From: Natrinema halophilum
GTDB lineage: Archaea; Halobacteriota; Halobacteria; Halobacteriales; Natrialbaceae
Assembly (NCBI RefSeq): GCF_013402815.2
Contig: NZ_CP058601.1
Coordinates: 2,914,001-2,978,000 of the forward strand
Length of the DNA stretch: 64,000 nucleotides
Direction of reading: 5' to 3'
Shown piece after piece: positions 1 to 64,000 of the stretch. Within the stretch, counting starts at the first letter, position 1; every line of letters starts with the position of its first letter. The notes beneath the pieces were generated by a model. The model ran no database searches, was not told the DNA's origin, and saw only the letters and a program-made list of their open reading frames with translations. The translations under genes and the position numbers were made by a program.

Positions 1-58
1 GCGAATTCAAACGGAAGATCCGGTTTCGAGGACGGTCGTGCCACGGTGGGACCAGCGG

Positions 59-334
59 CTACGACTCTCGCCCGTTCCACCTCCAACTCGCGAGAGCGAC
101 GAGCGCGACGGCGAGTACGACGAAGCCGATCGCAACGCCAATCGTGATAGCGGTGGTCGTCGACGCCGCGATCTGTCCCGACGCCAGCATGAGGCCCACT
201 ACCAGCAGCAATAGGCCGAACATCGAGGCGATCGCGAGGCCGATCCCCTCGCGGACCATCCATCTCGTTTCTGCGGCGTCCTCGCGAGCGCTCGAGGTCG
301 GCTGGTGTTCCGGGCCGCGGTATGGATTTGTCAT
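59..334 (-). CDS. small two-helix membrane protein
   Basis: A 91-residue protein of unknown function. A polar N-terminal segment of about 30 residues is followed by two hydrophobic stretches of about 20 residues each (beginning GIGLAIASMFG and TAITIGVAIGF) and a short basic tail. This predicts a hairpin in the membrane. I chose the ATG at 334 over the GTG at 346 because it gives the natural MTNPYRG start and has a purine-rich GGAAGGAG directly ahead. It stands alone, about 160 bp from serA, on the same strand. Nothing in the sequence indicates a substrate or partner. The family is not recognised. Confidence 0.6.
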   Translation of the reverse strand: MTNPYRGPEHQPTSSAREDAAETRWMVREGIGLAIASMFGLLLLVVGLMLASGQIAASTTTAITIGVAIGFVVLAVALVALASWRWNGRES

Positions 335-492
335 CTCCTTCCTCACCGCCTGAACGGAGTCTATCTACCAGCATAAACGGCGTTTGTGGCGATATGGACT
401 CTCCGGTTCGCGGGTAGGCTTCGACAGAAGGGGTTCAGTAATCGACTCGAAGCGAACTCGACTCCTGCATCGATATCGTTGTTCGAGAGCAG

Positions 493-2079
493 TCAGCCCT
501 GGCCGTTCAGCGTAATGTCGCTGACGCCGATGATCCGTGAGTCTTCCTCGAGTTCTGTTTTGGCCGCCGCGGGGACGTCATTGTCGACGTTGTAGACGGT
601 CAGCGCTTCGCCGCCGATGGCCTCGCGGGCGTTGAACATGCCGGCGATGTTGACGCCGTGGTCGCCCATGACGGTACCGATCAGGCCGATGACGCCGGGT
701 TCGTCGGTATTCCGCGTGATGACCATCCGGCCGTGGGGGATGGCGTCGACGCGGTAGCCGTCGATGCGGACGATCCGCGGATCGTCACCTGCAAAGAGGG
801 TTCCGTCGACCGACACTTGGTCATCGTCGTTGCTGACGGTGACGGTGATCAGGCTCTGGAAGTCCTCGGCCTGTCGGGTTTTGGACTCGGTGACGTCGAC
901 GCCGCGGTCCTCTGCAATCTGGGGCGCGTTGACCGCGTTGACCTGCCACTCGAGCGGTTCGAAGACGCCCTTGAGTGCCGAGGCGGTGACGAATTCGACG
1001 TCCTCGCTTGCGATGTCGCCCTCGTAGGTGACCTCGATGTCCTCGATTCGGCCGTCGAGCAACTGGGCTGCGACCTTGCCGGCGGTATCCGCGAGTTCGA
1101 TGTACGGTTCGACTCGGGGGAACGCGCTCTCGTCGATCGAGGGGGCGTTCAGCGCATTGGCGACTGGTTCCCCGACCAGTGCAGCGTTGACCTGTTTGGC
1201 TGTCGACGTGGCGACGTTCTCCTGTGCGGCCTCCGTCGAGGCCCCGAGGTGGGGCGTGACGATGATGTCGTCGTGCTCGAGCAGCGGCGAGTCAGCCGAG
1301 AGCGGTTCCTCGGCGAATACGTCCAGTGCCGCGCCGGCAACCGTGCCGTCGTCGACCTTGGCGGCCAGCGCGTCCTCGTCGACGACGCCACCCCGAGCGC
1401 AGTTGATCAGGTAGCCGTTTCCGAGCAGTTCGAGTTCGTCCTCGCTGATCAGCCCCTCCGTCTCCGGCGTCAGCGGAGTGTGGACGGTCAGGAAATCGGC
1501 CCGCTCGAGGCTCGCCTCGAGGTCTACGAGCTCGGCACCGATGCGCTGGGCACGTTCCTCGCTGATGTAGGGGTCGTAGGCGACGATGTCCATTCCCAGC
1601 GAGTCGAGTTTTTTGGAAACTTCCTGGCCGACGCGGCCGAGGCCGACGACGCCCAACGTCTTCCCGTCGAGCTCGGCACCGAGATAGTCGCTTTTCGCCC
1701 ATTCGCCGTTCTTCAGGCGGATGTGTGCCTGCGGGATCGAGCGGGCGGCCGCAAACGTCATCGCGACGGTGTGCTCGGCGGCGGCGCGAACGTTCCCCTC
1801 CGGGGCGTTGGCGACGATGACGCCGTGGTCCGTCGCAGCGTCGATGTCGATGTTGTCGACGCCGATCCCCGCTCGTCCGACGATAACCAATTCTTCGGCG
1901 GCCTCGAGGACCTCGTCGGTAACTTCGGTACCGGAGCGAACGATCAATCCGTTCGCGTCCGAGACCGCCTCGAGGAGGTCGTCGCCCTCGAGTTCGTAGC
2001 CCGTTTCGACCTCGTGGCCGGCGTCTCTGAGTACGTCAAGACCCGCATCCGCGATCGGATCCGTGACGAGAACCTTCAT
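493..2079 (-). CDS. serA: D-3-phosphoglycerate dehydrogenase
   Basis: Catalyses NAD-dependent oxidation of 3-phosphoglycerate to 3-phosphohydroxypyruvate, the first step of serine synthesis in the cytoplasm. The 528 residues match the long form of the family: a substrate/NAD core with the Rossmann motif GLGRVG at 146-151; catalytic Arg229 (in CARGG), Glu258 (in DVFAEEP) and His277 (in TPHLGAST); an intervening ASB domain at about 320-440; and a C-terminal ACT domain at about 455-528 (RMVITRNTDEPGVIG). The ACT domain is expected to bind serine for feedback control. serB lies 2.5 kb away on the opposite strand, so two steps of one pathway are nearby but not in an operon. Its start is separated by 70 bp from the end of an upstream transporter gene on the same strand. 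Confidence 0.96.
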   Translation of the reverse strand: MKVLVTDPIADAGLDVLRDAGHEVETGYELEGDDLLEAVSDANGLIVRSGTEVTDEVLEAAEELVIVGRAGIGVDNIDIDAATDHGVIVANAPEGNVRAAAEHTVAMTFAAARSIPQAHIRLKNGEWAKSDYLGAELDGKTLGVVGLGRVGQEVSKKLDSLGMDIVAYDPYISEERAQRIGAELVDLEASLERADFLTVHTPLTPETEGLISEDELELLGNGYLINCARGGVVDEDALAAKVDDGTVAGAALDVFAEEPLSADSPLLEHDDIIVTPHLGASTEAAQENVATSTAKQVNAALVGEPVANALNAPSIDESAFPRVEPYIELADTAGKVAAQLLDGRIEDIEVTYEGDIASEDVEFVTASALKGVFEPLEWQVNAVNAPQIAEDRGVDVTESKTRQAEDFQSLITVTVSNDDDQVSVDGTLFAGDDPRIVRIDGYRVDAIPHGRMVITRNTDEPGVIGLIGTVMGDHGVNIAGMFNAREAIGGEALTVYNVDNDVPAAAKTELEEDSRIIGVSDITLNGQG

Positions 2080-2149
2080 GCGAGAGACAACCGGGCGAAG
2101 CAGGTAAACCCTTCCGTTGTGGCCGGGGCCGGCAAAAAATACCGCAATT

Positions 2150-3046
2150 TCAGCTCGTAATCAGGATCGCGCCACTGACGATCAGCACTGCACCGCCGAC
2201 GACTCCTTTCGTCACCCGCTCGAGGTCGCGCAGGAGGATTGCGGCGAAGAGTAGCGTAAACAGCGGTGCGGTTGCGACGAGCGGATCGACGATGGCGATC
2301 CGGCCGCTTTCGAGACCGAGTGCGGCCATCAGCGAAAGCATTGCGGCAGTCGTCAGAAGGCCGCTACCGGCGAAGTACCGATACGACGCCCGGGGCCTCT
2401 CGAGCGCGTCGCGGCCGCCGCGAGCGAGGACGTACGCGACCAGTACGATCAGCCCAGCCGTCTCGTTGAGGGCGACCGCCTCAAGCGCGGACAGCGGTGT
2501 CTGGAGCATGCCGTACCGACGGCTGACGTTCGCGATCGCAAAGGTGGCTGCAGCGGCGATCGGCCAGCAGAGGTCGCGCGGTTCCCACCCATCGAGATCG
2601 CCGCCCTTCGAGACCGCAAGCAGGGCGAGGCCCGCCACGAGGACGGCGATGCCGGCGCCAGTTATCGGGCCCAGCGGCTCGCCGAGCCAGCCGAGTGCGA
2701 TCACCGTTGCGAAAAGCGGGCGAGAACTGAGGATTGCGTTGTTGAGACTCGCTCCGACTTTGTCGACGCCGACGAAGATGGTGACTCGCCCGAGCGCGGT
2801 GCCGACGACACCCGCGAATGCGAAGATTAAGAGAATTTCGGGAGTCAGTCCTGCGAACGCCGAGCGGCCGTACAATACCGCGATGGCCAGCCAGTAGAGC
2901 GTGGAATCGACGATCACGACGACTAGCGATGCCTGAAGGGCACTGCCGCCCGCGTTCATTCCGCGCTTGTCGAAGACTGGGGTGAACCCCCAGAGGATGG
3001 CCGGTACCAACGCGAGCACGATGACTTCGTGGACCGAACTCGTCAT
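2150..3046 (-). CDS. EamA/DMT-family transporter
   Basis: A 298-residue integral membrane protein. It has ten predicted helices in two five-helix EamA repeats; the first repeat begins PAILWGFTPVFDKRGM and the second follows a loop near residue 150. The drug/metabolite transporter superfamily exports or imports amino acids and other small metabolites, and the sequence does not reveal which. The gene ends 70 bp before the serA start on the same strand, so the two could be cotranscribed and an amino-acid export role is possible. That is inference from position only. Confidence 0.85.
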   Translation of the reverse strand: MTSSVHEVIVLALVPAILWGFTPVFDKRGMNAGGSALQASLVVVIVDSTLYWLAIAVLYGRSAFAGLTPEILLIFAFAGVVGTALGRVTIFVGVDKVGASLNNAILSSRPLFATVIALGWLGEPLGPITGAGIAVLVAGLALLAVSKGGDLDGWEPRDLCWPIAAAATFAIANVSRRYGMLQTPLSALEAVALNETAGLIVLVAYVLARGGRDALERPRASYRYFAGSGLLTTAAMLSLMAALGLESGRIAIVDPLVATAPLFTLLFAAILLRDLERVTKGVVGGAVLIVSGAILITS

Positions 3047-3252
3047 CGGTTCGGCCCCGTCGCTGATCGGTGATCGACGTTCGATCGCACAGTGGAACCG
3101 TTCTGAGTACCCCGGCGAGAGTGTTGCGATATCGCTCCACCGTGCACCGTACGCGTTAGCCGTCCGAGACTGCGATCCGCCGGTCTTGATGCCGTTCCCA
3201 CAGCGCGAAAATAGCCGATTCGGATTTTGCCCCCGACTACGTATGGGTACCC

Positions 3253-3708
3253 ATGCACGATCGAATCTTGTTGCCGACCGATGCGGAAGCGGGGACCGAG
3301 CACGCGATCGAACACGCGATCGCAGTCGCCGAGGATGCCGGCGCGGAGTTGCACCTGCTCTACGTCGTCGACAGCGACGTCTATAGTTCGTACAGCGGCG
3401 ACGAGTACGTCCACGAGTTCGAGGGACTCGAGGCCGCCCTCGAGCAGGTCGGCGAGGATGCCCTCGCCTCGGCGGCCGAGGCGGCCCAGGAGGCGGGGAT
3501 CGAGACTACGACGGTCGTCCAGCACGGGTCGCCCCACGAGCGGATCCTCGCCTACGCCGACGAGGCGGACGTCGATCTGCTCGTCATGGGATCGAAGGAA
3601 CGCCCCGGCGAGTACCGCCAGTTGCTCGGGAGCGTCACCGACCGCGTCGCTCGCCTCGCCTCGCGGCCGGTCACGATCGTCAAGACTCCGGTCGAGGGAA
3701 GCGAATAG
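3253..3708 (+). CDS. universal stress protein, UspA family
   Basis: A 151-residue single-domain Usp protein. It begins MHDRILLPTDAEAGTEHAIEHA, the usual first strand and helix of the fold. The C-terminal nucleotide-binding signature is visible as MGSKERPGEYRQLLGSVTDRVARLASRPVTIVK, which corresponds to the G-2x-G-9x-G(S/T) ATP-binding pattern with the second glycine position changed. Haloarchaea carry many such paralogues and their individual roles are mostly unknown. It is divergent from the transporter gene at 2150-3046, and the 206-bp gap must hold both promoters. Confidence 0.93.
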   Translation: MHDRILLPTDAEAGTEHAIEHAIAVAEDAGAELHLLYVVDSDVYSSYSGDEYVHEFEGLEAALEQVGEDALASAAEAAQEAGIETTTVVQHGSPHERILAYADEADVDLLVMGSKERPGEYRQLLGSVTDRVARLASRPVTIVKTPVEGSE

Positions 3709-3731
3709 GGGGATCGGCTCGAGCGCCGAAC

Positions 3732-4427
3732 TCACCGTTTGGCTGCCCGTATCTGCGGAAGAGCGGCCACGGTGGCTCCGATCGCGACGAACACGAGTGC
3801 GGTGGTACCGACCGAGACGACCGTCCCGAGATCGGTCGCAGCGGCAATCGTCGCCCCTCCCTCGGTGGTACTGGATGCCTGCTCTGGCGTCCACTGGGCG
3901 GTCATCGCGAGTCCAATCAGCAGGATGATGTAGCTCATGACCAGGGAACCGAGCGCGAATCCGACCTCCCGGCGCGTCTCGAGGCGAACGTGTCGGACGA
4001 GAAGGTAACCGGCGGTAAGCAACACGACGACAGGGACGAGGGCCGTCACGTGGCTGGTCAGTCCACGACCCAATCCGAACGCGCCCTGTATCGTCTCTTC
4101 GCCCTGTTCGATCGTCACTCCGTGGTTTCCCAGTGTCATTAGTCCCGTCACCACCCAGCGACTTGGCTTGTTCTCCGGTCCGTTGAACAACCCCCCTGCG
4201 ACCATCGCCCCGACGAAATTGTAAAGCACTGTGAAGACGACGACGAAAGCGCTGACACCCGAGACGGTCCCGGCTTTCCAGGGCTGGACGACTAGTCGCG
4301 TTCGCTCGCGTTGGTTCGTGTCGTCCGGATCGCCATCGACACCGTCTTCGCTATCACTGTCGTCGGTTTCTTGCTCGTTCGTGAGGGAGGGGCCCTTCTC
4401 GTATTCGAATCGTCGCTCAGACGACAT
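3732..4427 (-). CDS. haloarchaeal multi-span membrane protein
   Basis: A 231-residue protein with an acidic N-terminal cytoplasmic segment (residues 1-50, rich in Asp/Glu/Asn) followed by about five hydrophobic helices (starting at VSGVSAFVVVFTVLYNFVGA). The reading frame stays open to 4895, but I chose the ATG at 4427 because the upstream residues are not membrane-like and overlap the serB coding region on the other strand. It converges with the UspA gene, with only 23 bp between stop codons. The function is unknown. Homologues are expected only among haloarchaea, but this was not tested. Confidence 0.65.
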   Translation of the reverse strand: MSSERRFEYEKGPSLTNEQETDDSDSEDGVDGDPDDTNQRERTRLVVQPWKAGTVSGVSAFVVVFTVLYNFVGAMVAGGLFNGPENKPSRWVVTGLMTLGNHGVTIEQGEETIQGAFGLGRGLTSHVTALVPVVVLLTAGYLLVRHVRLETRREVGFALGSLVMSYIILLIGLAMTAQWTPEQASSTTEGGATIAAATDLGTVVSVGTTALVFVAIGATVAALPQIRAAKR

Positions 4428-4514
4428 GTGCCCGTTATCGGTGGCGATCCGATAATATGTTTCGGTCGGTACGAACTCGAAACCATCCTGCGGGTGGACG
4501 GAGGATAGAAACCT

Positions 4515-4527
4515 GAACAGGTTTATC
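4515..4527 (+). promoter_or_regulatory. TATA-box promoter of serB
   Basis: AGGTTTATCC centred near 4521, about 30 bp upstream of the serB ATG at 4551. Archaeal TATA boxes lie 25-27 bp ahead of the transcription start, so the predicted mRNA would be leaderless or nearly so, which is common in haloarchaea. No Shine-Dalgarno motif is visible before the ATG. Confidence 0.5.
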
Positions 4528-4550
4528 CGGGGACCGACAATCGTGGGGCA

Positions 4551-5195
4551 ATGACAGTCGTCGCTTTCGACTTCGACGGGACGCTTTCCGACTCCGAAAT
4601 GACCGTGTTGCTTGGGGACCGCCGCGACGTCGCCGCGGACATGGCAGACATTACCGAGCGCGCAATGAACGACGAAATCGGCTACGCTGAGAGCCTGCGC
4701 AAGCGCGCAGCCCTGCTCGAGGGGCTTCCCCAGGCCGAAGCCGAGGCCGCATTCGACGATGTCGTCCTCCGGGAGGGGGCCGCCGATCTCATCGCGGAAC
4801 TGAACGACGCCGGCGTCACGACCGCTATCCTTACCGGTGGCTTCGAACGCGGTGTTGCTGCCGCCCTGGAGCGCGAGGACGTTTCCGTCGATCACATCGT
4901 CTCGAACCGACTCCCGATGAAGGCAGGTGAACTAACCGGCGCAGTCGAGGGACCGCTGATCGACGGCACCAAAGACGACGCGCTCGAAGACCTCGCCGAC
5001 GACGTGAGCGTCGACCTCGCCGAGACCATCGCCATCGGTGACGGGGCGAACGACCTGCCGATGCTCGAGGTTGCCGGCCTGGCGATCGGCTTCGAACCGA
5101 AACCAGCAGTCGAACCCCACTGTGACGTCGTCGTCACGTCGATGTCCGAAGCCCGCGAGACGCTGCTCGCGGAAACCGCAATCCTCGAGGGCTGA
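4551..5195 (+). CDS. serB: phosphoserine phosphatase, HAD family
   Basis: Hydrolyses O-phosphoserine to serine, the last step of serine synthesis. The 214 residues show all four HAD motifs: the nucleophile motif FDFDGTLSDSE near the N-terminus (first Asp is the phosphorylated residue, second the general acid); motif II LTGGF; a lysine in motif III (GTKDDALEDL); and the metal-binding motif GDGANDLPML. The small alpha-helical cap lies between motif I and the GGF loop. The sequence is typical of archaeal SerB but lacks the N-terminal ACT extension found in some bacterial forms. Other HAD phosphatases can look similar, but serA nearby supports the assignment. Confidence 0.9.
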   Translation: MTVVAFDFDGTLSDSEMTVLLGDRRDVAADMADITERAMNDEIGYAESLRKRAALLEGLPQAEAEAAFDDVVLREGAADLIAELNDAGVTTAILTGGFERGVAAALEREDVSVDHIVSNRLPMKAGELTGAVEGPLIDGTKDDALEDLADDVSVDLAETIAIGDGANDLPMLEVAGLAIGFEPKPAVEPHCDVVVTSMSEARETLLAETAILEG

Positions 5196-5389
5196 TTGGG
5201 GCTCGTACACAGCGTGTATACTCCCGTAATTTCGCGTTACTGTTCCGAAACACTCGATACCACCTCAAAGCACCCGCGCTCGCTTTCGTTTCCGTCGCGA
5301 TTCGCAAGTGGTCCCCATCGGCGATTGTCAGTACTAAGAACTGATTGTAGCACCAATGGAGTTATTAACTCGTGACCGAGTAAGTAACT

Positions 5390-5776
5390 ATGATGATGTG
5401 GCAAGACCTCGTATTCATGCTCGGAAGTGGCCTCTCGATCATTTTTCTCGCGCCGACGCTGAGCGACACCAGTGCGCGAGTCCCGCTTGGAACGAGCCTT
5501 CCGTCGATGGGGATCGGCTTCGTTTACGCGACGACGTTTTTCACGCTCGGGATGGATTTCTCGGCACTGGGTGCGTTCGCCGCCGGTTCGATGTGGTCTC
5601 TCATCGCCCTGTTCCGCTCGCCTTGTGGGGCTTCGATGAAACTCTTCGCCCGCGAAAATCTCGCCCTGTTCGTCTCTGACCTGCAGTACTGGATCGATCG
5701 TCGGCGCTCCGAGCGCTCGCACGCCGATTATTTCGTCTCGTTCGATGACCCTCGCGGCCAGGGAAACGGCCGTTAG
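5390..5776 (+). CDS. small membrane protein of unknown function
   Basis: A 128-residue protein with two to three hydrophobic segments in the first 85 residues (LGSGLSIIFLAPTL, MGIGFVYATTFFTLGM, LGAFAAGSMWSLIALF) and a polar, cytoplasmic-looking C-terminal tail containing a Trp/Asp/Arg-rich amphipathic stretch. Three consecutive ATG codons make the exact start uncertain by two residues. There is no recognised family. It stands alone, with serB upstream on the same strand. Confidence 0.6.
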   Translation: MMMWQDLVFMLGSGLSIIFLAPTLSDTSARVPLGTSLPSMGIGFVYATTFFTLGMDFSALGAFAAGSMWSLIALFRSPCGASMKLFARENLALFVSDLQYWIDRRRSERSHADYFVSFDDPRGQGNGR

Positions 5777-6001
5777 GGCCGTCTCGCCTCGTGTTCACGC
5801 GACCTGAGACGTCGTTCGAGTATCGGAGAGCACTATCCGTCCGTTCTAGAGTTCGCAGTCGCGATTGCGCCGGTGGTACCGAATCGACGTCGTCGGCGGT
5901 GGCTGGTGAGTTCCGTTCGAGTCTCGGTGACGCGACGAACGTCGATCGGATCGGCGAATAAAAACGGTGTCCGAGCGAACTGCTCGCTCGTTCGGCGGCA
6001 C

Positions 6002-6772
6002 TTACCGTTCGTTTACCTTGGCAACCGCGGTGTCGATGACGTCTTCGCCCTGGGCGATGATTGCCCCCAGAACCGCGAACAGAGCGGGGAAAATGATCCC
6101 GGCAAAGAGGATAGCCTCGTTGAGCGACGGTTTGAACGTGAGGTTGGAGACGACCTCACCGCTGTTGTTGAAGAACGTGTCTCCCGTGAGCGGAGCGACG
6201 CTATTGACGACGCTCGAAATGAGTTGCGGGTCGGAGTATTCGTGAGTCATCACGAACGCAGCAAGTGCGGCGAAGACGATATACGGTGGGACGATTGTCA
6301 AACCGGCTTTCACCGCTTCGACCGGCCCCTCGGCATCCGTGTACCGTGCGACGCCGTAGCCGAGCCCGACAAGCGTCCCAACCGTCACGATGAACAGGAT
6401 TGTGTCCGCGAGTACGAAGGGAGCGGAACCGTTTGCGAGCGCGGCGACGTTGTTCGGAGCGGAACCGAGCGCGGCCCGTTCACCACCCGCCTCGAAACTG
6501 ACGCCGAACGTTCCGAGGAAACTCCAGCCCGCTGCGACCCACGAGCTCACCAGGTCCGTCACGACCGTCGAACCGTCGTCAGTGTACGATACCGGCGTCG
6601 TTTGACCGGCCTGTGCGACCGTCAAATAGAGATGAGTCAAATACGTTATAACTACCCCGACAATCCCGAATACGGCACCCTCTTTGAGCGGCAAATCACT
6701 TCCGGCGTCCCGTGATATCTGCTGTTGGCCTGCCGATTCCTCCTCGTAGTCCAGTTGCTTCCCATCTGACAT
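6002..6772 (-). CDS. haloarchaeal polytopic membrane protein
   Basis: A 256-residue protein. It has a polar N-terminus (MSDGKQLDYEEESAG) followed by about six to seven hydrophobic helices, the first beginning GAVFGIVGVVITYLTHLY. Loops are rich in small residues and poor in charge. I chose the ATG at 6772 over the ATG at 6823 because the earlier stretch is AT-rich and probably holds the promoter. The family looks like conserved haloarchaeal proteins without known function. No transporter signature is visible. It lies between a small orphan gene and metX. Confidence 0.65.
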   Translation of the reverse strand: MSDGKQLDYEEESAGQQQISRDAGSDLPLKEGAVFGIVGVVITYLTHLYLTVAQAGQTTPVSYTDDGSTVVTDLVSSWVAAGWSFLGTFGVSFEAGGERAALGSAPNNVAALANGSAPFVLADTILFIVTVGTLVGLGYGVARYTDAEGPVEAVKAGLTIVPPYIVFAALAAFVMTHEYSDPQLISSVVNSVAPLTGDTFFNNSGEVVSNLTFKPSLNEAILFAGIIFPALFAVLGAIIAQGEDVIDTAVAKVNER

Positions 6773-6906
6773 CACTAATACATCAAAGAGCGGAATATTA
6801 TATTTTTCGGCATAGTTCATCAACCTGTCAATATAAAATGGTGTCAGAACGGCTCAGGCACCGCTAAAACGACCGGGAAGCTTCCAGAATTAATTATTAC
6901 GACAAA

Positions 6907-8148
6907 TCACTCCGAAAACAGGCTCGTGTGGACTGGGGCGAACTCCCCCGAATCGTCGGCTTCGCGCATTGTATCGGTAATGGCACGGCCGCTGAGACCG
7001 TCCTCGAGCAGGTCCGAGAGCGGCGGTCCGACCTTCTCCGGTTCGACGAGGAAGGCGTCGTGTCCGTGGTCGGATTCGATCACGTGGTGGGCCACGTCGA
7101 CGCCAGCCTCCCGACAGGATTCTGCCAGTGCCTCGGATTGCTCTACGGTGAAGTGCCAGTCCCCGGTAAACGAGAGGAGCAGGAGCTCGCCCTCGAACGC
7201 CGCTATCGCGTCCGCGTCGGACTCGTAGCTCGCCGATAGATCGAAGTCGTCCATCGCGCGGGTCATGTAGAGGTAGCTATTCGCGTCGAACCGATCGGTA
7301 AACTTGTCGGCCTGATAATCGAGGTAGGATTCGACTTCACGATACGGGAAGAATGCGGCAGCGGCGTCCGGCGGCTCCTCGCGGACCGCCTCTCGGCCCG
7401 CCGAACGGCGGCCGAACTTGCGGGCCATCGAAGCCTTCGAGAGGTACATGATGTGCCCGATCTGGCGGGCTCGAGCCAGTCCGTCTTCGGGTTCCTCGCC
7501 GCCGTAGTAGTGGCCACCGTTCCAGTTCGGATCGGACGTGATCGCCCGTCGGGCGACGGTATCGAGCGCGAGACACTGCGCGTCGAGTCGAGCGGCGGCG
7601 GCGACCGCGCCGGCTCGTTCGACGTCGTCCGGGAACCGTCGCAGCCAGTCGAGGACGTTCATTCCGCCGACGCTGCCGCCGATAACGGCGTGAATCCGTC
7701 CGACGCCGAGTGCGTCCAGTAACTCGCGCTGGGCGCGCGTCCAGTCGCCGACCGTGACCGGCGGGAAGTCGGTGCCGTAGGGCTCACCCGTTTCGGGGTT
7801 CTCACTTGCGGGTCCGGTCGTCCCGTAACACGACCCCGGCGCGTTCGCACAGACGACGTAGTACTCCGTCGTATCGATCGCTTTCCCGGGGCCGACGACG
7901 TCACCCCACCAGGCGCGGGCCTGGCCGGCAGTCTCACCGCTGGCGTCCGGCCGGCGGGCAACGTGGGCGCTGCCGGTCAGCGCGTGACAGACGAGTACCG
8001 CATTATCTCCGGTAAAGTCGCCGTAAGTTTCGTAGGCCACCTCGAGCGAGGGGATCGATTCCCCGGACTCGAACTGGAACTCGCCGAGGTCGACCGTGTC
8101 TTTGGTCGTACTCACGTCGGCCACCTCGTCGGCGTCTTTCGGAGACAC
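6907..8148 (-). CDS. metX: homoserine O-acetyltransferase
   Basis: Transfers acetyl from acetyl-CoA to homoserine, committing it to methionine synthesis. The 413 residues form an alpha/beta-hydrolase fold. The nucleophile elbow is GGSVGGM, with Ser159. The C-terminal catalytic histidine lies in [11 protein letters not shown] at about 363. The family signatures [25 protein letters not shown] and [14 protein letters not shown] are also present. It sits 142 bp downstream of metY on the same strand, and the two enzymes act consecutively, which supports the acetyl pathway. MetX enzymes can be succinyltransferases, and substrate choice cannot be settled by eye. The first 12 residues may not be translated, since an in-frame GTG follows. 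Confidence 0.93.
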
Positions 8149-8290
8149 TGCCGGCGGGTCGGCTCAGTCTCCGTTCGGTCGCGTATCATGTATGTGGTGC
8201 ATATTACCGGACGATCTAATAACTCGCAGTTACGGCAAGATTCGCTTCTTCGCGATTGACCCGTCGATGCCGGAGTGAGTGCGTCGTTCG

Positions 8291-9607
8291 TTACTTCGTG
8301 CTCTCGATCGCCTGCTCGAGATCCGCGAGGATGTCCGCGGGATCTTCGATCCCCACGGACATCCGGATGAGGTCGTCGGTCACGCCCGCGTCCTCGCGCT
8401 CCTCGGACGTCAACTGGCCGTGAGTGGTACTGGCCGGGTGGATAACCAGCGTCTTCGCGTCGCCGATGTTCGCGAGGAACTGGGCGACCTCGACGTTCTC
8501 GCAGAAGGCCTTGCCTGCTTCGTAGCCTCCCTCGAGTCCGAACGCGACCATGCCGCCGAAGTCCTCGAGATAGCGTTCGGCGTTTTCGTGGGTCGGATGG
8601 GATTCGAGGCCGGGATGGGTGACCCACGCGACGTCCTCGTGATCGTCGAGGTATTCCGCGACGATCGCCGCGTTCTCGCAGTGCTTGCTGACGCGCAGGG
8701 GCAGCGATTCGAGCCCCTGCAGCGTTTGCCAGGCGTCGAACGGCGATTGCTGATTGCCGAGGCTACGCAGCGAGCGGAACCTGGCCGTGGCGGCGAACGG
8801 TGCTTCGGGGAAGTCCCGCGAAAAGTCGACGTCGTGATAGGCGTGATTCTGTCCGGCGATTTCGTCGTAGCCGTGCTCGCCCCACGGGAACGACCCGCCG
8901 TCGACGAGGACGCCGCCGACGGTCGTCCCGGAGCCGTGGAGCCACTTGGTCGTCGACTCCCAGACGACGTCGGCGCCGTGCTCGAGCGGGCGACAGAGCG
9001 CGGGCGTCGCGAACGTGTTGTCGACCACGAGCGGGACGCCGTTTTCGTGTGCGATCTTCGCGACGCGCTCGAAATCGGGCGTGACCAGCGACGGGTTGCC
9101 GATCGTTTCGACGTGGACGAATGCCGTGTCCTCGTCGATTGCGTCGTCGTACTCGTCGTACTCGAGGGTTGGGACGAACCGGGGCTCGATGTCTCGCCGA
9201 CTCGCAGTTTTCGAAAAATACGCGGTCGTTCCGCCGTACGTGTCGGTCGAACAGACCACGTTCTCGCCTGCTTTCGCGAGGATCAACACGGCGGAATCCA
9301 GCGCGGCCATGCCGCTTCCCGTCGCGACCGCACCGGCCCCGCTTTCGAGCGAGGCGAGACGGTCCTCGAGGGTCACGACGGTCGGATTGGCGATGCGAGA
9401 GTAGAGGTAGCCGTCATCCTCGAGGGCGTAGCGGGCGGCGGCCGTGTCAGCGTCCTCGAAGACGTAGGAGGTCGTCTGGTAGATCGGCGGTGCCATCGCG
9501 CCGGTGTCCGAGTCGGGGGATTGGCCCGCGTGGACGCTGCGCGTTCCGAAGCCGCGCTCGCCACGCTCGGCATCGGTATCGTGTCCGTCGCTCGCGTCGT
9601 CGCTCAT
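8291..9607 (-). CDS. metY: O-acetylhomoserine sulfhydrylase (PLP enzyme)
   Basis: Condenses O-acetylhomoserine with sulfide (or a sulfur donor) to give homocysteine. The 438-residue sequence is of the Cys/Met-metabolism PLP family: an N-terminal PIYQTTSYVFEDADTA block, a phosphate-binding TGSGMAA near 96-102, the cofactor aspartate in VVDNTFATP, and Lys221 in the STTKWLHGSG Schiff-base site. The length and internal loops fit MetY rather than the shorter cystathionine gamma-synthases. It lies immediately upstream of metX, so the pair probably forms one transcription unit. The intergenic region holds no gene. Confidence 0.93.
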   Translation of the reverse strand: MSDDASDGHDTDAERGERGFGTRSVHAGQSPDSDTGAMAPPIYQTTSYVFEDADTAAARYALEDDGYLYSRIANPTVVTLEDRLASLESGAGAVATGSGMAALDSAVLILAKAGENVVCSTDTYGGTTAYFSKTASRRDIEPRFVPTLEYDEYDDAIDEDTAFVHVETIGNPSLVTPDFERVAKIAHENGVPLVVDNTFATPALCRPLEHGADVVWESTTKWLHGSGTTVGGVLVDGGSFPWGEHGYDEIAGQNHAYHDVDFSRDFPEAPFAATARFRSLRSLGNQQSPFDAWQTLQGLESLPLRVSKHCENAAIVAEYLDDHEDVAWVTHPGLESHPTHENAERYLEDFGGMVAFGLEGGYEAGKAFCENVEVAQFLANIGDAKTLVIHPASTTHGQLTSEEREDAGVTDDLIRMSVGIEDPADILADLEQAIESTK

Positions 9608-9880
9608 GTTTAGTATGCATACTTCTCCACATTCATATGCGTCTCAGTAACGGCAAATACGGCCAGTCTAGCGAACGTCTCTCACGGTCGTGGGCCGCTC
9701 GAAACGATCCCACTCGTCAGACAGCGGACAACGCACAGGACCCGAGACGTAGTCTCACGAGTGTCCGTTCCCGTACCACGGTTTCTGTCCCTGTGGCACG
9801 TTTCGCCTGCACGGCCAGCACCAACGAGCGCTTCGCCTGCAGGCTCAATTCCTATTGCCCGATGACCTCTCGTCTCGAGC

Positions 9881-10219
9881 ATGCAGACAGTGTTCCACCT
9901 CATCGCCGGCGATCCGGACCAACAGAAAACTGCGCTCACCATCGCTGAGAACCTCACACAGGACGAGTCAGTCGAAATCGACGACGTCGCTATCGTCGCG
10001 CAGGGCGACGGCATCGAACCGCTGAAAGCAGGCGGGAACGGCAGCGACATGGTCGAATCGCTACTGGACGACGGCATCTCGGTCAAAGCCTGCAGCAACA
10101 CCCTCGATCTGAAAGACCTCGCAGAATCGGACCTCGTAGCGGACGTCGAAACCGTCCCGTCCGGCGGCGGCGAACTGACACGATTGCAAAGCGAAGGGTA
10201 CGCCTACATCCGACCGTAG
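9881..10219 (+). CDS. DsrE-like sulfur-relay family protein
   Basis: A 112-residue protein with the DsrE/F fold pattern: MQTVFHLIAGDPDQQKTALTIAENL at the N-terminus, then DDVAIVAQGDGIEPL, and a single conserved cysteine in VKACSNTLDLKDL at residue 68. Family members carry or shuttle persulfide sulfur, and this cysteine would be the acceptor. The neighbouring metY gene uses reduced sulfur, so a role in sulfur handling is plausible but unproven. Many DsrE-like haloarchaeal proteins have no known partner. Confidence 0.8.
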   Translation: MQTVFHLIAGDPDQQKTALTIAENLTQDESVEIDDVAIVAQGDGIEPLKAGGNGSDMVESLLDDGISVKACSNTLDLKDLAESDLVADVETVPSGGGELTRLQSEGYAYIRP

Positions 10220-10240
10220 GCGATCGAACTCGCAATTCGG

Positions 10241-10315
10241 CTCGTCACCGTCGCAGTAACTTCGACTCGTCGACGCCGCAGTAACCTCAACTCGTCGACG
10301 CCGCAGTAACCGCAC
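10241..10315. repeat. three tandem 25-bp units
   Basis: Three direct copies of a 25-bp unit of form CTCGTCGACGCCGCAGTAAC plus five variable bases, at 10241-10265 (diverged), 10266-10290 and 10291-10315. The last two differ only near the end. Each contains GTCGAC, a 6-bp palindrome, except the first. The array starts 21 bp after the DsrE-like stop codon in a 275-bp non-coding gap before a convergent lipoprotein gene. Confidence 0.9.
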
Positions 10316-10494
10316 GGTACGGAACTGTCGGTACGGAGTCACAGAGACTGATTCGATTACCAACCGCTTCGATCGCCGTTGCCACGGAATCTGAATGCTC
10401 TCGGTTGCATCCGGAGTTCCGATGAGCACAACAGACGGCAGCGTCGAACCGAACTCGAGGATGCGTGTCCGTTACAATCTCAACCGAGCGGCAG

Positions 10495-11217
10495 TCACTC
10501 GATCTCGACCGACCACTCGCCGTCAGATTTGACCTCTATGTAGCCGACATCGTGGGACTCGAACGACGACGGATTCCTGATACTATCATGGTGGAACAGG
10601 AATTCGCGGGAGTCGCTCGTCGACGAGAGGAGGTTGACGCTGATGCGCTCCCCATCGTTCTCGCCGGACGGCCGGTACGTCCCGTCGAATTCGAACGGAC
10701 CGTGAACTTCGTTCCCACTGCCGCTGAAAGAAAGCGGCGGGGTTTCCCCGCTCGTGTCACGCGGTTGTTGAACGACCACCTCCCAATCACCCCCGGCCAC
10801 GACGCTGAGTCGGTACGATCCGCTGGTCATGTGCATGGCCGTCTGCCCATTGTAGGTCCCCGATGAATCGGCAAAGATTGTTCCTTCGCCGCCGTCCTCG
10901 GGCATAAGTCGGACGCCGAAGTCGCCGTCACCATCGTGCGTGGCGTCGACGATAGTGAGGCCACCCTCGATAGCGAAGTCATCGGTAAGCGACTCACCGC
11001 TTCCGGAGAACTCTTGCTGGCCCGACTCGGTCGCGGGGCCCCCGTCCTCGTCGGTCTCGTTTCCGGTATCGTCTCCGCTATCAGTGTCAGTTCCGTTGTC
11101 GGCACCCCCGGTACCCTCAGGGTCGTCGGTGTCTTCGGCTACATCGTTCGTACAGCCGGCAAGCGGGAGTGCGAGACCTCCCAGTGAAACGACTTGCATG
11201 ACGCGTCTTCGTTTCAT
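10495..11217 (-). CDS. Tat-type lipoprotein, unknown function
   Basis: A 240-residue predicted lipoprotein. The N-terminus KRRRVMQVVSLGGLALPLAGC has a twin-arginine cluster, a short hydrophobic core and a lipobox (LAGC). It is followed by an Asp/Glu/Gly/Thr-rich linker of about 50 residues. The mature C-terminal half is beta-strand-like, with phrases such as SGSYRLSVVAGGDWEVVVQQP and YIEVKSDGEWSVEIE. This resembles small beta-sandwich domains found on haloarchaeal surface lipoproteins. I chose the ATG at 11217 because it starts directly at the signal peptide. No enzymatic motif is seen. Confidence 0.75.
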   Translation of the reverse strand: MKRRRVMQVVSLGGLALPLAGCTNDVAEDTDDPEGTGGADNGTDTDSGDDTGNETDEDGGPATESGQQEFSGSGESLTDDFAIEGGLTIVDATHDGDGDFGVRLMPEDGGEGTIFADSSGTYNGQTAMHMTSGSYRLSVVAGGDWEVVVQQPRDTSGETPPLSFSGSGNEVHGPFEFDGTYRPSGENDGERISVNLLSSTSDSREFLFHHDSIRNPSSFESHDVGYIEVKSDGEWSVEIE

Positions 11218-11488
11218 CTGAGCGCGTGCGTACACTCGGGCGTTTGTTTAGTATAGATAGATTACCGACAGCGAGAACTGAGGCGCCGCATCGACGACTC
11301 AGTTACGAGAGGCTACACGACCACTGCCTGTCATCCCTCGAGGATCAGACTATCGCCGCCAGTGAGAGAACGGTCACGGGCCACCGCGTCCCCTCCTCGG
11401 TAACCGGTCTTCGAAACGTCACCGCGTCAGCCCCTCGAGGCCCGACAGCCCAACCATTTCGGCTCGACTGTACCAGCAGGGTGCCTCG

Positions 11489-12145
11489 TTACTCGTGCTC
11501 GAGCGACTCGAGCAGCGTTCGGACCTCGTCGGACTCGGTCTCGAGGCCCTGGACCTGCGGATAGGCCGCGACACAGATCACGAAGTCGTCGCCGTGAGCG
11601 ACGGGCTCGCTAACCTGCACGTAGACGTCGAGCGTAGTCTCCTGGGCGAGCAATCGGGCGCGCGCGTCGTATCGAGCGAGCGTCGTTTCGGTACCCAGAA
11701 TCGAGATCGATTCCGCGTCGACGTACTCGACGTCCTCGAGACGGTCGTACCGGCTCTGGATCAACTCGACGAGATCCGCCGTCGAGTACTCTCCGACGGG
11801 ATTGAACGTCTTCCCGAGGAACGATATTTGTGGCGTCGTGAGGGCAGCGACGATAGCCGCCTGCACGCGTGTCAGCCCGAGCTCATCGAGTGACACCGAC
11901 CGGTCATACTCGGCGTACCAGTTTCGAACCTCGACGGTTCGCTCGATCCCGAACCGGCCGACGGTCCGCTCGATGGGGACCTCATCGACTGCGTGTTTGC
12001 TGTAGCCGCTTTCCTCGAGTGCCCCCCCGGAGACGGTCGCCGGCGTCGATGAAAGCGTGTCTCGAAGCAACCCGGTGCAGCCGGCGAGGGACCCCATCCC
12101 GGTCGTCGCTCCCGCCGCGAGGAGCTGTCGACGCGTGATTGTCAT
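11489..12145 (-). CDS. Tat-exported lipoprotein, DUF6517-like
   Basis: A 218-residue lipoprotein with a clear Tat lipobox signal: TRRQLLAAGATTGMGSLAGC, whose Cys is the predicted lipidated residue 23. The mature domain contains VERTVGRFGIERTVEVRNWYAEYDRSV and repeated short beta strands, which I associate with the haloarchaeal DUF6517 family. Its role is unknown. It is divergent from the MFS transporter gene with a 146-bp gap between the starts, so the two share a promoter region, though nothing else links them. Confidence 0.8.
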   Translation of the reverse strand: MTITRRQLLAAGATTGMGSLAGCTGLLRDTLSSTPATVSGGALEESGYSKHAVDEVPIERTVGRFGIERTVEVRNWYAEYDRSVSLDELGLTRVQAAIVAALTTPQISFLGKTFNPVGEYSTADLVELIQSRYDRLEDVEYVDAESISILGTETTLARYDARARLLAQETTLDVYVQVSEPVAHGDDFVICVAAYPQVQGLETESDEVRTLLESLEHE

Positions 12146-12291
12146 CGGTAGCTACGGGACGGCACCGAAGGAAAATACATCGGTTTCAGCTGCGCCGTGA
12201 CGGGGACCAGACGTTCGGCCCGACGGAGTGCCGGTAATTCGATCGCGCCGAATCGGAGGATTTCATACGCTCGGAGCGCCAAGGATCCGCC

Positions 12292-13524
12292 GTGCACTCG
12301 AGTGACCGCGATCGGGTCGTGCTCGCCGCGCTCGTCTTCGCGGTGTTGTTCTCGCAGGTGTTGCTCTATCCGGGCGTCGCGACGCTCGTGGAGACGCTGG
12401 GTGCTGACGCGGGGACGTCGGCGTTTGCGGCGACCGCGCTCGACGCGAGCATGTGGTTTCTGGTCGCCGAGTTCGCCGCCTACGTCGCGTTCGTCGGCGT
12501 CTGGGGGGTTGCGAGCGATGTGACCGGCCGCCGCCGCTCTTTCATCGTCGCCGGTGCGCTGACCGGTGCGGTCGGTTACGCCGCCCTCGCTGCCGTCCCC
12601 ACGATTGGAGCGGTTCCGTTCGAGGGCGTCCTTCTGCTGCGTGTTTTCCAGGGGGCGATGACCATCGGCGCGTTCTCCCTGACGATGACCATGCTGATGG
12701 ATCTCGAGGGCGGTCACGGTCGGAACATGGGCGCGGCCGGCATCGCGATCGGGCTCGGCGCTGCTCTGGGCGCCCCCGCCGGCGGGCAACTGACGGAGCT
12801 GTCTCCCATCGCACCGCTAGTCGTCGCGGCCAGCCTTCTCGTCTGCGTGGGCGCGCTCGTCTCGCTCGTCGGCGACCGCACGCCTGACGACCGGCGGACG
12901 GCTCGCGCACTCGTCGAAGGCGTCCGAGGACGACCGACAGTCTTGGTTCCGTACGCGTTCGGCTTCGTCGATCGACTCACGGCAGGCTTTTTCGCCCTCG
13001 TCGGGACGCTCTACTTTCAGGACACCTTCGGAATCGGAGCCGGGACGACTGGCCTCCTGCTGGCGTGTTTTTTCGGCCCGTTCGCCCTGTTGCAGTATCC
13101 GATGGGTGCCCTTTCGGATCGAATCGGCCGAACCGTTCCGATCGTCGTCGGATCAGTGTGTTACGGCGTCGGCATTCTCGCCGTCGGAGCCGTACCGTCC
13201 GTTCCGACTGCTGCGGTGGCGATGGTCGGCGTCGGCGTTCTCGGAGCGCTGGTCGCTCCGGCGACGATGGCGCTGGTCACCGACCTCGCCGACGAGAGCG
13301 AGCGCGGAACCGCCATGGCCGGATTCAACCTCGCCGGCAGCGTCGGCTTTTTAGGTGGGTTTCTCCTCGGCGGGATCGTCGCCGGCAGCTACGGCTACGA
13401 ACTCGCATTCATCGTCGTGGGCGGCCTCGAGATCGCGATTGCCGTCGTTACCGTTCCGATATTCCTTCGACTGTCGGTGGGACGAACCGATCGGTTCCAG
13501 ACCGGCGATCACGGCGACGCGTGA
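12292..13524 (+). CDS. MFS transporter
   Basis: A 410-residue major-facilitator protein with about twelve predicted helices. The cytoplasmic loop between helices 2 and 3 reads GVASDVTGRRRS, the family's G-x-x-x-D-R-x-G-R-R motif. A second copy in the C-terminal half reads GALSDRIGRTVP. A charged loop of about 25 residues (GDRTPDDRRTARALVEG) divides the two six-helix bundles. The start is a GTG at 12292. The overall type suggests drug or metabolite efflux, but the substrate is not evident. Its neighbours are a lipoprotein gene and the halocyanin gene. Confidence 0.9.
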   Translation: MHSSDRDRVVLAALVFAVLFSQVLLYPGVATLVETLGADAGTSAFAATALDASMWFLVAEFAAYVAFVGVWGVASDVTGRRRSFIVAGALTGAVGYAALAAVPTIGAVPFEGVLLLRVFQGAMTIGAFSLTMTMLMDLEGGHGRNMGAAGIAIGLGAALGAPAGGQLTELSPIAPLVVAASLLVCVGALVSLVGDRTPDDRRTARALVEGVRGRPTVLVPYAFGFVDRLTAGFFALVGTLYFQDTFGIGAGTTGLLLACFFGPFALLQYPMGALSDRIGRTVPIVVGSVCYGVGILAVGAVPSVPTAAVAMVGVGVLGALVAPATMALVTDLADESERGTAMAGFNLAGSVGFLGGFLLGGIVAGSYGYELAFIVVGGLEIAIAVVTVPIFLRLSVGRTDRFQTGDHGDA

Positions 13525-13611
13525 TCAAGACCGGGGCATGTCAAGTAATCAGCCGGTGCAAGACTCTTACTTTGTGGTATGTGTGGTCATAACATTGTGG
13601 GGGCGGAAGGT

Positions 13612-13625
13612 ATCAATTTTTATGT
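13612..13625 (+). promoter_or_regulatory. TATA-box promoter of halocyanin gene
   Basis: The AT-rich run ATCAATTTTTATG centred near 13619 lies about 28 bp ahead of the ATG at 13647 in otherwise GC-rich sequence. The spacing predicts a leaderless transcript. Confidence 0.45.
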
Positions 13626-13646
13626 TCACACTCCCAAATCCCGCTG

Positions 13647-14141
13647 ATGGCACGAGATAAGGCAGTTTCACGGCGGACAGCACTGAAGGTGACGGGCGCG
13701 GCCGCATCGACAGCGCTCGTCGCCGGTTGCAGCAGCGGTGGCGGCAACGGGAACGGCAATGGAAACGGCAACGGCAACGGTAACGGTAACGGCAGCGGCA
13801 GCGGCCCCGTCGAAATCGAGGCCGGATCGACGATCATGTTCGAAGCCGACGGCCAGTCGTGGGTCGGCAAGGAACCGTCCGGGATCGAAGGCAAGACGAA
13901 CCCGACGATTCAGCTCACTGACGGCGAGTCGTACACGATCGGCTGGACGCAGAACGAACCCGGCCACAACATCGCGCTCTACAACAGCGACGGAAGCGTG
14001 TACAACGGCAAAAAGACGGAGGTCGCCTCCAGCACTGGCGAGGGCCAGACGCTCGAGTTCACGGCCAGCACGGACATCGCGGAATACGTCTGTATTCCCC
14101 ACTACTCGAGCGGAATGAAAGGCACTATCGAAGTCGAGTAA
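13647..14141 (+). CDS. halocyanin-type blue copper lipoprotein
   Basis: A 164-residue type-1 copper protein, probably an electron carrier on the outer face of the membrane. The N-terminus is a Tat lipobox signal (SRRTALKVTGAAASTALVAGC, lipid Cys28). A Gly-Asn tract follows at 31-52, then the cupredoxin domain. The expected copper ligands are all visible: His107 (PGHNIAL), Cys149, His152 (VCIPH) and Met157 (SSGM). The family passes electrons between membrane complexes. The GN tract comes from a GGCAAC-type hexamer repeat and probably varies between strains. Metal handling genes lie 20 kb away, and no direct link is visible. Confidence 0.92.
   Translation: MARDKAVSRRTALKVTGAAASTALVAGCSSGGGNGNGNGNGNGNGNGNGSGSGPVEIEAGSTIMFEADGQSWVGKEPSGIEGKTNPTIQLTDGESYTIGWTQNEPGHNIALYNSDGSVYNGKKTEVASSTGEGQTLEFTASTDIAEYVCIPHYSSGMKGTIEVE
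13736..13803 (+). repeat. hexamer tandem repeat coding (Gly-Asn)n
   Basis: Repeated GGCAACGGNAAC-type hexamers encode alternating Gly and Asn inside the halocyanin linker. A simple in-frame repeat of this type can change copy number by slippage without breaking the gene. Confidence 0.8.
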
Positions 14142-14542
14142 GATCGTCGATAGTTTCGATTTCGCTCTTCGAGTCGGCGCGACGACGACACGGCCGGTTG
14201 GCCCGTTCATTCACGAACAGGGTCCACAGCTACCGTCTTTTCTCTCTTCAGTTTCATCCGCAGAGCGCCATTCCAGGCCGCTAGCGGAACGATTTCGATG
14301 ACACTACCCGCGGCAGTACCGCCGACAGCATTGCCTGAGGCGCTCTCGTGGTGACGGCCGATGAGCCGGTGGCGCTATCCAAACCGGTACGACGCCGTCA
14401 GTGAGAAACGAAGCGTCGTGTTCGGCGGCGTCACGGTTCGCTGCTCGACAGATTAGCCCGCCGACCGGCTACGGTCTCCCGATGCGCCATCAAAAGTACC
14501 ATACCACTTCGCGACCCAGTAGGCTGTACTCAGGTGAATTGC
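14142..14542. other. non-coding gap, halocyanin to aminotransferase
   Basis: About 400 bp with no supported gene. It must carry the aminotransferase promoter. The sequence ACCACTTCGCGACCCAGTAG near 14510 lacks an obvious TATA box. I saw no repeats or RNA gene. Confidence 0.5.
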
Positions 14543-15655
14543 GTGACCACGAAACGCGAATATAAAGACGACTACCCAGACAAAACGCTGTATATCCCGG
14601 GCCCGACCGAGGTTCGTGCGGACGTTATCGAAGCGATGTGCGAGCCGATGTTCGGTCACCGCATGGACCGGATGACGGACCTGTACACGACCATCGTCGA
14701 AGACACGAAAGAGTTCCTCGGCACCGACAACGACGTCGTCATCCTGACGGGGTCGGGGACCGAGTTCATGGAGAGTTCGATCCTCAACCTCGTCGACGAA
14801 AACGTCCTCTGTACGACCTGTGGCAGTTTCAGCGAGCGACAGGCCAACGTCGCCGAACGTCTCGGCAAGTCCGTCGAGACCCTCGAGTACGAGTGGGGTC
14901 GGGCGGTCAAACCCGAGGACGTCCGCGAAGCGCTCGAGGAAAGGGATACCGAGTACGACGCCGTGACCTGCGTGATGAACGAGAGTTCGACCGGCGTCCG
15001 CAACCCCATCGAGGAGATTGGCGACGTCGTGGCCGAGTATCCGGACACGTACTTCGTCGTCGACGCCGTCTCGTCGCTTGGCGGCGACTACGTCGACATC
15101 GACAACCACGGCATCGACGTCATCTTCACCTCGGTTCAGAAGGCCTTCGCGATGCCCCCCGGACTGGCGGTCTGCGTCGTCAGCGACGACGCCTACGAGC
15201 GCGAACTCGAGAGCGACTCCGCGTCGTGGTACGGCGGATTCCAGCGGACGCTCGATTACTACGACCGGAAGGGCCAGACCCACTCGACGCCGGCGATTCC
15301 GATCATGTTGGCCTACCGCAAACAGATGAAGTACATGCTCGAGGAGGGCCACGACGCCCGCGACGAGCGTCATCGAGAGATGGCCGAGTACACGCGCGAG
15401 TGGGCCCGCAACCACTTCGACATGTTTCCCGAGGAGGGGTACGAATCGCAGACGGTGGCCTGCATCGAGAACACGCAGGGAATCGACGTGGCCGAGACCA
15501 TCGAGGCCGTCGATGAACAGTACGACATGGTGTTTTCGAACGGGTACGGCTCCCAACTCGGCGAAAAGACGTTTCGGATCGGTCACATGGGTGAACACGA
15601 CCTCGAGTCGATCACGGAACTCACCGACGCAATCGAAGACGTCGCCGGATTGTAA
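14543..15655 (+). CDS. class-V aminotransferase (serine/alanine-glyoxylate type)
   Basis: A PLP-dependent aminotransferase of 370 residues. N-terminal signatures are IPGPTEVRADVIEAM and GHRMDRMTDLY. The glycine-rich phosphate site is LTGSGTEFME. The cofactor aspartate is in VVDAVSSLGGDYVDID, and the Schiff-base lysine is in TSVQKAFAMPPGL at about residue 200. These place it with the alanine-glyoxylate/serine-pyruvate/PucG group. The exact amino donor cannot be read from sequence. The start is GTG at either 14534 or 14543; I prefer the second because it gives the usual short MTTKREY leader. Annotators often give this haloarchaeal family the name PucG, which I consider unproven. Confidence 0.88.
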   Translation: MTTKREYKDDYPDKTLYIPGPTEVRADVIEAMCEPMFGHRMDRMTDLYTTIVEDTKEFLGTDNDVVILTGSGTEFMESSILNLVDENVLCTTCGSFSERQANVAERLGKSVETLEYEWGRAVKPEDVREALEERDTEYDAVTCVMNESSTGVRNPIEEIGDVVAEYPDTYFVVDAVSSLGGDYVDIDNHGIDVIFTSVQKAFAMPPGLAVCVVSDDAYERELESDSASWYGGFQRTLDYYDRKGQTHSTPAIPIMLAYRKQMKYMLEEGHDARDERHREMAEYTREWARNHFDMFPEEGYESQTVACIENTQGIDVAETIEAVDEQYDMVFSNGYGSQLGEKTFRIGHMGEHDLESITELTDAIEDVAGL

Positions 15656-16022
15656 GTCTCGTTCGCAAACGTTCGAGGGCGCGAATCTAGATCCGACTCG
15701 CCGAAGCCGCCCCCGACATCTCCGCCTCGGGGACCGGTCGCGGACCGATTTGAGGGTGTACACGAGCCAGATTGCAGTCGGATACGCTCGTTCAAACGTT
15801 CGCGGTATCGGCTGTGTCGAACTCTCCGATACGCCCCTCAAATCACCGGTCAGAACGACCCACCGATTGCGATGTAGACGAAGATACCGACGGTGGTCGC
15901 GATTACGTCGAGTACGAACAGAACGGCGAAGCCTTACGATTCCATGCCGTCGATGCGCTGGCCCCGCGACTTAATTCTTGTCGACTGAACTATCTAGCGG
16001 GAGAAGTCCACCGCAGGACCGC
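15656..16022. other. non-coding gap with a membrane-peptide remnant
   Basis: There is no intact gene here. On the minus strand, 15850-15933 encodes GFAVLFVLDVIATTVGIF and nine more residues ending in a stop, a plausible transmembrane segment. A TAA at 15934-15936 cuts it off from an ATG three codons further upstream (15945). It may be a decayed small membrane protein or chance. Confidence 0.35.
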
Positions 16023-16310
16023 TCACTCGGTTTTCGTCGGCAGACGAGCCATCGTGTCGGTCGAAACCGCGAGTAACCCGATGCCGGCCACACAATCCGG
16101 ACAGTAGCTTCGGCTGACCGCTCGGTACCGATCGGCGAGGTCGGGACACGGCTCGCTCGAGACGCGGATCACTCGATCCCCGCGTACCGCCTCGCCGGGG
16201 CGATCGCAGCGGTCTGCATACGGTGGGTCGTTGCTCCAGACCTCGAAACGATTCCCTGAAACCACGATAGAATGTAGCACGGAAATGGTAACTCTACGGA
16301 TGAAACCCAT
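16023..16310 (-). CDS. small Cys-pair protein, putative
   Basis: A 95-residue open frame whose C-terminal 70 residues look like real protein: a DRCDRPGEAVRGDRVIRV strand region, SEPCPDLADRY, then SYCPDCVAGIGLL. The CPDC pair together with the two earlier cysteines could form a small metal site. The N-terminal 20 residues are less convincing, so the true start may be internal. The function is unknown. It lies between the aminotransferase and a histidine kinase, just before the AT-richer block begins. Confidence 0.45.
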   Translation of the reverse strand: MGFIRRVTISVLHSIVVSGNRFEVWSNDPPYADRCDRPGEAVRGDRVIRVSSEPCPDLADRYRAVSRSYCPDCVAGIGLLAVSTDTMARLPTKTE

Positions 16311-16321
16311 TGCCCATTAGG

Positions 16322-17914
16322 TCAGAAGAGACGGTCAGCGTTTCTTACCCTACGTCTTAATTGCTCATCGATACGGGCTACCCAGGGGAGGACGTATTTG
16401 TATCCCCACGCGGTGAACACTCCAAGCGACAGTCCCCAAACGAGGTGACTCAGCATCAACGAAAACGAGATATTCGGAAGCGATGCAGGAATCCCTAACA
16501 GTCGCAACCAAATCGGTGCAATGACACCAGCGGCAACGATCCACAGAACGAGCGCCCAGCCAATTCCGATAGCCGCGTAGGTGAATACGCTCTCACGATA
16601 TTGTTCCGGTGCCAATGAGACGAGACTGACGAAGACGAAGCCGAAAACTACGCTGTGAAACTCATGCGTTATCCAACCGACGGTTTGATTCGCGGTCCCG
16701 TAAAAAACCCCAATACCAGCGATAGCACCCCCGAGAGCCTCCGACGTAATTCCATATAGCACGCCCGCAATCAACGCTGCCAGTAGGGTGACGAGCAGGG
16801 AAGGAAGAGCGAGGCGTACGCCAGCTAGGTTCGCATGACTCGCCTCCACACTTCTGATCTCATCCTCCACCTTGGGAAGTACGACCGTGACTGTTGTCCC
16901 GTTCTCCGTGACCTCAGTTTCGATCCTCCCTTCATAACTCTCGACGAGTAGACGAACGACGTTCAACCCGAATCCTGCTGTGGGATCGTCGAACTCCTCA
17001 ATATCGCCGGTTTCAAGCAGATGCTGTTGATTCTCGGGGAGGCCAGGTCCTTCGTCTGCCACGCTGACACGGACGCTATTCTTCATCTCGGTAACTGTGA
17101 CTACAGGGTTGTCGTCCACCGCGTGGACTATGGAATTATCAATCAAATGTGTGAAAACCTGCGGTAGCCGGTTGTTGGCTCGTACCGTGAGATTTTCCGG
17201 GACGTTTCCGACCGAGACATTGGCGTTCGGATGTTGGTCGGTGACTGTTGATATGCTCTCCCGTAGACACTCTTCCAGAGAGACTGGAACACTTGGCGTC
17301 TTTCCTTGGTTAGTTTGCTGGCTGAGGAACTTCACTTCTTCAATGGTCTGCTCGATGACAAGTGAACTCTCCTCAATCGCTTTCGTGGCATCTAGGTTTT
17401 CGTTGCTATTTGCCGTCGCATATCCCTGGATAATAGACACCGCGTTGAGTACTTCGTGACGGAGCAACCGGTTGAAAACTACCAATCGGTTTGCCTGTTG
17501 CTGGAGGTCACTCCGTTGTTGTTGGGTGCGTGAGGCATAGAGTCCTGTTAAGGTACCACCGATACTCCCGCCGATAAGAAAGTTCGAGAGATACGTTTGC
17601 GAGCGAGTCGTCGCAAAGTCCGCGAAGCCATTTTGAGAGGATCCCAAAATAGTGAGGACGACAAGAGCGAACATCGTAACAAAACCAATGACGCACCAAA
17701 GTGCCGTCGTCCGGACCAGCGACACTTTCACATCAGCGACTGCCAGCGCCATGCCGAAGGCTGCCAATCCAAGACCGAGTGCCAGCGGCACAATTCCCCC
17801 AAGATAGAACTGGATCGGTTCCTCATAGATAGCGAGTGTAACCGTAAACCGCGTCGTGAAGAATCCGATCCCAGCGATGACGAAACCGCTATAGTTCATA
17901 CGCGTATCCATCAC
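16322..17914 (-). CDS. membrane histidine kinase with C-terminal membrane module
   Basis: A 530-residue sensor kinase. Residues 1-125 hold about four membrane helices. A short coiled linker (QQQRSDLQQQANRL) leads to the phospho-acceptor segment FNRLLRHEVLNAVSIIQGYA with His153. The ATPase domain at about 230-330 shows the N box (HLIDNSIVHAV), the G1 box (VADEGPGLP) and the G2 region (GFGLNVVRLLVE). Unusually, a second block of about five helices fills 355-510, including THEFHSVVFGFVF and LMLSHLVWGL. A response regulator is not encoded next to it. The gene is visibly AT-richer than its neighbours, with ATA/AAT-containing codons, suggesting acquisition. Confidence 0.88.
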   Translation of the reverse strand: MMDTRMNYSGFVIAGIGFFTTRFTVTLAIYEEPIQFYLGGIVPLALGLGLAAFGMALAVADVKVSLVRTTALWCVIGFVTMFALVVLTILGSSQNGFADFATTRSQTYLSNFLIGGSIGGTLTGLYASRTQQQRSDLQQQANRLVVFNRLLRHEVLNAVSIIQGYATANSNENLDATKAIEESSLVIEQTIEEVKFLSQQTNQGKTPSVPVSLEECLRESISTVTDQHPNANVSVGNVPENLTVRANNRLPQVFTHLIDNSIVHAVDDNPVVTVTEMKNSVRVSVADEGPGLPENQQHLLETGDIEEFDDPTAGFGLNVVRLLVESYEGRIETEVTENGTTVTVVLPKVEDEIRSVEASHANLAGVRLALPSLLVTLLAALIAGVLYGITSEALGGAIAGIGVFYGTANQTVGWITHEFHSVVFGFVFVSLVSLAPEQYRESVFTYAAIGIGWALVLWIVAAGVIAPIWLRLLGIPASLPNISFSLMLSHLVWGLSLGVFTAWGYKYVLPWVARIDEQLRRRVRNADRLF

Positions 17915-18474
17915 ACATCGTGAAATTACATACGCCTTTTATAAATATTCTCCACAATATACAGTTTGCTCAAACAGAGATTTTCTCTTGAAGGATACAC
18001 GAAAGGAACAGTTATCGGACGCTGTTTACGGAGAGACAATTAGCGTTCCGTACCAGTCAGGAGCCACACTTTGCAAGGCGAGTGCCAACGCTGGCTACAA
18101 AATAAGAGTCACGTCTCCAGCACGAACCGATGGACGCACGTTGCTGTTGACAGAACTTCTTCTGGTAACCATACATATCTACGGACCGGCTGATTCCGCC
18201 TCGATCTTCCGGAACTAACGGTGGTAGCATGCTAAACTCATCCTCTACATTCAGTGCATTTCCACCGACATATTATTGGTAAACGGCTATCGCCGGTGCT
18301 AAATACAGAGCGCATATCGGTCACAAGACCCTCCCGACTTTGGCGTTACGTACAGATGAACAATGGAGTAGCTAATTCAGTGACAGCATGCCACGATCCA
18401 TCTTTAACCAGCGAGGGAACCCCGACCTTTAGGCCGGATAGGGAATCGTATCACGTGACTCCACTCTCTACCGC
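17915..18474. other. AT-rich gap with possible insertion debris
   Basis: About 560 bp with no convincing gene. 17930-17990 is strongly AT-rich and probably includes the kinase promoter. 18411-18460 contains GGGAACCCCGACC followed by TTTAGGCCGGATAGGG, which can form an imperfect hairpin loosely like the right ends of IS200/IS605-type elements. I give this only weak weight. Confidence 0.35.
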
Positions 18475-18624
18475 TCAATCGGCACTCTCGGAATCCAACT
18501 CCCGCTGAGCGTGGAGTAGCATCCCTTTCCCCGTAAGACCGTGGTGCTCTTTCGTCTCTTTCAGGCTTCCGTACTGTGATTCGACGTCGAACTCTATCTT
18601 GACGCACCCGATGTTTAGTTTCAT
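18475..18624 (-). CDS. 49-residue hypothetical protein
   Basis: A short open frame starting MKLNIGCVKIEFDVES and ending QRELDSESAD, read on the minus strand. The first half reads like a beta strand and the second like an amphipathic helix (LKETKEHHGLTGKGMLLHAQRE), so it looks protein-like. I do not recognise the family. It sits head to head with the TnpB remnant in the AT-rich block and may be cargo or debris of the mobile region. Confidence 0.35.
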   Translation of the reverse strand: MKLNIGCVKIEFDVESQYGSLKETKEHHGLTGKGMLLHAQRELDSESAD

Positions 18625-18666
18625 ACCTATATTACATTAAAGAGAGATAGTGTCGTAGTAATTGGT

Positions 18667-18997
18667 GTGTCCGAGACGGTGACGAAAACGCTGCAAGCCA
18701 CACTTGCCACGCCCACCACGGGCAAAGAGCAACGCCTGCAGAACCTCTTGGACACCTACCGCGACGCACTCCACGCCGCCTTTGACGCTCGAAAGTGGCA
18801 GTCGAGCGCGACACCTCCGCAAAGAGATGTTCACGACTCTGAAGCGCCTGCAGGAACGTGACGCCACCGAGTGGCGGATCGACGAGCGAGAACCCCTCGC
18901 AAATGACGCTCGCGGCGTGCTCGGACTGAAACCTGCCAACCTGGATTCCCCGTGGAGGGGAAGCCCCGCCGTCGTCGGACGACGCCCGACTGCCTGA
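18667..18997 (+). pseudogene. TnpB-type IS protein remnant
   Basis: A collapsed IS200/IS605 (IS1341-type) TnpB gene. A GTG at 18667 opens the N-terminus VTKTLQATLATPTTGKEQ then RLQNLLDTYRDALHAAFDA, the typical start of haloarchaeal TnpB. At about 18797 the frame changes by one, and the new frame continues GSRARHLRKEMFTTLKRLQ, a segment from the middle of the intact protein. A second jump after EWRIDEREP leads to ARGVLGLKPANLDSP, which resembles the C-terminal tail. RuvC catalytic residues and the zinc finger are gone, so it cannot be an active RNA-guided nuclease. Identification rests on remembered family sequence, not alignment. Confidence 0.8.
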
Positions 18998-19040
18998 GGG
19001 ACCGACGGTCCCTCTCCGTTTACGGCGGGGAGGATGTCAC
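18945..19040 (+). mobile_element. right end of IS200/IS605-type element
   Basis: The element end is largely intact. CCCCGCCGT at 18964-18972 pairs with ACGGCGGGG at 19022-19030. Inside lies a perfect stem, GAGGGACC/GGTCCCTC (18996-19003 with 19007-19014), around a GAC loop. The sequence finishes AGGATGTCAC at 19031-19040, a terminus common in haloarchaeal TnpB elements. In active elements this region is the 3' part of the guide (omega) RNA, with the guide read from DNA just past the end. No TnpA gene is present. Confidence 0.65.
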
Positions 19041-19077
19041 CTGAATACAATCGATGGACTCTGAACCGGATGCGCCA

Positions 19078-19674
19078 TTAGGGAAGTCCAACGTCGGTCA
19101 CATCGCTGCCTGTACCGATGTCGATGACACCGTTTCGGTGTATACTGATGCCGTATCCGAGGAGGGAAACTTCCAAAATGATGTCAGTACCAGAGCCACC
19201 GTCGCTTCTGAGTGCGTTTTTGGCAGCGAACGTGATTGCCTCCAAACGCGGGGAGGCATCGGTGATAGGTTTGCGTACCTCCTCTGGCGTGTCTCGAATC
19301 ACGCCTTCGACGGTGAAGGCAATCGCACCGGGATGTGTGTTGTTCACGTCGGAGTTGTCGTCTGATGACGAGGGAATTGTATCCATTCCGGGCGAAAGAT
19401 CGTTCGTATCGGGACTCTCTACACCGATGTCTACCGTATCGAGCCGGAGAGACGCCTCTTTCGAAAGGTCGATGTTGACGGTTTCTGACTCGCCGATTGC
19501 CATCTCGATCTCGACCGGTCTCAGAGACGATCCTGCGAATTCTTCCAGCACGTCCCTAGTCATCGTTATCACCCCCTCGGCTGCAAATGCGACTCGAGCC
19601 GGTGGTTTCGTCTCGATGACTTGGTCGGTTACTTGGACGCTCTGATCTTCCTTGAGATTCACTGTAATACTCAT
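19078..19674 (-). CDS. orphan acidic protein with internal duplication
   Basis: A 198-residue protein of unknown function. Two halves share a pattern: PPARVAFAAEGVITMTRDVLEEF followed by SSLRPVEIEMAI in the first, and HPGAIAFTVEGVIRDTPEEV followed by SPRLEAITFAAKNAL in the second. A Ser/Asp-rich hinge (PSSSDDNSDVNNT) separates them. It has no signal peptide, no membrane helix and no cysteine. The gene ends 38 bp after the TnpB element terminus, inside the block that looks acquired. The codons look normal and the frame is intact, so it is probably expressed. Confidence 0.6.
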   Translation of the reverse strand: MSITVNLKEDQSVQVTDQVIETKPPARVAFAAEGVITMTRDVLEEFAGSSLRPVEIEMAIGESETVNIDLSKEASLRLDTVDIGVESPDTNDLSPGMDTIPSSSDDNSDVNNTHPGAIAFTVEGVIRDTPEEVRKPITDASPRLEAITFAAKNALRSDGGSGTDIILEVSLLGYGISIHRNGVIDIGTGSDVTDVGLP

Positions 19675-20127
19675 TCGATCCCTCTTTGTTCTCCGGATAC
19701 GATGAGCAGGAGCATAATATGGCTGGCGCTATTTCGGAGAATTTTCTTTAGATACTAAAAAATAACATCCGGTGTTTCGGACTTCCCTAACGGTTCGTTC
19801 GTGAGCGACCGCGCTGATCAATTCAACCGCTCTAGTAAGCAGGGATTTTTCGTCATCTACTGACGATTTCAACAGAGCCGAGTGGAAATATCGGAACCCC
19901 CTTCGAGAACTCGCTCGAGCACCGGCGAACGAGCGGTTCGCAGAATCCAAGTGATGCCGTTGACCGCGAGCGCGGGAGGCGCGAGCGGGCCGACGATTGA
20001 TCCGGAATGAACGCAGTGAATGGTGGGGAACGAGGAGTGTTTTTGATCGAAATTTTGCCGAGGGATGCGACGGCGCCGGTAGCGACGCTGCCGGGCGCCG
20101 TCGGAGACCGCAGCGTAAAATTCCGGT
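19675..20127. other. non-coding gap before eIF1A
   Basis: About 450 bp without a supported gene. Minus-strand translation around 19790-19890 gives ALLKSSVDDEKSLLTRAVEL, which reads like protein but has no good start or family, so it may be a fossil fragment. The rest is GC-rich and unremarkable. Confidence 0.4.
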
Positions 20128-20418
20128 TTACTGAATATGGCCTTCGCGCCGAAGTTGGTCGGCATCGCTTTTCTCGTAGCGCCAGGTGATGTCGGCCTTT
20201 TCGTCCTGCCAGTCCCACGGTTCGACGAGGACGACGTCGTCCTCGCGGATCCAGATGCGTTTTTGCATCTTGCCGGGAATCCGCGCGGTGCGTTCTTTCC
20301 CGTCGGCACAGCGTACCTTCACCCGATTCGCCCCGAGCATGTTGGTGACGGTCGCGAAGACCTCGTCGTCCTCGGGCATCCGGAGGTTCTTCCGACCGCC
20401 GTCACCGTCGTCGCTCAT
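20128..20418 (-). CDS. eif1A: translation initiation factor aIF-1A
   Basis: A 96-residue archaeal homologue of eukaryotic eIF1A, which binds the A-site region of the small ribosomal subunit and promotes scanning and initiator tRNA placement. The OB-fold signature is clear: [22 protein letters not shown], then [20 protein letters not shown] and [16 protein letters not shown]. The charged N- and C-terminal tails are short, as is usual in archaea. The TTTAAC/TTTTAT sequence 20-35 bp upstream of its ATG is a probable TATA box. Many haloarchaea carry more than one copy. Confidence 0.95.
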
Positions 20419-20563
20419 GGCCGCGGGTTCGCGGTCGAGGGGTTTAACGTTTTATCGATCCTGCGCCGGTCCAGCGGCGTGAGTGGCGAGCGCGGGGATG
20501 CGTGAGGCGTTTGCGAGCGGAGAAACCACGCCGTTTATTTCGTTCGCCTCGACAGCCCTCCGT

Positions 20564-20743
20564 ATGTTGCGAAACCTCGGTGCGCTCGGTCTCGCAGGTA
20601 TCGCTCTCCTGCTCGCCGGTATCGCTCTCATCGCGTACGAAAACCTGTTGATCGCCGTCGGCATGGCGCTTATCGTCGCCGGTCTCGGCCTCGTCGTCCG
20701 ATCGTTGATCTCCGGGCTGCTACAGAACTTCGGCATGTTCTGA
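20564..20743 (+). CDS. small two-helix membrane protein, DUF7470-like
   Basis: A 59-residue protein made of two hydrophobic segments (LGLAGIALLLAGIALIAY and LIAVGMALIVAGLGLVV) and a short tail. Such tiny proteins are widely conserved in haloarchaea. I chose the ATG at 20564 because the frame upstream encodes non-hydrophobic residues unlike the family. The TTTATTTCG at about 20534 is a reasonable TATA box 30 bp ahead. The function is unknown. Confidence 0.65.
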   Translation: MLRNLGALGLAGIALLLAGIALIAYENLLIAVGMALIVAGLGLVVRSLISGLLQNFGMF

Positions 20744-20846
20744 CCGCTCTCGAGCGTCGATTGCCCCACGTACCAAGGCTGAAGCGTTTCACTCCTGATC
20801 CGCGTCTCCCTCGTATGGATATACGCTCCAGTACTCCGATCTCATA

Positions 20847-21068
20847 TTGGGCGGTATCGGGACGAGCCTCGGAATCGGAGTCCTGATCGGCGACGTGACG
20901 TCCATCCCGTCTCCAGTTGCGATCGTCGGGCTCGGTGCCGTCGCGATCGGGCTCATCGCCCACGCGCTGTTCCTCAACGGCCCGGTCGGCGACATTGACG
21001 ACCTGACCGAAGAGGTCGCCATAGTGGAGGTGCCGATGGTGCTGTCGCCGATGGAATCGGCAGACTGA
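20847..21068 (+). CDS. membrane protein with damaged or non-ATG start
   Basis: An open frame of 73 residues from a TTG codon: two helices (LGIGVLIGDVTSIPSPVAIVG and GAVAIGLIAHALFLNGPVG) and an acidic tail. The same frame continues upstream as YGYTLQYSDLIL without an ATG. An ATG at 20816 lies one base out of phase, so that ATGGATATACGC would read into this frame if one G were added. Either translation begins at TTG, or a single-base deletion has separated the start codon from the body. I recall related haloarchaeal proteins beginning M-G-Y-T, which supports the deletion, but this needs alignment. Confidence 0.5.
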   Translation: MGGIGTSLGIGVLIGDVTSIPSPVAIVGLGAVAIGLIAHALFLNGPVGDIDDLTEEVAIVEVPMVLSPMESAD

Positions 21069-21194
21069 GATCGCATCCCTGCGTATCTGCGCGGCTCGAG
21101 AGCGAGTTCGGAATCCCACTTTCCCTGGTACGTCGGTATCCGGTCGCTGTGCTCTGCCGGAGCGCTGGCAGAGTCTTGGTCCGCCAGGATCCCG

Positions 21195-21704
21195 TCAATC
21201 CGGGGCCTCGTCAGCCATCGAAAGCCACGCTACTGCGAGAAACCACCCTCCCGATGCGAGGGTAAAGTCGGGCGATCCGTACGGGGTTACAAAAGACACG
21301 AGCCCGGTGAGCGTCATCGCAATCCCGGCGAGGGCCGGCAGTCGACTATGGAAACGCTCGGGTTCGGTGATCGCAGTGGCAAGACCGAAGCCACAGATCA
21401 CGCCACCGCCCACGAAGATGCCCGTAAACCCAGCGAGAAAGACGATTTCCAGCAGCGGTCGATCGACACTCGCAGCTCCTGTACCGAGTCGCAATGCGAA
21501 TATCCGCCCGAGAAATCCACAGCTACTCCCGACGGCGAAGAACAGTCGACCGATACGATCACTGGCGACGTAATCACCCCGATGAGCGGCCCGGTAGCTG
21601 ACGACGAACGGGATGCCGATTACGATCACGGAGAACGCGGCTGTCGCCGCTCCATCGCCAGGATGGTACTGGGGAACGAACTGTATCGCTTCCGACCCGA
21701 CCAC
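21195..21704 (-). CDS. polytopic membrane protein, unknown
   Basis: A 169-residue protein with about five hydrophobic segments: AAFSVIVIGIPFVVSY, RLFFAVGSSCGFLGRIFAL, IVFLAGFTGIFVGGGVICGFGLA, LPALAGIAMTLTGLVSFV and GGWFLAVAWLSM. No recognised family or transporter motif. It lies between two small genes and the DUF460 gene, on the latter's strand but over 200 bp away. Confidence 0.55.
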   Translation of the reverse strand: MVGSEAIQFVPQYHPGDGAATAAFSVIVIGIPFVVSYRAAHRGDYVASDRIGRLFFAVGSSCGFLGRIFALRLGTGAASVDRPLLEIVFLAGFTGIFVGGGVICGFGLATAITEPERFHSRLPALAGIAMTLTGLVSFVTPYGSPDFTLASGGWFLAVAWLSMADEAPD

Positions 21705-21905
21705 CTGATAGAGGAACGCGGGGACGAACCGATTGCTAGCATCCTCAGTTCACCCCGAACACCGTCCTGTCGTACTGGTGCCGATAGCATAGCCGCGCAT
21801 AATACTCGTGGGACAGGGACGAAAATAAAGTCCGGACTGAGCTCGCTTCCGGATCGAACGGGAGACACCGACGGATTTCGATCGCCGTCGGTCGGGAACT
21901 CGCCG

Positions 21906-23882
21906 CTACACTTCGTTATCGCCTGCCCGGTGTTCGCTGATGAGCTGGTCGACCATCGCCGCCTTGCGGTCCCGCTTTCGATCCCGCGCGCGCTCGTGCC
22001 AGTCGTCGATTACGGCTTCGACGTCGTCCTCGCGGGCGACGGCGAGTTCGTCAACTTCCTGCATCGCGACGTCGTCGGCGGGGCCGACCGGAATCTCGGC
22101 GTCGAAGAGGAGTTCGTCGGCAATCTCCGAGAGGCCGCCGTCCTTAATGATGACGCGGGGGTCGAACTCCGCCATGAGTTCGGCCGTCGATCGGCCCGCG
22201 CCGCTTGCGTCCCGGATGTAGACGACGTCGCCGGACGCGATGCCGTACTGTTCGTCTGCCTTGCGGATCGCGCCCTTCGTGAACTTCTCTACGACCTTGA
22301 CCGGGACCAACCCCTCTTTCTTCGCCGAGACGTCGCTGAAGTTCGAGTGATCGAGCTTCCAGAGCGCTTTCATTCGCTCGACTTTCTTCTCGAGCGTTTC
22401 GACCTCCTCGCGGGCGTCGTCGCGCTCGCGTTCGAGCCGATTGGCTTTCCGCTCGAGGCGGCTCACCTCCCGATTGCGACGGACTTCTTGTCGTTCCTCG
22501 CGGCGAGCGGTACTGAGCTCCGTCTCGAGTTCGTCGATTCGGTCGTCGCGATCCTCGATGCGTCCCTCGAGGCGCTCGACGTGTGATTGGAGGCGCTCGA
22601 CCTGCCGTTCCAGATCTTTGATTCGCTTTTCCTCTGCGGTAAGCTCGCGGGGTTCGTGTTCGGTTGCCTCTTCTTCATCGCCGGCTTCGTCGTCGGTCAG
22701 GTCCCGCAGGACTGCCTCGACGCTTTCCTCGCCGGCGACGACACGGGCGGTGACCTCACCCCGATCGATTCCCGGCGGGAGCTTGTCCGCGATCCGCCTG
22801 AATTGACCCTCGTGGGCGTCGATGGCGTACAGTGCGGCTGCCATCGCGTCGCGCTGGTGGTCGTTGTCGTAGGGGTGGTCGCGGGTTCGGTGCTGTTTCT
22901 CGTCGATCGGCAGGTCCCGGTCGGGCGTCCAGCCCGCGGCATCGAAGCTCCGGCGGAACTTCTCGACGGTCTCGGGCATCGGCGTCACGTCGGCTGCGAC
23001 GATGATCGGTCGGCCCCGCTCGACGATCCACTCGATTACGTCGGCGGTGTCGCTGGTACGTGAACTCCAGACGTCGAGCACCTCTCCCTCGAGGCCGACG
23101 ATCGCGACGGCAGTCGTCGTTCCGGGATCGATCCCGACGACGACGTGATCTCGGCGTTTGACGAGCGGGCTGAACTCGATGCCGTCGCGGCGCTGGCGCT
23201 CGATCTCGACACGGACGTCGCCCGATCGATTGCGCGAGACGGGAATGTCGTTCGGCTTGGCCTGGACGGTGAAGACGGCGTTTGCGTACCCGCCGTAGGA
23301 CTCCCGAACCTCTTTTTCGAACTCGAGGTTTTCGTCCTCGAGTTCGGATTCAACTTCGCGGGATCGGCGTTTGACGGAGCCGTGAATGCGACGGGTATAG
23401 CGGTCTTCGCTCCAGCCACCGCTGCCGGTCGAGCGGCCCCGCGAGACCTTGACTTCGGTCGTATCCGTAAACGCGGATACCTCGTAACCGACGTTGTGGG
23501 CGGCAAGCCGAGCGGCGGCCTCGGCTTCTTTCATTGGGTCCTTTCCGTAGGGGATTCCGTGGCGTTTCGCGACGCGAGAGAGCGGCTCGGGTTGCTCGTC
23601 ACCGGTCACCTGGACGAGTCGAGTGCCGGCGGGCAGCGAACCGAGGAAGTGGATGAGCTGATCCTTGTCGGCTGCGAGCTCGTACATGTTGTCCGTCGCG
23701 ACGATTGCCGGCTCTTCGTCGTCGATTAGACGCCTGAGTTTCCGGTGAGAAACGACGTCACGGGTGACGTCGTCGCCGTTGAAAACCGTCAGTGCGTACG
23801 ATGGCGCATCACCACGCACGTCACCGCTCTGGATGTCGACTCCGAAGACGACCGCATCGAGCGCACTCGTTCGCGTACTCAC
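21906..23882 (-). CDS. DUF460 RNase H-fold/coiled-coil protein
   Basis: A 658-residue archaeal protein of the DUF460 family. An N-terminal domain (FGVDIQSGDVRGDAPSYAL) is followed by an RNase-H-like core near 290-400 with HVVVGIDPGTTTAVAIVGL and VIVAADVTPMPETV, conserved acidic residues and KQHRTRDHPYDNDHQRDAMAAA. A coiled coil spans about 460-560 (RQVERLQSHVERLEGRIED and similar heptads), and a small C-terminal domain ends the protein. The fold suggests a nuclease or nucleic-acid-binding role; the biochemical function is unknown. I chose the GTG at 23882 (VSTRTSALDAVVFG) because the preceding 32 residues do not look coding. Confidence 0.88.
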   Translation of the reverse strand: MSTRTSALDAVVFGVDIQSGDVRGDAPSYALTVFNGDDVTRDVVSHRKLRRLIDDEEPAIVATDNMYELAADKDQLIHFLGSLPAGTRLVQVTGDEQPEPLSRVAKRHGIPYGKDPMKEAEAAARLAAHNVGYEVSAFTDTTEVKVSRGRSTGSGGWSEDRYTRRIHGSVKRRSREVESELEDENLEFEKEVRESYGGYANAVFTVQAKPNDIPVSRNRSGDVRVEIERQRRDGIEFSPLVKRRDHVVVGIDPGTTTAVAIVGLEGEVLDVWSSRTSDTADVIEWIVERGRPIIVAADVTPMPETVEKFRRSFDAAGWTPDRDLPIDEKQHRTRDHPYDNDHQRDAMAAALYAIDAHEGQFRRIADKLPPGIDRGEVTARVVAGEESVEAVLRDLTDDEAGDEEEATEHEPRELTAEEKRIKDLERQVERLQSHVERLEGRIEDRDDRIDELETELSTARREERQEVRRNREVSRLERKANRLERERDDAREEVETLEKKVERMKALWKLDHSNFSDVSAKKEGLVPVKVVEKFTKGAIRKADEQYGIASGDVVYIRDASGAGRSTAELMAEFDPRVIIKDGGLSEIADELLFDAEIPVGPADDVAMQEVDELAVAREDDVEAVIDDWHERARDRKRDRKAAMVDQLISEHRAGDNEV

Positions 23883-24349
23883 AGGGGGGTATAGGAACGA
23901 GTCGGCTATAAATCCGACGCGGCACTTCTGTCCGTGAGTCAGCCCGGAACTGATTGGTGTCCCGGTCGTGATCGGCACTCTTCCCGAGTAGTGGATGCTG
24001 ACCGCCGATACCGGGATGTGCGAGGCGTTCAGGAGGCGGGCGCTGACGGTACGACGTAGCCAGTGGAGCGGGTATCCGGTTTACAGGCGCGTTTCACCAG
24101 ACGGACCGTCTAGTCCGTTTTCGTGGGTTACGATCCGGTTCTGTCGGGGGCAGTCAGTCAGACGATTTCGCGGTCCTGAATCGGCTGTGAGCGAGAATAT
24201 GAAACAAAAATCATTATTTTGCCTGTGAAGATATAATTACTGAGCCAGTAGTATAAAATTTCATTACGCTTTCTATCGTATACATATCGGGGCCAGCGTT
24301 CCCTGACGACGAATCGAAAGTTTCGTTCCTCAGGTGCGTACGTCAGACC
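23883..24349. other. AT-rich gap ahead of orphan frame and cohesin gene
   Basis: About 470 bp with no supported gene. 24200-24290 is strongly AT-rich (AAAAATCATTATTTTG, ATAATTACTG, TATAAAATTTC) and includes good TATA candidates facing right. It could be the promoter for 24350-24715 or, with a long leader, for the cohesin gene. Confidence 0.5.
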
Positions 24350-24715
24350 ATGTCAGAGAACGAAAATCAAACGGATTCGAAGGCGCAGTCTACTAGCCGA
24401 AACGGTGGCGTCTCGGCAGGCTATCGAACGATATCGGCGCCTCATGGGGGCGAGTACATTTTCGATCGGCAGCCCCGGCGTCGTCACGGGCGTTGCAACG
24501 GCTTAGATTGGCGATTCGCTACTGAACGAGGGACCTCGTTAGTCGCCTTTGCAGACCCTCTCGAGTGGTTCTTGGAAATCAGATCATCTGAGACAATGGT
24601 ACAAACTGACACGGAATCTGTTGCGATGAACGGTTGCACCGAGGGCAGGGGGAGCAACGAGCGCGCTGCAAGGGCCCGTGCGCTTCTGTATTTAGCACCC
24701 ACAGATGGGATGTAA
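24350..24715 (+). CDS. orphan ORF, possibly broken gene
   Basis: An open frame of 121 residues with an ATG start (MSENENQTDSKAQSTSRNGG), behind an AT-rich promoter-like region. The N-terminus looks like a genuine polar haloarchaeal leader, but from about residue 45 the composition is mixed (RQPRRRHGRCNGLDWRF) and unlike a folded protein. It may be the 5' remnant of a degraded gene. No family recognised. Confidence 0.25.
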   Translation: MSENENQTDSKAQSTSRNGGVSAGYRTISAPHGGEYIFDRQPRRRHGRCNGLDWRFATERGTSLVAFADPLEWFLEIRSSETMVQTDTESVAMNGCTEGRGSNERAARARALLYLAPTDGM

Positions 24716-24750
24716 AATGTAGATGACATGATCGCTATGGGAACACAGCA

Positions 24751-26742
24751 ATGACTCATCCGAACGATACAGACGACGATGAACAGTTCTTCGAATCAGA
24801 CACTCCGGCGAATTCGCCCCCCTCACGACGCACTTTCGTACAGGCCGCCGGTGCCGGTGCGGGAACGCTCGCACTCGGGGCGTCACCGGCTTCGGCCCAG
24901 GAGAGTCGGCCGACGGTATCGGTTACGCTCGCTGACGATCAGATCGAATCCGGCGGGGCGACAACCGCAACGATTCGGATCGAGAACTCGCCTGAGGGTT
25001 CGGCCGGCTGTACCACCGAGTTCGCGGTCGACCCCGACGTCGCCCAGATCACTGCGGTCGAACTGGGCGAGTACGGGAGGGATATCATCGAAGACCAGCT
25101 AAACAGCGAAATTGAAGCCAACGGCGGCTCGGTCTCGTCGATCGACCCGAGCGTCTTCGGATCGATCGACGAGACCGAGTACGAGTTGGCAACGCTTCGA
25201 CTCGAGGGCCAGGGGAACGGCACAACCGAACTCGAACTCGTCGACTTCGTGTTGACTCCGCCGGACGATGGCACAATCGAGAACGCAAGCTACGACGCAC
25301 CGTCGGTAACCGTCGGCACGGACTCCGGGTCCGGAGCCGACCCCGTTGCGCTCGACACGCCCACGAATCTCGAAGTCGTCGCCGGGAACGAGACGTCGGT
25401 CGAGGTCTCGTGGAGTTCGGTCTCGAACGCCGTCGAATACGCCGTCTCCGTCGACGGAACGCGGAAAACCTCGACGACTTCGACGAGCGCGACCATCACC
25501 GGACTCGACGCGGGCACGACCTACGAGATCGGCGTCAGCGCCGTCGGGCAGGGCGGCGTCGCGTCCGACGCCGCGACCGTACAGGTAACGACGGCCGCCG
25601 GTGCGCAGGCGGACACGCCAACGCTCACAGTCGACCTCGAAACCGCGATGATCCAGCCCGGCGAGACGACGACTGTCAATTTCGGTCTGACTGAAGCGCC
25701 AACCGGGCTGGTTGGCTTCCAGATCGAGCCCAGCGTCGATACTGAAGTCGCGACCATCGTCGATGCCGAACTCGGCGAGACGTACAGATCGACCCTGTTC
25801 CGCGAAGTCGAGACCGGAGCGGGCTCCGCGATGCTCCGCGCGATATACACCCTCGACGCCGGCACTACCGACATCGATTTCGGTCACGTCGAACTCGAGG
25901 CCGTTGCGAACGGTGAAACCGCTGTCGAGGTCGAGATCGTCCGGCTCGAGGACACGGATGCCAATAGCGTCGAGGCCACGGTCGAGGATGCGACGCTTAC
26001 CGTCGGCGGCCAAAGCGATTCAGACCCCGAGTCGCCCACTCCCCCTGAGGGGCTCGAAGTCACCGCCGAGACCGAGACGTCGGTCGAACTATCGTGGGGT
26101 TCAGTCTCGAACGCGGTCGAATACGCGATATTCGTCGACGGCACACAACAAACGACGACGACGTCGACGAGCGCGACCATCACCGGACTCGATGCGGACA
26201 CGACCTACGAGGTCGGCGTCAGCGCCGTCGGTCAGGGAGGTGCCAGGTCGGACGTGGTAACCGTGCAGGCGACGACGAAAAATGCCGGCAACGGTGAGGG
26301 CGATCAGAACGAGGGCGGCAGTGGCGGCTACCCCGAGTGGGACTCGAGCGTTCTCTACCAGTCGGGTGATCGCGTCCGCTGGAACGGCGAAGTCTGGGTC
26401 GCACAGTGGAAAAATCAAAACGCGGAGCCCCGCTACGAGGTGAATTACGCCTGGGCTCCACTAAACGGCGAGATCCCGCTCGAGGTGGACTACCTTGCAA
26501 AGATCAAACCGAGCGCGACAACAGTCGGAGTCGGCGAACGAATCGTTTTCCAGGTTCGGGAGCAGACGGCTTCCAGTTACTGGGTCGACACGCTTCAGTG
26601 GGATCTCGGTGACGGAACGACCGCCAGCGGCTGGTACGTCGGTCACTCCTACGATTCCAGTGGCACCTATGCCGTGACTCTCACGGCGGTGGATAACTTG
26701 GGACGACAGACAACCCACGAAATCGAGATCATTGTCTCCTGA
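24751..26742 (+). CDS. Tat-exported cohesin/FN3/CBM/PKD protein
   Basis: A 663-residue secreted protein. Residues 25-49 are a Tat signal (SRRTFVQAAGAGAG, then ALGASPASA). The modules in order are: a cohesin-like beta sandwich at about 54-188 (SVTLADDQIESGGATTATIRI); fibronectin III at 203-281; a second cohesin-like domain at 291-418; a second fibronectin III at 430-509; a carbohydrate-binding module of the CBM5/12 type at 527-570 (YPEWDSSVLYQSGDRVRWNG with aromatic W548/W553/W568); and a PKD domain at 580-662 (WDLGDGTTASGWYVGHSY). No glycosidase or other catalytic domain is present. It would sit outside the cell, binding chitin or another polysaccharide and possibly other proteins. No enzyme gene adjoins it. 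Confidence 0.85.
   Translation: MTHPNDTDDDEQFFESDTPANSPPSRRTFVQAAGAGAGTLALGASPASAQESRPTVSVTLADDQIESGGATTATIRIENSPEGSAGCTTEFAVDPDVAQITAVELGEYGRDIIEDQLNSEIEANGGSVSSIDPSVFGSIDETEYELATLRLEGQGNGTTELELVDFVLTPPDDGTIENASYDAPSVTVGTDSGSGADPVALDTPTNLEVVAGNETSVEVSWSSVSNAVEYAVSVDGTRKTSTTSTSATITGLDAGTTYEIGVSAVGQGGVASDAATVQVTTAAGAQADTPTLTVDLETAMIQPGETTTVNFGLTEAPTGLVGFQIEPSVDTEVATIVDAELGETYRSTLFREVETGAGSAMLRAIYTLDAGTTDIDFGHVELEAVANGETAVEVEIVRLEDTDANSVEATVEDATLTVGGQSDSDPESPTPPEGLEVTAETETSVELSWGSVSNAVEYAIFVDGTQQTTTTSTSATITGLDADTTYEVGVSAVGQGGARSDVVTVQATTKNAGNGEGDQNEGGSGGYPEWDSSVLYQSGDRVRWNGEVWVAQWKNQNAEPRYEVNYAWAPLNGEIPLEVDYLAKIKPSATTVGVGERIVFQVREQTASSYWVDTLQWDLGDGTTASGWYVGHSYDSSGTYAVTLTAVDNLGRQTTHEIEIIVS
25357..25593 (+). 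repeat. fibronectin III repeat, copy 1
   Basis: Encodes the first FN3 module of the cohesin protein. It is closely similar to copy 2 at 26038-26277: both share VSNAVEYA, SATITGLDA and VGVSAVGQGG-type blocks, and stretches of identical DNA. This points to a recent tandem duplication together with the preceding cohesin unit. Confidence 0.8.
26038..26277 (+). repeat. fibronectin III repeat, copy 2
   Basis: The second FN3 module. Most differences from copy 1 are conservative (for example SVEVSWSS versus SVELSWGS). The paired cohesin domains are much more diverged, so the FN3 copies may have been kept alike by gene conversion. Confidence 0.8.
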
Positions 26743-26813
26743 CCGCGGCCCAGAGCGCCGGCCGAGTCGTCTTCCGCCCTCGAACTGTACGGCCGTACTT
26801 CGAGCGTCGCCGG

Positions 26814-27740
26814 TCAGTCGTCCGAATACGGAATCTCGAGTGCGTCGCCGTCGTCGGGGAGGATGACGTCACCCTCGAAGACCTCCCTGGCCTGCCGTTC
26901 GTGGCCCGTGGTGTCGCCTGCATACCGGGAGGACAGGTGCATCAGCGCGAGGCAGTCGGCACCGGCCCGGTTCGCGATTTCTGCGGCCTGTCGTGCCGTC
27001 GAGTGGGCGGTATCGGTGGCCCGATCGGCGCGGTCGTCGGCGAACGTCGCGTCGTGGATCAACAGGTCGGGATCGTCGACGACGCCGATCGTCGACTCGG
27101 TGGGACGCGTATCGCCCGTGTAGACGACCGCCCGGCCCGGACGCGGGTCACCGACTACTTGATCGGGCTCGACGACGGTGCCGTCCTCGAGTTCGACGGA
27201 TTCGCCCGCGTGGAGTGTCGAGAATTTCGGGCCGACCGGGACGCCCAGCTCTTCGGCGCGCTCGCGGTCGAAACGGCCTTTGCGTTCGTCTTCGACGAGC
27301 GCGTAGCCGACCGACCGGGTGTCGTGATCGGTATCGAACGCCCGAATTTCGTACTCTTCCGCGCGGGAGGCGACGTCCCCGCCGCCGACCTCGTTGATCC
27401 GAACGGGAAACGAGGGGTGGTTTCCGAGGGCGGACACGAGCGATTTGAGCTGGCGGCGCGTGCCGCGGGGTGTGTAGATTGCCAGTGGCTCCTCGCGGTC
27501 GTTGAAGTCCATCGTCTGGAGCAATCCGGGAATTCCGAAGACGTGATCGCCGTGGAGGTGCGTGACGAACAGTTGCGAGACGGAAAACCCCGTTCCGAAC
27601 CGCATCATCTGGCGTTGGGTCCCCTCGCCGGCGTCGAACAGTAGTCCCTCTCCGTCGCGGGCGACGAAGACGCTGCTCGGATTCCGCCCCGTCGTCGGAA
27701 TCGCACCGGCCGTCCCCAGGAACGTCACGCGCAGTGGCAT
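26814..27740 (-). CDS. rnz: ribonuclease Z (tRNA 3' processing)
   Basis: A 308-residue metallo-beta-lactamase-fold endonuclease that removes 3' trailers from tRNA precursors. Start region: MPLRVTFLGTAGAIPTTGRN. The zinc motif is THLHGDHVFGIPGL (HxHxDH). Further ligands are in VVYTGDTRPTE (Asp) and LMHLSSRYAGD (His). The GDTRP loop and the long flexible arm (about 150-180) typical of the short RNase Z form are present. It is monocistronic as seen here, converging with the cohesin gene, with 71 bp between the stops. Confidence 0.94.
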   Translation of the reverse strand: MPLRVTFLGTAGAIPTTGRNPSSVFVARDGEGLLFDAGEGTQRQMMRFGTGFSVSQLFVTHLHGDHVFGIPGLLQTMDFNDREEPLAIYTPRGTRRQLKSLVSALGNHPSFPVRINEVGGGDVASRAEEYEIRAFDTDHDTRSVGYALVEDERKGRFDRERAEELGVPVGPKFSTLHAGESVELEDGTVVEPDQVVGDPRPGRAVVYTGDTRPTESTIGVVDDPDLLIHDATFADDRADRATDTAHSTARQAAEIANRAGADCLALMHLSSRYAGDTTGHERQAREVFEGDVILPDDGDALEIPYSDD

Positions 27741-28041
27741 CGGTAAACGTTCGACGGGCCGCGGCTAAACCCGCTTCGGATCGCTCGCCGACGGTATCTG
27801 TGGGGCATTCTCCCCGGCCCGACATGGTATGGGGTGCCAAACGGACTATCGAGGGCGCCTACCGTCCGGCAACTCGTTCGGTTCTCGCATAGAGCCCGTT
27901 CGTTTCGTCCTCGAACGACGCGTCCGAACCGTCGTAATTCGAGATTATTCAGATAAGCTGCCCCGAATCGGATCGTCAGTTTGCGAACGGACTGCGCGTT
28001 TTACGTCCGTCGAATGCTACCACCGTGACGACGACACCCCA
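27741..28041. other. non-coding gap, rnz to DUF7282 gene
   Basis: About 300 bp between divergent genes, so it holds promoters for both. A TTTTACG near 27997-28003 is a weak TATA candidate for the gene at 28042. The frame upstream of 28042 is open but does not look coding. Confidence 0.45.
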
Positions 28042-29172
28042 ATGAGCTCGAGACAGACGCTTGGCACGGTCAAGCGAATCGGTGCGATCCTGATCGCGAT
28101 CGTGATCGTCGCCGCAGCCGGTATCGTCGTGGGTCAGGCCCCCATGATCTTCGGCGTCGAGGAGGAACCGAAGGCGTCGATCACGTTCGAAGATCAACAG
28201 GGCAACGGCTCTACCGTCACGATCCGGGAAGTGACTCTCTCGGACGGCGGCTACGTCGTCATCACCGACGGCGGCGACGAGCCGTTGGCCGTCTCCGACC
28301 GTCTCGAGGCGGGTACCCACGAGAACGTCACGGTCGAGCGCGAGGACGATGCGACGCGCGAACTGATCGGCCAGTTGACGGCGACGGTGCATCAGGACAC
28401 TGCTGACGAAGCGGGCTACGCCTACGAGTCGAGCAACGGCGAGGAAGACCAGCCGTACCTCGATGACGGGTTCCCGGTCAGCGACACTGCGACGGTGACC
28501 TCGTCCGACGAGAGCGCGCTCAGTGACTCCTTCCTCGTCGAGTCGATCGACGCACCGGCGACGGCGACGACCAACGAGACGATCGAGATAGACGCTCGGG
28601 TCCGCAACCCGACCGAGTTCCGGACGCAACAGCCGGTCGAGGTTCGCGTCGACGGTTCTGTCATCGACAGGCAGGTTCTGGAACTCGAAGGCGGCGAGAC
28701 TCGGAACGTGACCCTCGAGACGAACACGAACCGCGCACCAGCCGGCACCCAGACCATCGGGGTTTACACCGAGGACGACGGCGAACTCGCCTCGATCGAC
28801 CTCGAGTTCCACACCGATCCGACCGTCGCGGTTTCCGACGCGAGCAACGAGAGCGTGACGGTGTCGGCCGCGATTCCCGAACGCGGGTTCGTCGCCGTCG
28901 AGCGAAACGGGATCGTACTCGGGACCAGCGACGAACTCCGACCCGGCGAGCACGAGAACGTCACCGTCGATCTGGAGGACGACGGCTCGGTGAACGCCAC
29001 GGCCGAGCTGACGGCGACGCTTTACGGCGGCGCATCAGAAAACGTCGATGCGGCTTCGACGATCGAGTACGAGGGCGCGCCCGTGCGAACCACGTTCACG
29101 ATCGCGGAGGCGGCTGCCGACGACTCCGAAGCCACCGGCCCTGGATCTGACAACGAGTCGAACGTTGGCTAA
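28042..29172 (+). CDS. membrane-anchored DUF7282 repeat protein
   Basis: A 376-residue protein. An N-terminal helix (IGAILIAIVIVAAAGIVVGQA) acts as signal anchor. Outside are three beta-rich units. The first, about 38-145, has the DUF7282 look (SITFEDQQGNGSTVTIREV, GYVVITDGGDEP, LEAGTHENVTV). The second, about 150-240, reads as a CARDB/bacterial-Ig-like spacer with several N-glycosylation sequons (NET, NVT). The third repeats the DUF7282 pattern (ERGFVAVERNG, LRPGEHENVTV). It ends in a Ser/Glu/Asn-rich tail. A surface structural role is likely; no catalytic motif. I chose the ATG at 28042. It precedes the RFC-like gene on the same strand by 55 bp. Confidence 0.75.
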   Translation: MSSRQTLGTVKRIGAILIAIVIVAAAGIVVGQAPMIFGVEEEPKASITFEDQQGNGSTVTIREVTLSDGGYVVITDGGDEPLAVSDRLEAGTHENVTVEREDDATRELIGQLTATVHQDTADEAGYAYESSNGEEDQPYLDDGFPVSDTATVTSSDESALSDSFLVESIDAPATATTNETIEIDARVRNPTEFRTQQPVEVRVDGSVIDRQVLELEGGETRNVTLETNTNRAPAGTQTIGVYTEDDGELASIDLEFHTDPTVAVSDASNESVTVSAAIPERGFVAVERNGIVLGTSDELRPGEHENVTVDLEDDGSVNATAELTATLYGGASENVDAASTIEYEGAPVRTTFTIAEAAADDSEATGPGSDNESNVG

Positions 29173-29227
29173 CTGGCCGACAGTACAATCGACCGATTCT
29201 TACCCGTCCCTCCCCTATCCGCTGGCG

Positions 29228-30232
29228 ATGGACGCGCCGCTGTGGACCGAAACCCACGCCCCGGAGCTGGCCGAGTTGCCACAGGACGACGCTCGCGAGT
29301 ACTTAGAGCGAGCGGTCGAGGAGCCGATCAACCTCCTTTTGCAAGGCCCGCCCGGGAGCGGAAAGACGGCCGCAGCACGCGCGCTGGCCCGTGAGGCTCA
29401 CGAGGACCCGGACAACGATTTCGTCGAGATCAACGTCGCCGACTTCTTCGGCCGGACCAAGACGGAGATCAAAAACGATCCACGGTTCGAACACTTCCTC
29501 GTCGGTCGCTCCTCGATGTCGAAACGGGATATGATAAATCACGTCCTCAAGGAGTCTGCGAGCTACGCTCCCGTTTCGGGCGGATACACCACCATCTTGC
29601 TCGACAACGCCGAGGACGTTCGCGAAGACTTTCAGCAGGCCCTCCGGCGAATCATGGAGAAACACCACCGGACGACGCAGTTTATCGTCGCCACACGCCA
29701 GCCCACCAAGCTCATCCCGCCGATCCGGTCGCGATGCTTCCCCGTTTCGTTTCGCGCCCCCACGAGCGAGGAAATCGTTACTACCCTCGACCGCATCGTC
29801 GCCCAAGAGGGTGTCGACTACGACGCAGACGGCCTCGAGTTCGTCGCGGGCTACGCTAACGGGAACCTCAGGCAGGCAATCCTGGCAGCGCAGACGACGG
29901 TCGAAGACGCGGGCGAACTGACGATGAGCGCGGCCTACGAGACGATCGGCGACGTCGGTCTGGACGACGAAGTCGAATCGATGCTGGACGACGCCGAAGC
30001 CGGCGAGTTTACGGACGCCCGCAAGACGCTGGACGAACTGCTCGTCGACGAAGGACTGGACGGTACCAAGGTGCTCGAGGCGATTCTGCGGATCGGACGC
30101 AAGCGGTACCAGGGGCGACAGCTCGCGCGAATCCACCGGCTGGCTGCGGACATCGAATTCGAGATGCACGAGGGGACGAGCGACCGAGTCCACGTCTCGC
30201 ACCTGCTGGCGGAACTCGGCCGAGAGGCCTGA
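29228..30232 (+). CDS. replication factor C small-subunit paralogue
   Basis: A 334-residue AAA+ clamp-loader subunit. The Walker A is GPPGSGKT at 40-47. The Walker B region reads ILLDNAED at 123-130, where canonical subunits have DEAD; the acidic residue is displaced. The SRC motif carrying the arginine finger is intact at 168-170 (IRSRCFPV). The C-terminal collar helices follow (TMSAAYETIGDVGLDDEV). Haloarchaea encode several RFC small subunits; this one belongs to the divergent group, often called RfcB/RfcC. The frame is open further upstream, but the ATG at 29228 starts the conserved APLWTETHAP region. Confidence 0.88.
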   Translation: MDAPLWTETHAPELAELPQDDAREYLERAVEEPINLLLQGPPGSGKTAAARALAREAHEDPDNDFVEINVADFFGRTKTEIKNDPRFEHFLVGRSSMSKRDMINHVLKESASYAPVSGGYTTILLDNAEDVREDFQQALRRIMEKHHRTTQFIVATRQPTKLIPPIRSRCFPVSFRAPTSEEIVTTLDRIVAQEGVDYDADGLEFVAGYANGNLRQAILAAQTTVEDAGELTMSAAYETIGDVGLDDEVESMLDDAEAGEFTDARKTLDELLVDEGLDGTKVLEAILRIGRKRYQGRQLARIHRLAADIEFEMHEGTSDRVHVSHLLAELGREA

Positions 30233-30444
30233 GCCCCCTGCTGTCGACTTACACGATCTGAGCGTTCCGTTGTCCGACCGGTCGATCTGTAGTGCCTCAC
30301 GACTCGGTAACGTGGTGAAAGCACTCGAGCACCGTTTCGGGAACCGGATAATTATGGTGAGACGCACACTCGGACGGATCTGGTCCGAATCTATCCCGGT
30401 GACCCCATCGACACGTGTCGTCGGTCGTAGCTGGTTTCCCCGGC

Positions 30445-31548
30445 CTACTTCGATCGCCGCTCGAGCACCATCACGTATCGCGTTAGCGACCGATGTACAT
30501 GCCGCTCGAACGCCGACTCGAGTTTCCAGCCGGCCGCTCGGGCCTCGCCGGCCCACGTCCGATCCGCGATCACGACCGCTCGCGGCGCGACCCGGTGAGC
30601 CTCGGAGAGCGCACCTGCAACGAGGTCCTCGAGTCGGTGGGTGTCGATCTTCGACTGGCGGCCGTAGGGCGCGTCGAAGACGACGCCATCGACGGCGTCG
30701 TTCGCCAATGGAAGCCGCGTCGCATCGCCGCGGCCGACGTGCCACGAGCCCCGAGTAACGCCGGTCGGCGACGGTTCGTCGGTCTCGAGGAAGTGCCTCA
30801 AATTTTCCCGCGCTCCCGCGGCCATCTTCGCTTGCGCGTCGGTACCGATCACGTCTGCGCCGACGAGACCGGCTTCGACGAGGACGCCGCCGGTTCCACA
30901 CATCGGATCCAGGATCGTCGCGCCCTGTCGAGCACCTGCGACGTTCGCGACGGCGCGCGCGAGCAAGGGGTCCATACTCCCGGGCTGGAAAAACGGTTTG
31001 TCCGTCGGCGCTCGAGTCCCGAAGTCGCGGACGCTCTCGGCGACCAGCCACCCCAGCGCGCAGACGGAGACCGGTTCGCCATCCGGGTCGTCGTCGCTAC
31101 TTTCGAAGCCGTCTCCGAGAGACCGCCGCCCGCTGGATTCCCCGCCGGACTCGAGAATCCCCTCGGAAAAGACGACCCGCAAAAGATGGTCCGGATCTTC
31201 GAGATCGACCGTAAAGCCCCGGTCGACCAGTATCTGACCCAGTTCCCGTTCCGCACGCTCGGTACTCACGCCGGTCGAACCGTGGACGTCGGTCCCGCGC
31301 ACTGCGACCGATCCGGTTCGGTCGATCGCCGTGGCCTCGAGAATTGCGCGGGCGCTCGCGAGGTCCGCCTCGCCCCGGCCGAGGCACTCGCTGGCGCGGT
31401 GGGTGTAGGCGAGACCTCGGACGCGCTCGGGGACGGTCGCGTCGGCGACGGCGAGACCGGGCGCGATCCGATCGACGCCGGCCGCCGCGCTTCGGGCCTC
31501 TCGAGCCGCGAACGCGTCGTCCTCTCCACCCAACTCGAGCAGATACAC
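30445..31548 (-). CDS. THUMP-domain tRNA (m2-2G10) methyltransferase
   Basis: A 367-residue SAM-dependent methyltransferase of the archaeal Trm-G10 type, which dimethylates guanosine 10 of tRNA. The N-terminal THUMP-containing half (MYLLELGGEDDAFAAREARSA) binds RNA. The C-terminal Rossmann domain has motif I DPMCGTGGVLVEAGLVGADVIG at about 215 and the catalytic NPPY-type motif as FDAPYGRQSK. In this family DPPYG/DAPYG is the usual form, which supports an N2-guanine target. The neighbouring genes (RFC-like, tbp) are also information-processing genes but are not cotranscribed. Confidence 0.88.
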   Translation of the reverse strand: MYLLELGGEDDAFAAREARSAAAGVDRIAPGLAVADATVPERVRGLAYTHRASECLGRGEADLASARAILEATAIDRTGSVAVRGTDVHGSTGVSTERAERELGQILVDRGFTVDLEDPDHLLRVVFSEGILESGGESSGRRSLGDGFESSDDDPDGEPVSVCALGWLVAESVRDFGTRAPTDKPFFQPGSMDPLLARAVANVAGARQGATILDPMCGTGGVLVEAGLVGADVIGTDAQAKMAAGARENLRHFLETDEPSPTGVTRGSWHVGRGDATRLPLANDAVDGVVFDAPYGRQSKIDTHRLEDLVAGALSEAHRVAPRAVVIADRTWAGEARAAGWKLESAFERHVHRSLTRYVMVLERRSK

Positions 31549-31728
31549 GGTGAATTGTCACCGCCACTTGCGTATGAGGCTGCCGTTTTCGGTGACTCGG
31601 TCGTCGCTGCGTCCGGGTCGATCGTCGCTCTCGAGGGATCGTGGCTGGTAGCGTCGACTGCTGGCCGTCTACGATGGCCCTGAATTGATGTTAGTCGTAT
31701 ATACCGGATATATCAGGTGGCGGTACCA

Positions 31729-31750
31729 ACCTTTATAAACCTTAAATACG
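31729..31750 (+). promoter_or_regulatory. promoter of tbp
   Basis: CTTTATAAAC at 31731-31740 is a near-ideal archaeal TATA box, immediately preceded by purine-poor sequence and followed by a second AT element, CTTAAATAC. Start codon at 31767. From the first box, transcription would start about 5 bp before the ATG. TBP itself would bind here, so autoregulation is possible. Confidence 0.6.
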
Positions 31751-31766
31751 TCTTTTTAAGCGACTA

Positions 31767-32327
31767 ATGACGGATCCGAAGGACACCATCAACATCGAAA
31801 ACGTGGTGGCGTCGACCGGCATCGGGCAGGAACTCGACCTCCAGAGCGTCGCAATGGACCTCGAAGGGGCCGACTACGACCCCGAACAGTTCCCCGGTCT
31901 CGTTTACCGCACCCAGAATCCCAAGTCCGCCGCCCTGATCTTTCGATCGGGGAAAATCGTCTGTACCGGCGCGAAAAGCACCGACGACGTCCACGAGAGT
32001 CTTCGCATCGTCTTCGATAAGCTTCGCGAACTCCAGATTCAGGTCAACGAAGACCCCGAAATCGTCGTCCAGAACATCGTTACCTCGGCCGATCTGGGCC
32101 GAAATCTCAACCTGAACGCGATCGCCATCGGGCTGGGACTCGAGAACATCGAGTACGAACCCGAGCAGTTCCCGGGCCTCGTCTACCGCCTCGACGAACC
32201 GGAGGTCGTCGCTCTGCTCTTTGGCTCCGGCAAACTCGTTATCACCGGGGGTAAAAAGCCCGAAGATGCCGAACACGCCGTCGACAAGATCGTCTCCCGA
32301 CTCGAGGATCTGGGCTTGCTCGAATAA
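31767..32327 (+). CDS. tbp: TATA-box binding protein
   Basis: The core archaeal transcription factor, binding the promoter TATA box and recruiting TFB. Its 186 residues form two imperfect direct repeats that make the saddle: first repeat IENVVASTGIGQELDLQSVA to IFRSGKIVCTGAKSTDDVHE, second VQNIVTSADLGRNLNLNAIA to LFGSGKLVITGGKKPEDAEH. Both contain the DNA-contacting FPGLVYR strand. The acidic surface is typical of haloarchaeal TBPs. Many haloarchaea have more than one TBP; this copy has the standard length. Confidence 0.97.
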   Translation: MTDPKDTINIENVVASTGIGQELDLQSVAMDLEGADYDPEQFPGLVYRTQNPKSAALIFRSGKIVCTGAKSTDDVHESLRIVFDKLRELQIQVNEDPEIVVQNIVTSADLGRNLNLNAIAIGLGLENIEYEPEQFPGLVYRLDEPEVVALLFGSGKLVITGGKKPEDAEHAVDKIVSRLEDLGLLE

Positions 32328-32652
32328 CGTCGTCAGCTTTCCTCGCCGGTCGTTCGAGAGATCACCGACGCCACACTCACCTCGTTTCGGCGTTCGGTCC
32401 AGTCACGTTCGTATCCGATCGCTTCTCTCCTCGAATTCCGGATTCCCGTCGCACTCGATTTCGAGACCCGGCCCACTGGAGATCACCGAACGCTATACCC
32501 GTCACACTATCGTTCGACCCGACACTTCGCGTCGGTTGGATCGGATTACCGATCGTTCAAATACGGTCGACGGGGCCAGAATCGCGTGAATCGGTGCTGA
32601 TTCGACGAAACGACCGACTGCGTTTATTCCATAATCGACCGCCGAGTCTCAC
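32328..32652. other. non-coding gap after tbp
   Basis: About 325 bp without a supported gene. CGTTTATTCC near 32621-32630 sits roughly 27 bp before the ATG at 32653 and is a likely TATA box for the next gene. Nothing else recognised. Confidence 0.5.
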
Positions 32653-33078
32653 GTGCCCATGACGATTCACTCGGACCGAACGACGCCCGTTTCTGATCGG
32701 ATGGTATCCGCGAACGGCGGCGCAGTCGGTCATCGGTCGCTTCCGCGGGAGACACTCGATCAAGTACTCGACAGCGACCGTCGGAGCGAGGTGATTCGAT
32801 GCCTCCTCGCTGCGGACGGGCCGATCGCGGTCCGAACGCTGGTCGGCCGCCTTGCAGACGCGGAAGACGATGCGACCCTCGAGACGACGATCCATCAGCT
32901 ACGCCAGCGGATTCACGTCTCCCTGTGTCGGACCCACCTTCCGTTGCTCGATGAACAGGATATCGTGACCTACGATCGGGTTCGAAGTCTCGTCGGGCCT
33001 GGAGCAAACCTCGCTGCGTTCGAATCAGTACTCGAGTACGAGTCGCTCGAACGTCCAATCACCGGTCGGCTGGGATGA
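32653..33078 (+). CDS. HTH domain protein, DUF7344-like
   Basis: A 141-residue predicted DNA-binding protein with a single winged-helix domain at about 32-120: DQVLDSDRRSEVIRCLLAAD, then TLVGRLADAED, and the wing LCRTHLPLLDEQDIVTYDRV. This is the haloarchaeal DUF7344 pattern, in which a helix-turn-helix is followed by a strongly conserved LPxLxxxxIVxYD strand. Its targets are unknown. The start may be the ATG at 32659 instead. It converges with hisG with 11 bp between the two stop codons. Confidence 0.75.
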   Translation: MPMTIHSDRTTPVSDRMVSANGGAVGHRSLPRETLDQVLDSDRRSEVIRCLLAADGPIAVRTLVGRLADAEDDATLETTIHQLRQRIHVSLCRTHLPLLDEQDIVTYDRVRSLVGPGANLAAFESVLEYESLERPITGRLG

Positions 33079-33089
33079 ACCGCCTGCGA

Positions 33090-33950
33090 CTACTCGACGA
33101 GTCGCTCGATTTCCGTCACTAAAATATCGCTCGCGCCGGCGTTTTTTACCTCCGTAATCGTCTCGAAGACGTCCCCCTCGTTGACGACCGCGTGAACCGC
33201 GACGGTCGCTTCGTCCTCGTCCTCGTCGGCGATGTCCATCACCGTCGGCCCACCGAGGCCGGGAATGACGTCACGGATATCCGCGAGTCGATCCCGGGGA
33301 ACGTTCATCATCAGGTACCGCTTCCCCTCGGCGCGTTTCACCGACGAGAGGGCGGTCCTGACCTCTTCGACCTTCGATTCCTCGAGGACGTCATCGCGGC
33401 CGAATAGTCGGACGGAACTTGAGAGAACCTCTTCGACGACGGCCAGTCGGTTCATCTTCAGCGTCGTCCCGGTGCTCGTGATGTCGACGATGGCGTCGGC
33501 CATTTCGACGTGGGGTGTAAGTTCGGTCGCGCCCGACACTTCGACGATGTCGGGTTCGACGCCGGTACCGGCGAAGAAATCGGCGGTGATGTTCGGAAAC
33601 TCGGTGGCGACGATCTTGCCCGCCAGGTCGTCGACGCTCTCGATGTCCCCGTCTTCGGGTGCTGCTAACACGAGTCGACAGCGTCCGAACTCGAGGTCGA
33701 GCAACTCGGCGACGTTGTCGACGCGGGCTTCCTGGACCTGATCGAAGCCGGTGATACCGAGATCGGCCGCGCCGTCGGCGACGTACTCCGGGATATCGGC
33801 CGCGCGGGCGAACAGCACCGTGACGTCCGGATCGACGGTATCGGCGTAGAGTTTCCGATCGGCCCCGTTCTCGAGGTGGAGCCCCGCCCGCTCCAGGAGG
33901 TCGATCGTCGGCTCGTGCAGGCGGCCCTTGTTGGGAACGGCAATTCGCAT
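33090..33950 (-). CDS. hisG: ATP phosphoribosyltransferase
   Basis: Catalyses the first, committed step of histidine synthesis: ATP plus PRPP to phosphoribosyl-ATP. The 286-residue length is the long (HisG-L) form that does not need HisZ. Signatures: [24 protein letters not shown], the periplasmic-binding-like core with [13 protein letters not shown], and the PRPP site [19 protein letters not shown]. The C-terminal ACT-like regulatory domain is at about 210-286 ([30 protein letters not shown]), where histidine is expected to inhibit. No other his gene adjoins it, as is usual in haloarchaea. Confidence 0.95.
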
Positions 33951-34085
33951 ATACGCCGCGTTGCACGTCAGCGGGGAATTGTCTTTTCATCCAGCCGAGC
34001 GGCCGGCTCACGTTGCGGCCTCGTTCCGGACATCGCCACCCGCAGCTCCTTGGTGCATGATCCCGTCTTTCCGCCCGTGAACTGA

Positions 34086-36443
34086 ATGATGGACGACCGC
34101 GATCACGGAACCGGGAACGCGTCCGACGACGACCGAGATGACCACCTGCGGTCGGATCGGGTCGAGGAGTCGATGCTCGAAGACGAGGCGGACGACGCGG
34201 AGCGAGGTCGCGACGAGATCCGCGACCGACAGGAGCACCAAGGGGACCACGCGGGGCACGAACACGAGACCGGTGACGCCCACCGGGGCGGCGGTGGCGG
34301 CAACAACGGGGATACCCACGGCGGGGATGGGATGCACAGTACCGACCGCGAGCACGACGATCACGGCGGTGGCGGTATGCACGCCGGCCACGAAACCATG
34401 TTCCGTCGACGGTTTTTCGTCTCGACGCTGCTCTCGATTCCGGTCCTCCTGTACAGCGAAACGCTCCAGGAGTGGCTCGGCTTCTCGGTCCCGGCGTTTC
34501 CCGGCAGCGAGTGGATCAACCCCGTTTTCGCGGTGATCGTCTTCGCCTACGGCGGGGTCCCGTTCCTCCGGATGGCCGCACCCGAATTGCGCGAGCGCGC
34601 GCCGGGGATGATGACGCTCATTTCGATGGCGATCACCGTCGCGTTCGTCTACAGCCTCGCGAGCGTCGTCGTCCCCACCGAATCGGCGTTCTTCTGGGAA
34701 CTCGTCACACTCATCGACATCATGTTGCTCGGCCACTGGATCGAGATGCGCAGCGTCCGGCGGGCCTCAAGCGCGCTGGACGAACTGGCGAGGCTCATGC
34801 CCGATACTGCGGAGCTGATCACCGACGACGGTGAGACGGAGGAAGTTCCCGCGAACGAACTCGAGGAAGGGGATCTCGTGCTCGTCCGGCCCGGTGCGAG
34901 CGTCCCCGCCGACGGCGTCGTCGAGGAGGGTGATTCGGACGTCAACGAGTCGATGATCACCGGCGAGTCCACGCCCGTCTCGAAGGAACCCGGTGCCGAG
35001 GTGATCGGCGGAACGGTAAACGGCGACGGGAGCCTTCGCGTCCGGATTAGTGCGACGGGCGAGGAGACGACGCTGGCTGGCATCATGCGTCTCGTCGAGG
35101 AGGCCCAGCAGAGCGAGTCGCGGACGCAGGCGCTCGCGGATCGCGCGGCCGGCTGGCTGTTCTACGTCGCGCTCGGTGCGGCCGTCGTCACGGCCGTCGC
35201 GTGGACGGTCGCGAGGGGGTTCGATTCGTCGGTGATCGAACGCGTCGTCACCGTCCTCGTCATCGCCTGTCCGCACGCCCTCGGGCTGGCGATCCCGCTG
35301 GTCATCGCGATCAACACCTCGCTCGCCGCGCGCAACGGCATGCTCGTCAGGGATCGAATCGCCATGGAGCAGGCACGGAACCTCGACACCGTCGTCTTCG
35401 ACAAGACCGGGACGCTCACCGAGGGCGAGCAGGGCGTCGTCGATATCGCAACCGTCGATGGCGTCACCGAGGAGGAAGCCTTCACGCTCGCAGCCTCCGT
35501 CGAAGCGGATTCGGAACACATGATCGCGCAAGCGATCCGCGAGGCGGCCGACGAACGCGGCATCTCGAGGCTGACCGCGACCGACTTCGAGGCGCTGAAA
35601 GGACGTGGCGTTCGCGCGACGGTGGACGGGGCGGCGCTCCGCGCGGCCGGATTGTCTCGCGGCGATGAGCCGCGAGACGGCGAACGCGTCCACGTCGGTG
35701 GCCCGAATCTCCTCTCCGAACTCGAAGGCGACGTGCCGGCAGCACTCGAGCAGTTCGCCGACCGGGCCGGTGAGAACGCACAGACGGTCGTTTATTTGGT
35801 CAGGGAGGGAACTCCGGTGGCCGCATTCGCGCTCGCCGACGTCATCCGCGACCAGAGCTATCAAGTCGTCGACGCGCTCCACGAACTCGGGCTCGAGGTG
35901 GCAATGTTGACCGGCGATTCCGAGGACGTGGCCCGCGCCGTCGCGGACGACCTCGGGATCGATACGGTCTTCGCCGAGGTGTTACCGGAGGACAAGGACG
36001 CGAAAGTGACGGAACTCCGCGAGCGGGGTGATATGGTTGCGATGGTCGGCGACGGCGTCAACGACGCACCGGCGCTCACTCGAGCGGATATCGGCATCGC
36101 GATCGGGAGCGGGACGGACGTCGCCGTCCAGTCTGCGGACATCATTCTCGTCCAGAACAATCCGATGGACGTCGTCCGGCTCGTAACGCTCAGCCGAGCG
36201 AGCTACCGGAAGATGCAACAGAATCTCGTCTGGGCCGCTGGGTACAACGTCTTCGCGCTCCCGCTGGCTGCCGGAATCCTCGCTCCGATCGGTATCCTCC
36301 TCTCGCCGGCCGTCGGCGCGCTGCTCATGTCGCTCAGCACGGTGATCGTCGCGATCAACGCGCAGTTCCTCCGGCGCATCGACCTCTCCGTGCCGAGTCT
36401 ACCGGGGGTCTCCGCGCCGCGGGAACCACAACCGGCAGACTGA
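34086..36443 (+). CDS. copB: P1B-type heavy-metal ATPase, CPH (CopB) class
   Basis: A 785-residue ATP-driven metal exporter. The first 104 residues are soluble, rich in Asp, Gly and His ([30 protein letters not shown]), replacing the usual HMA domain as a metal-binding tail. Then come two helices, the actuator domain with TGES at 292-295, the intramembrane ion motif CPH at 395-397 ([12 protein letters not shown]), phosphorylation Asp439 in DKTGT, and the hinge [13 protein letters not shown] together with a His-rich tail is characteristic of the CopB group (copper or silver). Direction and metal are inferred. It opens a metal-handling region running to 42.7 kb. Confidence 0.92.
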
Positions 36444-36613
36444 CCGGCGAGCGAATCGCGAGGCGCTCACCAGACGTTTCCCGTTGGCCGACTGCGCTCC
36501 CGTTTGCCATCGGGTGGGAGCTGATCGCGACAGCCCTTTTAGTACCAGATCCGCTCGACGATTCGTGCGCCCGCAACGCCACCCCCGGGCGGACGAACGG
36601 GTCCAGTCTCGAG

Positions 36614-37261
36614 TCAGAGATGATGGCCGAACAGATTCCGCTCGGCCCGCTGGAGGTGCTCGGCGACCGTCGACGAATCGACGCCGAGTTCGGCCGCGAC
36701 GTCTTCGGTCGTCACCGTTCGTGGGACCTCGTAATACCCCAGTTCGTGAGCGGTCCGGACCGCCTCCCGTTGGCGGGCGGTCAGTTCGGCCAGCGGGTGG
36801 TCGCGCCCCTCATACGGTCCGAATTTCCGCAGGTCCAGCGATACTCCCGCAGCCTCGTAATCGTCGACGGTTCCGGCTATCGTTTCCTGCGATCCAACCA
36901 ACGAGAGGGTGACACCTCGCCGACTCACGTTCGGGTCGCAGGTTCCGACCAGATCGTCCGCGCTGTCGGCGAGGCTTTCGGGGAGTTCCGACGCGGTAAA
37001 CGCGATCACGTAGCGGTGTTCGTCGGCGGATTCCGCGATCCGCTCCCACCAGTCGACGGACTCGAGCGCGTCGAGTCGGTCTTCGTCGATCGACCGCTCG
37101 ACCGCGACCTGGACGATCGCACCGGTCCCGTGACACGCGAGCGCCTCGAATCCCAGAACGCCCGAGTCACGACTGAGGGACACGAGTTCCGCGATACCCA
37201 TCGTCTCGAACGCCGTCTCGCCGAGCGCCACCCGCGCTTCGCGCATGGTCAACGGTGACAT
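36614..37261 (-). CDS. Bat-type HTH regulator
   Basis: A 215-residue transcription factor of the bacterio-opsin-activator type (HTH_10). The N-terminal 150 residues form a ligand- or signal-binding domain without recognisable motifs but with a cysteine near residue 43 (LACHGTGAIVQVAVE). The C-terminal HTH is at about 160-210: LTARQREAVRTAHELGYYEV, then DVAAELGVDSSTVAEHLQR. I chose the ATG at 37261; the 50 residues before it are arginine-rich and overlap the ABC promoter. It is divergent from the ABC transporter genes (176-bp gap) and convergent with copB, so it probably controls one or both. Confidence 0.82.
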   Translation of the reverse strand: MSPLTMREARVALGETAFETMGIAELVSLSRDSGVLGFEALACHGTGAIVQVAVERSIDEDRLDALESVDWWERIAESADEHRYVIAFTASELPESLADSADDLVGTCDPNVSRRGVTLSLVGSQETIAGTVDDYEAAGVSLDLRKFGPYEGRDHPLAELTARQREAVRTAHELGYYEVPRTVTTEDVAAELGVDSSTVAEHLQRAERNLFGHHL

Positions 37262-37437
37262 CAGTCGCGCACGAACAAAGCGTTTTCCACCGTTGCGCTT
37301 CGTGTCCGTGCCGAGCGGCCGCCCGTCGACTCGTCCCTTGCCCGAGGCTGTGGTCCGGCGGCCGCACGAGGGGGACATAAACCGGCCCAGTATACTCGGA
37401 GAACGATCCATGCGTTTCAGTCCGGTATCGTTCGCCG

Positions 37438-38397
37438 ATGACCGCTATCGAGACGACCGACCTGACCAAACGCTTCGGCGACGATATCCTGGCCGTAGAC
37501 GGGCTCGACCTGCACGTCGACGAGGGCGAAGTATTCGGCTTCCTCGGGCCGAACGGCGCCGGCAAATCGACGACCATCGATATGTTGCTGGACTACGTCC
37601 GCCCGACCGATGGAACCGCGACGGTCCTCGGCATGGACGTTCACGAGGACTCAGCGGCGCTCCGGGAGCGTATCGGCGTGCTTCCCGACGGGATTTCCCT
37701 CTACGACCGGTTGACGGGCCGCCGCCACATCGAGTTCGCGATCGAGTGGGCCGACGCCGGCGACGATCCCGGCGCGGTGCTGGCTCGAGTGGGACTGACC
37801 GAGTCCGACGCCGCTCGCCCGATCGGCGACTATTCGAAGGGGATGCAACAACGGCTCGCACTGGGGATGGCACTGGTCGGCGATCCCGACCTGCTCATCC
37901 TCGACGAACCCACTTCGGGGCTCGATCCGCACGGTATTCGCGAGCTGCGGGAGCTGGTCCGCCGGGAGGCGGCGAACGGAACGACGGTGTTTTTCTCGAG
38001 CCACATCCTCGATCAGGTGGACGCGGTCTGCGATCGCGTCGGTATCTTGTACGAGGGCGAACTGGTAGCCGTCGACACGGTCGAGGGATTACGCACGACC
38101 GTCGGGGCTGGCTCCGAACTGCGGCTCCGCGTGGCCGGCGATATCGATGCCGACGTGGCCGCCACCGCGGGCGTCGATTCGGTGCAGCTTTCTGGTGGCA
38201 TCCTTCGGGTCACCTGCTCGGATTCGCGTGCGAAAGCGCGAGTCGTCACGCAGTTGACGAACGCCGGCGTCGATATCCTCGACGTCGACTCCGAGGACGC
38301 GTCCCTCGAGGACGTCTTTACGGCTTATACCTCCGAGAGTAACGGTCTCGAACCGGTGAATGCTGATCCCGATGGGGTCAGGGAGGTGATTCCGTGA
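37438..38397 (+). CDS. ABC transporter ATP-binding protein
   Basis: A 319-residue ATPase of the ABC-2 exporter class. The Walker A is GPNGAGKST at 37-45, followed by the Q-loop region, the signature YSKGMQQRLALG, and the Walker B LLILDEPTSGLDPHG. The C-terminal 100 residues (ELRLRVAGDIDADVAATAG) form the extra domain seen in NosF/CcmA-like ATPases. The gene overlaps the next permease by four bases (GTGA), so the two are translationally coupled. The substrate is unknown; the metal-gene setting and the NosF resemblance make a copper-related role possible, but drug or lipid export is equally open. Confidence 0.9.
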   Translation: MTAIETTDLTKRFGDDILAVDGLDLHVDEGEVFGFLGPNGAGKSTTIDMLLDYVRPTDGTATVLGMDVHEDSAALRERIGVLPDGISLYDRLTGRRHIEFAIEWADAGDDPGAVLARVGLTESDAARPIGDYSKGMQQRLALGMALVGDPDLLILDEPTSGLDPHGIRELRELVRREAANGTTVFFSSHILDQVDAVCDRVGILYEGELVAVDTVEGLRTTVGAGSELRLRVAGDIDADVAATAGVDSVQLSGGILRVTCSDSRAKARVVTQLTNAGVDILDVDSEDASLEDVFTAYTSESNGLEPVNADPDGVREVIP

Positions 38398-39290
38398 CGG
38401 CCTCCTGGACGGATGTCGCCCGGAAGGACTTCGAGGACGCCGTGCGGTCGAAGCTCCTGTGGGGGCTCATCACCGTTTTTGTCGCCTTTCTGGTGATGTC
38501 GTTGCTGTCCGCCGACCAACTCTTCTCGGAGTCCGTGACCGTCGACGCGACGATGGCGCTAACGGGTGTCGCGATGCTCGCACAGCTGTTCGTTCCCGGA
38601 ATCGCGTTGGTTGCGGGCTACATGTCGGTGGTCGGCGAGCGCCGCACCGGGAGCCTCCGGGTGCTGCTGAGCTATCCGTTTTCCAGGAGTGACGTGGTGG
38701 CCGGAAAACTCGTCGGTCGACTGCTCGTCACCGGTACGGCCTTGGCCGTCGGATTCGCCGTTGCCAGCGCCATCACAGTGTCGCTGTACGGGTTTTCCGG
38801 CACGATGACGTTCATCGGATTCGTGGCGACCGGCGTTCTGCTCGGGGTGACGTTCACCGGCCTCGCAGTCGGGGGGTCGGCTGCCGCGTCGACTCGAGGG
38901 CGAGCACGGACGCTCACGATCGGTTCGTTCGTCGGAATGGTATTCTTCTGGAAACCGATCGTCGTCGGCCTGTACTACGTCGTCACCGGCGCACTCCCGG
39001 GGGTTCGAGCGGATCGATGGTACTTCTTCCTGAAGCGGTTGAATCCGCTCGAGGCCTACCGCGTCCTCACCGGAGCCGTCCTCGACCGGCGGGTGGCCGA
39101 AGTTCCCGAGTTTCCCATAGAAGACGTCCCCGCGTCGGTTTCGCCCGACCAACTCGAACTCGCCAATCGCGTCGCGGGCGAAATTCCGTTCTACCTCGCG
39201 GACTGGTTCTCCGTTGTCGTCCTGCTCACGTGGGGACTCGTTCCCATTGCTGTCGGCTACTGGCGGTTCGAGAACGCGGATCTCGGTTGA
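38394..39290 (+). CDS. ABC-2 type permease
   Basis: A 298-residue membrane subunit with about six helices and the NosY-like arrangement: an N-terminal ARKDFEDAVRSKLLWGLITV, then an amphipathic element VVGERRTGSLRVLLSYPFSRSDVVAGK, which contacts the ATPase. A large loop between helices 5 and 6 (about 205-255, GVRADRWYFFLKRLNPLEAYRV) faces outside. It starts with GTG inside the stop of the ATPase gene. Together they form one exporter. Confidence 0.87.
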   Translation: MTASWTDVARKDFEDAVRSKLLWGLITVFVAFLVMSLLSADQLFSESVTVDATMALTGVAMLAQLFVPGIALVAGYMSVVGERRTGSLRVLLSYPFSRSDVVAGKLVGRLLVTGTALAVGFAVASAITVSLYGFSGTMTFIGFVATGVLLGVTFTGLAVGGSAAASTRGRARTLTIGSFVGMVFFWKPIVVGLYYVVTGALPGVRADRWYFFLKRLNPLEAYRVLTGAVLDRRVAEVPEFPIEDVPASVSPDQLELANRVAGEIPFYLADWFSVVVLLTWGLVPIAVGYWRFENADLG

Positions 39291-39402
39291 CCTCGATTCG
39301 CCTGCGACCGATTCGGAGCCGAGCGAGACGAGTACCAGCATCACTTCGGCGAAGGAGGTCTCGAGCCGATTCGGTCGGCTGATCCTCGCCCATCGAAGTC
39401 GG

Positions 39403-39771
39403 TCACTCGTTTCGCTCGAGTGCATCTCGTCGCCGTTCGTACTCCTCGTCGTTCAGGTCGCCGCGGGCGTACGCGAGGCGAAGTTCCTCGAGCGCTCGAT
39501 CGGTGTCGTCTCCGCCGGCCAGTGTGCGAACGAGGTAGTATCCGGCGCCGACGATGGCGGCGACGAACAGGAGCTGCATCAGGACGGCGACGAGAGCCAT
39601 CCAACCGGCTCCCGTGCCGCCACCCCACATTCCGTGGCCCCACGCGCCACCCATCATCGGGCCGAACCCCATCATTCCGACGCCCATGAAAATCGCGGGG
39701 AGAACCACGAGGATACCGAGGGTAACGAGGACGATCGTGACAATATTCGTGTCTTCAGTTCGTGTTGTCAT
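39403..39771 (-). CDS. SHOCT-domain membrane protein
   Basis: A 122-residue protein. Two helices (IVTIVLVTLGILVVLPAIFMG and WMALVAVLMQLLFVAAIVGAGYYLV) flank a Met/Gly/His/Trp-rich loop (MMGFGPMMGGAWGHGMWGGG). It ends in a SHOCT motif (ALEELRLAYARGDLNDEEYERR). The Met-rich loop lies between the helices, a setting that could bind copper. It lies between the ABC permease, with which it converges, and the YHS permease. Confidence 0.82.
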   Translation of the reverse strand: MTTRTEDTNIVTIVLVTLGILVVLPAIFMGVGMMGFGPMMGGAWGHGMWGGGTGAGWMALVAVLMQLLFVAAIVGAGYYLVRTLAGGDDTDRALEELRLAYARGDLNDEEYERRRDALERNE

Positions 39772-40185
39772 GGGATCTCACCGGTGACGGATCGTTCCGC
39801 CTCCAGGTAGAGAAACGTGCGCCTTTCTCAATGCAGTTGTCCTTTAGAATATCTGGTTTGATTCCGCGGTCTTCTTCATTTTCCATAGTCTATTTGCACT
39901 CGACTTTCGAGATCGGTTCTGAATTCCTCGAAACAATGCATTCGAGGGTATCGTGCCGTCTGGCAGCGTTTCTGCGAAAATCCGCAGCCGATACTCGAGC
40001 GCTTCTGGCGGTGTGAGTTCCTGCTATCGAAGCCGTCTACGCACCAGTCGACTACTCCCAGGCGATCTTCACGTTGGAAACCCTCCTCTATTCCGGCCCT
40101 TGCTTTCGCACCCGTGTTTTTCGGCCGTCAACGCATAGGATTCTGAACGACAACTGCAATAGCCGATCTTTCCGACGTATTATAC
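39772..40185. other. non-coding gap before YHS permease
   Basis: About 415 bp between divergent genes. AT-rich around 39840-39900 (TCCTTTAGAATATCTGG). GTATTATAC at 40176-40184 is TATA-like but only a few bases from the permease ATG, so it can serve that gene only if the true start is internal. I saw no copy of the CTTTCG-N3-CGAAAG element found upstream of copZ; only CTTTCC is present near 40168. Confidence 0.45.
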
Positions 40186-41583
40186 ATGGAACCGACACTT
40201 GTCGAGGGGGTCCTCGAGTCACTTCGGATCGGACTCGGATTCCTCTGGACGGCGGCGTGGGCGATCATCATGGGGCTTACGATCACGAGCCTCGTCCAGG
40301 TGTACGTCTCGAAGGAGCGTATGGCGCGAGTGCTCGGTGAAAGCGACCTCGAAAGTCTCGCGAAGGCGACCGTCTTCGGCGCGGCGAGCAGCGGGTGTAG
40401 TTTCGGTGCCGTCGCCATTGGCAAGGGCCTCTTCGCGAAGGGCGCTCACGCAGTGAATTTTCTCGCGTTCATGTTCGCCTCGACGAACCTGATCGTCGAA
40501 CTTGGACTGATGATTCTGATCCTCCTGGGGTGGGAGTTTCTCGTCGCGGAACTCCTTGGCGGACTCATCCTCATCGCGGTCATGGCCGCTATCGTCCAGT
40601 TGACGCTCCCGGAGGCGCTCTTCGATGACGTTCGTGCGGAACTCAATCGGCGTGACCGCGACCGCGGTGTCACGGAAGACCCGACGTGCGGGATGGAAGG
40701 GAGCGACGAGCACTCCATCGTGACCGACGGCGGCGAGACGCTGCAATTCTGCTCCGAGGGATGTCTCGAGACCTATCGTCAGCAAACGGCGGGCGGCGGT
40801 GAGTGGCACGACGAACTCCGCTCCTGGGGAGGCTGGTACAAACTCGGCAACCAGTACCGCAAAGAGTGGTCGATGATCTGGAAGGACGTCGTCGCGGGCT
40901 TTCTCGTCTCGGGATTCGTCATCGTGTTCGTCCCCCAGCGGGTCTGGAACGCGCTGTTCGTTCAGGGCGACGGCCTGTTCGTGACCGCCGAGAACGCGAT
41001 CATGGGCGTCGCGATCGCGGTCATCAGCTTCGTCGGGAGCATGGGGAACGTCCCGTTTGCGGTCGCGCTCTGGGGCGGCGGTATCAGCTTCGCCGGCGTC
41101 ATCGCGTTCGTCTACGCTGATCTCATCACGATCCCGGTACTGAACGTTTACCGGAAGTACTACGGCTGGTCGATCATGCTGTACATCCTCGGCGTCTTTT
41201 TCGTGACCATGGCCTTTACCGGCTTTCTCATGGAACTGCTCTTCGACGCGCTCGGAATCGTGCCGAACCTGGCCGGCGGCGAAACGGCAACCGATGCGAC
41301 GTACTTCGAGTTCAACTACACCTTCTATCTTAACCTCGTCGCGTTCGCACTTTCCGGCTTCCTCCTGTACGTGTACCGTCGCGGACTCGGCGCACCTGGA
41401 CAGCATCGCGATCCGGTGTGTGGCATGCGGACCGACGATACTGGCCCGAGTGCCACGCACGACGGTGATACCTATTATTTCTGCTCGACCGCCTGCAAGC
41501 GGACGTTCGAAGATTCGCCATCCGAGTTCGCAGGGCACCCATCGCACAGTTCCGGTTCCGAAACAGCACACGATCACCACTGA
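40186..41583 (+). CDS. UPF0718/ArsP-like permease with two YHS modules
   Basis: A 465-residue permease of the DUF318/UPF0718 family. Two sets of helices (about 12-140 and 230-400) each carry the family's Gly-rich helix: ASSGCSFGAVAIGKGLF at 67-83 and SFVGSMGNVPFAVALWGGG at 281-299. Between them, at 163-200, is a YHS/TRASH-like module with Cys168, Cys189 and Cys193. A second follows the last helix at 407-440 with Cys412, Cys433 and Cys437. A His-rich tail ends the protein (HPSHSSGSETAHDHH). The family exports metals or organoarsenicals. The YHS modules probably bind a soft metal and deliver it to the pore. Confidence 0.85.
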   Translation: MEPTLVEGVLESLRIGLGFLWTAAWAIIMGLTITSLVQVYVSKERMARVLGESDLESLAKATVFGAASSGCSFGAVAIGKGLFAKGAHAVNFLAFMFASTNLIVELGLMILILLGWEFLVAELLGGLILIAVMAAIVQLTLPEALFDDVRAELNRRDRDRGVTEDPTCGMEGSDEHSIVTDGGETLQFCSEGCLETYRQQTAGGGEWHDELRSWGGWYKLGNQYRKEWSMIWKDVVAGFLVSGFVIVFVPQRVWNALFVQGDGLFVTAENAIMGVAIAVISFVGSMGNVPFAVALWGGGISFAGVIAFVYADLITIPVLNVYRKYYGWSIMLYILGVFFVTMAFTGFLMELLFDALGIVPNLAGGETATDATYFEFNYTFYLNLVAFALSGFLLYVYRRGLGAPGQHRDPVCGMRTDDTGPSATHDGDTYYFCSTACKRTFEDSPSEFAGHPSHSSGSETAHDHH

Positions 41584-41793
41584 AAACCGGATTTGTGGGG
41601 CTATTTGGCGGGGGATCGCGGTCGTTCGGCAACAACACTCCCGATATCGTTCCGAAGCGATCGTACTGCTTGGCCGTCCGTTCCGGCCGAAACCGACGGT
41701 ATCCGTTGCACCGCTCACCACGCGACAGGGTAGTTCGAACAGCGGTTCTGCTGGTCGACTCGAGAAAGCGGGTACGCCGACGCGTCGGCGCTT

Positions 41794-41991
41794 TTATGCG
41801 GATGCGTCGTAGCCAGCCTCGTCGACTGCGTCGACGAGCACCTGTGGCGCTACATCCCCGTCGACGGTCACCCGTTCCGCGTCGCGGTCGACGTCGACGG
41901 TCGTTACGCCGTCGACGTCCTCGAGTGCCGCTTCGACGGTCTGTTCGCAGTGCTCGCAGGACATCCCTTCGACGGTAATCGTCTGGCTCAT
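41794..41991 (-). CDS. copZ: CopZ-like metallochaperone
   Basis: A 65-residue single heavy-metal-associated (HMA) domain. The metal motif is GMSCEHC, with Cys12 and Cys15. The beta-alpha-beta-beta-alpha-beta pattern is complete, ending in VDAVDEAGYDASA. Such proteins carry Cu(I) to P1B ATPases. The copB-type ATPase nearby has no HMA domain of its own, so this chaperone could supply it. It is divergent from the Lrp/TRASH regulator with a 128-bp shared control region. Confidence 0.93.
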   Translation of the reverse strand: MSQTITVEGMSCEHCEQTVEAALEDVDGVTTVDVDRDAERVTVDGDVAPQVLVDAVDEAGYDASA

Positions 41992-42059
41992 GTGAGTACG
42001 TACGGGTCGCTATTCTTTGTGGATTACTCTTCTCGGTGATAAGTGAATTCCGACCAAGC

Positions 42060-42074
42060 CTTTCGTATCGAAAG
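42060..42074. promoter_or_regulatory. perfect inverted repeat, candidate operator
   Basis: CTTTCG-TAT-CGAAAG: two perfect six-base arms around three bases, in the copZ/regulator intergenic region. It is 46 bp ahead of the regulator ATG and 69 bp ahead of the copZ ATG. Lrp/AsnC proteins often bind short palindromes, so autoregulation and copZ control are plausible. That it is a binding site is inference. Confidence 0.45.
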
Positions 42075-42119
42075 CGATAGCCGCCACGTTCTTTGCAATC
42101 GAACTCCTATCCGTGCGAC

Positions 42120-42707
42120 ATGCGCGATCTCGACGAGACGGATATGACGATTCTACGACTGCTGGGCGACGACGCTCGTCGGCCGTACAGCGACATCGCC
42201 GAGGAGGTCGGTCTCTCCGGGCCGGCTGTCTCGGACCGCGTCAGGCGTCTCGAGGACGCGGGAGTCATCGAAGGCTTTACCGTCAACGTCGACCAGTCGC
42301 AGCTCCGGGCGGGCGTCCCGGTGTTCGTTCGGGTGTCCGTTCCCGCGAGCGAGGTCGACGACTGCAGAGCCGCGATCGCCGCCGCCGATGCCGTCGAACA
42401 CGTGTTCGTGTCCGCGGACGGCGATATCCTGTTTTACGCTCGTGCGCAGGTTCAGCAGGTCCGCGAGTGGCTGGATGGGATTCTCCCCGGCGACGACGCC
42501 GACTACGAGGTGACGCTGATCGACGACGCCGAGTGGTCACCCTCGCTCGACGGCACGTCGTTCGCACTCACCTGCGCCGAGTGTGGCAACACCGTCGACA
42601 GCGAGGGAGAGTCGACCCGCATCGACGGCGACGTCTACCACTTCTGTTGTTCCTCCTGTTCGAGCCGGTTCGAGGGACGATACGAGCGGCTCGAGGAAGG
42701 AGTGTGA
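42120..42707 (+). CDS. Lrp/AsnC regulator with C-terminal TRASH domain
   Basis: A 195-residue metal-responsive transcription factor. Residues 1-60 are the AsnC HTH (LDETDMTILRLLGDDARRPY, IAEEVGLSGPAVSDRVRRLE). Residues 65-135 form the RAM-like effector domain. Residues 148-190 are a TRASH module with Cys152, Cys155, Cys176, Cys177 and Cys180 (TCAECGN, YHFCCSSC). The family includes copper regulators of haloarchaea that induce a P1B ATPase and a chaperone. The start is the ATG at 42120; the nine residues before it are not part of the family pattern. Its divergence from copZ supports a copper role. Confidence 0.9.
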   Translation: MRDLDETDMTILRLLGDDARRPYSDIAEEVGLSGPAVSDRVRRLEDAGVIEGFTVNVDQSQLRAGVPVFVRVSVPASEVDDCRAAIAAADAVEHVFVSADGDILFYARAQVQQVREWLDGILPGDDADYEVTLIDDAEWSPSLDGTSFALTCAECGNTVDSEGESTRIDGDVYHFCCSSCSSRFEGRYERLEEGV

Positions 42708-43046
42708 CGTCCGGTTCCGGAGCTGCCGGCGCGTAACGCTTTGTACTTCTATCGACAAAACGAGCGCCGTCCGAATCAGCAGTAGGGTGCGTTCCGCCAG
42801 CGATCCGTCGCGAGTCCGCGGACTGTACACCTGATCCACTACGGTCCGTCGCGAGTCCGCGGACTGTACACCTGATCTACTACCGTCCGTCGCGAGTCCG
42901 CGGACTGTACACCTGATCCGCCACGGTGCGATAACGGGACCCGGTTGTAACCGATCGGCGAATTCGCGGATTCGTTCGATGGCGCGGGTCGAAACTCCGA
43001 CAGTACCCGAAAAGAGGCCGTCTCGTACTCGAGCGGAACGATCGCG
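42708..43046. other. convergent non-coding gap carrying a repeat array
   Basis: About 340 bp between the stop codons of the regulator (+) and a lipoprotein gene (-). No gene is supported. It contains the tandem 41-bp array described separately. The rest is unremarkable. Confidence 0.6.
42805..42927. repeat. three tandem 41-bp units with 12-bp palindrome
   Basis: Units at 42805-42845, 42846-42886 and 42887-42927. The first 33 bases are nearly identical in all three; the last eight vary. Each holds the perfect palindrome AGTCCGCGGACT followed directly by the overlapping palindrome TGTACA. There are no spacers, so it is not a CRISPR. The regular 41-bp spacing is about four DNA turns and would place the palindromes on one face. 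Confidence 0.9.
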
Positions 43047-43982
43047 TCAGTCCTGCTTCGGTCTTTCTTTGGCGTTACCGTTATCGGTACCGTTACCGTC
43101 AGGGGTGTCGCTCTCGCCTGTGTCTCTCTCGTTGCCGTCTCGTTTCTCGTTCGCTTCTTTCTTCTCGTCGACATCGCGGATTTCGACGTCGTCGCCCGTG
43201 CCGCTCTGGCTGACAACCGGCTTGAGGATGTACTTCTCGCTCCCACCGGCTTTGTGCGGTGCGATGTCGTAGACGAAGTCGACCGATTCGTTGTTCCCGA
43301 TGGTAAACGTCGTGTGCAACTGGAGCTTGTTGCTCGGTAGCTTCACGTTCGTTTCGGTGCCGTCAGTTAGGATTCCCTCGGTGTCGCTCACGTAGATGAA
43401 GACCGTTTCGTACTCGCCGGCCGGCAATTCGAACTCGTCGATCATGGACGCGTTCGCGCCTTTCAACTCGGTGAGGTCGACCGTTCGTTCGTCGACGTCG
43501 TATTCGACCCACTGCTCCTCGGACGCGCCGTCATCTTTCCCGTCTTCGCCTCCGTCATCTCCGTTGCCCTCTTTCCCTTCGTCTTCGTCGTCGGGTTCCG
43601 TCTCGTCGGCTACCGTTTCGTTCGTCGATTCGTCATCGTCGGCCGATTCGGTTCCGTCTTCAGTTCCGTCGTCCGACTCGGTCTCGTTCTCGTCGGATTC
43701 GTTTCCGCCGTCGCCTTCGTCACTCTCCCCGTCGGTTGCGTCTCCGGTCTTCTTGAAGCCGACTTTCGTGATCGTCACGTTGAGGTGTTTGAAGTTATCG
43801 ATCTGGCTCGGTTCGTCACTAACGTAGAACGCGGCCGTTCCCGTTTCGCCGCTCGAGTCGTCCGCCATCTGCGGATCGTCGCTTTCCGGACTCTGTGCTG
43901 GCTCCCCGCCCATACCGCCTGCACAGCCGGCGATTGCGACGAGGGCCGCCACGAGTATCAGTTGGATCGCACGTCTGTTCAT
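43047..43982 (-). CDS. DUF4382 lipoprotein with acidic insertion
   Basis: A 311-residue lipoprotein. The signal NRRAIQLILVAALVAIAGC has a lipobox (IAGC). A DUF4382 beta-sandwich begins TAAFYVSDEPSQIDNFKHLN and continues VTITKVGFKK. It is then interrupted by about 85 residues of Asp/Glu/Asn/Gly/Ser before resuming at EEQWVEYDVDERTVDLTELKG, through FELPAGEYETVFIYV and the closing strands DFVYDIAPHKAGG. A charged tail of about 45 residues ends the protein. DUF4382 proteins are cell-surface proteins of unknown role. The insertion lies between two strands, so it is probably a loop. I chose the ATG at 43982 for the signal peptide. Confidence 0.8.
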   Translation of the reverse strand: MNRRAIQLILVAALVAIAGCAGGMGGEPAQSPESDDPQMADDSSGETGTAAFYVSDEPSQIDNFKHLNVTITKVGFKKTGDATDGESDEGDGGNESDENETESDDGTEDGTESADDDESTNETVADETEPDDEDEGKEGNGDDGGEDGKDDGASEEQWVEYDVDERTVDLTELKGANASMIDEFELPAGEYETVFIYVSDTEGILTDGTETNVKLPSNKLQLHTTFTIGNNESVDFVYDIAPHKAGGSEKYILKPVVSQSGTGDDVEIRDVDEKKEANEKRDGNERDTGESDTPDGNGTDNGNAKERPKQD

Positions 43983-44090
43983 ATCCGATGACAGTCTATC
44001 AATCAGATAAAAAGGGGGGCGTCGATCCACTCCGTTCAGGATCGTTCAGACCCGTAAACTGGCCGAAATTGGAGGGTCGCCCCGTTCGAA

Positions 44091-44762
44091 TTAGGGGGGT
44101 GTCTGCCCTTGCCCGGTAAACAGCGTCTCGAGTAGAGCGGACGTGACGAACGCCTCGACGAAGGCGGCAACGACGAGCAGTAGCCACGCGACGAAGACGA
44201 AAATGGCGGTCCGATAGAGATAGGGTTTCGAGAAGATAGCGTCTCGAGTGCCGCGAACGCGCTGTCCGATCCGATAGAGGAGTCGGAAGCCGACGCCGGC
44301 GGCGACGAAGAGCGCGGAGAGTTCGAAGATTCCGTGCGGGAGCAACCCAACGAGGATGTAGCCGACTCCCGCGTCGCTGGCGACGAACGCGCCGATATTT
44401 CCGACGATAATACCGTTGAAGAGCATCGCCCAGGCGGTGAGCAGACCCAGGGAGAACGCGCCGAGTATCGAGACGACGAACGCTCGCGTGTTGTTCACGA
44501 GCAAAAACCGGGCTAACTCGAGTTTGCTTTCACCGCCGATATCCGGGAAGAGCGGCTCACCGGCGGCCTCCTCGATGATCTCGAGCAGATTGTATCCGGC
44601 GGCCATCAGGGCGATACCGACGAGAATCCCGACCGCGAACAGTCCGGTGGCGAACTCGACGTATCGTCTGTGTTCGTCCCACGCGTCCCGGAGCGCCTCG
44701 CGCGGAGGATACCCACCACCGCTTCCGGTCCGATCACGCTCGCGTCGAGTTTGCTCGTCCAT
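44091..44762 (-). CDS. SpoIIM/DUF95-family membrane protein
   Basis: A 223-residue integral membrane protein of the stage II sporulation M-like family. It has five to six helices and the conserved loops LLVNNTRAFVVSILGAFSLG and FNGIIVGNIGAFVASDAGVGYILVGLLPHGIFEL. In archaea, where there is no sporulation, the role is unknown. GTTTAT-type boxes lie 20-35 bp ahead of the ATG at 44762. It is divergent from the amidohydrolase gene. Confidence 0.88.
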   Translation of the reverse strand: MDEQTRRERDRTGSGGGYPPREALRDAWDEHRRYVEFATGLFAVGILVGIALMAAGYNLLEIIEEAAGEPLFPDIGGESKLELARFLLVNNTRAFVVSILGAFSLGLLTAWAMLFNGIIVGNIGAFVASDAGVGYILVGLLPHGIFELSALFVAAGVGFRLLYRIGQRVRGTRDAIFSKPYLYRTAIFVFVAWLLLVVAAFVEAFVTSALLETLFTGQGQTPP

Positions 44763-44856
44763 AGTTTCACGTGACCGATATAAACCATAAACCCCGCGAC
44801 TCGTCTCGCCGCCGTCTATCGACAGGCTAAGGCCCTCCGAGGAGAACGCTGTTCCC

Positions 44857-46155
44857 ATGACCATGCTTGCGATCACCGAGGGGCGGATCCTCCGACCCGA
44901 TCTGTCGGTGACGGCAGCCGACGTACTGATCGATCGGGACAGCGGCGAGATTTCGGCGATCGGTCCCGATCTCGCCGGCGACGCCGACGAGACGCTCGAC
45001 GCGGCGAACTCGCTGGTCACGCCGGGGTACGTCAACGGACACTGTCACGTCGCAATGTCGCTCCTGCGGGGGTACGCCGACGACAAACCGCTCGACGCGT
45101 GGCTGCAGGAGGACATCTGGCCCGCGGAGGGTGCGCTCACCTCCGATGACGTTCGTGCCGGAGCCGAACTGGGCCTCCTCGAGATGATCAAATCGGGGAT
45201 AACCGCCTTTGCGGACATGTACTTTCACATCCCCGATATCGCCGATGCAGTCGAGACGGCTGGCCTCCGTGCCCGCCTCGGTCACGGTATCGTCACCGTC
45301 GGCAAGGATGGCGACGCGGCCCGGGAAGACGCCAGGACGAGCCTCGAGATCGCTCGCGAGTTCGACGGCGCGGCCGACGGCCGTATTTCGACGGCGTTTA
45401 TGCCCCACTCGCTGACGACGGTCGGGAGCGAGTATCTCGACGAATTCGTTCCCGACGCTCGTGCGGCGGGCGTGCCGGTCCACTATCACGCAAACGAGAC
45501 CGAAGACGAGGTTGCACCGATCGTCGACGAACGCGGTGTTCGGCCGCTCGAGTACGCGGCCGAGATGGGAATGCTCGAACCCGAGGACTTCGTCGCTCAC
45601 GCCGTTCACGTAGACGATACCGAGATCGACTTACTCGCAGAGGCCGGGACAGGTGTCGTCCATTGCCCGGCGTCGAACATGAAACTCGCCAGCGGAATGG
45701 CTCCCGTTCAGCAACTGCTCGAGGCAGGCGTCACCGTGGGGCTCGGAACCGACGGCGCCGCCTCGAACAATGACCTCTCGATGCTCGACGAGGCGCGCGA
45801 CGCGGCCATGCTCGGTAAACTCGCCGCCGACGACGCGAGCGCGGTGCCCGCCGAGGCCGTCGTCGACATGTTGACCGGGGAGAGCGCGGCTGTGATCGGT
45901 CTCGAGTCCGGCCGCCTCGAGGTGGGTGCGCCGGCCGACCTCGCCGTGATCGACCTCGAACAGCCGCATTTGACGCCGCCACACGATCTCGTCAGTCACC
46001 TCACCTACGCGGCTGCGGCGGCCGACGTCCGCCACACCGTTTGCGATGGACGGATTCTCATGCGCGACCGCGAGGTCCTCACGCTCGACGAAGCGGCGGT
46101 CCGGGAAAACGCGCTCGAGGCAGCCGAGGCGTTGTCGGCTCGAGTCGACGGATAG
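44857..46155 (+). CDS. 5'-deoxyadenosine deaminase-like amidohydrolase
   Basis: A 432-residue metal-dependent deaminase of the SAH/MTA/5'-deoxyadenosine deaminase (DadD/MtaD) group. Metal ligands: HCH in NGHCHVAMSLLRGYADD, a histidine in PVHYHANETEDE, His in HAVHVDDTEID, and Asp in LGTDGAASNNDLSML. Signature VVHCPASNMKLASGMAP. The enzyme removes ammonia from adenosine-type by-products of SAM chemistry. S-adenosylhomocysteine hydrolase is encoded 890 bp downstream on the same strand, supporting a SAM-recycling context. Which adenosyl substrate is preferred cannot be read off. Confidence 0.87.
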   Translation: MTMLAITEGRILRPDLSVTAADVLIDRDSGEISAIGPDLAGDADETLDAANSLVTPGYVNGHCHVAMSLLRGYADDKPLDAWLQEDIWPAEGALTSDDVRAGAELGLLEMIKSGITAFADMYFHIPDIADAVETAGLRARLGHGIVTVGKDGDAAREDARTSLEIAREFDGAADGRISTAFMPHSLTTVGSEYLDEFVPDARAAGVPVHYHANETEDEVAPIVDERGVRPLEYAAEMGMLEPEDFVAHAVHVDDTEIDLLAEAGTGVVHCPASNMKLASGMAPVQQLLEAGVTVGLGTDGAASNNDLSMLDEARDAAMLGKLAADDASAVPAEAVVDMLTGESAAVIGLESGRLEVGAPADLAVIDLEQPHLTPPHDLVSHLTYAAAAADVRHTVCDGRILMRDREVLTLDEAAVRENALEAAEALSARVDG

Positions 46156-46281
46156 CCGCGAACTCGAGTCGCAGAACTGTCACGATCGGTAAACGGAAAA
46201 TAAACTCACAGATATTCAGATAAACCATCTGAACGAATCTCTATCGGTTTTGTCTCCAGACAAACGCCGAGAACTGCCGGC

Positions 46282-46292
46282 CGGCTTTATCT
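46282..46292 (+). promoter_or_regulatory. TATA-box promoter of Asp/Asn-rich secreted protein gene
   Basis: GGCTTTATCTC centred near 46287, about 30 bp before the ATG at 46318 in the correct direction. It predicts a leaderless or nearly leaderless mRNA. Confidence 0.45.
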
Positions 46293-46317
46293 CCGATATC
46301 CTGAAAGTCACGATCGA

Positions 46318-46905
46318 ATGCAACGGAACCAACTACTCACGATCGCACTGGTCGCTACCGTCGTTCTGACCGCGTTTGCGCCCGCCGCCACGGCGGCGCA
46401 AGACGGCGACGGGGACCTCTCGGTCACCGCCTCGACTGGAAACGACACGGCGACGACCGCGACGCTGACCGCCGATGCCGACAGCGCCAACGAGACCGAC
46501 GACGACACCAACGAGACCGACGACGACACCAACGAGACCGACAACGAAACCGAGACCGGGCTGAACTTCGGCGCGATGGTTTCCGAGTTCGTCTCGAACC
46601 AGCAGAACGACTCCACCGAGTCGGTCGGCATCGCGGTGGCGAATTTCGTCCTCGACAATAACCCGGGTAACCCGCCGGAACACGCGGGCCCGCCGGGTGA
46701 GGACGGCAACGAGAGCGGTGACGAGCACGGACCGCCGAGTGCAGATGGCAACGAGAGCGGTAACGAGAGCGGCCTGCCAGGTCACACGGACCAGCCGGAT
46801 GAAGATGGAACCGGGAACGGGGACGAATCGGGCGGTGGTCCGCCGGATCACGCCGGATCGCCCGGTAACGACGGGATCGAAGCGACGGAAGTCACCGAAG
46901 AATAA
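46318..46905 (+). CDS. secreted low-complexity acidic protein
   Basis: A 195-residue protein with a Sec-type signal (LLTIALVATVVLTAFAPAATAA). The mature part is low complexity: an NETDDDT repeat near 58-78, a short ordered island (GLNFGAMVSEFVSNQQNDS, IAVANFVLDNNP), then Pro/Gly/Glu/Asn-rich repeats of the form PPGEDGNESGDEHG. There is no C-terminal anchor and no cysteine. Several NES/NET sequons suggest N-glycosylation. The family is unknown. Confidence 0.65.
   Translation: MQRNQLLTIALVATVVLTAFAPAATAAQDGDGDLSVTASTGNDTATTATLTADADSANETDDDTNETDDDTNETDNETETGLNFGAMVSEFVSNQQNDSTESVGIAVANFVLDNNPGNPPEHAGPPGEDGNESGDEHGPPSADGNESGNESGLPGHTDQPDEDGTGNGDESGGGPPDHAGSPGNDGIEATEVTEE
46488..46550 (+). repeat. 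three 21-bp in-frame units
   Basis: CAACGAGACCGACGACGACAC-type units at 46488, 46509 and 46530 encode NETDDDT. The third has diverged (NETDNET). In-frame and therefore free to vary in number. Confidence 0.85.
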
Positions 46906-47042
46906 CGCGAGACCACCGCGTTCGATCAGACACGTAGTACACCCACCACCGTTTTGACGCCCGTGACCCCCGTTCGCGCCGTTCGAAATCGCCCTCGGGA
47001 CGGTTCGGTACCGTTTTGGCCTCGGTCCCTCTCAGTCGACTC

Positions 47043-48332
47043 ATGACCGATACCGAGTACCCCCCGATCAGCGAGCAACTGACGGACGTCGACGAGGCTC
47101 GCGAGGAGGGGCGCCGGAAGATGGACTGGGCTGCACAGCACATGCCGATCATGGAGCGGTTGCGCGAGGAGTTCGCCGCAGATCGGCCGTTCGAAGGCGA
47201 ACGGATCGGGATGGCGATGCACGTCGAGGCGAAGACGGCGATCCTCGTCGAGACGCTCGCGGACGGCGGCGCGGAGGTCGTCGTCACCGGTTGCAACCCG
47301 CTATCGACCCACGACGACGTCTCTGCGGCACTCGACGCACACGAAAACATTATCAGCTACGCTCGACGCGGCGTCGACGACGAGGAATATTACGCCGCGA
47401 TCGAGGCCGTCATCGCTCACGAACCGACGATCACCGTCGACGACGGCATGGACCTCGTGGCCGCGATCCACGACGACTACCCCGAACTGATCGACGGCAT
47501 CATCGGCGGTGCGGAGGAGACCACGACCGGCGTCCACCGCCTGCGCGCGATGGACGCGGACGGGGCGCTCGAGTATCCCGTCTTCGCGGTCAACGACACG
47601 CCGATGAAGCGTCTGTTCGACAACGTCCACGGCACGGGCGAGTCCTCGCTCGCGTCGATCGCGATGACCACGAACCTCTCGTGGGCAGGTAAAAACGTCG
47701 TCGTTGCGGGTTACGGCTACTGCGGCAAGGGCGTCGCACAGAAGGCGTCGGGACAGAACGCGAACGTCATCGTCACCGAGGTCGAGCCTCGCCGCGCGCT
47801 CGAGGCCCACATGGAGGGCTACGACGTCATGCCCATGGACGAAGCCGCCGAAATCGGCGACGTCTTCCTGACGACGACGGGCAATCGTGACGTCATCGTC
47901 GAGGAACACTTCGAGAAGATGAACGACGGCGTCCTGCTCGCCAACGCCGGTCACTTCGACATCGAGATCGATCTCGAGGCGCTCGACGGACTCGCGTCCG
48001 ACCGCTACGAGGCCCGCGACGGCGTCGAAGCCTACGAGCTGGCAGACGGCCGACGCCTGAACGTCATTGCCGAAGGCCGCCTCGTCAACCTGGCTGCGCC
48101 CGTTTCGCTCGGCCACCCGGTCGAAGTGATGGACCAGTCGTTCGGCGTCCAGGCCGTCTGCGTCCGCGAGCTACTCGAGAACGGTGAGTCGTACGATGCG
48201 GGCGTCCACGACGTTCCCGACGAGCTCGACAGAGAGATCGCCGAGATCAAACTCGAAGCGGAAGGCGTTGACTTCGATTCGTTGACCGACGCTCAGCGCG
48301 ACTACATGGAGAGCTGGGATCACGGAACGTAA
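47043..48332 (+). CDS. ahcY: S-adenosylhomocysteine hydrolase
   Basis: A 429-residue NAD-dependent enzyme that splits S-adenosylhomocysteine into homocysteine and adenosine, relieving methyltransferase inhibition. The substrate half has VVTGCNPLSTHDDVSAAL and HEPTITVDDGMDL. The family's GGAEETTTGVHRLRAM loop is present, as is the NAD motif GYGYCGKGVAQKASG and the C-terminal NLAAPVSLGHPVEVMDQSF. It lacks the long insertion of eukaryotic forms, as archaeal enzymes do. The true start is the ATG at 47043 (MTDTEYPPIS). Together with the upstream deaminase it closes the SAM cycle and returns homocysteine, the product of metX/metY. Confidence 0.95.
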   Translation: MTDTEYPPISEQLTDVDEAREEGRRKMDWAAQHMPIMERLREEFAADRPFEGERIGMAMHVEAKTAILVETLADGGAEVVVTGCNPLSTHDDVSAALDAHENIISYARRGVDDEEYYAAIEAVIAHEPTITVDDGMDLVAAIHDDYPELIDGIIGGAEETTTGVHRLRAMDADGALEYPVFAVNDTPMKRLFDNVHGTGESSLASIAMTTNLSWAGKNVVVAGYGYCGKGVAQKASGQNANVIVTEVEPRRALEAHMEGYDVMPMDEAAEIGDVFLTTTGNRDVIVEEHFEKMNDGVLLANAGHFDIEIDLEALDGLASDRYEARDGVEAYELADGRRLNVIAEGRLVNLAAPVSLGHPVEVMDQSFGVQAVCVRELLENGESYDAGVHDVPDELDREIAEIKLEAEGVDFDSLTDAQRDYMESWDHGT

Positions 48333-48584
48333 TCTCGACGGTATGGGCGGTTATCGAATCGGTCGACTGTCGTCCCTTCCTCGATGAAACGAGGCCGTTT
48401 CTCAGCGACGAGTTGGTGGCGTAGTTCAAAAATGCATTCTCTCCCGATCGTGACCCCTGCGATGAAACCCGTATCGCACCGATGACGATCGGTTCTCTCG
48501 ATCCTGCACGATCCGAGAATGACTGGCGGGACGTGGACGGATCGGAAGCGCACCCGGGCCAGAACGCGATACTGGTGCCGTTAC

Positions 48585-48842
48585 TTACCCTCGTCTATGG
48601 ACCGTTCCGTCGACCGCTATCGTCCCGTCGTGTCGTACTTCGACCAGTAAGCCATCGTACTCGAACTCGACGCGAACGGGCGCGCTCGAGTCGGACTGGA
48701 AGAGCTGGTCGAGTGCTTCCGGATCAACGACGTAGTACAGCGGATCGAGTTCGTGTGCGTCCGTGTTCGTCTCGCTTGCGATGGCCTCGATGACCCGGAG
48801 ACTCATAGAATCGTGGTGGTAGTCTAAGGTAGTGCCAGTCAT
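48585..48842 (-). CDS. HalOD1 output-domain protein
   Basis: An 85-residue single-domain protein of the HalOD1 type, a small haloarchaeal output domain often fused to or encoded near receiver proteins. Pattern: SLRVIEAIASETNTDAHEL, DPLYYVVDPEALDQLF, then RVEFEYDGLLVEVRHDGTI. I placed the start at 48842 because the 17 residues before it are not conserved-looking. A second member is at 63649. It lies head to head with the PAS/GAF regulator gene, across a 302-bp gap. Confidence 0.82.
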   Translation of the reverse strand: MTGTTLDYHHDSMSLRVIEAIASETNTDAHELDPLYYVVDPEALDQLFQSDSSAPVRVEFEYDGLLVEVRHDGTIAVDGTVHRRG

Positions 48843-49144
48843 GCTGTTTGAGACAACGGGACCTGGCGGTATCGGGTTACCCGTTATATGCATAATTTTG
48901 CTCCTGGGACGACACTACGTGTATAGTGTCTCGGTAGCCGATGCTTGTCAACCGGCCTACACGGCTTCTAACGTTCGATATCGGCACCAACGAAGGGTTC
49001 GAGTATTGTCACGAATACGTCGCGGGGGCGAGCGATATCGATCGAAACGGCTCGCTTTGCATAGCCCACTGCTGAAAATATCGCTCTGCCAGTGTCTGAA
49101 AAATTAACCGCACGTGTCATTGCTGGTCGGGACGTAACGGGGTT
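48843..49144. other. divergent promoter gap, HalOD1 and PAS/GAF regulator
   Basis: About 300 bp between divergent starts. GAAAAATTAACC near 49098-49109 is a possible TATA box for the regulator but lies about 40 bp from its ATG. ATATGCATAATTTTG near 48885-48900 may serve the HalOD1 gene. No gene or RNA recognised. Confidence 0.45.
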
Positions 49145-52100
49145 ATGTTCGTTGCCGTGGCCAGCGTTGGTGTACTTGCAGATGCCACAGCTGAGATGTT
49201 CGCGATCCTCTCGAGTGTAGTTGGTATCGTCAGTATGATCGGAGCGATCGTCGAACTTGCCATCGAGATACCGATTCTGAACCGCGTCGCTATAGGGGGA
49301 CCGCTGGGACCGGGAACCAGCTTGATTTTGATCGGTCTCGCCGCCAGGAGTGGATCCGATCGGGCGACCGCTATCGAACGACTCACGGGCGACCTTCGAC
49401 AGTTCGTGAGTCGGCTCGACGGAGACGCCCCAGTCCGAGGGACCGAAACCGCCGAGACGTCCGAGACCGCCGACCGACTCGAGAACGTCGATGAACCGAT
49501 CGACTTCACCCTAGACCGGGACGACGAAGTCGGGCGACTGTCCGAGGCGATCGACGATCTGGCAACGGCGGTGCGAGACCGAGAGCGACGGCGAACAGAG
49601 AACGAACGCTATCGCCAGCAGTTGTCCCGGATTACGTCCGATCCGTCGCTGGGCTGTGAAGCGACGATCCGCAGACTGCTCGAGCTGGGATGTGATCGGC
49701 TCGAGGTCGAAACTGGATTCATCTCCCGATTCGACGAATCGACCGACCGGTACGAGATCGAGACGGCTGTCGGACAGGCGACAGACCGTGAGGGAACGAC
49801 GATGGACCTGTCGGAAACGGCTCTCGATGAGTCGCTCGAATCTGACGACGTACTGACCGTCTCCGACGCGGCGGAAATGGGAACGGAAACGCTGCTCGCC
49901 AGCACCGATGCCGAGATACATTGTTACGCCTGTGACACTATCGGCGTCGAAGGCGACCTCTACGGGGCGCTTTGCTTTACGAACAGGCAGCCTCGAGACG
50001 CCCCCTTCACGCCTGACGAAACGTCGTTTGTCGACCTGGTGGCCCGCTGTATAAGCCAGACCATCGAACGGCGGTCACACATCCAGGCGATCCGCGAGCG
50101 AGAGCGACGACTCGAGCGCGCGCGTGAGTTCACCGACGATATGTTGGATGCGGTCAATGACGTCGTCTACCTGCTCGACGAGGACGGCGAGGTGCGACGG
50201 TGGAACCAGAGTCTATGCGAGGCGACGGGCTATTCGAACGACGACATCGAGTCGATGCACGCACTCGATTTCTTCGACGAAGCGGATCACGATCGGGTGA
50301 TGGATGCGATCGGCGAGGTACTCGAGTCCGGAAACGCACGCATCGACGTTCCACTCGTCACCAGCGATGGCAAACGGATTCCGTACCAGTTCACCGGATC
50401 GTGCCTCGAGAACCCTGACGGTGACCGGGTAATCGCCGGCGTCGGCCGGGACGTCAGCGAACGGCAGGCGAAAGAACGGCGGCTCCGGGAGCGCGAGGCG
50501 CGTCTCGAGCGGACGACGCACATGTTCAAGCAAGCCCAGCGGCAGGCGAAGGTCGGCGCGTGGGAACTCGACGTATCCGAGGAGCCGTTCGAACTCCAGT
50601 GGTCTTCCGAGATCTGTCGGATTCACGGCGTCCCCTCGGACGAGGATATCGATCTGGATCAGGCGATAGATTTCTACCATCCAGACGACCGGCCGAAGAT
50701 CCGCGAGGCGGTCGAACGAGCCATCGAGCACGGTGAGACGTTCGATCTGGAGCTCCGAATCATCACGGCTGACGGCGATCTGCGGTGGGTGCGGACAATC
50801 GGTGATCCCTTCCGCGATGGCGGGGAGGGTGACGGTCTCTCCGACGGTTGGTCCGGCACGGATGACGGAGCGGTCGTCAAAGTGTTCGGGGCGTTTCAGG
50901 ACATCACGGAACGCAAGGAGCGCGAGCGGGAACTCGAGCGCGCTGAGACGATCATCCAGGCCCTCGACGAAATGGTGTACACGCTGGACGCAGAGGGCCG
51001 GTTCCGTTTCCTGAACGACGCGACCGCGTCGATTCTGGGCTACGAGCCCGAGGAACTGATCGGCGAACACGTATCGGTGGTGATGTCCTCTGATCCCCTC
51101 GAAATCACCCGGGACCGGATCCGCGAATTACTTCGATCCAGCGAACTCTCCCGAACGTTCGAGACGCACCTCAAGACTGACGGCGGCGACGTGATCGACG
51201 TGGAGAATCACATGGCGCTGTTGCCGATGTCCGACGGCGAATTCGCCGGAACTGCAGGTGTCATCCGTGACATCACCGAACGCAAGGAGCACGAACGCGA
51301 ACTCGAGCGGACGACCGAGCTACTCAAACAGGCCGAACGGCTCGCCGGCATCGGCGGCTGGGAGCTCGTCGAAAGCGGCGACTTGAGGGACCTTACCCTG
51401 ACGGATGGGCTCCGCCGGCTGGCCGACGTCCCGCCGGATGCGGATATCGATTTCGAGCGGGCGTCTCAGTTCCCACATCCGGACGATCGAGAGTGGGTCA
51501 TCGAAACCATCGAATCGGCGCTCGTGGACGGCGAGAGCTACGAGATCGAACACCGTTTGCAGACGGAACAGGGAAACGTACGGTGGGTGAGATCCATCGG
51601 TGAACCGCTCAGGGCCGATGGCGAGGGTCGTTCCTCGCGCAACGAGGGGGGGTCCGAGACCGACGCGGCCGCCGGAATACGCGGGACGATTCAGGACATC
51701 ACCGCGCACAAGGAACACGAACTGGCGCTCGAGGCGCTTCACAGCGGTGCACGGGAGTTGCTCGGAACCGACTCCGACCGAGAGGCCGCGGAACTCGTCG
51801 TCGAGACCGCGGCCGACATCCTCGAAGCCACGGGCGTTGCCGTCTATCGACTCGACCCGGACGTAAACCGGCTGGACCCGCTCGCGTACACCGACGGGTT
51901 CGAGACGCTCAGTGACGGCGCTCCCTCGGTCGACGTGGGCGACACTGATGCGGTCTTCTGGAACACCTACGTCTCAGGGACGAGAACTGAGGTCGACGAC
52001 CCGGAGACGTTCGATCGATCACGAGTCTTTGGTCCCACCGTCGAAAGCGGCGTCGTCGTACCGATCGGTGATCACGGTCTCTTCGCAGTTGCGTCTGGAG

Positions 52101-53443
52101 AGAACCCGATCGACGACGAGGCTCGGCAACTGATCGAGACGCTCGCCGCGACGACCGAAGCCGCGTTCGACCGCATCGAGAGCGAGGCCAGCCTTCTCGA
52201 AAGGGAGGCGGAACTCGAAGACCGAAACCGTCGGCTCAACCGCCAGATGGCAACCACGGAACTCATCAGGCGGATCGACCAGTTGCTCATCGGTGCGGAC
52301 AGCCAGGAGGAAATCGAGCGGACCGTTCCGGAACGGCTGGTCGAGGCTGACGACATCGCCTTCGCCTGGATCGGCTCACTCGAATCCAGCGGCACACATC
52401 TCGTCCCTCGTACCTGGGCCGGCGAGGGACAGGAGTATCTGGACGATGTCTCGCTGTCCTACGACGCGTCGACCGAACCGGCCGCCCGAACCGCCCGGAC
52501 GGAAACCCCGACCGTCGTCCCGAACGTCGTCGAGGGGCTTCAGAACGAGCCCTGGCGACGAGATGCACTGGATCGAGAATTTCAATCGGTCATCAGCGTC
52601 CCGCTGTCTTACGCCGAGTACACCTACGGGGTGCTCACGATGTACGCCACCGAGCCGGATGCGTTTGCCGACCTCGAGCGATCGGTCGTGACGGAACTCG
52701 GCGAGGGGATTGCAAACGCGATTACGGCGGTGAAAACGCGGGAAGCGCTACACGCAGAAACTGTAATCGAGCTCACACTTCAGATCGATGAGTCGACCGA
52801 CCTGCTCTCCCGGATCGCGGCGATGACGGGTGCGCACGTCGAATACGACGGGCTCGGGACACACACCGCCGATGAGACGCTGCTGTTCTTCGCAACGAGC
52901 GGCATCCCGCCCGACGAGGTCCGCTCCGCGCTCGAGGAGATCGTCTCGGTCACCGATTACCGGCTGATTAGCGACGCCGACGACGACTGTCGCTTCGAGG
53001 TGTCCGTCTCGGGCGACACGATCGCCTCGCGGCTGGTCCGCCACGGCGGGAGTCCGCGCTCGATGCACGCAGACGGTGATCGGATCGAGGTCACCGTTGA
53101 CGTCCCGATGGGTACCGACGTCCGCGAATTCGTCGAGATGCTCCGCGAGCAGCACGCACCCGTCGAGTTGCAGGGCCGCCGTCACGTCGAGCGCTCCATG
53201 GGAACCCGAAGCGAACTCGTAACGACGCTGTTCGATGCACTGACCGATCGACAGCTCGAGGTGCTCCGGACCGCCTACTTCGCCGGCTTCTTCGACTGGC
53301 CTCGCGAGACGAACGGTGAGGAACTCGCCGACATGCTCGAGGTGACCCAGCCGACGGTCAACCGGCACTTGCGGATCGGCCAGCAGCGCCTGTTGGCGCA
53401 GTTGTTCGAGACCGATCCGCTTTCGTCCGCCGGTACGTCGTAA
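49145..53443 (+). CDS. multi-PAS/GAF sensor with Bat HTH output
   Basis: A 1,432-residue one-component regulator. Order: two hydrophobic segments at about 5-65; a linker with a HAMP-like end (DDEVGRLSEAIDDLATAV, 117-135); GAF at 162-305; PAS at 322-432; PAS at 458-583; PAS at 592-705; PAS at 722-848; GAF at 855-1005; GAF at 1030-1190; the Bat coupling domain at 1196-1340; and HTH_10 at 1356-1410 (LTDRQLEVLRTAYFAGFFDWP, ELADMLEVTQPTVNRHLRI). PAC ends read DITERKE and similar. There is no histidine-kinase or receiver domain, so signals must reach the DNA-binding end directly. Ligands are unknown. Confidence 0.9.
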   Translation: MFVAVASVGVLADATAEMFAILSSVVGIVSMIGAIVELAIEIPILNRVAIGGPLGPGTSLILIGLAARSGSDRATAIERLTGDLRQFVSRLDGDAPVRGTETAETSETADRLENVDEPIDFTLDRDDEVGRLSEAIDDLATAVRDRERRRTENERYRQQLSRITSDPSLGCEATIRRLLELGCDRLEVETGFISRFDESTDRYEIETAVGQATDREGTTMDLSETALDESLESDDVLTVSDAAEMGTETLLASTDAEIHCYACDTIGVEGDLYGALCFTNRQPRDAPFTPDETSFVDLVARCISQTIERRSHIQAIRERERRLERAREFTDDMLDAVNDVVYLLDEDGEVRRWNQSLCEATGYSNDDIESMHALDFFDEADHDRVMDAIGEVLESGNARIDVPLVTSDGKRIPYQFTGSCLENPDGDRVIAGVGRDVSERQAKERRLREREARLERTTHMFKQAQRQAKVGAWELDVSEEPFELQWSSEICRIHGVPSDEDIDLDQAIDFYHPDDRPKIREAVERAIEHGETFDLELRIITADGDLRWVRTIGDPFRDGGEGDGLSDGWSGTDDGAVVKVFGAFQDITERKERERELERAETIIQALDEMVYTLDAEGRFRFLNDATASILGYEPEELIGEHVSVVMSSDPLEITRDRIRELLRSSELSRTFETHLKTDGGDVIDVENHMALLPMSDGEFAGTAGVIRDITERKEHERELERTTELLKQAERLAGIGGWELVESGDLRDLTLTDGLRRLADVPPDADIDFERASQFPHPDDREWVIETIESALVDGESYEIEHRLQTEQGNVRWVRSIGEPLRADGEGRSSRNEGGSETDAAAGIRGTIQDITAHKEHELALEALHSGARELLGTDSDREAAELVVETAADILEATGVAVYRLDPDVNRLDPLAYTDGFETLSDGAPSVDVGDTDAVFWNTYVSGTRTEVDDPETFDRSRVFGPTVESGVVVPIGDHGLFAVASGENPIDDEARQLIETLAATTEAAFDRIESEASLLEREAELEDRNRRLNRQMATTELIRRIDQLLIGADSQEEIERTVPERLVEADDIAFAWIGSLESSGTHLVPRTWAGEGQEYLDDVSLSYDASTEPAARTARTETPTVVPNVVEGLQNEPWRRDALDREFQSVISVPLSYAEYTYGVLTMYATEPDAFADLERSVVTELGEGIANAITAVKTREALHAETVIELTLQIDESTDLLSRIAAMTGAHVEYDGLGTHTADETLLFFATSGIPPDEVRSALEEIVSVTDYRLISDADDDCRFEVSVSGDTIASRLVRHGGSPRSMHADGDRIEVTVDVPMGTDVREFVEMLREQHAPVELQGRRHVERSMGTRSELVTTLFDALTDRQLEVLRTAYFAGFFDWPRETNGEELADMLEVTQPTVNRHLRIGQQRLLAQLFETDPLSSAGTS

Positions 53444-53499
53444 GTTCCGGCGCCTTCGGCAGGGAAATATCCAAGGCCGCGGCTACCGTAGTCGAGGGT

Positions 53500-54318
53500 A
53501 TGGAAACGCCCGTTCGTTCGGCTCGTCGCGAAAGTGCCCCGCTTCGATCGACGCTGGTCGCGATCGGTTTGACAATTTTCGGTCTGCTGGGGGCCGCCAT
53601 CGCGACGCTTCCGGCAGTGCTCGTCGATCCGATGCTCGCCAAAGGGGTGGCCGCCGCTTCGATCGAAGGGCAGACCCTCTACATGATCCTGAACTTCGTC
53701 GGGATGGCACTGGCCGGCGCGATCTACCTCGCCGCAACCGGACGGGGATGGTCGTACGTCGACTTTCGTCTGCCATCCACGACGGGGTGGATATACGTCC
53801 TCGTCGGCATGGGTGCAAGCATCGCGTTTCTCTTTGTCGTCAATATCGTCGTGCAGCTCTTGTCCCTGCCCGCCGCCGAAAGCGAGGTCGTCGCGATCGT
53901 CGGACAGGATCAGACGATGATTCTGATCATGATCGGTATCGTGGTCTTCTTCAACGCACCAGCCGAAGAGTTTCTCTTCCGAAACGTCGTCCAGAAACGG
54001 CTCTACGAGGCCTTCACCAGGATGCAGTCGGTGTTGCTCGCGAGCACTATTTTCGCCCTCGTTCACTTCCCGATGTACGTCGCGCTCGCCGACTCGATCG
54101 CTGCAACGCTTACGTCGCTTGCCATCATGTTCGGCGGCGCGATCATCTTCGGTACCCTGTACGTAAAGACCAGAAACCTCGTCGTGCCGATCGCTGCACA
54201 CGCCGCACTGAACGCCTTCCAATTCGGCGTGCTCTACCTCGCTATCGAATACAACGTGGAGGGCGTCGGGACCTCCCCATCGGCGATCGTCGGCATCCTT
54301 CCCTCCCTCCCCCCGTAA
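53500..54318 (+). CDS. CPBP-family intramembrane metalloprotease
   Basis: A 272-residue membrane protein of the CAAX protease/bacteriocin-processing family. The catalytic set is visible: Glu156-Glu157 and Arg161 (APAEEFLFRNVVQ), His189 (LVHFPMYV), and His234 with Asn238 (AAHAALNAF). About eight helices. Family members cleave membrane-embedded substrates or confer immunity; the target is unknown. It precedes hjc on the same strand by 86 bp and follows the regulator by 56 bp, but nothing links their functions. Confidence 0.88.
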   Translation: METPVRSARRESAPLRSTLVAIGLTIFGLLGAAIATLPAVLVDPMLAKGVAAASIEGQTLYMILNFVGMALAGAIYLAATGRGWSYVDFRLPSTTGWIYVLVGMGASIAFLFVVNIVVQLLSLPAAESEVVAIVGQDQTMILIMIGIVVFFNAPAEEFLFRNVVQKRLYEAFTRMQSVLLASTIFALVHFPMYVALADSIAATLTSLAIMFGGAIIFGTLYVKTRNLVVPIAAHAALNAFQFGVLYLAIEYNVEGVGTSPSAIVGILPSLPP

Positions 54319-54367
54319 CCGATTTCGGTTATCAGGTCCGCCCGGATCACCACTTTCGCTGCACTCT

Positions 54368-54381
54368 CCGGCCCTTTATTA
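54368..54381 (+). promoter_or_regulatory. TATA-box promoter of hjc
   Basis: CCGGCCCTTTATTACC is centred near 54377, about 28 bp ahead of the hjc ATG at 54405. The spacing fits a leaderless transcript separate from the upstream protease gene. Confidence 0.5.
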
Positions 54382-54404
54382 CCGCCCGCGGGTGAGAGAC
54401 GGGT

Positions 54405-54929
54405 ATGTCTCAGTCGAAGGGCGACCGCCGCGAACGGGAACTCGTCAACGCGCTCGACGAGGCCGGGTTCGCGGTAATGCGAGCGCCCGCAAGCGGTTCC
54501 GCGACCGAACGAGAACTCCCCGACGTTCTCGCAGGTGACGGCGAGCAGTTCTACGCGATCGAAGCGAAATCGAGCTCCGGCGATCCGATCTATCTAACCG
54601 GCGAGGAGGTCGAAGCGCTGATCTACTTCGCACGGAACTTCGGCGCGAAACCCCGAATCGGCGTCCGCTTCGACCGCGAAGACTGGTACTTTTTCCATCC
54701 CGGTGACCTCTACGTCACCGACGGCGGGAACTATCGCGTCAAGAAGGAAACGGCACTCGCCGAGGGAATCGACTTTCCCGAGTTCACCGGCCAGTCGGAG
54801 AAAATCACACTCGAGGAAGTCGGCGACGACCCCGACGACGACGGCCCGGACGAAGAGATTCTTCGCGTTCTGAACGCGGTCCAGCAGGGCGTGATGGGCG
54901 CCACCGAAGCCGCGGAACTGCTCGAGTGA
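54405..54929 (+). CDS. hjc: Holliday junction resolvase
   Basis: A 174-residue archaeal Hjc endonuclease that cuts four-way DNA junctions in recombination. The nuclease core holds the acidic set Glu12 ([10 protein letters not shown]), Asp40 (RELPDVLAG), and Glu53-x-Lys55 ([12 protein letters not shown]), followed by [21 protein letters not shown]-terminal acidic extension (about 130-174) carries [15 protein letters not shown] and is common in haloarchaea. Confidence 0.93.
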
Positions 54930-55063
54930 TCGGCCGTCGGATTTTCAGATCGAGTAATCGTCCGACAGGGATCTCGATCGAGTACGGTCGAGACGATCCC
55001 GCTGCGGATCGTGTTCGCGGTTGAACCGGGGAAGGAGGGACGCCCAAACCGAATCGATCGCCC

Positions 55064-56992
55064 TCAGTCGTCGGCGGCCACGGTCTCCGAGATCGTGTCG
55101 GGATCGACCGGCGTGTGCTGGATGATCGGCTCGAACGTCTCGAGGACGGACCGGTCGCCGCCGGTGATGCCCCGAGCCTCGCGGCTTTCGAGTTCCGTCG
55201 TAACGAATCGCCGTGCGACGAGCGCGGTTCGCCCGTCGCCGTTCTCGAGATCGGTCTGTGCCTCTTCGAGCAAGAGCGCGGCCGTGAACACCTCAAAGAC
55301 GTAGTGTGCGAGCCGCTTCGCCGAGAGCTGGGCGTAGTCGGGGTCCTCGCCCGCCAGCGTCACGAACGCTGCTGTTAGCTCCTCGTACTCCGCCGCAACC
55401 GTGTCGGCTGCATCTGCAAGCGCCGGATGCGTGACGGCCTCGAGTCGCGCTTCGATTGCCCCCATGAGCGGCTCGTGGGCGCCTTCCCGTTCTAGAGCGC
55501 GGAGGACGTCGAGCGAGAGGACGTTCTCGGTCCCTTCCCAGATCGGCAATACCTGCGCGTCCCGAAGCAGGCGATTGGTTACGAAGTCGTCGACGTACCC
55601 GTTTCCGCCCTGGATCTCCATGGCATAGGAGGTAGTGTCGACGGCCATCCTGCCCGTGCGAAGTTTGGCGATCGGAATCAACAGCCGCAGTAACTGGTAG
55701 TCGTCGTCCTCGTCGCCGGCTCCCTCGGAATCGTCGTTCCCGTCGGTTGTCTTCCGAGAGACGTTGCCCGATCCCTCGCGCCGTCGCGCTCGCTCACGTT
55801 CGGAAAACAGCCGGCCGACCTCGGAGACGTACGCGGTCGCAGCCTCGTAGTCGACGGTCATATCGACGAGATCCTCGCGCATCAGCGGGAACTCGTCGAT
55901 CGTCTTGCCGAAGGCCTCGCGGGTCGCGGCCTGGACTTTGCTCTCCAGGAGCGCACGGCCCATGACCCCGCAGGAAGCGGCGGCGTTCGCGAGTCGCTCC
56001 AGATTTAGCATCTCGGTCATCTGTTCGAAGCCGCCCTCCTGCTCGCCGACGAGGAACGCCTTCGTGTCCTCGAATTCGACTTCGCCGGTCGGGACGGCGA
56101 TCGTCCCGAGCTTGTCCTTCAGGCGTCGGTATAACTGCTCGTTCAGCGCGTCTCCCGGCGGTGGCCCGTCAAACGCTTTGCGATCGCCCTTGGTCAGGAC
56201 ACCCTCGTCGGGATCGCCGTGCGGGACGAGGAACATCGAGAGACCGTCGGTTCCCGCCGGAGCGTCTTCGGTTCGGGCGAGCGCGAGCGTTCCCTCGGCG
56301 TCGACGTTCGAACAGAACCACTTCTCGCCGGTGAGCCGCCAGCAATCGGCCTCATCGTCGTACCGAGCCATCGTTTCGTTCGCACCGACGTCGCTGCCGC
56401 CCTGCTCTTCCGTGAGGAACATCGCCCCCTCGATCAGCCCGTCGTAGTCACGGCTGACGAGTCCCCGATAGTAGGGCTCGAGGTCGCCGTCGGAGCGACG
56501 CGCTGACGTCGCGTTGCTCGCGGCGGTGCCGTCGTCGAAGCGCTCGAGGACGAGCGCCGCGCCGGCGGTCATCGCGATCGGGCAGCCGAACCCGGCGTCG
56601 GCGTAACACAGCAGGTGCAACATCGCGAGGAAGTGGCTGAACGGCATCGGCTCGTCGCGCCCGGGTGGGGCCTCGAACGCGTCGGCGATGATCCCCATCT
56701 CGTAGACCGTTCGATCGTTCTCGAGTTGTTCGGCCGGATAGCGGACGAAATTCTGCACATTGCCGTACTCGTCGTACGTCTCGAGTTCCGGCCCGTGGTC
56801 GTCGACGTAATCCGCGTTTTCCGCGACGGTATGCCCGATCAGCTCGCCGAACTCGGTGAGCTTCGGCTCGGCCCATTCGAACTCGTCGTCGTCGTAAACC
56901 CGGCGAAGCTCGCGCTGGAGCGTGCGATCGAGCGTCCAGTAGTTCACATGTCGTCCCCCGTCGAGTTCGCCGTAATCGATACCCGCTCCCAT
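55064..56992 (-). CDS. AidB-like acyl-CoA dehydrogenase
   Basis: A 642-residue flavoenzyme of the large acyl-CoA dehydrogenase/AidB group, longer than the usual 380-residue dehydrogenases. Signatures: FLTEEQGGSDVGANE (FAD/substrate site), WRLTGEKWFCSNVDAEGTLALAR, GRALLESKVQAATREAFGKTI, and the C-terminal MEIQGGNGYVDDFVTNRLLRDAQV, then IWEGTENVLSLDVLRAL. The last is typical of AidB-like proteins. The substrate and catalytic base cannot be fixed by eye. I chose the ATG at 56992 (MGAGIDYGELDGG). A long Glu/Arg/Gly/Asp insertion near 415-440 looks like a haloarchaeal acidic loop. No beta-oxidation cluster adjoins it. Confidence 0.88.
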   Translation of the reverse strand: MGAGIDYGELDGGRHVNYWTLDRTLQRELRRVYDDDEFEWAEPKLTEFGELIGHTVAENADYVDDHGPELETYDEYGNVQNFVRYPAEQLENDRTVYEMGIIADAFEAPPGRDEPMPFSHFLAMLHLLCYADAGFGCPIAMTAGAALVLERFDDGTAASNATSARRSDGDLEPYYRGLVSRDYDGLIEGAMFLTEEQGGSDVGANETMARYDDEADCWRLTGEKWFCSNVDAEGTLALARTEDAPAGTDGLSMFLVPHGDPDEGVLTKGDRKAFDGPPPGDALNEQLYRRLKDKLGTIAVPTGEVEFEDTKAFLVGEQEGGFEQMTEMLNLERLANAAASCGVMGRALLESKVQAATREAFGKTIDEFPLMREDLVDMTVDYEAATAYVSEVGRLFSERERARRREGSGNVSRKTTDGNDDSEGAGDEDDDYQLLRLLIPIAKLRTGRMAVDTTSYAMEIQGGNGYVDDFVTNRLLRDAQVLPIWEGTENVLSLDVLRALEREGAHEPLMGAIEARLEAVTHPALADAADTVAAEYEELTAAFVTLAGEDPDYAQLSAKRLAHYVFEVFTAALLLEEAQTDLENGDGRTALVARRFVTTELESREARGITGGDRSVLETFEPIIQHTPVDPDTISETVAADD

Positions 56993-57231
56993 GGCACCTC
57001 TATCGATAGCAGCCACCAAGAAAGCGGGCGTTGTCAACGCCCGGTGCGTTGCAAGTCGTTTCGGCGCAGAGACGACGGCGGAGGCGACAGCCGGTTCGGC
57101 GGCTGCCGTCCTTCGAGTGCCTCACCGCGTCTTCGCGCGGCATTCTACCCGCAGGGCTTGAAACGTTCAGTCTCAAATCGCTCGGGTCTCTTGCTGCGGA
57201 TCGTTCTGCTCCGCTTTTCCGTCCGGAGCCC

Positions 57232-57864
57232 TCACTCCGCTCGGACCTCTCGCTCGAGTCGTGTCCGCGGGAAGACGTAGACCTTCAGCGACGATGGGAC
57301 GACGCCGTTTCGAGCGACTCGCGCGTGGGGATAGATCGCGCCGACGACCGGGACGTCCGGGTCGTAGTTCTCGTTCGTCGCGTATTCGGCGACGGTGGTG
57401 TCGGCCGCCCCGATCTCGACCGCGTCGGCTCGCAGTTCCGAGACGTCGACGACAGTGAGCCGGTCGCCGGTCTCGCGGTCGACGACGGTATCGCTCGGGA
57501 AGATTTCGTGATCCGCACAGTAGAAGGGCGCGTCCGCGTTCTCGTCGACGAACATCGTCTCATCGCAGTCGTGGCAGTCGGCTGCGATCTCGCCCGGCGG
57601 CGGAGTCCGGCCCTCCGTAATCTCGATCGCGACCCGGCGGATGTGCTTGCACCGGGCCTTGCGGAAAACGTGATCCGGACAGGTACATCGACCGCTCTCG
57701 AGATCGATGAGGTAGGTGTGGTCGCTTGCAGATTCGACCTCGTAGAGGCCGTCGCCGAGTGGCAACACCGACATCGGTTCGGTGCGCGCTCGGCGCGATC
57801 GCTCCGTGAGGTGATCGTTCGACGGTACTGGAAGCGGCGCTTTCGGTGACGCTGTTGTTTTCAT
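57232..57864 (-). CDS. SWIM zinc-finger protein
   Basis: A 210-residue protein. A SWIM domain at about 50-78 reads CTCPDHVFRKARCKHIRRV, giving the CxCx(n)CxH zinc pattern. A second cysteine cluster follows (CHDCDETMFVDENADAPFYC). The rest is a beta-rich domain of unknown kind. SWIM proteins in archaea often act with nucleic-acid enzymes, including recombination mediators, but this one stands alone beside an acyl-CoA dehydrogenase. The first 30 residues may not be translated, since an in-frame ATG (MSVLPLGDG) follows. Confidence 0.85.
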   Translation of the reverse strand: MKTTASPKAPLPVPSNDHLTERSRRARTEPMSVLPLGDGLYEVESASDHTYLIDLESGRCTCPDHVFRKARCKHIRRVAIEITEGRTPPPGEIAADCHDCDETMFVDENADAPFYCADHEIFPSDTVVDRETGDRLTVVDVSELRADAVEIGAADTTVAEYATNENYDPDVPVVGAIYPHARVARNGVVPSSLKVYVFPRTRLEREVRAE

Positions 57865-58260
57865 GATGCGTCGAGGGTCGATTCGCTGGTCGGCTGGCTA
57901 TTCGACGTGGATAGGAATCCCACGGTCATAACGGACGCGCTTGCACATTCAGGTACCCGGTTTATCAGCGGTATCGGAGACTTCTTCGGGGTCGTTCGAG
58001 AGAGCAATACTCTCTCGTGATCTGTTGAAACCGTTGGCTACGCTGACCTCGCGGAACTGGGCTCCGCTTAGTGACGAATGGCCGAAGGTCGTTCGAACCA
58101 CGTGACCCCGAGGCGATCACACGACGTGCTCACTCCGGCGACCGAAGTCGGCGGCGTTCTCATCGACGTAGTGTCGCTGCACGGGAGAGTGCTCTCACAA
58201 GCTCCCGTCCGAGATCCCCTTCGAAGCGCTTTTTACCTGGCCGGCGAAACCGACCCGGTA
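57865..58260. other. non-coding gap before small membrane gene
   Basis: About 395 bp between divergent genes. GCGCTTTTTACC at 58227-58238, about 28 bp ahead of the ATG at 58261, is a likely TATA box. The open frame from 58078 through this region does not look coding. Confidence 0.5.
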
Positions 58261-58521
58261 ATGCTCGATCGGGAACAGGTCCTCGAAATCGCCGCCTCCG
58301 TCGGTGCAGTCCTCGTGATGCTTGCAGCTATGGCCGTCGTCGGGTCCACCTACGGAACCGGCAGTAAGCTTACGCCCGAGGGCGGCTGGATACTCGTCTG
58401 GGTCATCGTCGGCTTTATCATTCTTCTCACCGTCATCGGAATCGGTCTGGCCTACGCGCTGAACGAACCGGAGGACGGCTTCGAGACCAACGGCGGGTCG
58501 AACGCCGGGGGAACGTTCTAA
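58261..58521 (+). CDS. two-helix membrane protein, DUF7472-like
   Basis: An 86-residue protein: LEIAASVGAVLVMLAAMAVV and GGWILVWVIVGFIILLTVIGIGLAY are two helices around a short Gly-rich loop, with a polar Gly/Asn tail. Conserved, uncharacterised small proteins of this kind are common in haloarchaea. The start at 58261 fits the promoter spacing. Confidence 0.65.
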   Translation: MLDREQVLEIAASVGAVLVMLAAMAVVGSTYGTGSKLTPEGGWILVWVIVGFIILLTVIGIGLAYALNEPEDGFETNGGSNAGGTF

Positions 58522-58564
58522 CGGGCATCGGTACGGGTTTCACGTTGGCACCCTGACGATTTGT

Positions 58565-58945
58565 ATGGTTCGTTCAGACGCCGGGTCCGATCCGCTGTAC
58601 CGATCTGGACTTCGTCATCTCGTCGGTGCCGTCGTTCTGTTGGTGGTCGGTTCGTCGCTTGTCGTTTACGCGCCAGCCGCGGCTCCCGCCGCTACCGCAA
58701 CCGGGTCGCTGGCGATACTGATAGGACTCGCGATCGCAGTCGCGACGCTGCGACAGGGTTCCCCGCCGGCGGGCGACGGCGGCGAAGACGACACGAACTC
58801 GAGCGTCTGGAACGCGATCCCGTCCGAGCAGTACGACGGTCGACACGCCGAATCCGGCGGGCTCACTCGAGATGAGCAAGAGCGCGCGCTGGAAGACATT
58901 CGCCAACAGGCCGACGGATTGTCCGACGATCCGTCGCGAAAGTAA
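58565..58945 (+). CDS. small membrane protein with acidic tail
   Basis: A 126-residue protein with two hydrophobic helices (LVGAVVLLVVGSSLVVYAP and ATGSLAILIGLAIAVATL) and a 65-residue cytoplasmic tail rich in Asp/Glu. The tail contains a helix LTRDEQERALEDIRQQADGL. The gene starts 44 bp after its neighbour's stop and is probably cotranscribed with it. The function is unknown. Confidence 0.65.
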   Translation: MVRSDAGSDPLYRSGLRHLVGAVVLLVVGSSLVVYAPAAAPAATATGSLAILIGLAIAVATLRQGSPPAGDGGEDDTNSSVWNAIPSEQYDGRHAESGGLTRDEQERALEDIRQQADGLSDDPSRK

Positions 58946-58995
58946 CGGCGCTCCAATCGTGCCCGACGGTCGGCATATCGTCGCAGCCAGCGCGG

Positions 58996-60084
58996 TCAGT
59001 CGCCGCTTGCGCGTTCGTTGTCGCTCTCGTCGGGTTGCTCCCGCCAGTCGTCGATTTCCTCGTCGTCGGCGTCGTCGATCCGCTCCTCGTAGTAGGCCAT
59101 CGGGTGGGGGATTCGCTCGCAGAGATCGTCCTTGTTAACGCAGTCGCCGTAGGACTGCATCGTCGCGCAAGACGGCGGCGAATACTCCGTCGGCGAGGTT
59201 TCCCCGCGAATGTGGTCGGTCTGATACCGGGTCATCTCCTCACCGAACGACGAATTCACGCGGTAGAGTTCGACGATCTGGTCGGTCGTCATTCCGATGC
59301 TCGAGAGGAATGCGGTGATGGCAAACCGGGAGTGATGTGGGAGGTGTTCGCCCTTCTGGATCTGATCGAGGAGGGATTTCATACACGGCGGAAAGAGGTC
59401 CGGAACGACGGTGTCGATTTCGCGGGTCAACTCGAGATCCGCCAGCACCTCGCGGATCTGTGCGGCGTCGTCCTCGAGTACGGTCGCGATGGCGTCGGGG
59501 ACTTCGAAGGGGAGGCCGTCCTCGATACGGGTTCGGATCGCTTCCCGGAGCAGGGTGAGCAGTTCGCCCTCGTCGACCGGTACCTCGCCCGCGTTCAGCG
59601 ACCGATTGACGAGTCGCCACTCGTCGCCCCACAGATCTTCGGCCAGTGGCAGGTACGTTCCGACGCCGATCCGATGGCCAGAGGCCGTTTCGGCGACCGC
59701 TCCGTGTAGATCGAATTCGGCGAGCAGATCGCTCAGTTCCAGTCCCGCCGACTCGACGCTTTTCAGTTCGGTCGTGTCCGCCATGTCGGCGGTAAAGCGG
59801 TCGTAGGCCGTTTCGGCCTCGGCGCGGGCATACTTTCGGACGAGAACGCGTTCCTCGAGCATAGAAACGAGCACCCGTGCGACCGGGTACGAGAGCAACT
59901 CGATTCGAGCGTCGCGGTGTGGCTCTCCGGTGTCACCCTCCTCGAGCGCGGTAATAACGCGTTGACGGGCTCGGTCGACGACCGCCCGATCCTGCTCGAC
60001 GACAGTCGCCAGATCGACCGCCTCCGTCGCGACGGACTCGCGAGCGGTCTCGAGAAACGGGTACCTGGCGTGGAGTCGCTGCAT
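58996..60084 (-). CDS. priL: DNA primase large subunit
   Basis: A 362-residue regulatory subunit of archaeal primase, needed with PriS for RNA primer synthesis. N-terminal helical region: HARYPFLETARESVATEAVDL. The C-terminal Fe-S domain holds four cysteines: FPPCMKSLL, SCATMQSYGDC and LCERIPHPMAYY. The block HSRFAITAFLSSIGMTTDQIVELYR and the histidine-bearing HLPHHSR are family hallmarks. The small subunit is not in the window. Confidence 0.94.
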   Translation of the reverse strand: MQRLHARYPFLETARESVATEAVDLATVVEQDRAVVDRARQRVITALEEGDTGEPHRDARIELLSYPVARVLVSMLEERVLVRKYARAEAETAYDRFTADMADTTELKSVESAGLELSDLLAEFDLHGAVAETASGHRIGVGTYLPLAEDLWGDEWRLVNRSLNAGEVPVDEGELLTLLREAIRTRIEDGLPFEVPDAIATVLEDDAAQIREVLADLELTREIDTVVPDLFPPCMKSLLDQIQKGEHLPHHSRFAITAFLSSIGMTTDQIVELYRVNSSFGEEMTRYQTDHIRGETSPTEYSPPSCATMQSYGDCVNKDDLCERIPHPMAYYEERIDDADDEEIDDWREQPDESDNERASGD

Positions 60085-60319
60085 CGGTAATAGTGTTTTA
60101 CCGAAACGGGATAAACGCGCCGGTTAGCACAATATTCCATTAAAGAGTCCGGTCGCGTCGCCGGATCGACGGGGGCGTTCGAATCCGGTTCCCTCCCCAA
60201 ACCCGGGTGCCGCGACGGCGATAAAATCGTATTACCGGCACGAGAGAGGCGACTCCCCTCGGTCGCGTAACGCGGTTTCGAGGATCGATTTCAAGGGCGC
60301 TCGACACGTCATCCCGAGT

Positions 60320-61189
60320 ATGCCACAGGCGACGAGAGACGGCGTGTCGATTTACTACGAGCGCGACGACAGCGACGGCGACGGCGAGGCACCCGTCGTC
60401 TTCGTTCAAGGGCTGGGATACGGCCGATGGATGTGGCGCTGGCAGCGCGAAGCGGTCGACTCCGGATACGACGTCATCGCCCCCGACAACCGGGGGACCG
60501 GCCGCTCCGACGTCGGACTCCCGCCGCTCGTTCCCCGACTGCCGAGGAAACTCCGCGCCCCCATCATCTTCAAGCTCGCTGGCTACTCGATCGGCGGCCT
60601 CGCGGCCGACCTCGAGGCCGTCCTCGACAACGCGGGCATCTACGACGCCCACATCGTCGGCGCGAGTATGGGTGGGATGATCGCCCAGCGATACGCGCTG
60701 GAATACTCTCGAACGAAGTCGCTGACGCTTTGCTGTACGAGCCACGGGGGGCCCGACGCAGCACCGGTGCCCGACGAAACGCAGGAACACATGTTCGACA
60801 CGCCGAGTGGTGCAAGCGAGCGCGAGAAAATCCGCTATCGGATGCGCCCCGCGTTTAACGAACGGTTCACCAATCGGAACCCCCATCTGATGGACCAGAT
60901 CGTCGAGTGGCGCCTCGAGCAAGACGCCGGGGACCCCGCTCGCGAGGCACAGGCCGCCGCCGTCCTGAACTTCGACGTCAGCGACCGCCTCGAACGTCTC
61001 CGCGTACCGACCCTGATCCTCCACGGAACGAACGACGAGGTGGTCCCCGTCGAAAACGCGAGGCTGCTCGAGGAGAAGATTCCGGACAGCCGTCTCGAAA
61101 TCGTCGAGGGCGGTTCGCATCTCTTCTTTATCGAGGACGATACTACCGTGAACGACCACCTTTTGGCATTTCTCGACGAGCACGATTGA
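60320..61189 (+). CDS. alpha/beta hydrolase
   Basis: A 289-residue hydrolase of the general alpha/beta fold. Oxyanion segment VVFVQGLGYGRWMWR; DNRGTGRSD; nucleophile elbow GASMGGM (Ser near 116); a catalytic aspartate in LHGTNDEVVP; and the terminal histidine in GGSHLFFIEDD. A cap region of about 60 residues lies after the nucleophile. The substrate is unknown; similar proteins act as esterases or haloperoxidase-like hydrolases. A perfect 16-bp tandem duplication covers its stop codon (61175-61206). Confidence 0.85.
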   Translation: MPQATRDGVSIYYERDDSDGDGEAPVVFVQGLGYGRWMWRWQREAVDSGYDVIAPDNRGTGRSDVGLPPLVPRLPRKLRAPIIFKLAGYSIGGLAADLEAVLDNAGIYDAHIVGASMGGMIAQRYALEYSRTKSLTLCCTSHGGPDAAPVPDETQEHMFDTPSGASEREKIRYRMRPAFNERFTNRNPHLMDQIVEWRLEQDAGDPAREAQAAAVLNFDVSDRLERLRVPTLILHGTNDEVVPVENARLLEEKIPDSRLEIVEGGSHLFFIEDDTTVNDHLLAFLDEHD

Positions 61190-61206
61190 CGACGAGCACG
61201 ATTGAC
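61175..61206. repeat. perfect 16-bp tandem duplication at stop codon
   Basis: GACGAGCACGATTGAC occurs twice back to back. The first copy contains the hydrolase stop codon, so the second is non-coding. It probably arose by replication slippage. Confidence 0.95.
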
Positions 61207-61800
61207 GGGGATTCGTGTTCGTCGCAACTCCGCCGACTGGAGAACGAAATCGCTACGCTCCCAGTAAGTAGTAGCGGAGTTTATTCGACCACAATAAGTC
61301 GAGAAACTCAAAGCCAGTACAGCCGCTGTATCTGTCACTCTCGTCTAGCTGATGGCGGTTCCTTCAGTCCGAAACGCAGCTAACTATCGCCCGTTCCCAT
61401 CACAACCGGTGATATCCTCGCCTCGATGACTTTGGCGTATGCGCAGAGCTTTTCCAGCCAAGAACTCGCCCATCAAATGTAGTTGACAGTATCGGTCCGC
61501 GAGGGTGGTTCTGACAGCATCGGACCGCAAGGGTGGTTTGGGAGTAATAGTTTTGATATCGTATGTAAATACTTCAATCCGTTATATATGGGCTGCAGTG
61601 ATAGAACGACATCAGCAATAAATAAATACGTACTAGATTAGTAAAACTGCCGTGTTATTCGGAATATGTTGTAATATGTGGTGGTTGCAAAACCGTATAC
61701 TGTCTGTAACATTGGAGATTCTTGTGTATACTTATATTATGATATCTGGTCGGCACTTCTTGCGTGGTTCCCGGGTGGTTCCGGGGGGCGCAGAGAAACT
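61190..61800. other. AT-rich upstream region of TasA-like gene
   Basis: About 610 bp. 61540-61750 is markedly AT-rich (GTTATATATGGG, ATAAATAAATACG, ACTTATATTATG). It contains several TATA-like elements, and the sequence differs from the surrounding DNA. A diverged 28-bp direct repeat (GGTCCGCGAGGGTGG and GGACCGCAAGGGTGG) lies near 61495-61545. No gene recognised. The region may hold a long regulated promoter or mark an insertion edge. Confidence 0.5.
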
Positions 61801-63549
61801 ATGTCAAAAGAGACAAAACCGACTATCGATCGACGCAACGTTCTCGCGGGTATCGGCACGACCGGCGCCGGGCTTGCACTCGGCGCGAACAGTGTGATTG
61901 CAGGAGAGAAGAATACCGATCACGAACACGAGTACGACGTTCCGGTGGCGATCGACTGGCAGGAGGCGGTCATTACCGGAAAGGGCTGGAAGCAACTCGA
62001 GGCATTCCCGGACGAGGACAACGACCGGGTGCAGGACGACGACATCGATTACTGCGACGGAGGTCTGACGAACGATGCCCTCGTCGATGTCGAGGATCCG
62101 CTCAGCGATGATCTGCGGACGAACGACGACGACACCGAACGGGGAGATCCGCTGATAAATTTCCACGGCATCAAGCCGGGTTACGGCGGTGAGGTAACGC
62201 TCAGCTATCATATCTGTGACGAGCCCGGGAAGCTCACGCTCATAGCGGACGACGTCTCGGTCGACAAGAAACTCGCCCACCTCGCCCGGGCGCGCGTCTG
62301 GTACGACGAGTTCGGCGGGATGAAACCACCGAACGGCGGGAACAACGGCACTTACATGCCGGTCACCGGTCCGGTGACCGAGGCGACGCCGAGGATCGAC
62401 GATATCATCGTCACGGGTGACGATCCGCGGTTCGGAGGCGCTCGAAACTACGACTGCGACGACTACGAGGATCGACTCGACCGGTTCGAAGACGGTGATC
62501 TCGAGGGATCTGAAGTGTTCGGCTCGGACTTCGAGGCCGGTGATATCGCAGAGGGATGTGCCACGATCACTGTCGACAGCCGGACCAGCGGGAGCGTCAC
62601 ACTTTCGTCGGACGGTCCCGTTATGATCGTCAGCGTCAAGGGCGGCAACGAAGGTGAGCAGGTCTACGTCTTCGATGAACCCGTCATACTCGACGGTGCC
62701 ACCTTCTCGACGCCTACCGGTCAGGGTATCAGTAACATCGACGTCTGTTGCGCCGAGAACGGCGACAACGGCAACGGCCACGACAATCGGGGAGACAACG
62801 TCTATCAAGAGTACGAGCCGATCATCGTCCAGGGATCGCTCAAAAAAGTACTCCACAGACTCGAGAAGGGCGTCCACATCTCGGGCGATCCGTACGTCGC
62901 CGGCCCCTTCGACCGGGACGGTATCCACTACTACGGGTACCCGCGCGTCAACACGAGCGACTGCGAGGTCGCTTCGGCCGACGAGTACGTCCCACAGTGG
63001 ATCACGGTGGAAAACATCGAAGAGTTCGTCGACGGGAAGAAGGTCGAGAAGATCGTCGACAGCGAGAACGTCGACGACCTCGGCGACTGTATTTCCCACC
63101 TCGGCGACGGCGTCGAGTTGTGCATCGACGGCGTCGGCCACGTGGCGATGAACGAGGACAAGCCCCTTCCCGACCTCTGCATCGAGGTCACGAAGATTAT
63201 CACAGGTAAGAAGGGCAAACCGGTCGGCTTCGAGTGGAAGAGTAACCTGCCGATCTGCCGGATCGAGATTGCCAGCGGTAACCGGACGAAATTGAACGTC
63301 TTCGACCGTGCTCGAAAAGGTACCGCACTGGCACCGTTCTACGACGATACCGGTGACAATCACGGTCGGCGGCGTCCGATGACCGGCGTCCGCTTCGGCG
63401 TCTGCAGTGATCACGACGAGGACGATTGGTGCATCGAGAACTCTAACACCGGGTACATCGGCTTCGAGTGGTGGATCCCCAGGCATGTCGGTCTCAAAGA
63501 GAAAGGGAGTATCCAAGCCAACCTGGACTTCGTCGGGAAGTCCTGCTAA
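61801..63549 (+). CDS. Tat-exported TasA/SipW-type surface protein
   Basis: A 582-residue secreted protein. Residues 8-34 are a Tat signal (DRRNVLAGIGTTGAGLALG). An early block reads GDPLINFHGIKPGYGGEVTL, then SYHICDEPGKL, with ARARVWYDEFG, matching the strand set of SipW-dependent, camelysin/TasA-like proteins. The C-terminus NTGYIGFEWWIPRHVG also matches their closing strand. In between, about 370 residues have been inserted, including SDGPVMIVSVKGGNEGEQVY, a cysteine-paired region and a segment rich in Asp/Lys. Such proteins form envelope or fibre material in bacteria. Here there is no SipW-like peptidase in the window. The start at 61801 gives the signal directly. Confidence 0.7.
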   Translation: MSKETKPTIDRRNVLAGIGTTGAGLALGANSVIAGEKNTDHEHEYDVPVAIDWQEAVITGKGWKQLEAFPDEDNDRVQDDDIDYCDGGLTNDALVDVEDPLSDDLRTNDDDTERGDPLINFHGIKPGYGGEVTLSYHICDEPGKLTLIADDVSVDKKLAHLARARVWYDEFGGMKPPNGGNNGTYMPVTGPVTEATPRIDDIIVTGDDPRFGGARNYDCDDYEDRLDRFEDGDLEGSEVFGSDFEAGDIAEGCATITVDSRTSGSVTLSSDGPVMIVSVKGGNEGEQVYVFDEPVILDGATFSTPTGQGISNIDVCCAENGDNGNGHDNRGDNVYQEYEPIIVQGSLKKVLHRLEKGVHISGDPYVAGPFDRDGIHYYGYPRVNTSDCEVASADEYVPQWITVENIEEFVDGKKVEKIVDSENVDDLGDCISHLGDGVELCIDGVGHVAMNEDKPLPDLCIEVTKIITGKKGKPVGFEWKSNLPICRIEIASGNRTKLNVFDRARKGTALAPFYDDTGDNHGRRRPMTGVRFGVCSDHDEDDWCIENSNTGYIGFEWWIPRHVGLKEKGSIQANLDFVGKSC

Positions 63550-63648
63550 CTCTCAGGGTATGGACTCAGTCACCACCGACAACGCGGGCGACACGATCCG
63601 TGCGGTCAGAGTGTCCCCTGTCCGCCCGAACAATATTCGTATACCCAA

Positions 63649-63966
63649 CTACCGTGACCGGTCTACAGTCGCATCTCGAACCCGGATCTCTCCGCCACTT
63701 CGAACGCCGACGTCGACCCCTTCGTAGGGAAACCACACCTGGTGAGTCCCGGAATCGGTCAGTTGAGCGTTCTCAATTAGGGAATCGAGCGCATCCGGGT
63801 CGACGTGCTCGTACAGCGGTCGCAGGTTGCCGGGATCCTCCCCGAGAACGGCGGCAACCGCGGTGACGACGGCTTCGCTCGCTCGTTCGTCGGCGGGGTC
63901 GAACGTCGCGATGCATCTGACTGGCTGCGATTCCGTTTCGTCCGTCGAATCGTTCGTGGAGGGCAC
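63649..63966 (-). CDS. HalOD1 output-domain protein
   Basis: A 105-residue protein with the HalOD1 pattern: ASEAVVTAVAAVLGEDPGNL, PLYEHVDPDALDSLI, then HQVWFPYEGVDVGVRSGGEI. A polar N-terminal leader of about 18 residues precedes it. It shares only the fold pattern with the copy at 48585 and is diverged. It is convergent with the TasA-like gene, 100 bp between stops. The role is unknown. Confidence 0.82.
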   Translation of the reverse strand: MPSTNDSTDETESQPVRCIATFDPADERASEAVVTAVAAVLGEDPGNLRPLYEHVDPDALDSLIENAQLTDSGTHQVWFPYEGVDVGVRSGGEIRVRDATVDRSR

Positions 63967-64000
63967 GAACGACGGTACGAAGGGCGGCCCGGTAGCCCCT

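Follow-up and report, generated by a model that had tools for sequence, protein, structure and literature searches.

A Tat-exported, probably scaffoldin-type protein with two predicted cohesin-fold modules in the haloarchaeon Natrinema halophilum and the dockerin-enzyme clusters of its relatives

Introduction

What would an exported archaeal protein with two cohesin-like domains and no enzyme of its own hold together? The question is raised by a gene, here called P0001, in a 64,000-nucleotide stretch of the Natrinema halophilum genome (contig NZ_CP058601.1, positions 2,914,001 to 2,978,000), which we refer to as the window. An earlier note on this DNA proposed that the product may act as a scaffold or an adhesin on polysaccharides. 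The organisms known for cellulosomes are anaerobic bacteria and fungi (PMC12484212); a survey of 2010 detected no components of such complexes in archaea (PMC2838879). For ANME archaea, multi-cohesin proteins have been reported in a paper that cites Peer et al. 2009 for the absence of such proteins from other archaea (PMC9012536). According to a 2023 genomics study of cellulose-degrading haloarchaea, the mechanisms involved are almost unknown (PMC10267330). A search of open-licence papers brought up no description of a scaffoldin from haloarchaea; one in a subscription journal or a preprint is possible.

Results

P0001 consists, in order, of a cohesin-like module, an FN3 module, a second cohesin-like module, a second FN3 module, a weak CBM5_12 match, and a PKD module (Table 1). 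The Pfam fn3 domain was found twice (E value of 1.1e-19, best stretch at residues 202 to 271), the twin-arginine (Tat) signal scores above the NCBIfam cut-off of 16.7 bits, and searches of Pfam and NCBIfam found no catalytic domain. The secreted, enzyme-less protein with two FN3 modules and a PKD domain that the earlier note had described is thereby borne out. Its chitin-type CBM5/12 fares less well: a match is present, but the score falls below the Pfam cut-off of 26.2 bits, as does that of the homologue at locus L041 (24.0 bits). By profile, predicted fold, and signal score, P0001 is an exported noncatalytic protein with two cohesin-fold modules.

Table 1. Features of the P0001 locus (positions are those of the window)
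Feature	Position	Strand	Basis
Left border of island site, gene taken to be DUF460-type	21906..23978	-	conserved border, 29 Natrinema genomes
Relic, start of lost dockerin-GH5 gene	24350..24433	+	tblastn, best E 2e-6
P0001, scaffoldin-like gene, 663 aa	24751..26742	+	intact ORF; homologues in nine other genomes
Tat signal of P0001, residues 24-49, RRTFVQ	24820..24897	+	TIGR01409, 19.6 bits
Cohesin-fold module 1, residues 54-191	24910..25323	+	custom profile, AlphaFold, Foldseek, VIA-align
FN3 module 1, about residues 202-280	25354..25590	+	Pfam fn3, two stretches
Cohesin-fold module 2, residues 290-421	25618..26013	+	custom profile, AlphaFold, Foldseek, VIA-align
FN3 module 2, about residues 430-508	26038..26274	+	Pfam fn3; PDB 1k85 FN3 match at 428-505
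CBM5/12-like module, residues 529-568	26335..26454	+	Pfam CBM_5_12, 18.2 bits, E 0.0025
PKD module, about residues 584-662	26500..26736	+	Pfam PKD_4, E 2.7e-12 (match 585-662)
Right border of island site, gene taken to be RNase Z-type	26814..27740	-	conserved border, 29 Natrinema genomes

A custom profile identifies the two cohesin-like segments as copies of one module. The Pfam cohesin profile (PF00963) matched neither P0001 nor its separate modules, even at an E value of 10, and P0001 is therefore not filed as a member of that family; its modules are too divergent for the profile. NCBIfam likewise gave no match that would assign them as cohesins, and a sequence-profile search of the PDB with the module alignment returned only a weak cohesin match, to the scaffoldin ScaC (E value of 0.24). 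AlphaFold models, built from the window sequence and three named relatives, reached a pLDDT of 87.4 for module 1 and 92.5 for module 2. In Foldseek searches of the PDB, the best 48 rows for module 1 and the best 43 for module 2 were all cohesins, with top E values of 1e-8 and 1.9e-9, respectively. Structural alignment with VIA-align gave a Z score of 13.8 between module 1 and 4uyp_C (rmsd of 2.9 over 132 residues) and of 16.2 between module 2 and 1g1k_A (rmsd of 2.0 over 129 residues), and the cohesin of Archaeoglobus fulgidus (2xdh) matched module 2 with a Z score of 15.5. The first structures other than cohesins were an adhesin domain (9ifr; Z scores of 11.2 and 12.9 for modules 1 and 2), followed by pilins. 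Both modules are thus confidently predicted to have the cohesin jelly-roll fold. The earlier claim of two cohesin-like domains stands as regards the fold, not as regards the Pfam profile, and the structure prediction that it called for ranks cohesins first for both segments, ahead of the ordinary beta-sandwich families that would have spoken against it.

A fold shared with known cohesins is no proof of function. Pfam cohesins above the cut-off occur in 107 of the 125 family genomes, in many cases with no Pfam dockerin alongside, so that single-cohesin proteins, and the cohesin fold alone, do not imply a dockerin partner. The N. halophilum genome itself encodes a 268-aa protein with one Pfam cohesin and a C-terminal membrane segment (C1:3553848). 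Single-cohesin membrane proteins of this kind are widespread and distinct, and we left this one out of the system considered here.

Full-length homologues of P0001 were found in nine other genomes when the 125 genomes of the family were searched; three of the homologues come from named sources, namely, Natrinema ejinorense and Natrinema salsiterrestre, which match G059 and G069, and Halopiger goleimassiliensis. Scaffolds of this type carry 2 to 3 cohesin-fold modules per protein. Around each of the nine homologues lie genes for Tat-exported proteins with a dockerin at the C-terminal end. The cluster proteins tested with Pfam, from three loci (L041, L042, and L043), were GH5 cellulases, GH10 xylanases, and one FN3 protein, with Dockerin_1 scores around the Pfam cut-off. 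Dockerin-bearing glycoside hydrolases are therefore encoded together with the scaffold in the nine relatives and not at the window locus, which retains a stub only. At three loci (L041, L045, and L048), the product of the gene after the scaffold is small, contains the module once, and has a hydrophobic segment at its C terminus; it is likely a membrane anchor. No relatives of P0001 were found on viral contigs, and plasmid records matched it at the level of the PKD and CBM modules only.

The same module occurs in larger proteins. Genome G008 encodes a 2096-aa protein with 10 copies and G007 a 1768-aa protein with 8, both with a GH5 catalytic domain in front; in each genome the GH5 scaffold is followed by a single-module anchor of 258 to 261 aa and a long row of dockerin proteins. 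Gene lengths and order in G007 match Table 1 of PMC10963439 (637, 610, 1,755, 258, 759 ... 589, 741, 577 ... 815 ... 835), the start codon of the 1768-aa frame lying 13 residues upstream of that of the published 1,755-aa protein, and we therefore take G007 to be Natronoglomus mannanivorans. Mannan, cellulose, and xylan all support growth of this organism. In the published account, the scaffold is entered as an endoglucanase (MCU4972_2718, "1,755-aa GH5/CBM6") and the anchor (MCU4972_2719, 258 aa) as an S-layer glycoprotein; dockerins are classed with putative carbohydrate-binding domains, and there is no mention of a cohesin, cellulosome, or scaffold (PMC10963439). Equating its 815-aa "Dockerin/PKD" protein with the scaffold at L046 on account of their equal lengths was dropped, as gene order points to the module-plus-dockerin protein at L055. 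Ten module matches were also found in G126, which was matched to Halococcoides cellulosivorans HArcel1 (PMC10267330).

Across the 125 genomes, 42 have both the module and a Pfam dockerin, 17 the dockerin only, 13 the module only, and 53 neither, which corresponds to an odds ratio of 10 (P value of 5e-9, shared ancestry ignored). The 12 genomes with a scaffoldin have 2 to 18 dockerins each; the median for the remaining genomes is 0. A dockerin lies within 1.5 kb of 21 of the 45 listed single-module genes, compared with an expectation of about 0.2%, in a count that ignores ancestry and includes many orthologues.

Related arrangements were seen outside the scaffold clusters and within them. A 541-aa protein of genome G280 (L087:7650-9275), from another family, has three modules, ends in a dockerin, and is encoded next to three large dockerin proteins; it would be an adaptor-like scaffold. 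Two proteins within enzyme clusters (L055:9457-11904 and L053:8393-10636) combine one cohesin-like module with a dockerin of another subtype at the C terminus and are possible adaptors. Genomes G032 (L072 and L073) and G030 (L074) encode a protein of 2087 aa that has 14 Pfam cohesins and is hydrophobic in a segment at its C terminus, adjoining subtilisin-like (S8) proteases that bear cohesins and a dockerin; this second type of haloarchaeal scaffold looks like a surface-held protease complex. Many genomes, among them those of L057, L058, and L059, contain a gene pair in which one gene encodes a PhoX-like protein (about 890 aa) that has a single module and a dockerin, and its neighbour a single-module protein of 260 to 290 aa (a longer frame in L059) that has a C-terminal membrane segment. 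Such pairs perhaps reflect a general way of retaining enzymes at the haloarchaeal cell surface.

The site of P0001 could be compared across 29 Natrinema genomes by DNA search. Its two border genes, presumably of DUF460 type on the left and RNase Z type on the right, mostly lie close together, with a gap as short as about 40 bp. In six genomes (G066, G059, G069, G072, G052, and G068) the gap measures about 12 to 30 kb, and in N. halophilum it measures 2.9 kb and contains only P0001 and the disrupted beginning of the gene for the first dockerin enzyme. This relic matches, by tblastn, the enzyme upstream of the scaffold at the same spot in all nine relatives. The simplest reading is that an island was cut down to its scaffold gene, with loss as the presumed direction of change. 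Since the site holds only P0001 and an enzyme stub, the scaffold is orphaned in this genome.

The C-terminal part of P0001 is 59 to 64% identical to those of the other Natrinema scaffolds, which share 68 to 90% among themselves, and no branch in the scaffold set is longer than that of P0001. Relative to those scaffolds, change in P0001 is higher at constrained and fourfold sites alike, and its constrained codon positions still change less than its fourfold sites. This pattern would fit either relaxed constraint or an older divergence.

Two convincing dockerins were found in the N. halophilum genome with a custom dockerin profile (E values of about 1e-34; the next match was at 0.2). One, at C1:2476175, forms the C terminus of a GH81 beta-1,3-glucanase of 881 aa, whose gene is intact and lies about 460 kb from P0001; the enzyme has a twin-arginine motif close to its N terminus. 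The other, at C1:909629 (L002 / L006), belongs to a gene that also encodes a carbohydrate-binding module and is split over two reading frames, either a decayed gene or a sequencing error. The earlier note had seen no dockerin-bearing gene in the window, which these two positions confirm, and had judged that the scaffold idea would fall if the genome held none at all; it holds one intact GH81-dockerin gene and one disrupted gene. The same profile found no dockerin on six GH5 enzymes encoded elsewhere in the genome. In an alignment, both dockerins belong to the subtype of the island enzymes: that of the GH81 enzyme is 57 to 70% identical to the island dockerins and 33 to 49% identical to the other haloarchaeal subtypes aligned. 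The two calcium-loop repeats of type I dockerins are present, and the first and last loop aspartates are invariant in the 15 aligned dockerins, including both from N. halophilum. Pfam dockerin scores ranged from 16.9 to 29.5, straddling the cut-off of 22.9.

Discussion

We interpret P0001 as a scaffoldin that is exported by Tat and belongs to a cellulosome-like system of haloarchaea with putative cohesin-dockerin binding, at a probability of about 0.8. The cohesin fold, the dockerin-enzyme clusters around all nine homologues, and a GH81 dockerin of the same subtype in the genome support a scaffold rather than an adhesin. For N. halophilum itself the scaffold idea holds in its fold and its dockerin, while the enzyme cluster is gone and the scaffold has hardly any partner left, or none. 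P0001 would leave the cell folded through the Tat pathway, and exported glycoside hydrolases would dock on its two modules by their C-terminal dockerins, with the CBM5/12-like, FN3, and PKD modules spacing the complex and holding it on insoluble polysaccharide. In relatives the partners would be the GH5 and GH10 enzymes of the same island, and in some of them a separate membrane-anchored single-cohesin protein could keep a dockerin enzyme attached to the cell surface. In N. halophilum, the GH81 beta-1,3-glucanase would be the only intact partner left, so that P0001 would be either a minimal two-site scaffold for this enzyme or a relic; we infer that it still works.

Clearly less probable, and still to be taken seriously, is that P0001 no longer docks anything, being the descendant of a scaffoldin that after the loss of its enzymes is decaying or is kept solely as a polysaccharide-binding adhesin. 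The missing enzyme cluster with its remaining stub, the disrupted frame of one of the two leftover dockerin genes, and the long branch of P0001 would all follow from such a history. This reading is harder to reconcile with a 663-codon frame that is intact and keeps its Tat signal and both modules, with the lower rate of change at constrained codon positions than at fourfold sites, and with the intact GH81-dockerin partner in the genome. It is unlikely that the cohesin-fold modules are structural or sugar-binding surface domains, in the relatives as well, with the dockerins binding something else: the adhesin domain 9ifr is similar in fold and published papers suggest a substrate-binding role for haloarchaeal dockerins, but cohesins outrank 9ifr in VIA-align, dockerin enzymes surround every homologue, tandem arrays of 8 to 10 modules adjoin dockerin enzymes, and single-module anchors lie beside dockerin genes. 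That the modules are ordinary bacterial Ig-like domains or another noncohesin beta-sandwich is hardly credible, as Foldseek and VIA-align place cohesins first for both, against a sub-threshold Pfam Big_12 match to module 2 (18.3 bits, cut-off 27).

Beyond the P0001 locus, the scaffoldin interpretation extends to a wider claim that we consider probable, namely, that aerobic haloarchaea build true cellulosomes on cohesins invisible to Pfam, that published degraders of cellulose and mannan use them, and that the system is being lost in N. halophilum. Tat-exported dockerin enzymes would dock on scaffoldins and on membrane-anchored cohesins, the scaffoldins offering 2 to 3 cohesins in the P0001 type and 8 to 10 in the catalytic, GH5-bearing type. 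If this is true, the cellulosome principle reaches aerobic, salt-saturated archaea with Tat-exported enzymes, which would help to explain how haloarchaea attack insoluble cellulose and mannan and would provide a source of salt-stable docking parts.

Among the closest known systems, the Natronoglomus mannanivorans cluster MCU4972_2716 to MCU4972_2735 (L054 and L055 of G007) shares its module family with P0001. There, MCU4972_2718 comprises a GH5 domain, eight modules, and a C-terminal region, MCU4972_2719 is the single-module anchor, and most cluster enzymes end in dockerin-like tails. Its scaffold is catalytic with eight modules, whereas P0001 is noncatalytic with two. The cohesin of Archaeoglobus fulgidus (2xdh) is archaeal and has the fold of module 2, but it is described as noncellulosomal and without an enzyme cluster, and it shares about 15% sequence identity. 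The scaffoldin-like proteins of ANME archaea (PMC9012536) are archaeal and carry several cohesins, as P0001 does, yet they bear a dockerin of their own and pair mostly with binding proteins of ABC transporters instead of cellulases. Bacterial scaffoldins such as CipA of Clostridium thermocellum and ScaB of Acetivibrio cellulolyticus resemble P0001 in being noncatalytic and exported and in joining several cohesin-fold modules to a carbohydrate-binding-like module; the relatives of P0001 further share with these systems a place beside dockerin-tagged glycoside hydrolases and separate cohesin anchors at the cell surface. P0001 differs from them in being archaeal, aerobic, and Tat exported, with cohesins that Pfam does not see and that number 2 to 3 per protein in its family, and in having FN3 and PKD linkers, a CBM5/12-like module in place of CBM3, and no dockerin of its own.

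Follow-up and report, generated by a model that had tools for sequence, protein, structure and literature searches.

The locus described here raises the question of what a membrane permease that carries two YHS modules moves across the membrane, in which direction, and what the modules contribute. The window, by which we mean the whole analyzed stretch of 64,000 nucleotides from Natrinema halophilum, contains one such gene (Table 1). A preceding sequence-only reading had described a UPF0718-type permease with one three-cysteine module between its helical halves, another beyond the final helix, plus a tail rich in His, and had suggested that metal is loaded directly at both halves of the pore. 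Our proposal is a copper permease of the secondary (non-ATP) type that most likely exports Cu(I)/Ag(I) and whose modules would collect or sense metal on the cytosolic side, a reading to which we give about an even chance. Papers are cited by PMC number, and statements attributed to them refer to the available portions of their text.

Table 1. Features of the permease gene and its surroundings (window positions)
Feature	Position	Strand	Residues	Evidence and remarks
Copper-type P-type ATPase	34086-36443	+		NCBIfam TIGR01511, 604 bits (cut-off 397); His-rich N terminus, CPH motif
Divergent small membrane protein, SHOCT-like end	39403-39771	-		SHOCT 24.6 bits, under the cut-off of 27
ArsP_1/COG0701 permease, two YHS modules	40186-41583	+	465 aa	ATG start; full-length relatives in the best 80 of 150 loci
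First pore hairpin, S69-x-C71-S72	40357-40419	+	58-78	Motif invariant in 19-row alignment; predicted cytosolic entry
Middle YHS/TRASH-like module	40675-40785	+	164-200	Ligand candidates D165, C168, C189, C193; invariant in 55 rows
Second pore hairpin, G-S-M-G-N-x-P	41029-41085	+	282-300	S285, G287, N288, P290 invariant in 19-row alignment
C-terminal YHS domain	41407-41538	+	408-451	Pfam YHS; ligand candidates D409, C412, C433, C437
His-rich tail	41536-41580	+	451-465	His 451, 454, 462, 464, 465
HMA copper chaperone, CopZ-like	41794-41991	-		Pfam HMA, E 5.2e-19; NCBIfam CopZ_AFE_1862, 80.5 bits, just under the cut-off of 85
Lrp/AsnC regulator with C-terminal TRASH (42564-42704)	42093-42707	+		PF24273, 90.4 bits

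The permease and its closest named family

The described layout is present in full and the cysteine numbering given for it is exact; Cys71 completes the cysteine set of the protein (71, 168, 189, 193, 412, 433 and 437). What had been called UPF0718 corresponds to ArsP_1/COG0701: the Pfam model ArsP_1 (PF03773) covers residues 14-350 (E 2.5e-55; 188.2 bits, cut-off 32.3), and all 55 rows of the family alignment match it at E <= 0.01. The acidic residues E105 and D312 are invariant in the 19-row family alignment and could couple transport to an ion gradient. At least three His occur within the final 40 residues in 77 of 80 relatives (the best 80 of 150). A sequence search found no solved structure for the permease part. 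A full-length AlphaFold model from the 55 rows, which included 51 of the distinct double-YHS loci, reached a pLDDT of 47, the alignment being too shallow, and was set aside for topology and fold search.

The nearest NCBIfam model is that of the SO_0444 Cu/Zn efflux family (NF033936), which has a role in copper and zinc stress: Shewanella requires SO_0444 when stressed with ZnSO4 or CuCl2, and the protein has accordingly been designated a copper/zinc efflux protein (PMC3219624). However, the model matches residues 22-365 with 70.6 bits, far under the family's cut-off of 300. In Nitratiruptor, Cd and Cu induce the family (PMC10092412), and a selenoprotein form with UxC has been listed (PMC13188914). 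A permease classed at the level of COG0701 rose by 3.49 log2 at 0.5 mM in silver-stressed Haloferax alexandrinus (PMC10694973).

The two modules

The C-terminal module is a YHS domain by its Pfam match (PF04945; E 2.7e-14, 53.3 bits, cut-off 30.3) and also matches PF24273, the TRASH family of the neighboring Lrp regulator (29.6 bits, cut-off 27). It is the sole stretch of the protein that the Pfam YHS model recognizes; the middle module is not matched by this model, and its hits in Pfam are confined to zf-FCS, DUF7576 and TRASH_ZMYM4, each under its cut-off. In a direct hhalign comparison the two modules nevertheless align across 40 columns (Prob 97.6; E 3.9e-12 for this one comparison), and a profile comparison of the paralogues' middle modules with the C-terminal module gave Prob 99.1. 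Judged by these profile matches, the middle module is homologous to the C-terminal YHS domain. A model of residues 143-232 (43 rows) had a mean pLDDT of 70, with 75-80 across the middle module. The top PDB matches that Foldseek found for the middle module were to the TRASH domain of ribosomal L24e (E 0.06-0.13, prob 0.93-0.99, 39 columns), and VIA-align returned L24e, MYND fingers, toluene monooxygenase and the copper chaperone NosL, all with Z < 4. These structural matches are weak, yet in line with a TRASH-like fold.

Two C-x20-C-x3-C patterns in one protein are not a chance occurrence, because they never arose in 20,000 shuffles of the sequence, in which a single such pattern appeared 21 times. 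Among the best 80 of 150 relatives both three-cysteine modules are kept in all 80, and Asp-Pro precedes both of them in 79. YHS domains have a fourth ligand beside the three Cys (PMC4626032), and Asp165 and Asp409 occupy that place. Copper ATPases with a YHS domain and the YHS adenylyl cyclase of M. phlei likewise combine an Asp-Cys3 YHS domain with a metal-linked protein (PMC4626032), but there the host protein is a different one and only one module is present. Stand-alone YHS proteins of 46 residues (L090, 16353-16493) and 53 residues (L095, 3446-3607) are encoded near such permeases; the fused module may have come from proteins of this kind.

Membrane topology

Eight topologies were compared by counting Lys and Arg in the loops (positive-inside) of 33 family members, with a hairpin option that was introduced from the motif and charge pattern. 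The best model places the N terminus outside, folds both motif segments as hairpins and puts both modules inside, with a mean score of 13.9, followed by 9.6 and 8.5. It is the best model for 23 of the 33 rows, and some model with both modules inside is favored by 26. The middle loop lies inside in every row, and an outside C-terminal tail is preferred by seven. Models with spanning hairpins, which place the modules on opposite faces, score lower and were rejected. Given the charges and the assumed hairpins, it is quite probable that both modules lie on the cytosolic face; this supports, and does not prove, the shared face on which the earlier suggestion had hinged. The first hairpin, with S-x-Cys71-S, would open to the cytosol, and the second, with G-S-M-G-N-x-P, would open outwards. 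The loading of metal at both halves of the pore is unsupported as it had been worded, because just the first hairpin faces the cytosol in this model.

Bacterial relatives and phylogeny

The bacterial permeases that we examined, ten in number and all plasmid-borne, come from Paraburkholderia fungorum, P. caribensis (a broken copy), two Sulfitobacter, Roseovarius, Indioceanicola, Alteromonas, Mycolicibacterium, Frondihabitans and Streptomyces. They share the core and the invariant motifs with the haloarchaeal protein and mostly have copper genes around them, but none of the ten contains a YHS module. In five (both Paraburkholderia, Mycolicibacterium, Frondihabitans and Streptomyces) the middle loop is rich in Met and His (GSMEGHAAM...), in two of them together with a long His-rich tail, at the sites of the archaeal YHS modules. 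The Alteromonas and alphaproteobacterial permeases have no Met/His-rich stretches beyond a few Met.

An alternative explanation for the modules is that they serve the same copper exporter as sensors, gating the permease or recruiting partners, and do not carry metal to the pore. The YHS domain of the mycobacterial adenylyl cyclase provides a Cu2+-specific switch of this kind (PMC4626032), and the match of the C-terminal module to the TRASH family of the regulator points the same way. The absence of modules from the bacterial relatives suggests, moreover, that they are not needed for basic transport. However, the Met/His-rich stretches that half of the bacterial relatives have at one or both sites look more like a means of metal collection, and we regard the sensor explanation as possible but doubtful. 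Taken by itself, the choice between carriers and sensors is about evenly balanced.

For the phylogeny we used the membrane core without the YHS columns and included eight of the 80 double-YHS loci; L106, L107, L108, L110, L113 and L114 (broken frame) were omitted, as were the redundant single-YHS permeases of L092, L100 and L104 and the second permease of L073. The tree separates a branch of double-YHS proteins (100/100) from one of single-YHS paralogues (100/99), and the double-YHS branch adjoins the YHS-free bacterial permeases with G-S-M-G-N (96/92). The single-YHS haloarchaeal permeases, which include two paralogues in N. halophilum, share their core with the double-YHS form and carry a YHS/TRASH module at the same place, the middle loop, but lack the C-terminal YHS domain and have C-S-V-G-N, not G-S-M-G-N, in the second hairpin. 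Constraining all YHS-containing rows to one group gave an AU p of 0.10 (with a warning about long branches), so that this arrangement, and with it one common origin for the middle module, is not rejected. In the second-hairpin motif of 33 rows, all 18 sequences with Cys at the first position have Val or Ile at the third (C-S-V/I-G-N), and the 15 with Gly at the first position have Met (14) or Ile (1) at the third. This pattern may reflect the replacement of a thiol by a thioether in the outer hairpin.

Gene neighborhoods and the transported metal

The Lrp-TRASH regulator, the HMA chaperone and the copper-type ATPase all lie within ~6 kb of the permease, as in a haloarchaeal cop neighborhood. 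The regulator begins ~0.5 kb downstream of the permease; its TTG probably lies upstream of the true start. The genome has four matches to PF24273: in the regulator, in the double-YHS permease, in a permease fragment on another contig and, below the cut-off, in one paralogue. Outside permeases and the permease fragment, the regulator is thus its only carrier genome-wide. In Halobacterium an Lrp-TRASH protein controls a copper ATPase and HMA chaperones (PMC3551603; PMC3600143). The same types of regulator and chaperone as in this circuit (VNG1179C as Lrp-TRASH, the YvgX ATPase and HMA chaperones) adjoin the permease here, whereas the word permease is absent from the main text of the paper on the Halobacterium system (PMC3551603).

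We searched the surroundings of the best 80 of 150 relatives with tblastn, ~5 kb on each side and in some cases cut by contig ends. The SHOCT-like protein is the commonest conserved neighbor, with 59 of the 80 loci, followed by the ATPase type (53), HMA (23) and Lrp-TRASH (18); merging near-copies into 54 clusters leaves 36, 29, 21 and 16, respectively. For the ABC ATPase, the ABC permease and the HTH-10 protein of the window, a single match each was found, in the 80 loci as in the 54 clusters. At least one of ATPase, HMA and Lrp-TRASH lies within ~5 kb in 33 of the 54 distinct loci, and none of the three does in the other 21. With about eight P-type ATPase places in the 4.84 Mb of the N. halophilum genome, ~2% of such stretches would contain one by chance. 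The ATPase matches reach down to 32% identity, so that some of these ATPases may serve zinc. A Haloarcula plasmid encodes, in the vicinity of the permease, an ATPase, an HMA protein, a plastocyanin, an Lrp-TRASH regulator and a lone YHS protein. In bacteria the permease is accompanied by CueR and a heavy-metal ATPase, by PCu(A)C and SCO, by a multicopper oxidase and an ATPase, or by CusA/CzcA; no metal gene is visible around the Frondihabitans copy.

The sequence-only reading had assigned the modules a role with metal, and the neighbors in archaea and bacteria make copper the most likely one, since a copper-type ATPase, a CopZ-like HMA protein and Lrp-TRASH adjoin the permease here and CueR and SCO do so in bacteria. 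By analogy with these neighborhoods, we consider copper quite probable as the metal and export fairly probable as the direction. COG0701 permeases are mostly annotated plainly as permeases, and one branch of them is linked to copper by its gene surroundings in both archaea and bacteria.

Import of metal in place of efflux is improbable. The family fold does not fix the direction, and one bacterial relative is found near an Nramp-type metal transporter; however, the stress phenotype of SO_0444 (PMC3219624) and neighbors of the resistance type (copper ATPase, CueR, Lrp-TRASH and multicopper oxidase) speak for efflux. Given these neighbors, we retain copper export as the preferred reading.

Least probable of all is an exporter of arsenicals or other soft metalloids like ArsP, for which the Pfam family is named, with YHS modules that hold zinc for structure, as treble clefs can be purely structural. 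A COG0701 permease has been reported beside an ArsR regulator in an Arthrobacter element (PMC6305408); however, the annotation around the plasmid relatives that we viewed contains no ars gene, the neighbors are copper genes, both modules retain their Asp-Cys3 candidates, and the gene context argues against identity with the ArsP methylarsenite exporter.

A possible mechanism

As a copper exporter, the protein would consist of two inverted halves, each of three membrane helices and one re-entrant hairpin, and a last helix. Both Asp-Cys3 modules and the His tail would bind metal on the cytosolic face. The modules might take metal from the CopZ-like chaperone and pass it to Cys71, or, in an alternative step, might open the path when metal is plentiful. 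Metal would enter by the first hairpin at Cys71, the second hairpin would open to the outside, and an ion gradient presumably drives the transport. Two modules on the predicted inner face offer a testable picture of how copper could feed or gate a secondary transporter without an ATPase.

A broader generalization, more tentative than the copper reading itself, is that these are widespread ATP-independent haloarchaeal copper exporters with metal acceptors at two cytosolic sites (YHS modules here, Met/His-rich stretches in some bacteria). Cu(I) would pass from a CopZ-like chaperone through the modules to the single pore Cys, by analogy with the N-terminal domains of CopA, and the metal module would be shared with an Lrp-TRASH sensor that probably controls the exporter. 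In the published model for Halobacterium, as far as the accessible text describes it, copper exits by a P-type ATPase (PMC3551603); the permease would add a second, mobile exit route.

Distribution of the double-YHS design

Our scan of genome contigs yielded 150 relatives, of which the best 80 were used for counts; all 80 have both modules. Haloferax larsenii (L055) and H. prahovense (L070) are among the hosts of the double-YHS form. Some relative of the permease, single-YHS paralogues and weak matches included, is found at E 0.001 in 246 of 391 Halobacteria genomes. In a search of the phylum, 33 of 294 genomes match at E 1e-10, and 16 stretches were retrieved. One of these encodes a double-YHS permease and 12 encode other permeases of the family, each with a middle YHS/TRASH-like module; the remaining three contain a P-type ATPase with a YHS end (L106), a fragment (L107) and no matching ORF (L108). 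One genome that belongs to the phylum but not to the order has a double-YHS copy (G417, 72%). No relative of the permease was found in the viral contigs scanned.

The layout is thus widespread, and the search for it found no functional or experimental study of a two-YHS permease in the literature covered, most of which lies outside subscription journals. We dropped the notion that YHS domains in permeases are a novelty: a 2015 paper already lists a haloarchaeal permease with a YHS/TRASH domain, Halovivax ruber AGB15007.1, which we group with the single-YHS permeases by its description there (PMC4626032). The double-YHS design is common in haloarchaea and, in the literature covered, uncharacterized.

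The genome of N. halophilum contains two full permease paralogues with the middle module only. A paralogue of another type in this genome (L003, 919-2793) is longer at its C-terminal extension, and its TRASH-like middle module is of the CxxC type. The remnant of a second double-YHS permease, comprising the last helix, the YHS module and the tail, lies on a different contig of N. halophilum (L004, 1579-1830; G000:C2:163811-164083).

Two groups of near-identical blocks surround the gene in other haloarchaea. In one (L026-L042), blocks of ~5-11 kb are 97.8-100% identical across Halorubrum, Halobellus, Halohasta, Haloplanus, Halopenitus and Halostagnicola; in the other (L021-L046), blocks of the same size and the same range of identity are shared by Haloarcula, Halorussus, Halosegnis, Halorientalis and Halorhabdus. 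Such identity between genera is a sign of the recent transfer of whole copper islands.
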